A stretch of 21,410 nucleotides of DNA from a virus. The translations under genes were made by a program, and so were the position numbers. The stretch covers positions 932-22,341 of the IMG/VR virus record IMGVR_UViG_3300030328_004423. One strand, written 5' to 3'. The notes beneath the pieces are model-generated. The model was not told the origin of the DNA and ran no database searches. It worked only from the letters and a program-made list of their open reading frames with translations. Below, in pieces: positions 1 through 21,410 of the stretch (position 1 is its first letter; each line of letters starts with the position of its first letter).

Positions 1-261
1 ACCAGCAATATAAGCACCAGTGCTTGCTTCAGGATTTTTCTCTGAAAAAGATTCTATTTCAGACCTTATTTGATCTATATTTTCATTGTATGATTTATCT
101 CCTACAAGAGATCTTATTATTGCTTCGGCTTCATCAGAACCACCTAAAGTCAAACCTTGAGCACCTTGCCTGCCTAAACCTACAAGATCTTGCCCAAATT
201 CTCGATTATATATGTCGCTGAATGTAGCGTCTTCTGGCAAAGCTTTTACAATATTTATCAT
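1..261 (-). CDS. Partial phage structural protein, N-terminal 87 residues
   Basis: The open frame begins at the ATG at 261-259 and runs off the left edge without a stop, so only the N-terminus is visible. It starts MINIVKALPEDATFSDIYNR. Around residues 30-87 it shows the pattern GAQGLTLGGSDEAEA, then a Tyr-containing helix, then SEKNPEAS and GAYIAG. From family knowledge, this arrangement of a Gly-rich 'DE(A/I)EA' turn, a helix and 'NP.A....AG' recurs in large virion, internal virion or tail-associated phage proteins. The exact role cannot be read from this fragment. The start codon overlaps the stop of the upstream gene as TAATG, indicating translational coupling within the late operon. Confidence 0.75.
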   Translation of the reverse strand, partial: MINIVKALPEDATFSDIYNREFGQDLVGLGRQGAQGLTLGGSDEAEAIIRSLVGDKSYNENIDQIRSEIESFSEKNPEASTGAYIAG

Positions 262-452
262 TATACTTGCCCTGCTGATAATTGACCTGCTAATATTCTT
301 AGAGTCTCCATAAAACTTTTGTCTAATTCTTTTGCAGCTTTTGCAAATTCTTTAGGAGATATCTCATCAGAAGAAATATTTCTTCGCTCTAGAAAACTTT
401 TTGCTGCACGTATTTCAGCCTGTGCTACTTTTTTAATTGCTGCTCTGGCCAT
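261..452 (-). CDS. Small helical phage protein, 63 aa, unknown function
   Basis: This 63-residue basic protein begins MARAAIKKVAQAEIRAAKSF and is predicted almost entirely helical, with no membrane segment or catalytic motif. Its ATG overlaps the stop of the upstream 50-aa gene (TAATG), and its own stop overlaps the next start in the same way. It is therefore one link of a chain of translationally coupled small late genes. I do not recognise a function. Its position downstream of the portal and terminase genes suggests a minor virion or assembly protein, which is inference only. Confidence 0.75.
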   Translation of the reverse strand: MARAAIKKVAQAEIRAAKSFLERRNISSDEISPKEFAKAAKELDKSFMETLRILAGQLSAGQV

Positions 453-604
453 TATTTATGAACTTTCTGAACTTCAAAAGATGCTTTCTTGCTGGCACCT
501 TTGTGTGGTTTATAGCCTGTTGATGGATTTTTCATTAGCTTGTAGCTGTTTCCTGATTTCATCCAATGAAAACCTTTAGGTGCTTCGACTGATTTTTTAC
601 CCAT
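452..604 (-). CDS. Small basic phage protein, 50 aa
   Basis: The frame runs from ATG at 604-602 to TAA at 454-452 and encodes 50 residues containing APKGFHWMKSGNSYKLMKNP and KPHKGASKKA. It is very Lys-rich. From memory, the 'PKGFHWMK...YKLMK...GYKPHKGA' pattern recurs in small proteins of marine phages near the structural genes, without an assigned function. Both ends overlap neighbours in TAATG form, so the gene is translationally coupled on both sides. Its charge would suit nucleic-acid contact, but nothing more specific can be said. Confidence 0.72.
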   Translation of the reverse strand: MGKKSVEAPKGFHWMKSGNSYKLMKNPSTGYKPHKGASKKASFEVQKVHK

Positions 605-720
605 TATTTACCTCTTGATGAATAAATAGCTTTGCCTTGTTTTTTGGCTTTGGCTTTTGATTTGTAAGTCTTGCCAGACTTGCCCCATTTGTAACCACCT
701 TTTACTTTGCGAACAGGCAT
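604..720 (-). CDS. Small basic phage protein, 38 aa (MPVRKVKGGYKWGKSG type)
   Basis: The frame runs from ATG at 720-718 to TAA at 606-604 and encodes 38 residues starting MPVRKVKGGYKWGKSGKTYK and ending AIYSSRGK. This very short, strongly basic protein with a 'GGYKWGKSGK.YK.KA.A..QG.AIY' pattern is a recurrent small ORF in phage genomes, which is why I keep it despite its length. Its start overlaps the TGA of the 181-aa gene (TGATG) and its stop overlaps the next ATG (TAATG). Function is unknown. Confidence 0.75.
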   Translation of the reverse strand: MPVRKVKGGYKWGKSGKTYKSKAKAKKQGKAIYSSRGK

Positions 721-1265
721 CAATCTTCTTCCTTAATAGAATCTAAAGCATCCTCAAAAGACATTGTTCCTTCTTTTTGTTGGCGTCTTGGCAATGCTGA
801 AACATTTTTGTTGAGGATTGATTGAACTTCTGATATGATGTCTTCATTAGCACCACCTATCTCTTCCATATATTCTATAACATCTTTATCGTTAAGAGAG
901 TGTTTGGTTTTCAACTCCTCAACAATGTTAGCTACATCTTTTCGATCAATCTCATCCCACCAATCTGAATTAGGGAAAGAGCCATAAAGTAAACCATCGA
1001 CTTCATTAACAGCTTCTTTTTCCCCAACAGATGAGCTGGGCACAACTTTAACATTGTTGATGTCTGAAAAACTATCAACAGCTTCTTCTTTAAAATAATT
1101 TTTAATGCCCTGAAAAAAATTTGATGATCTAAAAGAAATCAAGTCACTTAATTTAGGAGGAAGATTTTTTACATCTAAATCTACTTCAGGAACATCTTGA
1201 CCTTGTTTCCTAGCATAATCTTTCATGAACTTGTTAGCTAATTTCATTATTATGGAAAGAGCCAT
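720..1265 (-). CDS. Hypothetical acidic protein, 181 aa
   Basis: This soluble protein of 181 residues starts MALSIIMKLANKFMKDYARK. Its N-terminal helix is basic; the rest is acidic and helical, ending DALDSIKEED. There is no membrane segment or recognised motif. The ATG overlaps a TAA as TAATG. That TAA ends either a 9-codon minigene or an untranslated stretch, since the 89-aa gene stops 31 bp further upstream. No good Shine-Dalgarno sits directly before this ATG, so coupled initiation from the minigene is plausible. A minor structural or scaffold-like role is only a guess from position. Confidence 0.7.
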   Translation of the reverse strand: MALSIIMKLANKFMKDYARKQGQDVPEVDLDVKNLPPKLSDLISFRSSNFFQGIKNYFKEEAVDSFSDINNVKVVPSSSVGEKEAVNEVDGLLYGSFPNSDWWDEIDRKDVANIVEELKTKHSLNDKDVIEYMEEIGGANEDIISEVQSILNKNVSALPRRQQKEGTMSFEDALDSIKEED

Positions 1266-1294
1266 TAAATTACACTGCCTTTGGTAAATGGCAT
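1265..1294 (-). CDS. Possible 9-codon minigene (MPFTKGSVI)
   Basis: On the minus strand AGGAGG, formed by the last codons of the 89-aa gene, is followed by an ATG at 1294-1292, nine sense codons and a TAA at 1267-1265. That TAA overlaps the ATG of the 181-aa gene. A strong ribosome site that opens only nine codons and ends exactly on the next start looks like a reinitiation device. It may equally be a remnant of a longer gene, or chance. Confidence in a functional peptide is low. Confidence 0.25.
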   Translation of the reverse strand: MPFTKGSVI

Positions 1295-1295
1295 A

Positions 1296-1565
1296 TTATC
1301 CTCCTAAGAGTTTATTCATCATGGAATGGACATCATCACCTGAACCGACTTTCATTATCTTGACTTTAACATCGCTCTCTTCAGGCATCATTTCTTCTTC
1401 AATTACTTCTTCTTCATCAACATATTCTCCTTGATGGCAAAGCAATAAAAAGTTTACGAGCTGATCATCGGTCATATCCAATCCATCAGCGTTATGAGCA
1501 AACCCCATCTTTTCTTCAAAGAGACTTGCATTCTCTTCCATGTTTTCTACATTTACTTCAGCCAT
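1296..1565 (-). CDS. Hypothetical very acidic protein, 89 aa
   Basis: The 89-residue product starts MAEVNVENMEENASLFEEKM and has a strongly acidic middle (DEEEVIEEEMMPEES). A well-placed Shine-Dalgarno (AAAGGAG, then AATAAA) precedes the ATG. The last codons (Leu-Leu-Gly-Gly, then TAA) carry an AGGAGG that could serve the following minigene. No membrane segment and no family that I recognise. The low isoelectric point and the position between structural genes are compatible with a chaperone or scaffold accessory, unproven. Confidence 0.72.
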   Translation of the reverse strand: MAEVNVENMEENASLFEEKMGFAHNADGLDMTDDQLVNFLLLCHQGEYVDEEEVIEEEMMPEESDVKVKIMKVGSGDDVHSMMNKLLGG

Positions 1566-1580
1566 TTTATTCTCCTTTAA

Positions 1581-2027
1581 TTATCGTGGTCCAGGATCAT
1601 TAGGATCCATAGGCATTGGTGGACTTGGTGTTGGTTGTGGTGATGGTGTTGGTTGTGGTGATGGCAGATTAGAAGTCCTATCAATAATACTTTGCAACAT
1701 CGACCTCATATTAGATGGCATTGTTTTTGCAACAGAATTTTCTGGAACAGAGTCTTGATTAACAAACATTAATTCTTTCTTTTGTTGCTCTAAAAAACTC
1801 CACATATCCATAAGCTCTCCTGGCATAGAACTAGCATCAGCAAATGGGTCTGTTAATATTTTTTGAACAGTTTGAATTAAATTTATATCACTGGCATTTA
1901 TTTGTTCTTGTTCTTCACGAGGAACTCTAACATTGCCATATGGATTATCTTTATTAAGACTAGGAAACCTTCCTGCCTCATTGCCTTGTCTGAGAATTTG
2001 ATCTATTAATTCAGTTTGATCTGCCAT
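1581..2027 (-). CDS. Hypothetical protein with Pro-rich C-terminal repeat, 148 aa
   Basis: The product starts MADQTELIDQILRQGNEAGR. Residues 1-115 look helical and soluble. The C-terminus is an extended proline tail with a tandem SPQPTP hexapeptide, then PSPPMPMDPNDPGPR. AAAAGGAG lies 7 bases before the ATG. The hexapeptide repeat is encoded by a perfect 18-bp tandem duplication at 1627-1662, which may vary between relatives by slippage. Such tails often act as flexible linkers. The function is not recognised. It lies between the 570-aa and 89-aa genes in the late operon. Confidence 0.72.
   Translation of the reverse strand: MADQTELIDQILRQGNEAGRFPSLNKDNPYGNVRVPREEQEQINASDINLIQTVQKILTDPFADASSMPGELMDMWSFLEQQKKELMFVNQDSVPENSVAKTMPSNMRSMLQSIIDRTSNLPSPQPTPSPQPTPSPPMPMDPNDPGPR
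1627..1662. repeat. Perfect 18-bp tandem duplication inside the 148-aa gene
   Basis: Plus-strand bases 1627-1644 (GGTGTTGGTTGTGGTGAT) are repeated exactly at 1645-1662. On the coding strand each unit encodes one PQPTPS hexapeptide. Perfect identity suggests a recent duplication, or a slippage-prone length variation of the proline-rich tail. Confidence 0.85.
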
Positions 2028-2039
2028 ATTATTCTCCTT

Positions 2040-3752
2040 TTAAGCATATGGGTCAACAACATTACCTTCATCATCATAATAAACTGTAGAGCCATCTTCT
2101 TGCTCTATCTTATTAACAACCTGAGTAGAGTGAACTGGTGCTACTCCAAAACGAGAGTAAGGACTGCCAGCAAAACGATCCCACATGCCACCAGCCATTC
2201 CAGTTCTGTAACTAGGATAAGTTGTAGTGATTATTTCTTGGGTGGTTGATTCAGGGAAAGTAACTGTTCCGTCTGGACTAACGACGGGAGAAGTCTGTGA
2301 AACATCATCAGCAATTATTGCTTTTGAAGTATCTGTTGATGTATCTATTGCTGGGATTGTGCCAACTCCAATATCAACTCCATCTACTGTTGATTCGAAA
2401 GGCTCACCACCTAAATAGATAATCTCATCAAAATCTAAACCATCAGGAGTGTAAGGCATTGTGTCTGCGTCTAAAGGATTGACCATGTTGGAATCAAGTA
2501 ATGGGTAAGGTTGTCCTGTATTTGGATTTATCCTTCCTACTTTGAATCTATCTTCTAAATGAGACATTCCCCACTTGTCAATGTATGCGTCAACTATTTC
2601 TTTGCCTTTGTCTGTTTTAGTTTTTAAATTATCTAATTCAGCATTTAGTTGCTCTTTTGCTTGTTCGTATGGAGGGTCTCCTTCGGAAAATCCTTCGCCA
2701 ATTACAGTTTCAAGATTAGTTTGTAAATCTTGAATTGATGGTCCATCAAGTGATGATTGGGCAGAAGATAATAAGTCTGCTTGGTTCGCTTCAATTTGAG
2801 TTCCATATTCGTTGCCGAATTTATCATAAAAAACTTGCAATGATTGATCTGCATATTCTTTATCTGCTGCACTGGCTTCAGCTTGAGTTTCATATTCATC
2901 GCCAAACATATCATATTCAGCTTGTGTATCAGCTTTTTGTGATTCCTCATACAAAACATTGGCATCAACTTCAGCTTGTAGATCTGCAGCTGCTGCTGCT
3001 TTTTGTACAGCAGCCTCATGCTCGGCTAGGTTTGCATGATAATCATGTAGAGAAACTTCGTTACCACGCCAAAAATATTTACCATATTCGGGATCATATC
3101 CTGACCATTGCTGGTAAATATCTGATGGACCAAGATCTGTTTTAAACTGACTACCTTTCCAATTAAATGTTGATTGCTTTCCAGCACGACCTGCAGCATA
3201 TGCTTCATCAAAAGTTAATCCTGTGGCTGGGTCTTTTTCTTTTGTTTGGCTTGTTGAATTATAAGTTTCTGTGTCAGCTTGTCCCAGAGTTACAATCTCT
3301 GTCAAAGTATCGCCTGCAGCACCAACAGCATCACTTCCTAAATCATAAAGACCTTCTGCAACATCACTTGTTAGCTCATAAGCACCTGTTCCAATATTTG
3401 TAAGAACTTCAGCTGCAGCACTACCAGCATCACTTACAAAATCAACAGCTGCAGAGCCAGCAGAAGAGAGTGCTTCAAAAGCTGCTGAGCCAGCACTCGT
3501 TAGTGCATTACCTAAACTCTCTAAAATTCCTGGTTTGTCATCTTTATCATCATTGCTGGAACTAGAAGATGATGAACTGCTGCCACCAAAAGTATCGCTC
3601 CACCACCCATATTGAGGAATTCCTCCAGGACCAGGAGTGCCCATTCCACCTAAACTTTTAAGCAATTCAGCTTCATCTGGACGAATATAACTTAACTGGT
3701 GGGGTTGGCCATTAATAACTGTTTCTTTTGGTAATGCTCCGAATTGATTCAT
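2040..3752 (-). CDS. Repeat-rich virion-associated protein, 570 aa
   Basis: Visible parts in order: an N-terminal INGQPHQLSYIRPDEAELLK segment (residues 13-32) followed by GPGGIPQYGW; a nine-Ser tract (58-66); six consecutive 11-residue repeats (86-151); a segment FDEAYAAGRAGKQSTFNWKG (181-200); an Ala/Glu-rich helical part with a 29-residue duplication (280-326); and a C-terminus with TVYYDDEGNVVDPYA. From memory, the INGQPH..SYI.PDE and 'F.EA.AAGR.G...F.WKG' patterns recur in marine phage virion proteins. I infer a structural or ejected protein. Its ATG overlaps the upstream gene's stop (4 bp). No enzymatic motif is seen. Opposite-strand frames inside it are shadows caused by its repetitive composition. 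Confidence 0.82.
   Translation of the reverse strand: MNQFGALPKETVINGQPHQLSYIRPDEAELLKSLGGMGTPGPGGIPQYGWWSDTFGGSSSSSSSSSNDDKDDKPGILESLGNALTSAGSAAFEALSSAGSAAVDFVSDAGSAAAEVLTNIGTGAYELTSDVAEGLYDLGSDAVGAAGDTLTEIVTLGQADTETYNSTSQTKEKDPATGLTFDEAYAAGRAGKQSTFNWKGSQFKTDLGPSDIYQQWSGYDPEYGKYFWRGNEVSLHDYHANLAEHEAAVQKAAAAADLQAEVDANVLYEESQKADTQAEYDMFGDEYETQAEASAADKEYADQSLQVFYDKFGNEYGTQIEANQADLLSSAQSSLDGPSIQDLQTNLETVIGEGFSEGDPPYEQAKEQLNAELDNLKTKTDKGKEIVDAYIDKWGMSHLEDRFKVGRINPNTGQPYPLLDSNMVNPLDADTMPYTPDGLDFDEIIYLGGEPFESTVDGVDIGVGTIPAIDTSTDTSKAIIADDVSQTSPVVSPDGTVTFPESTTQEIITTTYPSYRTGMAGGMWDRFAGSPYSRFGVAPVHSTQVVNKIEQEDGSTVYYDDEGNVVDPYA
2775..2915 (-). repeat. 29-residue duplicated segment (FG.EY.TQ.EA..AD)
   Basis: Residues 280-297 (YDMFGDEYETQAEASAAD) and 309-326 (YDKFGNEYGTQIEANQAD) of the 570-aa protein match at most positions, with a period of 29 residues. 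This is an internal duplication in a helical section and supports a rod-like or oligomeric structural role. Confidence 0.75.
3300..3497 (-). repeat. Six tandem 11-residue (33-bp) repeats encoding SAGSAA-type units
   Basis: Residues 86-151 of the 570-aa protein divide without gaps into six 11-mers: SAGSAAFEALS, SAGSAAVDFVS, DAGSAAAEVLT, NIGTGAYELTS, DVAEGLYDLGS and DAVGAAGDTLT. A degenerate seventh (GILESLGNALT) precedes them. The register of small, hydrophobic and Gly positions is kept. From general knowledge, an 11-residue period is that of hendecad amphipathic helices, which occur in right-handed coiled coils and in membrane- or surface-associating helices. Confidence 0.8.
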
Positions 3753-3961
3753 GTTTGTGCCCTCATAGCTTCAGCGACATTAGACAAAGCACCCATATCA
3801 CCTTGTCCTAGTCTTTTTTTAATTTCCTCAACTTTATCCATTAAATAATTTGTCATTTGGTCACCACCTTGTGGCATGGGAGCCATTTGTTGCTGTCTTG
3901 GTTGGATATTACCAAAAGCTCCAGGATTAATAGGTCGCATAGACGCTAAAATATCATTCAC
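3749..3961 (-). CDS. Small phage protein, 70 aa, downstream of portal
   Basis: The product starts MNDILASMRPINPGAFGNIQ, has a Gln/Met/Pro-rich middle, and ends in a helix (MDKVEEIKKRLGQGDMGALS). It overlaps the portal gene by 8 bp upstream and the 570-aa gene by 4 bp (ATGA) downstream, so all three are probably translated together. I recognise no function. Position suggests an assembly or head-completion accessory, inferred from synteny only. Confidence 0.72.
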   Translation of the reverse strand: MNDILASMRPINPGAFGNIQPRQQQMAPMPQGGDQMTNYLMDKVEEIKKRLGQGDMGALSNVAEAMRAQT

Positions 3962-6395
3962 CTTTTAATGCCTCCATTTGGATATCTGCTACATTCTTTT
4001 CTCGTTCCATCTGTATTTTAGATGCATTCTTTTCTCGCTCTAATTGGAGTTCAGCTTCAAGTTTTGTTATTTTCGCCTGTAGATCTGCCTGAGCTTTTGC
4101 TGCTTCTATTTGTAAGTCTTGCTGGGCTTCAGCTTGTTTAATTTGGATTGAGGACTGTGCTTTAGCTTGATCTGCAGAGATTTGGGCTTGCGTCCTAGCT
4201 TTGAGTGCTTCAGTTTCGAGTTGGGCAAGTTGTTGTGCATATTGTAATGGGTTCTGTTGTTGACCTTGTTTCATTGCAGCAGTTAATGCTTCAATCTCTT
4301 TCATTTGAGGAGCTTGCTGTACAACCTGAGCAGCACGCTGACTAATCAAATTATCTAAATCAGCAGGAATATCTTTCGGTTGATAATCACTAGCTTTAAA
4401 ATCAGGAATTGGTGGCATCGGAACGCCAACTCCAGCTTCCATCCTAACCCTATATAATAACGCAACGTGTTCAGCGATATGGGCAATAAGAACAGGAAGC
4501 ATTCCTTTTGCTCCAGGATTTCCTGCAAGAGAAGGATCCTGAATAAACTGCATATGAACAGCAATATGAGAGTCGTGATCCTGATCTGGAAAAGCTTTAA
4601 TTGCTTTGCCAAACATTACTGACATATTCTCGTCTATTGGATCCATTCTTGGAGCTTCTTCAGGCTTCATAAGAATTTCGTCTATGTTTGGTATTCTTAT
4701 GGCTTCATACATACGCTTATATGCTTCGTACATATTATGCATATCAGGAGCTGATTGAGCCATTTGTAAAACAGCTTGTGCTTGAGCTATTCTCTGGGCA
4801 GTAGAAAAAATGTTGGGGTCACTGACTGGGAGAACGTCAATGCGATCATTAAAGTCAGCAGCAAAGACCTCAGAACTGCCTCCGATAGATGAAAATGTAA
4901 ACTGCTCAGGAAGGTTCTCAGCATTAAGAGAGGAAATTAGCTTGAACTCTTGACCTTGAGAATAATGCAACCTTTTGTGAATCGCTGAGAAAGCTTTGGA
5001 ACCTTGCTCAATTAGTGCGACTGTCGAGCCAACAGGTGCATTCGGGTTTACATCCCCAACATTTAAATCAGCAGTACTAGCGAATCGCTGACCTGCATCT
5101 ACAATAAAGCCTAATAAATTAAATAAAGATCCACTTGGCTCTTTAAAAGGCAAAGGCATTATAGCTTTATTAACATCGTCAACTGTTGCATCAAGATCAA
5201 CGAACTCTCCAGGATTAACCTGCATCTCGCCACCTGAAACTCTGCCTCTTAATTTAAAGCCACCTTGCATATTTGAAAATGCAGCTGAGTCTAATAAAGC
5301 TCGTAAGGATCCAGTTGCTGCTTTGCCCAATCCACCAATAAGATGATATAAGCCAAAACCATAAAAACCAAGTCCAGGAAGGAACTTATAACTAACGAAC
5401 CAATCTCTTCGTTTTTTCTTTTCATCATCTTCTTTCCAGTTACGACGAATGCTAACAACATGCTCATTATCATAATCTATGGTAACAACATAAGGTATTG
5501 CCACTTCAGCATCTTCATCTTCAAAAGATTCATAAACGTGCATCTCAAGAAGAGTTATCACTTCATCTTCTGCATCATCGGCATTCTGATCAACACCTTC
5601 AATATCGCCAATCGTATCTCCTGAAGGATCAAGATCGCCACCTTTATCTTTAGTTGGCAAATACCAACCTGCTTCAACATACCGATTATAATCGTTCTTT
5701 GGCATACGAATGACATGAGTATATCTTAAGGAGGTATTAAGATCTTTGCTTTCTGGTGCGACAACAAAGTCTTCAGCTTTAACAAACTGTGAACATTGCC
5801 TTTCTAAATTTGTATCCCACCAAACTTTTTTAAATGTTTGACCAACTAATGGTAAGTGAAATAACATCTGATCTAAGTCAGGAAAGTATTCAGGCATTTC
5901 CTGAGTGATCTGATAATTCATATATTCCCGAACTCTGCGAGCTTGTTCTTCTAGCTCTTCACTTGGGTCGCCAACAATAACTGCTTTAACAGGACCACCA
6001 GAAGGATAAAGCTCTGCGATTGCTTTAGCATTGAATTGGGTTGCTGCTTCAGAGATCAAAGGATGAACAACAGTTGAAAGACCACGAACAGCACGTTCTT
6101 CTTCAGACTCTTCCATGCCACCATCAGGATCTAAAGTTTTTAATCCTTTTTTGTATCTCTCTTCCCACTCAGAACGAGCTTCACGATCTGTATTATAAAA
6201 ACCTATTAAGTCTGATGCAGTTCTATTTAATTCTTTATCGGGCATGTCTTCTGCCAGATTTGCATCGAAATTGCTATCTTCTTCTTTTACTTCATCAAGC
6301 TCTGGGTCACCAATAAGAACATCATCACCAACTTCTTCAACTTGTAAATTATCAGAGGGAGCACCTTCAGCAAAAGGAATAGATGTTTCAGCCAT
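3954..6395 (-). CDS. Portal protein, 813 aa
   Basis: The portal ring forms the DNA channel at the capsid vertex and docks the terminase. Evidence is position directly after the large terminase gene (8-bp overlap), size, and segments of P22-type portals of marine podoviruses. These include an acidic N-terminus, then DLIGFYNTDREARSEWEERY (62-81), GLSTVVHPLISEAATQFNAK (105-124) and a QEMPEYFPDLDQMLFHLPLVGQTFKKVWW stretch (165-193, residues given in two parts). About residues 695-813 form a Gln/Ala/Lys/Glu-rich, probably coiled-coil tail containing ITKLEAELQLEREKNASKIQ. At 813 residues it is longer than P22 gp1 (725), and the helical tail may form an extended barrel. The family call is firm; the subfamily is from memory. 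Confidence 0.88.
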   Translation of the reverse strand: MAETSIPFAEGAPSDNLQVEEVGDDVLIGDPELDEVKEEDSNFDANLAEDMPDKELNRTASDLIGFYNTDREARSEWEERYKKGLKTLDPDGGMEESEEERAVRGLSTVVHPLISEAATQFNAKAIAELYPSGGPVKAVIVGDPSEELEEQARRVREYMNYQITQEMPEYFPDLDQMLFHLPLVGQTFKKVWWDTNLERQCSQFVKAEDFVVAPESKDLNTSLRYTHVIRMPKNDYNRYVEAGWYLPTKDKGGDLDPSGDTIGDIEGVDQNADDAEDEVITLLEMHVYESFEDEDAEVAIPYVVTIDYDNEHVVSIRRNWKEDDEKKKRRDWFVSYKFLPGLGFYGFGLYHLIGGLGKAATGSLRALLDSAAFSNMQGGFKLRGRVSGGEMQVNPGEFVDLDATVDDVNKAIMPLPFKEPSGSLFNLLGFIVDAGQRFASTADLNVGDVNPNAPVGSTVALIEQGSKAFSAIHKRLHYSQGQEFKLISSLNAENLPEQFTFSSIGGSSEVFAADFNDRIDVLPVSDPNIFSTAQRIAQAQAVLQMAQSAPDMHNMYEAYKRMYEAIRIPNIDEILMKPEEAPRMDPIDENMSVMFGKAIKAFPDQDHDSHIAVHMQFIQDPSLAGNPGAKGMLPVLIAHIAEHVALLYRVRMEAGVGVPMPPIPDFKASDYQPKDIPADLDNLISQRAAQVVQQAPQMKEIEALTAAMKQGQQQNPLQYAQQLAQLETEALKARTQAQISADQAKAQSSIQIKQAEAQQDLQIEAAKAQADLQAKITKLEAELQLEREKNASKIQMEREKNVADIQMEALKGE

Positions 6396-7884
6396 ATAAT
6401 GTTATCCTTTGTTTTTCTTGATAATCGTCTTCTTCATAATCTTCCGAATGAGTAACAAACCAACCTTTTCGTAATCTTAACCATGCCTGCGTACAAGTAT
6501 CAACTATGTCATCATTATCAGTTGCAGGAAATGCTGCACAGATATCTATTAAACTCTTAGCCCATTTTTTGTCAAAAGGAAAGTAAATTCTTCCATCTTC
6601 TAATAAAGCCGATGATGCATGGGCACGAGCTTCCTTGTCTCGATCAGGTAAATACTCAAGAACTGGGACTCCTGCCATGCGTAAATCTTGCAATAAAGAT
6701 TGGCCAGAAGCCTTCTTTTCTATTAAAACAGCATCAGGTTGCCAGTCTTGATATGCTTCTTGTGCGAGTTTTCTTAATTCAGGATATGTTACACGATCGT
6801 ACCACATCTCTAATACAATAGCACAAGTCATTCCTCTGTCTCTGAAAACTCCCCAAGTTGTTCGAGCAGAATAAGAAGTTTTTTCTTTCGTACTGAAAGC
6901 AGTATCCCAAGATTGGAGAACATACTCAATGTCTGGCAGATCATCTTTCTCCCATGGCACCCACCATTCAGCTTTTAATATCCCACCACCTTTGGGCATT
7001 GGTCTCTGCTGCAATTGACCTGCGGAGGCATAAGACCCAAGACTTTTCTCAAGACTGTCGAGAGTTTTAACATCAATCCTCTCTGGCCACAGCAAGTCAC
7101 CTTCTTTGGTTCTTGGGTCTGTGAAGCCAAGTCTTGATCTGGTTGGTGTTGGATGTCCGATCTCATATCGAGCAGGTAAGCATAAATGATCCCAATCATC
7201 GTATTCGTTCCTTAATATGTGTCCTGTTAAGTCTGTTTCGTGAACTCTTTGCATTATAATTATAAATGCTCCTGTCTTAGGATCGTTCAGTCGAGTTTGC
7301 ATTGCTTGATCCCACCATTCAAGAACACCTTCACGAACTGTTGAACTTTCAGCTTCCCGAACATTATGCGGATCATCAATAATAATTATATCACCACCTT
7401 CACCAGTCAACGCACCATCAACAGACGTTGCTATTCTCTGGCCAGTCTTATCGTTCTCAAATCTTTGTTTCTGGTTTTGATCAGAAGTCAATTGAAAAGT
7501 ATTACCAAAATGCTCTTTATACCAACGACTGTCAAGAAGCCTTCTACACTTAACCGAATCTCTTATGGAAAGAGAGCCAGCATAAGATGCATACAAGAAT
7601 TTTTTCTCTGGCTGTATGGTCCAAGTCCAAGCAGGAAGTGCAACTGCAACTGAGATAGATTTCATATGACGAGGAGGGATATTAATAATGAGCCTTTTGA
7701 TATCACCTTCAACGACAGCTTGCAAATGATCAGCTATTGCATCAATATGCCAATTATCATAAAAGTCTCGTCCAGGTTCAATCGTTCCCCAAGAGTTCCT
7801 GATGAACTCCCTCAACGATCTCCTCATCTTCTCTGCTCGAACTTCCGTCAGTGACAGCGTGCTCAAGAACTCGTTCAATTGCAT
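6388..7884 (-). CDS. terL: Terminase large subunit (ATPase and nuclease), 498 aa
   Basis: This is the DNA-packaging motor. ATPase part: a Walker A variant IPPRHMKS at residues 69-76, a form common in this family where Met replaces the usual Gly; Walker B IIIIDDPH at 166-173; and a likely coupling segment IIMQRVHETDLTG at 209-221. The RNase H-like nuclease part has SWDTAF with D327, LIEKKASG with E389, and TDNDDIVD with D458/D459. Length is typical. The ATG at 7884 has AGGAGAGG upstream, lies inside the end of the small-terminase-like gene (107-bp overlap), and its stop overlaps the portal start by 8 bp. All expected catalytic residues are present. Confidence 0.95.
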   Translation of the reverse strand: MQLNEFLSTLSLTEVRAEKMRRSLREFIRNSWGTIEPGRDFYDNWHIDAIADHLQAVVEGDIKRLIINIPPRHMKSISVAVALPAWTWTIQPEKKFLYASYAGSLSIRDSVKCRRLLDSRWYKEHFGNTFQLTSDQNQKQRFENDKTGQRIATSVDGALTGEGGDIIIIDDPHNVREAESSTVREGVLEWWDQAMQTRLNDPKTGAFIIIMQRVHETDLTGHILRNEYDDWDHLCLPARYEIGHPTPTRSRLGFTDPRTKEGDLLWPERIDVKTLDSLEKSLGSYASAGQLQQRPMPKGGGILKAEWWVPWEKDDLPDIEYVLQSWDTAFSTKEKTSYSARTTWGVFRDRGMTCAIVLEMWYDRVTYPELRKLAQEAYQDWQPDAVLIEKKASGQSLLQDLRMAGVPVLEYLPDRDKEARAHASSALLEDGRIYFPFDKKWAKSLIDICAAFPATDNDDIVDTCTQAWLRLRKGWFVTHSEDYEEDDYQEKQRITLYG

Positions 7885-8320
7885 TTAAATCCTCTCCTGT
7901 TAGTTTACTTATATCTACAACTTTTGTTGTTTCTACAGACGCATTTATTTCAACTGCTTTTAAATCAGGAACACATTTGCCCAATAAAGTTTTTGCAGCC
8001 ATAACTCTGAGCTCAGGATCAGCACCAACCTTACCCACATTCTGAACTGTACCATCTTGATCCTGCGAGTAAACAGGAAACATTTCTTTGCCTTGCATTA
8101 CCGAAGCTAAAAATCCAACAGGATCAGCTTGACCCATAATCCAATTGATGGTGGCTGGATGGTTCCACTTTTTATAGCGAGCTTGCCTATGCTGAGCAGG
8201 CTTTTGATTCTTTAATGACTCAACAGATTTAAACCTGCCATTCCATTTTTCTGGTTCAACTTTCCGTCCATTATTGATCGGTCTTTGTACTTGAACTTTA
8301 TTTCCTTTGTCTGAAGCCAA
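7778..8320 (-). CDS. Probable small terminase-like protein, 180 aa, TTG start
   Basis: This is the first gene of the leftward packaging and structural operon. The N-terminus is basic (residues 1-60). The middle reads DPVGFLASVMQGKEMFPVYS, then DPELRVMAAKTLLGKCVPDLKAVE, a pattern of phage small-terminase or terminase-associated proteins; the C-terminus is acidic. Small terminases recognise phage DNA and stimulate the large subunit. The assignment here rests on position and weak similarity. The start is TTG at 8320-8318, six bases after AAAGGAG, with no ATG nearby, so the unusual start is well supported. The 3' end overlaps terL by 107 bp in another frame. Confidence 0.65.
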   Translation of the reverse strand: MASDKGNKVQVQRPINNGRKVEPEKWNGRFKSVESLKNQKPAQHRQARYKKWNHPATINWIMGQADPVGFLASVMQGKEMFPVYSQDQDGTVQNVGKVGADPELRVMAAKTLLGKCVPDLKAVEINASVETTKVVDISKLTGEDLNAIERVLEHAVTDGSSSREDEEIVEGVHQELLGND

Positions 8321-8353
8321 AATATTCTCCTTTAAACCTTAACTTGCAGTGGT

Positions 8354-8373
8354 CAACTGTAAAGCAACTGTAA
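8354..8373. repeat. 9-bp direct repeat with 11-bp period upstream of the late operon
   Basis: CAACTGTAA occurs at 8354-8362 and again at 8365-8373, one helical turn apart, between the leftward terminator and the first packaging gene. Two identical boxes on the same DNA face suggest a binding site for a dimeric or tandem activator or repressor of late transcription. No convincing sigma-70 -10 box accompanies it. Confidence 0.4.
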
Positions 8374-8392
8374 CCTATCTCTGGCCAAAAAG

Positions 8393-8416
8393 AAACCCTC
8401 TAAAAAAAGAGGGTTC
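8393..8416 (-). terminator. Rho-independent terminator of the small leftward operon
   Basis: AACCCTCT and AGAGGGTT form an 8-bp perfect stem with a 6-nt loop at 8394-8415. Read on the minus strand it is followed by TTTCTTTTT, as in an intrinsic terminator; on the plus strand there is no T tract. It lies about 20 bp after the stop of the membrane-protein gene and separates that operon from the packaging genes. Confidence 0.6.
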
Positions 8417-8436
8417 AAGTTAACGAGCAGATTAAG

Positions 8437-8628
8437 TTAGGGGAGGAAAATCTGCCTTGCCATTTGGAGAGGCGTCACGCATGAATTGTTTTCGTTCCAA
8501 TATTCCTTTTCCCAAGTTTCACAACCTAGTATCAAGTTTAATATAATAAAATTTAAAAATAAAGTAAAAATAACAATTACCAGAGTTACTCCTACTGCAT
8601 TGATTCCTGACCTCAAATATTTATTCAT
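8437..8628 (-). CDS. Small single-span membrane protein or lipoprotein, 63 aa
   Basis: Residues 9-34 are an uninterrupted hydrophobic stretch after two basic residues (K3, R6), so the protein should insert in the inner membrane. It is followed by I33-L34-G35-C36, a relaxed lipobox, and a short polar tail with a second Cys. It could be an anchored membrane peptide or, less surely, a lipoprotein. A holin- or spanin-like role is possible but nothing proves it. No Shine-Dalgarno precedes the ATG. It overlaps the 59-aa gene by 8 bp and is probably translated by coupling. It is the last gene before the terminator. Confidence 0.65.
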   Translation of the reverse strand: MNKYLRSGINAVGVTLVIVIFTLFLNFIILNLILGCETWEKEYWNENNSCVTPLQMARQIFLP

Positions 8629-8800
8629 CGTTAAATTTTTCGATTAGTTTTAAAATTTCCTTGCGTTCAAATTCAGATACATCTCCCAAGATCATATTCC
8701 AAGAAACTACTGTTGGTTGCAAGTCTGCGATTGTTCCTTTGGTTTGCCCCTCTGGAAGCCTTGGCTCAATTCGGTCTGCTTTTAAATCATAGTGTATCAT
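8621..8800 (-). CDS. Small hypothetical protein, 59 aa
   Basis: The frame runs from ATG at 8800-8798 to TAA at 8623-8621. It encodes 59 residues beginning MIHYDLKADRIEPRLPEGQT and ending in a charged helix (EFERKEILKLIEKFNDE). AGAAAGGA, formed by the last codons of the preceding gene, lies at good spacing before the ATG. No membrane segment and no family known to me. It overlaps the following membrane-protein gene by 8 bp, so the pair is likely co-translated. Confidence 0.68.
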   Translation of the reverse strand: MIHYDLKADRIEPRLPEGQTKGTIADLQPTVVSWNMILGDVSEFERKEILKLIEKFNDE

Positions 8801-8801
8801 T

Positions 8802-8990
8802 TTATATCCTTTCTAAATCTTGGAGAGCTTTTTCATATTGCCCTCTCTTATAATCTTTTCCTGTTATTTTAGTCACTGCTGCAAGAATTTGCTTACCAGA
8901 CATTCTGGAATTTTTCATCCCAAGGGACATCAACTTTAGATGCCCTTTGAGAAAAACTGCTTGAACTTTTGGATCTGATGGATTTAGCAT
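8802..8990 (-). CDS. Small conserved-type phage protein, 62 aa
   Basis: The product begins MLNPSDPKVQAVFLKGHLKL and continues with GMKNSRMSGKQILAAVTKIT and YKRGQYEKALQDLE. From memory, the pattern 'MLNP.DPKV.AVFLKGHLK....GMKNS..SGK..L......TGK.YKRGQY..A..DL' recurs in phage small proteins of unknown role. It is helical, basic, cytoplasmic, and could contact nucleic acid. GGAGAG precedes the ATG, and the gene start overlaps the stop of the 109-aa gene by 7 bp. Confidence 0.75.
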   Translation of the reverse strand: MLNPSDPKVQAVFLKGHLKLMSLGMKNSRMSGKQILAAVTKITGKDYKRGQYEKALQDLERI

Positions 8991-9313
8991 TTAGCTCTCC
9001 ATAATTTATAACCTTCAGTTGTCTGGGGAAAGCCATCCCTTTTCAGCCACTGTCTAATGTGTAACAAAAGGTATCCTTTTGACTTCAAAATAGCTAATGG
9101 CGTTTCAGCATTGTCAAGTCGATCAAAATATTCTTCAACTGTGAAATTATCAATTAAGAATCTTCTGAAACTTGGGGCAGAAGTTTTCGCACCATATTTC
9201 AATCTGGCTACAAATTTTTCCCTACAACCATGCTCGCAAGGCTCGTAATAAGCTATAAAATTACCTTTATCGCCTTTGCTGATGGATAAATTATCTATTG
9301 TGAATTTTGTCAT
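8984..9313 (-). CDS. Hypothetical protein directly downstream of the ribozyme, 109 aa
   Basis: The product starts MTKFTIDNLSISKGDKGNFI, contains a small Cys pair in EPCEHGCREKF and a basic helical C-terminal half ending LWRAKC. I recognise no family. Its leader is notable: the hammerhead cleavage site lies 29 nt upstream of the ATG, and the Shine-Dalgarno AGAAAGGA is at 9327-9320. The stretch AGAAAGGAAATTAAATGAC is identical to that of the upstream 109-aa gene, so both genes use the same initiation cassette. After ribozyme cleavage this would be the first gene of the shortened messenger. Confidence 0.7.
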   Translation of the reverse strand: MTKFTIDNLSISKGDKGNFIAYYEPCEHGCREKFVARLKYGAKTSAPSFRRFLIDNFTVEEYFDRLDNAETPLAILKSKGYLLLHIRQWLKRDGFPQTTEGYKLWRAKC

Positions 9314-9332
9314 TTAATTTCCTTTCTAATTT

Positions 9333-9342
9333 TGCTTTCGCA
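9333..9342 (-). other. UGC-GAAA-GCA hairpin at the predicted new mRNA 5' end
   Basis: The ten bases immediately after the predicted cleavage site read UGCGAAAGCA, a 3-bp stem closed by a GNRA tetraloop. Its bases are those of the stem I 3' arm, so hairpin and intact ribozyme are mutually exclusive. After cleavage it could release the upstream product and shield the 5'-OH end. It ends five bases before the Shine-Dalgarno and so should not block initiation. Confidence 0.55.
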
Positions 9343-9391
9343 GACCCAAAGGTTTCGGGTGGGGAGCAACCCCACCACTCATCAGTGCGAA
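9337..9391 (-). ncRNA. Type I hammerhead self-cleaving ribozyme
   Basis: Read on the minus strand: stem I 5' arm UUCGCA (9391-9386); core CUGAUGA (9385-9379); stem II (9378-9357) with seven consecutive pairs GGUGGGG/CCCCACC, loop UUGCU, closing pair G9378-C9357 and one bulged U at 9377; GAA (9356-9354); stem III ACC/GGU with loop UUUG (9353-9344); C17 at 9343; then stem I 3' arm UGCGAA (9342-9337), fully complementary to UUCGCA. All conserved core nucleotides of the hammerhead family are present, including A15.1-U16.1 and a GUC cleavage triplet. Predicted cleavage is between 9343 and 9342. The open end is stem I, hence type I. It fills the gap between a stop codon (9395-9393) and the next gene's Shine-Dalgarno. 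Mildly unusual features are the 3-bp stem III and the bulge in stem II. Confidence 0.92.
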
Positions 9392-9392
9392 T

Positions 9393-9722
9393 CTAAGTCG
9401 TGTACCTTTCACCAGTAATTATATTTATCATTTCTACACCAGATCCCATTGCAGCTCTGGCTTCAAACCTTTGCTCATTAATTTCTTCCTGAGTTCTGTT
9501 TGCTTGGTTCTTTGTATACTCAGCGAAAAAGTCTGCTAAATACTCTTTATATGCTTTGTTAGTAGCTTCAGCAGTAATTTCGTTTATGTAACCTTTTTCA
9601 AGTAATTCTTTTACATTCTCTTTATCAAAAGGTCTAAATCCCTCACCTTTTAAACTAACACCCACTGCACCACACAAAATGCTGTATTCACCTTTAAGCC
9701 ATTTTTCCTCAATATATGTCAT
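9393..9722 (-). CDS. Hypothetical early protein, 109 aa, first gene of ribozyme operon
   Basis: The product starts MTYIEEKWLKGEYSILCGAV; its middle is helical (EYLADFFAEYTKNQANRTQE); its C-terminus reads RFEARAAMGSGVEMINIITG then ERYTT. From memory, the ending 'RFEARAA.G.GVE..N..TGE...T' recurs in small early phage proteins of unknown role. The start has AGAAAGGA at ideal spacing and a promoter-like sequence 29 bp upstream of the ATG. Its TAG (9395-9393) lies one base before stem I of the hammerhead, so ribosomes finishing this gene would cover part of the ribozyme. Confidence 0.72.
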   Translation of the reverse strand: MTYIEEKWLKGEYSILCGAVGVSLKGEGFRPFDKENVKELLEKGYINEITAEATNKAYKEYLADFFAEYTKNQANRTQEEINEQRFEARAAMGSGVEMINIITGERYTT

Positions 9723-9750
9723 TTAATTTCCTTTCTTAGTTAATATAAGT

Positions 9751-9779
9751 ATTCTATCTTATTTTTTCAGAGAAGTAAA
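9751..9779 (-). promoter_or_regulatory. Leftward promoter of the ribozyme operon (TTTACT-N17-TAGAAT)
   Basis: On the minus strand TTTACT (9779-9774) and TAGAAT (9756-9751) are separated by 17 bp. The expected start near 9744 gives a leader of about 22 nt before the ATG at 9722. The box, the A-rich spacer and the distance to the gene match three sites on the other strand (10098, 16005 and 18719), which makes chance unlikely. Confidence 0.6.
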
Positions 9780-9827
9780 GGATTATTTTAACAAAATATC
9801 CCTTTAAAAACAATGACTTAAAAAAAA

Positions 9828-10083
9828 GTTACCAGTGTTCGGTTTCGGTTACCGATGGTTTCGTTCTTAGGTAACGTGTGCAACTAATTGTAATCAAATA
9901 ATAAAACACCATTCGTTACCGACGTTACCACAAATTCGCTTTTTTTTAAAAAATATTTTTAACACCCAAATTTTATTTATATATATAATAGTGGTAAACC
10001 AAGGACGTATCTGAAAACAAATGAAGGTCGGTAACGCTGGTTCTCTGGTTACTTCTTTGTTATAATTAAGAAAGGTCGGTAAC
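9828..10083. repeat. Array of seven GGTAAC/GTTACC motifs
   Basis: Exact cores are at 9828-9833, 9848-9853, 9870-9875, 9915-9920, 9924-9929, 10030-10035 and 10078-10083. The second lies in CGGTTACCG. The fourth and fifth are 9 bp apart, separated by GAC. The sixth and seventh share AAGGTCGGTAAC, 48 bp apart. A further GGTTAC lies at 10047-10052. Left of the A+T tract most copies read GTTACC, right of it GGTAAC, so the array is roughly mirror-symmetric. About 0.1 copy would be expected by chance in this length. Confidence 0.75.
10058..10066 (+). promoter_or_regulatory. Extended -10 promoter candidate for rightward genes
   Basis: TGTTATAAT at 10058-10066 is a perfect extended -10 (TGnTATAAT). 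The expected start near 10073 would fall on the GGTAAC motif at 10078-10083, with other copies at 10030 and a GGTTAC at 10047. A protein bound to the array would therefore cover this promoter. No -35 match is evident, as is usual for extended -10 promoters. Confidence 0.45.
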
Positions 10084-10097
10084 TGCTAAAAAAAATA

Positions 10098-10126
10098 TTT
10101 ACTTTTAAATTTAAAAAAAGTAAGGT
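10098..10126 (+). promoter_or_regulatory. Rightward promoter candidate (TTTACT-N17-TAAGGT)
   Basis: TTTACT at 10098-10103 is followed by a 17-bp A+T spacer and TAAGGT at 10121-10126, 35 bp before the GTG start of the first rightward gene. The -35 box, spacer composition and geometry match the promoters at 9779, 16005 and 18719, but the -10 hexamer is weaker than theirs. Confidence 0.4.
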
Positions 10127-10155
10127 AAAGTTAATTGTTTAGAAAGGAAATGAAC

Positions 10156-10557
10156 GTGATTGAAAGAATATTATACGTTGCAGATGTTAAAAAGGAGCTT
10201 GATATTTCATTGCTCTCTGATTTTGCCTTGGGTCATGGTTGCTTGTTTGAAGTAAAAGGAAACAGCGATTATCAATTTTACTCTCACAAGTTTGACTGGC
10301 TTGAAGAGTTGCTGAGCCAATTGGAAATTGATAGCTCTATAATTTATAAAGTAACTCCAATTAGCATAGAAGAAGAATTTGCTTTAAAGCCTATCACTCC
10401 CAAAGAAAGGCGAAGCAATAGTCAGCTCAGCAGTGTTAACTCAGCTAGGCTGAAAAGGATGAGGCAAAAATATGATATTGACAAAAGTTTAGAAAAAGCA
10501 AATAGAACCCATACAGATAATTTGGGAACTATTTCGTTAAAGCATCGGAGAAGGTAA
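10156..10557 (+). CDS. Early protein of unknown function, 133 aa, GTG start
   Basis: After the start the product reads IERILYVADVKKELDISLLS. It has a mixed alpha/beta N-terminal half and a basic C-terminus ending ISLKHRRR, suggestive of nucleic-acid or protein contact. I recognise no family. The start choice rests on the Shine-Dalgarno. AGAAAGGA at 10141-10148 touches the ATG at 10150 with one spare base, but lies 7 bases before the GTG at 10156; in the other genes using this Shine-Dalgarno the spacing is 5-7. A TTG at 10135 lies ahead of the Shine-Dalgarno and is unlikely. It is the first gene of the rightward early operon. Confidence 0.68.
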   Translation: MIERILYVADVKKELDISLLSDFALGHGCLFEVKGNSDYQFYSHKFDWLEELLSQLEIDSSIIYKVTPISIEEEFALKPITPKERRSNSQLSSVNSARLKRMRQKYDIDKSLEKANRTHTDNLGTISLKHRRR

Positions 10558-10941
10558 ATGGCAAAAGTTTATATAGTTAATAGACCTGTAAAAAATAAGT
10601 TTGGTTGGGTGCCAGATCTAACTGATGCTTCTCGTTATGGTTCGCTTGAAGTTATTTTTGAGCCTGATGAGAAACCACAGTTCTTACCAGTTCCAAGCAT
10701 CCACAAAGCTAGAAAGATAATGAAGGATTTCTGCCCAGAGGATTACATTCTTTGGCCAGGAGGTGGCGACCCAATTGCTGTAATGATCGTTTGTATGATT
10801 GCTGCAGAAACATCGCCAATTGTGCGTGTCCTAAGATGGGAGCGTAATATGGAAGAAGGTGAAAGGGATAGACGAAAAGGTTGGTATATGCCTGTTGCCT
10901 TAGAACTAAGAAAGGAAAGCAATGACTATAGATCTGCTTGA
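10558..10941 (+). CDS. Phage early protein of unknown function, 127 aa
   Basis: The product starts MAKVYIVNRPVKNKFGWVPD and includes DLTDASRYGSLEVIFEPDEK, PEDYILWPGGGDPIAVMIVC and IVRVLRWERNMEEGERDRRK. From memory, the order 'VY.VN.P......DL..A..YG.L..VF', then '.D..L..GDP.A', then 'V..LRW.R' is a family of small early phage proteins found beside single-strand binding or primase genes, without a known activity. The ATG follows the preceding TAA immediately, with GGAGAAGG as Shine-Dalgarno. The gene overlaps the next by 20 bp. Confidence 0.78.
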   Translation: MAKVYIVNRPVKNKFGWVPDLTDASRYGSLEVIFEPDEKPQFLPVPSIHKARKIMKDFCPEDYILWPGGGDPIAVMIVCMIAAETSPIVRVLRWERNMEEGERDRRKGWYMPVALELRKESNDYRSA

Positions 10942-11518
10942 TGACGTGGCACCTGCGTCAAATTCACTAGGTGCAATTACTGAGATGGGTCAGGAGATGT
11001 TTAATCTTCAGAAAGAGATTAATGAATTGAATGATCTATTGAAGCAAAAGAAGCAGAGCCTTATGAAGTTGGCAGAACAGGACTTGCCTGATTTGATGCA
11101 AGAACTGAATGTCAAAGATTTTACTCTTAACAATGGTGCTAAGTGTGAAATTGAAGACATAACTTCTGGCTCTATTCCATCGACTAGTGCTATAATAAGA
11201 GCAAAAGGAGATGATAGAAGTGAGCTGGAGATTCGTCAACAGAGATGCTTTGATTGGCTGAGAGCAAATAATGCTGGAAGTTTAATTAAAAGCAATGTTG
11301 AGGTTCAGTTCGGAAAAGACGAAGATAAAGCATGCAATGATTTTACAAATGAACTGCGTGAAAGAAATATGTTTTATTCTCGTGCAACCAGCGTCCACCA
11401 TAAAACTTTGAATTCACTTATTCGTGAAAGATTAGAGCAAGGCAAGGATGTTCCCCATGACCTATTTAAATTATATGTAGGTCGCAGAGCCAAACTTACA
11501 GGAGGCAATAATGGCTGA
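10922..11518 (+). CDS. Replication-associated protein of unknown function, 198 aa
   Basis: An N-terminal coiled coil (about residues 18-60, NLQKEINELNDLLKQKKQSL) is followed by DLPDLMQELNVKDFTLNNGA and an alpha/beta part with CFDWLRANNAGSLIKSNVEV. The C-terminus is basic. The order coiled coil, 'LP.LM.ELG...F.L..G', then 'WL..N.....IK..V.V.FG' resembles phage early proteins coded next to single-strand binding proteins; no function is established that I know of. AGAAAGGA lies 5 bases before the ATG. It overlaps both neighbours (20 and 8 bp), so it is co-translated with the next gene. Confidence 0.75.
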   Translation: MTIDLLDDVAPASNSLGAITEMGQEMFNLQKEINELNDLLKQKKQSLMKLAEQDLPDLMQELNVKDFTLNNGAKCEIEDITSGSIPSTSAIIRAKGDDRSELEIRQQRCFDWLRANNAGSLIKSNVEVQFGKDEDKACNDFTNELRERNMFYSRATSVHHKTLNSLIRERLEQGKDVPHDLFKLYVGRRAKLTGGNNG

Positions 11519-12299
11519 TTTAAAAGTAAAAGAAGAAAGTAATGTAATTGCATTTGATCCATCTTTAATATTAGATGATGCAGGCACAGCAAGTGAAAAC
11601 ATGACAACGGATGATATGCTCATCCCACGTCTGAAAATTTTGCAAGCACAAAGCCCAGAAGTTAATAAAGCTGATGCTGCTCATGTTAAAGGAGCTGAAG
11701 CAGGGCAAATTATCGATACAGTTTCAGCAAAGCTTGCTGATGGCGACAAAGGAGTGACAGTTGTTCCTGTTAGCTATCGTAAGACTTTTATTGAATGGAC
11801 AGCTGATCGTAAGCTCGTAAAGGATCATGGACTGACTCCTGCAATTATGGATAGTTGCGTCCAAGATGACAAAGGTAAGCTTAAAACTCCAGACGGCAAC
11901 GACCTAGTTGCAACTGCTGAGTATTTTGTTTACATTGTTGAAGATGATGGTAATTATTCTCCAGCAATTTTGTCAATGAGTTCTTCAGGAATTAAGAAAT
12001 CCAAAAAATGGAACTCAATGATGGGCAGATTACAAATCACCCACCCATCAGGAAAAGGAACGATAAACCCAGCTATGTTTTGGACAGCTTATACATTAAC
12101 AACTGTCCCAGAGCAAAATGATATGGGTTCATGGTTCAACTGGGAAGTGTCTATGAAGTTTGATGCAAAGTCAGGTGGCGTCATAGAGAATTTAGCAAAA
12201 GGAAAAGAGCTTTATCTTGAAGCACGTGAATTTCGTAAGAATATTCAAAGTGGTGAAGTTAAGGTTTCCCCTGAATCCCCGAATGATGATGTAATGTAA
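11511..12299 (+). CDS. Possible phage ssDNA-binding protein, 262 aa
   Basis: Residues around 35-60 read DDMLIPRLKILQAQSPEVNK; then come a Gly-rich turn (KGAEAGQIIDTVSAKL), beta segments with VTVVPVSYRKTFIEWTADRK, and FNWEVSMKFDAKSGG. The C-terminus is acidic and ends SPESPNDDVM, like the acidic tip of single-strand binding proteins that recruits partners. A predicted beta-rich body, an acidic tail and a location just before a primase make ssDNA binding my best guess. No signature motif proves it. AGGAGG precedes the ATG, which overlaps the previous stop by 8 bp. A strong hairpin follows the stop. Confidence 0.6.
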   Translation: MADLKVKEESNVIAFDPSLILDDAGTASENMTTDDMLIPRLKILQAQSPEVNKADAAHVKGAEAGQIIDTVSAKLADGDKGVTVVPVSYRKTFIEWTADRKLVKDHGLTPAIMDSCVQDDKGKLKTPDGNDLVATAEYFVYIVEDDGNYSPAILSMSSSGIKKSKKWNSMMGRLQITHPSGKGTINPAMFWTAYTLTTVPEQNDMGSWFNWEVSMKFDAKSGGVIENLAKGKELYLEAREFRKNIQSGEVKVSPESPNDDVM

Positions 12300-12310
12300 A
12301 ACATTATCTA

Positions 12311-12332
12311 GGAGGGAGGGCAACCTCCCTCC
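12311..12332 (+). other. Perfect 9-bp hairpin with GCAA tetraloop between two replication genes
   Basis: GGAGGGAGG (12311-12319), loop GCAA (12320-12323) and CCTCCCTCC (12324-12332) form a perfect, GC-rich hairpin closed by a GNRA tetraloop, starting 12 bases after the stop codon of the 262-aa gene. No T tract follows on the plus strand, so it is not a standard intrinsic terminator. Protection of the upstream transcript's 3' end, RNA processing or partial attenuation are possible. It contains AGGAGG, which folding would mask. Confidence 0.7.
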
Positions 12333-12355
12333 GACCAACTTAGAAAGGATTGGGG

Positions 12356-13882
12356 ATGGACGTTAAAAAATTTATGGATTTGTTCAAAGGTTTTGAATCA
12401 GCACATGGGCAATATCGAGTAAATAAAAAAGAAGCTGATGGCAAGATGTCTGGTCGAGCAGTCACTGTCAGCGAACCAGCAAGTGAAAAGAATTTTGAGG
12501 AACATCTTAATGGTGGAGAATATATATTAGGTGTCATACCATTATTAAATAATAACAGTTGTCATTTTGGCGTTATTGATATTGATATAAGGGGAGAGGT
12601 TAAATTAAATGAAAGTCTTGAATCTCTTGAAAAGAAAATCCGTGATACACCTTTGGTGTTATGCCGTTCTAAGTCTGGTGGTGCTCATTTGTATCTTTTC
12701 TGTAATCCTGCCATACCTGCTATTGATATGGTGGGCAAGCTAAATGAATTTGCTGCCCAACTAGGTTATGGTGGTTCGGAAGTTTTCCCTAAACAAATAT
12801 CAAGAGCCAATGAACGTGATCGTGGAAATTGGATAAACTTATGTTATTGGGATGGAGATAAGACAGAACGATATGCAATTCACAAAGGTAAAAAATTAAA
12901 TCTTTCTCAGTTTATAGAAATTGCTGGAAAGAAAACAACAAATTTTGAATCCCTAGAAAAAATACAACCTGATCTCGTTGATCATTTTAAAGATGGTCCA
13001 CCATGCTTACAACATATTATGACTATGGGTTTTCCTGAAGGTGGAAGAAACATTTCTCTGTTCAATGTGGGTGTTTATTTTCGTAAGAAGAATCCAGACG
13101 ATTGGCAAGAAGATCTTATGAAATTTAATTATGAACACGTCAGCGAACCTTTGCCATCTTCAGAAGTGAATGGTTTGGTAAAAGCAGTAAGCAAAAAAGA
13201 CTATGCCTATACCTGCAAACAAACACCAATTTGCAATTATTGCGAAAGAAGTAAATGCATGAAAAGGGATTTTGGTATTGGTGGTGTTGGTGGGGGAATG
13301 GCTATTGAGGTTGATGCCATCACTAAGTATGAAACTGAAAATAGACAATCAGTCCGATGGTATATAGAAATGCAAGGAGAGCGAATTGAAGTAACAACAC
13401 CTCAACTTCTTGACCAGAGACAGCTGCAAAAAATATGTGTAGAAAAATTAAATAAGTGCCCAAGCACTATGCCAGGACAAAGATGGGAGCAAAGAATAAA
13501 TGAACTTCTGGAAAATGTTGAAGTAATTATTGATCCTGATGATGCTTCGCCACAAGGGCAATTTGAAAAAATGTTAGATAGCTTTTTGACAGGTAAAGTT
13601 CAAGCTCGTCAAAAGGATGAAATTATGAATGGCAAACCATGGCATGATCCTGATGAAGCAAGAGTTTATTTTCGCTCTGAAGATTTATTTATTTATCTTG
13701 AAGCAAGAAGGTTTCGCTATACAACCCAACACCAGATTTGGTCTTGGTTAAGGTTATTGGGTGGGGATAGAAAAACATTTAGAATTAAATCAAAACCAGT
13801 TAAAGTATGGTCAGTCCCTGAGCCTGAGTTTTTTGATGATGATGATCTTGATATCCCAAGTGAAGTGACGGAAGATTTTTAA
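12356..13882 (+). CDS. Archaeo-eukaryotic-type DNA primase, 508 aa
   Basis: This enzyme should make primers for phage replication. Primase core: FGVIDIDIRG with the metal-binding D75 and D77; CRSKSGGAHLYLF (103-115) with H111; and SEVFPKQISR (141-150), the order seen in AEP-superfamily primases. A four-Cys cluster (C287, C293, C296, C301 in CKQTPICNYCERSKC) probably binds zinc or an iron-sulfur cluster. The C-terminal part ends with a helical domain including SWLRLLGGDRKTFRIK and an acidic tail. No helicase motifs are fused. The start is ATG at 12356, six bases after AGAAAGGA; a TTG at 12350 would touch it. The SF1 helicase gene lies downstream. Confidence 0.85.
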   Translation: MDVKKFMDLFKGFESAHGQYRVNKKEADGKMSGRAVTVSEPASEKNFEEHLNGGEYILGVIPLLNNNSCHFGVIDIDIRGEVKLNESLESLEKKIRDTPLVLCRSKSGGAHLYLFCNPAIPAIDMVGKLNEFAAQLGYGGSEVFPKQISRANERDRGNWINLCYWDGDKTERYAIHKGKKLNLSQFIEIAGKKTTNFESLEKIQPDLVDHFKDGPPCLQHIMTMGFPEGGRNISLFNVGVYFRKKNPDDWQEDLMKFNYEHVSEPLPSSEVNGLVKAVSKKDYAYTCKQTPICNYCERSKCMKRDFGIGGVGGGMAIEVDAITKYETENRQSVRWYIEMQGERIEVTTPQLLDQRQLQKICVEKLNKCPSTMPGQRWEQRINELLENVEVIIDPDDASPQGQFEKMLDSFLTGKVQARQKDEIMNGKPWHDPDEARVYFRSEDLFIYLEARRFRYTTQHQIWSWLRLLGGDRKTFRIKSKPVKVWSVPEPEFFDDDDLDIPSEVTEDF

Positions 13883-13894
13883 AAGGAGAGAAGA

Positions 13895-14245
13895 ATGAGT
13901 ATATTAAAATTAGAAAGATCTGTTGACGAATTTATTAAATTTAAGCATGAGCTTTTGCCAGTGTCTATATTTTTAATGATAGCTAGAGCAAAAACTCCTA
14001 TGACTTATAAAGAGATTGGACAGAAATTAAATGTTAGCACTGCAAGAACTTCTCGCAATTTAGCCATTTTATTGAAGTTAAATTTAATTGAAGGGACTAA
14101 AATTGAACCAGTTGAAAAAGAACCAGTAAGGAAAATCCTTTTTGGATTAATCCATATTGGAGGATCAGTTCCGATAACGCAATTTACAATTACTGAAGAT
14201 GGTTTAAAACTTAAGAAAAAGCTGGAAAAAATATGGGCAGGTTAA
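13895..14245 (+). CDS. Winged-helix DNA-binding protein (MarR-like), 116 aa
   Basis: Residues 30-75 show a winged helix-turn-helix: TPMTYKEIGQKLNVSTARTS, then RNLAILLKLNLIEGTKIEP as recognition helix and wing, followed by a beta strand pair and a C-terminal helix (TITEDGLKLKKKLEKI). This is the layout of MarR-like regulators, which bind operators as dimers. It could regulate the phage promoters or their GGTAAC array, unproven. AAAAGGAG lies 8 bases before the ATG. It shares 13 bp with the next small gene. Confidence 0.75.
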   Translation: MSILKLERSVDEFIKFKHELLPVSIFLMIARAKTPMTYKEIGQKLNVSTARTSRNLAILLKLNLIEGTKIEPVEKEPVRKILFGLIHIGGSVPITQFTITEDGLKLKKKLEKIWAG

Positions 14246-14409
14246 ATGAACCAATAATATGTTGCTTCTGTGGAAAGGAAATACACAATTATTTAGATAG
14301 CCATAGCCCAGAGCCATTAGCAAATTACCCAGACAGATGTTGTAATGCTTGTAATGAAAAAGTTATTGTAGAAAGATTAAAGGAGATAAGAGATGCGCAT
14401 ATGCTCTGA
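14233..14409 (+). CDS. Small four-Cys zinc-binding-type phage protein, 58 aa
   Basis: The frame runs from ATG at 14233 to TGA at 14407-14409 and encodes 58 residues starting MGRLNEPIICCFCGKEIHNY. Paired cysteines occur in IICCFCG and RCCNACNEKVIVERL, typical of a zinc ribbon. From memory, 'CC.CG..I......PEPL......RCC..CN..VI..R' is a recurrent small phage protein. It overlaps the winged-helix gene by 13 bp and the next gene by 17 bp; only a weak GGAA lies upstream, so coupling is likely. Role unknown, probably nucleic-acid or protein binding. Confidence 0.72.
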   Translation: MGRLNEPIICCFCGKEIHNYLDSHSPEPLANYPDRCCNACNEKVIVERLKEIRDAHML

Positions 14410-14578
14410 GTGTTTTAAAGAAATACTATCTGATGATCACAATTGCTTAGGAGAGCCTGAAAGATATCACGAATGGATGTTATGGAGACTTAGAAAGGAA
14501 CAAAATGAGAAGGCATGTACAGATAATACTTGGTCCCCCTGGAACAGGAAAAACAACAACTCTTTTACAGATAGTTGA
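14393..14578 (+). CDS. Small Cys-motif protein overlapping the helicase gene, 61 aa
   Basis: The ATG at 14393 has a strong Shine-Dalgarno (AAAGGAGA). The product starts MRICSECFKEILSDDHNCLG, with CSEC and a third Cys, and carries the helix EWMLWRLRKEQNEK. The last 25 codons overlap the start of the helicase gene in another frame (74 bp), and that gene's Shine-Dalgarno lies inside this one. A CxxC start similar to the preceding small protein suggests a second metal-binding peptide. It is kept for its good start, although the overlapped tail has no recognisable feature. Confidence 0.55.
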   Translation: MRICSECFKEILSDDHNCLGEPERYHEWMLWRLRKEQNEKACTDNTWSPWNRKNNNSFTDS

Positions 14579-15968
14579 AGCAAGCCTAACAAGAGGAGTG
14601 CCACCTGAGAGAATTGCTTATTTAGCTTTTACTCGAAAAGCTGCAAATGAAGCTCAAGAAAGGGCAATGGTTCAGTTTGGATTTGATTCTGACAGATTCC
14701 CTTATTTCAGAACTTTACACTCTTTGGCTTTTAAAGTTTTAGGATTGCAAAGAGATGAAGTAATGACCGACTCTCATTATCGAAGGCTGGGTAAAGCTCT
14801 TGGTGTAGAGTTCAAAGGAATTTATGATGAAAATTTAGGTTTACATACTGGCTATGGTTTAGGAGATAAATGCTCTAGAGTAGAAGCTTTGGCCAGAGTT
14901 GGCATTCGTTCAATAGACGATCAATATTATATGACAAATGAAAGAGATCTAACTTTGCATGCTGTAAAGCAATATCATGAATCTTTAAAAATTTTTAAAA
15001 AAGAAAATGGATTATTAGATTTTACTGATATGTTGGAAAGGTGCGAAACTTCTTTGCCTGTTGATATCTGTATTATTGATGAGGCTCAAGACCTTAGTTC
15101 TTTACAGTATCGGATGGCAATTGCAGCATCCCAAGAAGCTTCTGAAGTTTATATTGCTGGCGATGATGACCAAGCTATATTTGGTTGGGCAGGTGCAGAT
15201 GTTTCTAAATTCCTGAGCTTAAAAGGTGACAAAAGAATTCTTCCTCAAAGTTTTAGAATCCCTCGTTCAGTTCATAAGTATGCTTATGATGTTGTTAGCA
15301 GAATTAAAAATAGATATGTAAAGCCATGGCAACCAAGATTAGAAAAAGGAAATGTAATTTACGTTTCGGAAGATAATAATATTGATTTCTCTAGAGAAGG
15401 AACTTGGCTCTGTATGGCTCGGAGCAAATACCTTCTTAACAGGTTTAAGAAAGTTGTTCGCCAGCAAGGATATGCTTACAATTATAATGGTAAAAGTTCT
15501 CTTGACAGTGATGAAACTTTAGCAATAACATCTTGGGAGAAAATAAGGAAAGATAAAGAAATCTCTATGCATGAAGCTAAAAATTTAATTGGCTTTTTTA
15601 ATTTTAAAGTAAAGCTTGAAAAGAAAGACACCTATAATATAAATGATTTGGGTCTTCCAGATAATGCTGTTGGTCAAGACTGGATGACAATGTTAAAAGG
15701 TTTACCACCAGAAGAAAGAGAATATTTAAGATCATGTTTACGCAATGGAGAAAAGTTTAATGATAAGCCAAGAATAACAATCGCAACAATACACCAAAGC
15801 AAAGGTGGTGAGGCTGATAATGTTGTTCTGTCTATGGACATGGGCAAATTAAGCTGGGATAATTTAGGAACAGATGAGGAGAACAGAGTATGGTATGTCG
15901 CATTAACAAGAACAAAGGAAAATTTGTATTTAGTTCGCCCAAGAGGATTAAAACATTTTTCCTTATAA
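14505..15968 (+). CDS. UvrD/Rep-like superfamily 1 DNA helicase, 487 aa
   Basis: This is an ATP-driven DNA-unwinding enzyme, probably at the phage replication fork or in recombination. Motifs in order: Walker A GPPGTGKTT (10-18); LAFTRKAANEAQ (40-51, motif Ia); RTLHSLAF (69-76); motif II IIDEAQD (190-196); motif III AGDDDQAIFGWAGAD (218-232); RILPQSFRIP (motif IV region); TIHQSKGGEADNVV (motif V); and WYVALTRTKENLYLVRP (motif VI). At under 500 residues it is compact, as in phage Dda- or UvrD-type enzymes. AGAAAGGA lies 5 bases before the ATG. It is the last gene before the promoter at 16005. Confidence 0.93.
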   Translation: MRRHVQIILGPPGTGKTTTLLQIVEASLTRGVPPERIAYLAFTRKAANEAQERAMVQFGFDSDRFPYFRTLHSLAFKVLGLQRDEVMTDSHYRRLGKALGVEFKGIYDENLGLHTGYGLGDKCSRVEALARVGIRSIDDQYYMTNERDLTLHAVKQYHESLKIFKKENGLLDFTDMLERCETSLPVDICIIDEAQDLSSLQYRMAIAASQEASEVYIAGDDDQAIFGWAGADVSKFLSLKGDKRILPQSFRIPRSVHKYAYDVVSRIKNRYVKPWQPRLEKGNVIYVSEDNNIDFSREGTWLCMARSKYLLNRFKKVVRQQGYAYNYNGKSSLDSDETLAITSWEKIRKDKEISMHEAKNLIGFFNFKVKLEKKDTYNINDLGLPDNAVGQDWMTMLKGLPPEEREYLRSCLRNGEKFNDKPRITIATIHQSKGGEADNVVLSMDMGKLSWDNLGTDEENRVWYVALTRTKENLYLVRPRGLKHFSL

Positions 15969-16004
15969 TTGCTAAGTCGTTGTTTTTAAAGTGAAAGAAA
16001 ATGC

Positions 16005-16033
16005 TTTACTTCTTAAAAGAAAAAAGATACAAT
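16005..16033 (+). promoter_or_regulatory. Internal rightward promoter (TTTACT-N17-TACAAT)
   Basis: TTTACT at 16005-16010 and TACAAT at 16028-16033 are 17 bp apart, in the 98-bp gap after the helicase gene. Expected transcription starts near 16040, giving a leader of about 27 nt. CTTTACTTCT and the following A-rich spacer are nearly the same as in the leftward promoter at 9779-9751. Confidence 0.62.
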
Positions 16034-16066
16034 CTATATATTGATTAATTGAGAAAGGAAAAAATC

Positions 16067-16648
16067 ATGGAAAAAGTAATAGCAATTTATAGAGAAGTTA
16101 ATAACCCAGTAACAGGGTTCAGCCAAAGCCTAGCAGCAAAAACTTTTACTGATAGGAGATCAGCCAACAACACTGGTAATGGTTTTAACTTAGTCGAAAC
16201 TACTGAAGACTTAGCAGGTATTAATTTGCCTTCTGGTGAGCTTGTTAAGCTTCATAACCTTTATGCTAAAAAGCCTGTCAATAAATTTTCTGATAAGGCA
16301 ACAGCAGTAAAAAGAACTTTCGGGGTTCTTTCTGATTTGCCAACTTCTAATAAGCTTGTGACAGATGAAATGGAACTATATCGTGAAAAAGTTCCTAGCT
16401 TTGGTCCCAAAGTCTCTAAGCCTCGAGGTGCTTTTGGAGGCAAAAAAATCAAGTGTCTAGTAAATACAAATCCTCGTAAAGAAGGCACTCGTGCTTGGAA
16501 CAACTTCAGCTTGTTCTTGGGTCATGGCACAATCTCATACGAAGAGTTTGTTAAGCTTGCTGAAGGGCATGGTAGCACCAAAGGTGGTTGCCGAGAAGAT
16601 CTTGCTCATGATATTAAAAAAGGCAGAGTGGAACTTATCGATGCCTAG
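16067..16648 (+). CDS. Possible DNA-binding early protein, 193 aa
   Basis: The N-terminal half includes LVKLHNLYAKKPVNKFSDKA, then TAVKRTFGVL. The C-terminal half reads NPRKEGTRAWNNFSLFLGHG, then TISYEEFVKLAEGHGSTKGG and DLAHDIKKGRVEL. From memory, both patterns ('LYN....KPVK.F.DK.TA.KR' and 'NP...G..A...F.L...G.T..E') recur in phage and mobile-element proteins thought to be DNA-binding; no activity is proven. The start is ATG at 16067, seven bases after AGAAAGGA; a TTG further upstream precedes the Shine-Dalgarno. It is the first gene of the second right-hand transcription unit and overlaps the next by 8 bp. Confidence 0.7.
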   Translation: MEKVIAIYREVNNPVTGFSQSLAAKTFTDRRSANNTGNGFNLVETTEDLAGINLPSGELVKLHNLYAKKPVNKFSDKATAVKRTFGVLSDLPTSNKLVTDEMELYREKVPSFGPKVSKPRGAFGGKKIKCLVNTNPRKEGTRAWNNFSLFLGHGTISYEEFVKLAEGHGSTKGGCREDLAHDIKKGRVELIDA

Positions 16649-16904
16649 AGTTGTAAAAGAGGTTGAAGGGTTCGTCATTGAAAGTGGCGTTCCCTTAACT
16701 GACTCACATAAGTCTAGGGACAAGTGGGTCAGGTTAGTGAATGCGATGTCTGTTGGAGATAGCACAATTTTAAAAACTTCAGGAGAGGTTGTCTCTTTCA
16801 GAATGAATTGCAAAAAGCTTGGTTTTGATTGCAAGTCGAGAGCAGTCAGAGACGAACAAGGAAAAACGACTCCATCAACTAGAGTTTGGAAAGTAAAGAA
16901 ATGA
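16641..16904 (+). CDS. Small phage protein (VGDS...RVWK type), 87 aa
   Basis: The ATG at 16641 overlaps the previous stop by 8 bp. The product contains EGFVIESGVPLTDSHKSRDK, WVRLVNAMSVGDSTIL and a C-terminal RAVRDEQGKTTPSTRVWKVK. From memory, the skeleton 'GVPL......W..L..M.VGDS......V......A...G..F..R......RVW' is frequent in phages and plasmids as a small protein of unknown role. The same reading frame opens further upstream at 16491, but that part lies wholly inside the previous gene. The stop overlaps the next ATG (ATGA). Confidence 0.7.
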   Translation: MPRVVKEVEGFVIESGVPLTDSHKSRDKWVRLVNAMSVGDSTILKTSGEVVSFRMNCKKLGFDCKSRAVRDEQGKTTPSTRVWKVKK

Positions 16905-17836
16905 AAATATACGGAGCAGGTCTCGCTGGGTTATTGGCAGGAAATATGTTAAGAGGTTTTGAGCCCTCTGTTCATGAAGCCCAAAAGCAATTGCCAAATA
17001 ATCATGGAGCCTTGCTCCGATTTAGAACTGATAAAGTTGGAACAGCATGTGCCATACCTTTTAAAAAAGTTCACGTTCAGAAAGCTATTAGTTATGAAGG
17101 TAAAATTATCACTGAGCCCAATTTGTTTTTAAGTAATTTATATTCCCAGAAAGTTACAGGATCAATATTAAGTAGATCCATTAACAATCTTGATCCTGTT
17201 GATAGATACATATCTCCTTGGGAATTAATTAATATTATGGCAAAAAATTGTAATATAAAATATAATTCAAAATTAACATTATCAGAAGTTCTTGCAATTA
17301 ATCGCCCGATTATATCAACAATCCCAATGCCAGCATTAATGGATATTGTTAAGTGGCCAGACAAGCCAGAGTTTCCATCTCAAAAAATATGGACGCAAAA
17401 AGCAAAAATTGTAACTCCTGAATGCAGAGTTAATCAGACCATATATTACCCAGACCCAATGCTTCCATATTATAGAATATCTTTAGTCGGGGATACTGTT
17501 ATATCAGAATTTACAAAAAAGCCAGAGACGGATGTTGGTCCTCATGTAATGGGGGTTTTAAAAGATGATTTTGGAATCCAAACATATAAGCTTATCCACA
17601 TGACACAGTCTGAGCAATACTTTGGAAAAATAAAACCAATTGATGAAGATTTAAGAAAACAATTTGTTTTCGAAATGACAAGCAAATACGGAATATATTC
17701 GCTGGGTCGTTTTGCAACTTGGCGTCAAATTTTACTTGACGATGTTGCTGATGATATACAGCATATAGAAAGATTCATTCGGTCAAATTCTAACTACAGC
17801 CGATTGATGCACTCTCAGAAAGGAGAAAACCAATGA
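16901..17836 (+). CDS. FAD-binding oxidoreductase-like protein, 311 aa
   Basis: The N-terminus MKIYGAGLAGLLAGNMLRGF is a Rossmann dinucleotide-binding fold with G5-x-G7-xx-G10, and E26 placed to hold the ribose. Later segments are ALLRFRTDKVGTACAIPFKK and YGIYSLGRFATWRQILLDDV. From memory, this protein recurs beside thyX in phages, which suggests it supplies reduced flavin or otherwise serves thymidylate synthesis. That link is inference. The substrate-binding part shows no motif I can assign. The ATG at 16901 overlaps the previous stop as ATGA; a TTG at 16886 is in frame but has no Shine-Dalgarno. The stop overlaps thyX by 4 bp, so the two are coupled. Confidence 0.78.
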   Translation: MKIYGAGLAGLLAGNMLRGFEPSVHEAQKQLPNNHGALLRFRTDKVGTACAIPFKKVHVQKAISYEGKIITEPNLFLSNLYSQKVTGSILSRSINNLDPVDRYISPWELINIMAKNCNIKYNSKLTLSEVLAINRPIISTIPMPALMDIVKWPDKPEFPSQKIWTQKAKIVTPECRVNQTIYYPDPMLPYYRISLVGDTVISEFTKKPETDVGPHVMGVLKDDFGIQTYKLIHMTQSEQYFGKIKPIDEDLRKQFVFEMTSKYGIYSLGRFATWRQILLDDVADDIQHIERFIRSNSNYSRLMHSQKGENQ

Positions 17837-18480
17837 AAGTGAAATTAGTTAGTTATACAAGCGACGCAGTAAACCTTTTACTGTTCACAAAAAATACTCG
17901 TCTTATGAATGATGAAGATGCTTATGATAAAATATCCCAGTGGGATGAAGATAAAAAGCAAGCAGAACTCGATTACATGCTTAATACGATAAGGTCATCT
18001 TGGGAATTTATAGACTATACTTTTGATGTAAGAGAAGTTACAAGAGGATTTACACATCAGTTCGTCAGGACTCGTCAGGGTTCATATGCCCAACAGTCTC
18101 AGAGAACTGTTGATATGCAAGGTTTCGGATATTATACTCCTAATAGAATATACAAAGACGAAACTGCGAATACGATATATGATGATATTATGGAAAAAAT
18201 AAACGAAAAATATCAAGAGCTGAGATCTTTAGGAATTCCTGCAGAAGACGCAAGAGGGATATTGCCTACTAATATTCACACAAATATTATAGCAAAATTT
18301 AATTTAAGGACTCTAAGTGAGATGGCCAAGTCTCGTTTGTCTCCGAGAGCTCAAGGTGAATATCAGGAAGTATTTAAATTAATGGTCAGAGAAGTGGTTA
18401 ATGTTCATCCTTGGGCAGAAGCATTTCTGACACCAACAGAATGGGCTGCACCATCTATGGCAAAGCCATTAAATAAATAG
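17833..18480 (+). CDS. thyX: Flavin-dependent thymidylate synthase ThyX, 215 aa
   Basis: ThyX converts dUMP to dTMP using methylene-tetrahydrofolate, FAD and NADPH. The signature R-x-R-x7-S is present as RTRQGSYAQQS at residues 79-89, in the phage-type variant where the central His of RHR is Thr. The C-terminal part reads DARGILPTNIHTNIIAKFNL, then RTLSEMAKSRLSPRAQGEYQ, matching the dUMP-binding and folate-binding end of the family. Length is normal. AGAAAGGA lies at 17817-17824, 8 bases before the ATG. It follows the FAD-binding protein with a 4-bp overlap. No thyA is seen in the window. Confidence 0.93.
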   Translation: MKVKLVSYTSDAVNLLLFTKNTRLMNDEDAYDKISQWDEDKKQAELDYMLNTIRSSWEFIDYTFDVREVTRGFTHQFVRTRQGSYAQQSQRTVDMQGFGYYTPNRIYKDETANTIYDDIMEKINEKYQELRSLGIPAEDARGILPTNIHTNIIAKFNLRTLSEMAKSRLSPRAQGEYQEVFKLMVREVVNVHPWAEAFLTPTEWAAPSMAKPLNK

Positions 18481-18488
18481 GAGTCCTA

Positions 18489-18716
18489 ATGAAAAAATAT
18501 GATCAAGATTTCATTGACAAAGTTCACGCTTTAAAAGACAAGATGACGAAAGCTGAAATTGCAAAAAAAGTTAATACGACTGTTCGTTCGATTCGTTATA
18601 TTCTTGATGAAAGAAAACCATCTTTCAGCGTTTACAACCAGAGAGTTGATGAAGCTAAAAAAGAAATAAAAGGCATAATGAAAAAGATTAGAAAGAAAAT
18701 GCCTTGGCTAAAATAA
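18489..18716 (+). CDS. Small helix-turn-helix protein, 75 aa
   Basis: Residues 18-40 (KMTKAEIAKKVNTTVRSIRY) form a helix-turn-helix, followed by a strongly basic tail (EIKGIMKKIRKKMPWLK). The layout is that of a small DNA-binding regulator or a homing-type terminal domain. The Shine-Dalgarno AGGAG sits within TAGGAGTCCTA (18478-18488), a perfect inverted repeat around one base, which could be an operator. The promoter for the next block begins 3 bases after its stop. Confidence 0.7.
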   Translation: MKKYDQDFIDKVHALKDKMTKAEIAKKVNTTVRSIRYILDERKPSFSVYNQRVDEAKKEIKGIMKKIRKKMPWLK

Positions 18717-18718
18717 AC

Positions 18719-18746
18719 TTTACTTTTAGATAAAAAAGTTTAAAAT
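18719..18746 (+). promoter_or_regulatory. Internal rightward promoter (TTTACT-N16-TAAAAT)
   Basis: TTTACT at 18719-18724 and TAAAAT at 18741-18746 are 16 bp apart in the gap after the HTH gene. The leader would be about 19 nt, with AGAAAGGA at 18757-18764. The box and A-rich spacer match the promoters at 9779 and 16005. Confidence 0.55.
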
Positions 18747-18771
18747 TATAGTGTTGAGAAAGGAAACAACG

Positions 18772-19257
18772 ATGAATATATTTTACTTGGATACTGCTCC
18801 AGATAAAGCAGCAAAGATGCATTGTGATAAGCATTGCATTAAAATGATACTTGAGACTGCTCAACTTCTTTCTACTGCCCATAGAGTATTAGATGGTGAT
18901 GAGTATGCTGATAAAGTCGGTCTTTATAAAGCTTCTTTTCAGAACCATCCTTGTGCAGTCTGGGTAAGGGAATGTGCTGATAATTATTGGTGGGCATATT
19001 ACTTACTTGTTAATCTTTGTGAAGAGTATGAAATGCGATATAAAAGGACTCATAGTTCTGAAAAGATGTTAGATCCTTTAAGAACTCTTCCTTTGCATAT
19101 GTCTATAGAAAAAGATTTCACCTCCCCACCTCAGTGTATGCCTGAGCAATATAAAAGTAATGATCCTGTTAGATCTTATAGGGATTATTATTTAGGTGAG
19201 AAAATGTATTTTGCTAAATGGAATTATACGGAGGAGCCATCATGGATAAACGCATAA
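18772..19257 (+). CDS. Pyrimidine-dimer-glycosylase-like phage protein, 161 aa
   Basis: The product starts MNIFYLDTAPDKAAKMHCDK, then HCIKMILETAQLLSTAHRVL, and has QNHPCAVWVRECADNYWWAY. This pattern ('MNI..LD..P..AA...CDKH..KM.LE.AQLLSTAH', then 'HP...W.R....NY.W') recurs in phages and is sometimes related to the T4 endonuclease V (PF03013) fold. Residue 2 is Asn here, whereas T4 endonuclease V uses Thr2 as nucleophile, so repair activity is uncertain. The start is ATG at 18772, seven bases after AGAAAGGA; an upstream in-frame GTG at 18751 lies ahead of it. It overlaps the next gene by 16 bp. Confidence 0.72.
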   Translation: MNIFYLDTAPDKAAKMHCDKHCIKMILETAQLLSTAHRVLDGDEYADKVGLYKASFQNHPCAVWVRECADNYWWAYYLLVNLCEEYEMRYKRTHSSEKMLDPLRTLPLHMSIEKDFTSPPQCMPEQYKSNDPVRSYRDYYLGEKMYFAKWNYTEEPSWINA

Positions 19258-19676
19258 TCATAGCTGATCTTGACGGAACTCTTTCTGATTATGGACATAG
19301 GATCCATCTTTACAAAGAAAGAAATTACAAGGAATTTAATGAAGCAGGAATAGGCGACAAACCTATAGAAAACATTTGCAATATCATCAGAAGGCTTAAA
19401 AATGATGAAACAGAGATAATTGTTATGACTGCTCGGGATGATAGTTGCCGAGAAGACACAGCAAGATGGTTAAAGCTAAATGATATCCAATACGATGGCT
19501 TACTAATGAGAAAGTCGGGAGACATGTCATCAGATCCTGTTTGTAAAAAGAATTTATTTAATGAGTATTTTGATTACAAAGATATATGGTTCGTTCTTGA
19601 GGATCGTAAATGCGTTGTCGATATGTGGAGAGGTGAAGGCTTGACCTGTCTACAAGTTGCTCCAGGAGATTGGTAA
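19242..19676 (+). CDS. HAD-family phosphatase resembling the T4 polynucleotide kinase 3'-phosphatase domain, 144 aa
   Basis: The HAD nucleophile motif is IADLDGT (D9, D11), motif II VMTAR with T63, a probable catalytic Lys at 102-103, and motif III/IV VLEDRKCVVDMWR (118-130). The order 'MR..GD...D...K' and 'DR..VV.MWR..GL...QV.PGD' matches the phosphatase half of T4 Pnkp, which removes 3' phosphates from nucleic acid ends. The kinase half is absent, so this is a stand-alone phosphatase. Residue 120 is Glu where Asp is usual. GGAGGAG precedes the ATG at 19242, chosen over an upstream in-frame ATG at 19218 that lacks a Shine-Dalgarno. A stand-alone 3' phosphatase is intriguing beside a hammerhead, which leaves 2',3'-cyclic phosphate ends, but no link is shown. 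Confidence 0.82.
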   Translation: MDKRIIIADLDGTLSDYGHRIHLYKERNYKEFNEAGIGDKPIENICNIIRRLKNDETEIIVMTARDDSCREDTARWLKLNDIQYDGLLMRKSGDMSSDPVCKKNLFNEYFDYKDIWFVLEDRKCVVDMWRGEGLTCLQVAPGDW

Positions 19677-19849
19677 TGAAAATAAAAATCAGGGGAAATG
19701 ATATCGAACTTAATGACCAGAAAATAGGAAGGTTGTTCGACATAAATACTTTTCAAAAGCAAGACCTAGAAGAGCTTTTTGATAAAGCCAACAATTATGA
19801 AGACGATGTCGAGCAAGCATTCCAAGATGGGAAAACAGATAATGAATAA
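19676..19849 (+). CDS. Small acidic hypothetical protein, 57 aa
   Basis: The ATG at 19676 overlaps the previous stop (TAATG) and the frame ends at TAA 19847-19849. The product begins MKIKIRGNDIELNDQKIGRL and continues acidic and helical (QDLEELFDKANNYEDDVEQA). No motif is recognised. Its end overlaps the next ATG by 8 bp, so the gene bridges two translated frames, which supports it being real. Confidence 0.62.
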   Translation: MKIKIRGNDIELNDQKIGRLFDINTFQKQDLEELFDKANNYEDDVEQAFQDGKTDNE

Positions 19850-20135
19850 AGATGCAGCAAAGATCTTAGAAGAGATGGCAGAAACTTTTCGGGAACGCAA
19901 TAAAGTCTATGGTGACAACTATAAAACAGTTGGTGAAGTTATGGTTGCATTATTCCCTAAAGGAGTTCAATTAAAAACTGTTGACGATTATAATATCTGG
20001 CATCTGTTTGAGCTTATGATTGTTAAAATTACAAGGTTCGCTAATAGCGATCTTAATCACAAAGATTCAATTCACGATGCAGCAGTCTATGCAGCAATGG
20101 TTGAGTCATTAATAAAAGGAGTTAACGATGAGTAA
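19842..20135 (+). CDS. DUF6378/DUF1599-like phage protein, 97 aa
   Basis: From ATG 19842 the product reads MNKDAAKILEEMAETFRERN, then KVYGDNYKTVGEVMVALFP, WHLFELMIVKITRFANSDLN and HKDSIHDAAVYAAMVESLI. The order 'ER...YGD...', a helix with 'K..R', and 'DS..D.A.YA.M' matches small all-helical proteins related to DUF6378 or DUF1599, which I associate with phage nucleotide metabolism; the exact activity is unknown. The frame opens at 19779, but the first 21 codons overlap the previous gene and show no features, so I chose the internal ATG. It shares 8 bp with the dehydrogenase gene. Confidence 0.68.
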   Translation: MNKDAAKILEEMAETFRERNKVYGDNYKTVGEVMVALFPKGVQLKTVDDYNIWHLFELMIVKITRFANSDLNHKDSIHDAAVYAAMVESLIKGVNDE

Positions 20136-20793
20136 AATTTTAATAACTGGAACTGGTAAAGGTTTAGGAAAAGCCATGAAAGAAGAGCTTCAAAAACAAG
20201 GACACAATGTTTCAGGATTCAATCTTGAGGAGGGCAATGATGTTAGGAAAGCAAAAGAAATAGCAAATGTTGATATTTTAATAAACAATGCTGGTGTCAA
20301 TTTAATAGATTGGCTTGAAAACTTCGAGGAAGATATGTGGGACACAGTCATGGACACTAATGCCAAAGGCATATACATGATGACTAAAGCTTGCTTGCCA
20401 GCATTAATAGAAAATAAAGGGACTGTTGTAAACATTGTTAGTAATGCTGCACATATGCCAATGACTTGCTCTTTAGCTTATAATGCATCAAAAGGTGCTG
20501 CACACATAATGACTTTACAATTAGCTCGTGAATTAACTAAAAAATATGGAATCACAGTTTTTGGCATAGCACCTAATAAATTATCTGGCACTGGTATGAG
20601 CGATTCTATAGACAACCAAGTTGTTAAAACTCGTGGCTGGACAAAAGAGTATGCTCAAGAATATCAACTCAATGGACTACTAACAGGGGAAGAAACGCCA
20701 CCAGAAAGATTGGCTGAGTTTGTTGCTTTCTTACTTCAATCAAAAGAGCACCACAAATATCTAACTGGGTGCATATTACCATATGGAGCTTAA
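20128..20793 (+). CDS. Short-chain dehydrogenase/reductase, 221 aa
   Basis: This is an NAD(P)-dependent oxidoreductase of the SDR superfamily. The cofactor motif TGTGKGLG is at residues 7-14, the structural NNAG at 53-56, and the catalytic tetrad is N78 (MDTNAKG), S105 (NIVSNAA), Y118 and K122 (YNASK). Length fits classical SDRs (about 250) on the short side. The substrate cannot be deduced. SDR genes occur in marine phages as auxiliary metabolic genes. AAAGGAG lies 7 bases before the ATG, which overlaps the previous stop by 8 bp. All catalytic residues are present, so it is probably active. Confidence 0.9.
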   Translation: MSKILITGTGKGLGKAMKEELQKQGHNVSGFNLEEGNDVRKAKEIANVDILINNAGVNLIDWLENFEEDMWDTVMDTNAKGIYMMTKACLPALIENKGTVVNIVSNAAHMPMTCSLAYNASKGAAHIMTLQLARELTKKYGITVFGIAPNKLSGTGMSDSIDNQVVKTRGWTKEYAQEYQLNGLLTGEETPPERLAEFVAFLLQSKEHHKYLTGCILPYGA

Positions 20794-20794
20794 A

Positions 20795-21274
20795 ATGAAA
20801 TTTACTATTGAACAAATTGCTATCTGCCCAAAAGACCCAATCGCTGCAAAAAATTTATTAACTGAGATAGGAGCAGTAGACTGGGTCGAAGACCATGTTA
20901 TTGCAACTGGGCTAGTTTATGACGAGCATGGCACGAATGAAGCTAATTTATCTTTTAACTATGATATTTTTTCTGGCAAAGAGTTTGAAGTCTTAGATTA
21001 TACATCAGGCAATAATTGGATGGACTCTGAAAAAAGAGGAAGGAATAGTGTTAGTCATTTAGGAATGCATTGCAGTGCCGATGAGCTTGTTCTTTGGAGG
21101 TCATTTTTCAAAATAAGAAATATAAACATTGCCCAACAGGTTTTTACAGACTCTCATACTAACTCAGCAATCGCAGGCAAAAGATCTTACAACTATGTTA
21201 TTTTTGATACCAAAGAAATATTAGGAGTTGATTTAAAATTTATTGTCAGGATAAATAAAGATGATAGTGTTTGA
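20795..21274 (+). CDS. VOC (glyoxalase)-like protein, 159 aa
   Basis: The product begins MKFTIEQIAICPKDPIAAKN, then LLTEIGAVDWVEDHV. Its second half has RNSVSHLGMHCSADELVLWR and RSYNYVIFDTKEILGVDLKF. Two beta-alpha-beta modules with a His-containing strand (HLGMH) and a final hydrophobic strand suggest the vicinal oxygen chelate fold, used by glyoxalases and dioxygenases with a metal. Metal ligands are not certain and the function is unknown. The start is ATG at 20795, six bases after GGAG; an ATG at 20783 is in frame but overlaps the dehydrogenase. It overlaps the exonuclease gene by 14 bp. Confidence 0.65.
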   Translation: MKFTIEQIAICPKDPIAAKNLLTEIGAVDWVEDHVIATGLVYDEHGTNEANLSFNYDIFSGKEFEVLDYTSGNNWMDSEKRGRNSVSHLGMHCSADELVLWRSFFKIRNINIAQQVFTDSHTNSAIAGKRSYNYVIFDTKEILGVDLKFIVRINKDDSV

Positions 21275-21410
21275 TCTAGAAACAACTGGATTGCCTAAAG
21301 CTGAAGGTTCGGATCTAGATCTTCAACCTCGAATAATAGAGTTCGGTGCAATTAGATTGACTGATGGAAATTTTGAAGAATATGATCGGTTAGAATTTAT
21401 GTGCAATCCT
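21261..21410 (+). CDS. DnaQ-like 3'-5' exonuclease, N-terminal 50 residues (partial)
   Basis: The frame starts at ATG 21261 and runs off the right edge. It begins MIVFDLETTGLPKAEGSDLD and continues QPRIIEFGAIRLTDG. The first lines are DEDD exonuclease motif I (D5, E7, then TTGLP) and the IIEFGAIRL strand that follows it in this family. In phages such a separate exonuclease often proofreads for the replicative polymerase, expected further right. A weak AGGATAAA precedes the ATG. Confidence 0.82.
   Translation, partial: MIVFDLETTGLPKAEGSDLDLQPRIIEFGAIRLTDGNFEEYDRLEFMCNP

Follow-up and report, generated by a model that had tools for sequence, protein, structure and literature searches.

The locus examined here raises two linked questions: whether a short segment between two leftward genes of a marine phage fragment encodes a self-cleaving RNA and, if so, what such an RNA might do for the virus. 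The segment lies in the window, by which we mean the whole stretch of 21,410 nucleotides that was analysed, taken from a viral fragment of 22,341 bases (IMG/VR record IMGVR_UViG_3300030328_004423).

Elements and fold of the ribozyme

Read directly, the minus strand from 9391 to 9337 consists of UUCGCA, CUGAUGA, G(U)GGUGGGG, UUGCU, CCCCACC, C, GAAA, CC, UUUG, GG, GUC and UGCGAA, in that order. The elements assigned to it are listed below with their basis; A3 denotes an alignment of 26 diverse members of the ribozyme family and R1 a model of that family.

9337..9391, minus strand: predicted type I hammerhead ribozyme, from one arm of stem I to the other (direct reading, centroid fold, family model R1)
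9386..9391, minus strand: stem I, 5' arm UUCGCA, pairing with UGCGAA at 9342-9337 (reading, fold, covariation)
9379..9385, minus strand: core CUGAUGA, C3 to A9 (reading; conservation in A3)
Within 9357..9378, minus strand: stem II, 9376-9370 with 9364-9358, GGUGGGG/CCCCACC, 7 pairs (reading, fold, covariation)
9378 and 9357, minus strand: closing pair of stem II, G9378-C9357, with 9378 as G10.1, and the bulged U9377 (reading, fold)
9369-9365, minus strand: loop II, UUGCU (reading, fold)
9354..9356, minus strand: core GAA, that is G12, A13 and A14 (reading; conservation in A3)
9344..9353, minus strand: stem III of 3 bp, A9353-U9344 (A15.1-U16.1), C9352-G9345 and C9351-G9346, with loop UUUG (reading, fold)
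9342..9343, minus strand: predicted cleavage site, C17 (9343) / U1.1 (9342) (position in the hammerhead consensus)
9332..9336, minus strand: AGCAA, putative pseudoknot partner of loop II (covariation)

All core positions can be assigned, with CUGANGA, GAAA and UH in the right order around three helices, with an open stem I and with loops capping stems II and III. The same three-way junction is the unconstrained RNA centroid fold of the hammerhead region (z = -2.5), and model R1 scores 83.6 bits at 9337..9391, its sole match in the window, which itself belongs to the training set of the model. A descriptor search returned one such element in the window; 400 windows simulated with a Markov model gave five, or about 0.01 each, and 3 Mb of related sequence, reversed, gave no hammerhead parse. 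The sequence evidence that the window element is a type I hammerhead ribozyme is very strong. The preliminary description of this DNA had proposed a complete minus-strand consensus at 9337-9391, including the 6-bp stem I UUCGCA/UGCGAA, the GUC triplet and a cut after 9343, and both reading and centroid fold place every element that it named where it had put it.

Covariation in related hammerheads

Several IMG/VR contigs with a related terminase carry the same ribozyme upstream of that gene, and pattern scans of IMG/VR brought to light about 60 distinct hammerheads sharing one architecture. In A3, 95.4% of cells are standard pairs and 14 of the 21 pairs show changes on both sides; the covariation value is 0.533 versus 0.148 in shuffles, with 0 of 500 shuffles reaching the observed value, and it collapses when pairing partners are shifted by one base. 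Two-sided changes occur in all seven pairs of stem II, where 100% of cells are paired, in four of the six pairs of stem I as compensating changes, and in none of the pairs of stem III among the 26 members. The CUGAUGA core is invariant apart from one U-to-C change at the variable position N7. An invariant core surrounded by stems that vary with compensating changes bears out the type I identity proposed earlier, and the conservation of stems I and II in related phages, which the preliminary description had named as a point on which its reading could fail, was thereby upheld.

Members of A3 were all chosen by stem-based parsing, and some were found with a pattern in which the AGCAA tail was fixed; because of this selection, two further tests were added, one of the 3' half and one of the pseudoknot that is unbiased with respect to the tail. 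In the first, a pattern covering the 3' half only (GAAACC-loop-GGTCT..GA.AGCAA) was found at 51 viral places, and CTGANGA (CUGANGA in the RNA) stands correctly spaced upstream in 50 of these. In bacterial and archaeal genomes, 257 Gb in all, the same pattern occurs at 21 places, and the hammerhead 5' half is absent from every one; these matches are ruled out as hammerheads and attributed to chance. Taken as comparative sequence evidence, these results are decisive for the predicted window hammerhead.

The element probably extends 5 nt further in the 3' direction than first described. Loop II (UUGCU, 9369-9365) is complementary to AGCAA at 9336-9332, directly 3' of stem I, and the two strands change jointly in relatives, as UAGUU/AACUA, UGGUU/AACCA and UGAUU/AAUCA, with two-sided changes in three of the five pairs in A3. 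In the tail-unbiased test, comprising 33 hammerheads from scans made without regard to the tail, 4.79 of the 5 pairs were Watson-Crick versus 3.68 after permutation, and 0 of 10000 permutations reached as high a value. It is this covariation that carries the pseudoknot, since three of five chance parses, examined as single sequences, also show four complementary bases when G-U is allowed. Covariation thus points to a loop II-tail pseudoknot as the tertiary contact between the stem I and stem II regions. Perreault et al. (2011; PMC3088659) describe such pseudoknots for each of the three hammerhead types; in type II, loop I pairs with the 3' tail.

The 3-bp stem III and the bulged U in stem II, both of which had been flagged as possible deviations from the consensus, are indeed present, but neither is a deviation within the family: a short stem III is normal, its loops in relatives being GAAA, GCAA, UCU and others, and the foot of stem II contains one or two additional bases in almost every member. 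In most of them the extra base is a U between A9 and G10.1 (CUGAUGA-U-G), whereas U9377 of the window follows G10.1 as a bulge, one position further on.

Rfam and other database searches

Rfam 15 reported no match in the window at gathering scores. For the 171-base hammerhead region the best matches were RF03152 (RAGATH-1; 18.7 bits versus a gathering score of 56.3) and RF00008 (Hammerhead_3; 17.6 versus 48.5); membership in RAGATH-1 was rejected on this score and on the upstream helix of that class, which is unmatched here. The check suggested at the outset, a search with the type I model RF00163 (gathering 34 bits), likewise gave no match in the window, and this model was also silent in every control genome, which left it without a positive control. 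At gathering scores the same library reported none of 20 loci of the marine phage family (the window and 19 others) and none of 10 other phage loci with hammerhead-like motifs. The missing match therefore says little about the window hammerhead and does not count as evidence against it. That it was chance resemblance or an inactive relic, a reading with which the silence of Rfam agrees, is scarcely credible: the family-wide covariation already refutes chance resemblance, and the rarity of parses in simulated windows and the difference between 50 of 51 viral and 0 of 21 cellular places weigh in the same direction.

Current Rfam models thus pass over a clear family of phage hammerheads. Taken as a whole, this family appears to lack annotation in Rfam; it is widespread in ocean phages and apparently uncatalogued. 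No DNA match to the window junction or to the ribozyme was found among 50,697 isolated-phage records, and a literature search, which left out most subscription journals, found no paper on the marine phage family.

Further RNA motifs were observed along the way. Eight loci (L222, L224, L250, L297, L302, L278, L258 and L268) carry type I hammerhead-like phage motifs that lack the layout with a loop II-tail pseudoknot and are also unseen by Rfam at gathering scores. A second candidate set on viral contigs (L225, L246, L259, L286 and L301) has CTGATGA followed by AGCACCUC...GGGGUGC and AGAAACC; it has CTGATGA-A and another base ahead of GAAA, and was dropped by the stricter parser. The viral contig L299 carries a GOLLD RNA beside a tRNA gene cluster (5724-6146, minus strand).

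Gene junction and genome setting

The features that surround the ribozyme are as follows.

9393..9722, minus strand: upstream gene, 109 aa, no family match; one base separates its UAG stop (9395-9393) from stem I
9320..9327, minus strand: Shine-Dalgarno region AGAAAGGA preceding the downstream gene, some 16 nt past the predicted cut (reading; layout in relatives)
8984..9313, minus strand: downstream gene, 109 aa, phrog_22119 (function not known); start codon 29 nt past the predicted cut
6388..7884, minus strand: terminase large subunit, phrog_38, 3.2e-94, in the same leftward row, further downstream (profile match)

The ribozyme thus sits between the stop codon of the upstream gene and the Shine-Dalgarno sequence of the downstream gene. 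The leftward row includes the terminase large subunit and the portal, the rightward row primase and helicase, and the hammerhead lies on the packaging side, upstream of the DNA-packaging genes. What had been called a small early operon is accordingly a packaging operon. The terminase large subunit is 80% identical to those of the Roseobacter phages CRP-901 and CRP-902, the nearest isolates, and has 528 related stretches in IMG/VR. Of 13 large, whole-searched records of the terminase or neighbour-gene group, nine, including CRP-901 and CRP-902, lack the hammerhead.

Other features of the window were observed as well. The divergent region of about 400 bases between the two gene rows (9723-10134) is likely a promoter region, its sigma70-like matches being weak. 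The rightward row includes a short-chain dehydrogenase/FabG-like gene (phrog_3142, PF00106; 20128-20793, plus strand), and a ThyX-type thymidylate synthase lies at 17833-18480. A stand-alone PNKP-type HAD phosphatase domain (PF25109; 19218-19676, plus strand), found in 8 of 30 records tested, is followed by a fragment annotated as polynucleotide kinase (phrog_4889; 19779-20135).

The layout of the window junction is shared by the family. A start codon follows in 68 of 69 cases, at a median of 29 nt past the predicted cut, 58 of the 68 relatives have a Shine-Dalgarno sequence in the same position, and the upstream stop codon in most cases ends 5-9 nt ahead of CUGA. The context that had at first been thought uncommon is not so, since intergenic hammerheads of phages have been described before (PMC3088659) and this exact arrangement recurs in dozens of contigs. 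The genes on either side are diverse, falling into 40 upstream and 44 downstream clusters that are unrelated, which implies that the hammerhead is not tied to one gene. Each record carries one or two copies, the window one, and single genes are enclosed by two hammerheads in L292, L280, L293 and L352. In L293 and L352 (also L303) an ardC homologue (ArdcN and zincin/MPTase-PolyVal domain) has one hammerhead directly upstream and another directly downstream.

The same or nearly the same hammerhead occurs between unrelated gene pairs, its stem II sequence is identical in many contigs, and it is present at some homologous junctions and absent from others. All three observations would also suit a mobile or recombinational linker, in which stop codon, hammerhead and Shine-Dalgarno sequence form a conserved DNA junction for the swapping of phage modules and the ribozyme is carried along. 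We regard this as decidedly improbable, because the compensating changes preserve RNA pairing and not DNA identity, and divergent copies have their structure in common and little of their sequence.

Homologous junctions without a hammerhead

Junctions before homologues of the 8984-9313 gene differ in content: a hammerhead is present in the window virus and in L002 and L088, a plain hairpin in L082, L085 and L086, a promoter-like site in L081 and L084, and nothing in L083. Across all downstream-gene families, an automated and approximate classification of 134 distinct junctions gave 64 with a hammerhead, 37 short or overlapping, 14 with a hairpin, 5 promoter-like and 14 other. Since its presence is patchy and short or overlapping junctions are common among the homologous ones, the hammerhead is dispensable, which counts against the role proposed below.

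Plain GC hairpins without the core fill the same slot, with TGGGGGAGAAATCCCCCA in L082/L086 and L083/L087 and GGGGAGCTTCGGCTCCCC in L008/L030-L036. These hairpins favour the chief rival to a hammerhead that cuts between cistrons, namely that the selected part is a GC-rich intercistronic hairpin which protects the 3' end of the upstream message or attenuates it, the hammerhead core being one version and cleavage secondary. This reading is unlikely: a mere hairpin would not need the core, yet CUGANGA...GAAA...UC is kept while stems and loops vary freely, and the pseudoknot and stem I covary as well. As an observation in its own right, GC-rich hairpins without a U-run, some with UUCG loops, lie between stop codon and Shine-Dalgarno sequence in L082, L086, L083, L087, L008, L012, L030-L036, L058, L064, L065 and L027.

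Proposed role

The element is probably a type I hammerhead able to cleave itself, kept in the active conformation by the pseudoknot, that severs the leftward transcript of the phage between two cistrons, and cistron separation is the most likely role of the window hammerhead. Transcription would pass the 109-aa gene at 9393-9722, and the ribozyme would fold right after its stop codon, with the contact between loop II and the 3' tail holding it in the active fold. Cleavage between 9343 and 9342 would leave the upstream message with the GC-rich stem II hairpin at its end and a 2',3'-cyclic phosphate. The downstream message, leading towards terminase and portal, would begin 29 nt ahead of the AUG, carrying a 5'-hydroxyl, and its Shine-Dalgarno sequence would be unpaired. 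Effects on message stability or translation may follow. Clustered prophage hammerheads cleave in vitro and in vivo, and a role in transcript processing has been proposed for them (Perreault et al., 2011; PMC3088659); the position expected of such processing hammerheads, between co-directional phage genes without fixed identity and sometimes on both sides of one gene, is the one found here.

Two additional candidates were considered and rejected. A translational switch by release of the Shine-Dalgarno sequence is weakly supported, as there is no clear block before cleavage and the modelled change is small (median openness slightly higher after the cut, 0.64 -> 0.73). The PNKP-type phosphatase, as a partner in RNA end healing, shows no enrichment, being present in 4 of 20 hammerhead carriers versus 4 of 10 non-carriers.

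The site just upstream of a start codon resembles that of the hammerhead of haloviruses HF1/HF2, which lies 13 nt before a helicase gene and has been discussed as salt-responsive (PMC3088659). That the hammerhead is riboswitch-like, tuned by a ligand or salt and exerting conditional control over the downstream gene, is nevertheless very improbable here: an aptamer domain or extra conserved nucleotides are absent, the downstream genes have no function in common, and the consensus core is intact, unlike that of the HF1/HF2 hammerhead (HHphage).

Beyond the window, we put forward tentatively, at slightly under an even chance, that pseudoknotted type I hammerheads with the extra core-side U are interchangeable cistron separators across marine phages, swapped with promoters, plain hairpins and tight overlaps at the same junction, and that their self-cleavage would yield messages for single genes whose 5'-hydroxyl ends fall precisely at the ribosome binding site. 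The fixed junction position and natural pairs of presence and absence in this family make cistron separation, a role proposed for phage hammerheads in 2011, directly testable.

Comparison with known systems

The class is known, and the single traits of this hammerhead all have precedent: hammerheads in phages, pseudoknots, an extra core base and the cutting of phage transcripts. With the type I hammerheads of RF00163 (clan CL00010) the family shares the core, the order of the helices, the open stem I and the UH/GUC cleavage triplet; it differs in its stem I of 5-6 bp without an internal loop and in its predicted tertiary contact, a Watson-Crick pseudoknot to the 3' tail. RAGATH-1 (RF03152) provides the best, though sub-threshold, Rfam match, but its upstream extra helix and long stem III are absent here.

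The extra base recalls the CChMVd (+) hammerhead, which has an unpaired A10 whose replacement by U raised trans-cleavage 3-4 fold, according to the summary given in a review (De la Pena and Flores, 2001, in PMC3705267). In both cases an extra nucleotide is unpaired between A9 and G10.1, and most members of the marine family have exactly U there; host and permutation are unrelated, and the extra U of the window sits after G10.1.

The hammerheads of PaP3, Bcep176, HF1/HF2 (HHphage) and the A. tumefaciens ardA triplet (Perreault et al., 2011; PMC3088659) are similar in lying in phage intergenic regions, in flanking single genes of varying identity and in having pseudoknots. The ardC gene between two hammerheads recalls ardA adjoining hammerheads in A. 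tumefaciens and Legionella, ardA being the gene beside hammerheads in that set and ardC in the marine one. Unlike that set, the hammerheads described here form one coherent marine phage family with a fixed layout of stop codon, ribozyme and Shine-Dalgarno sequence.
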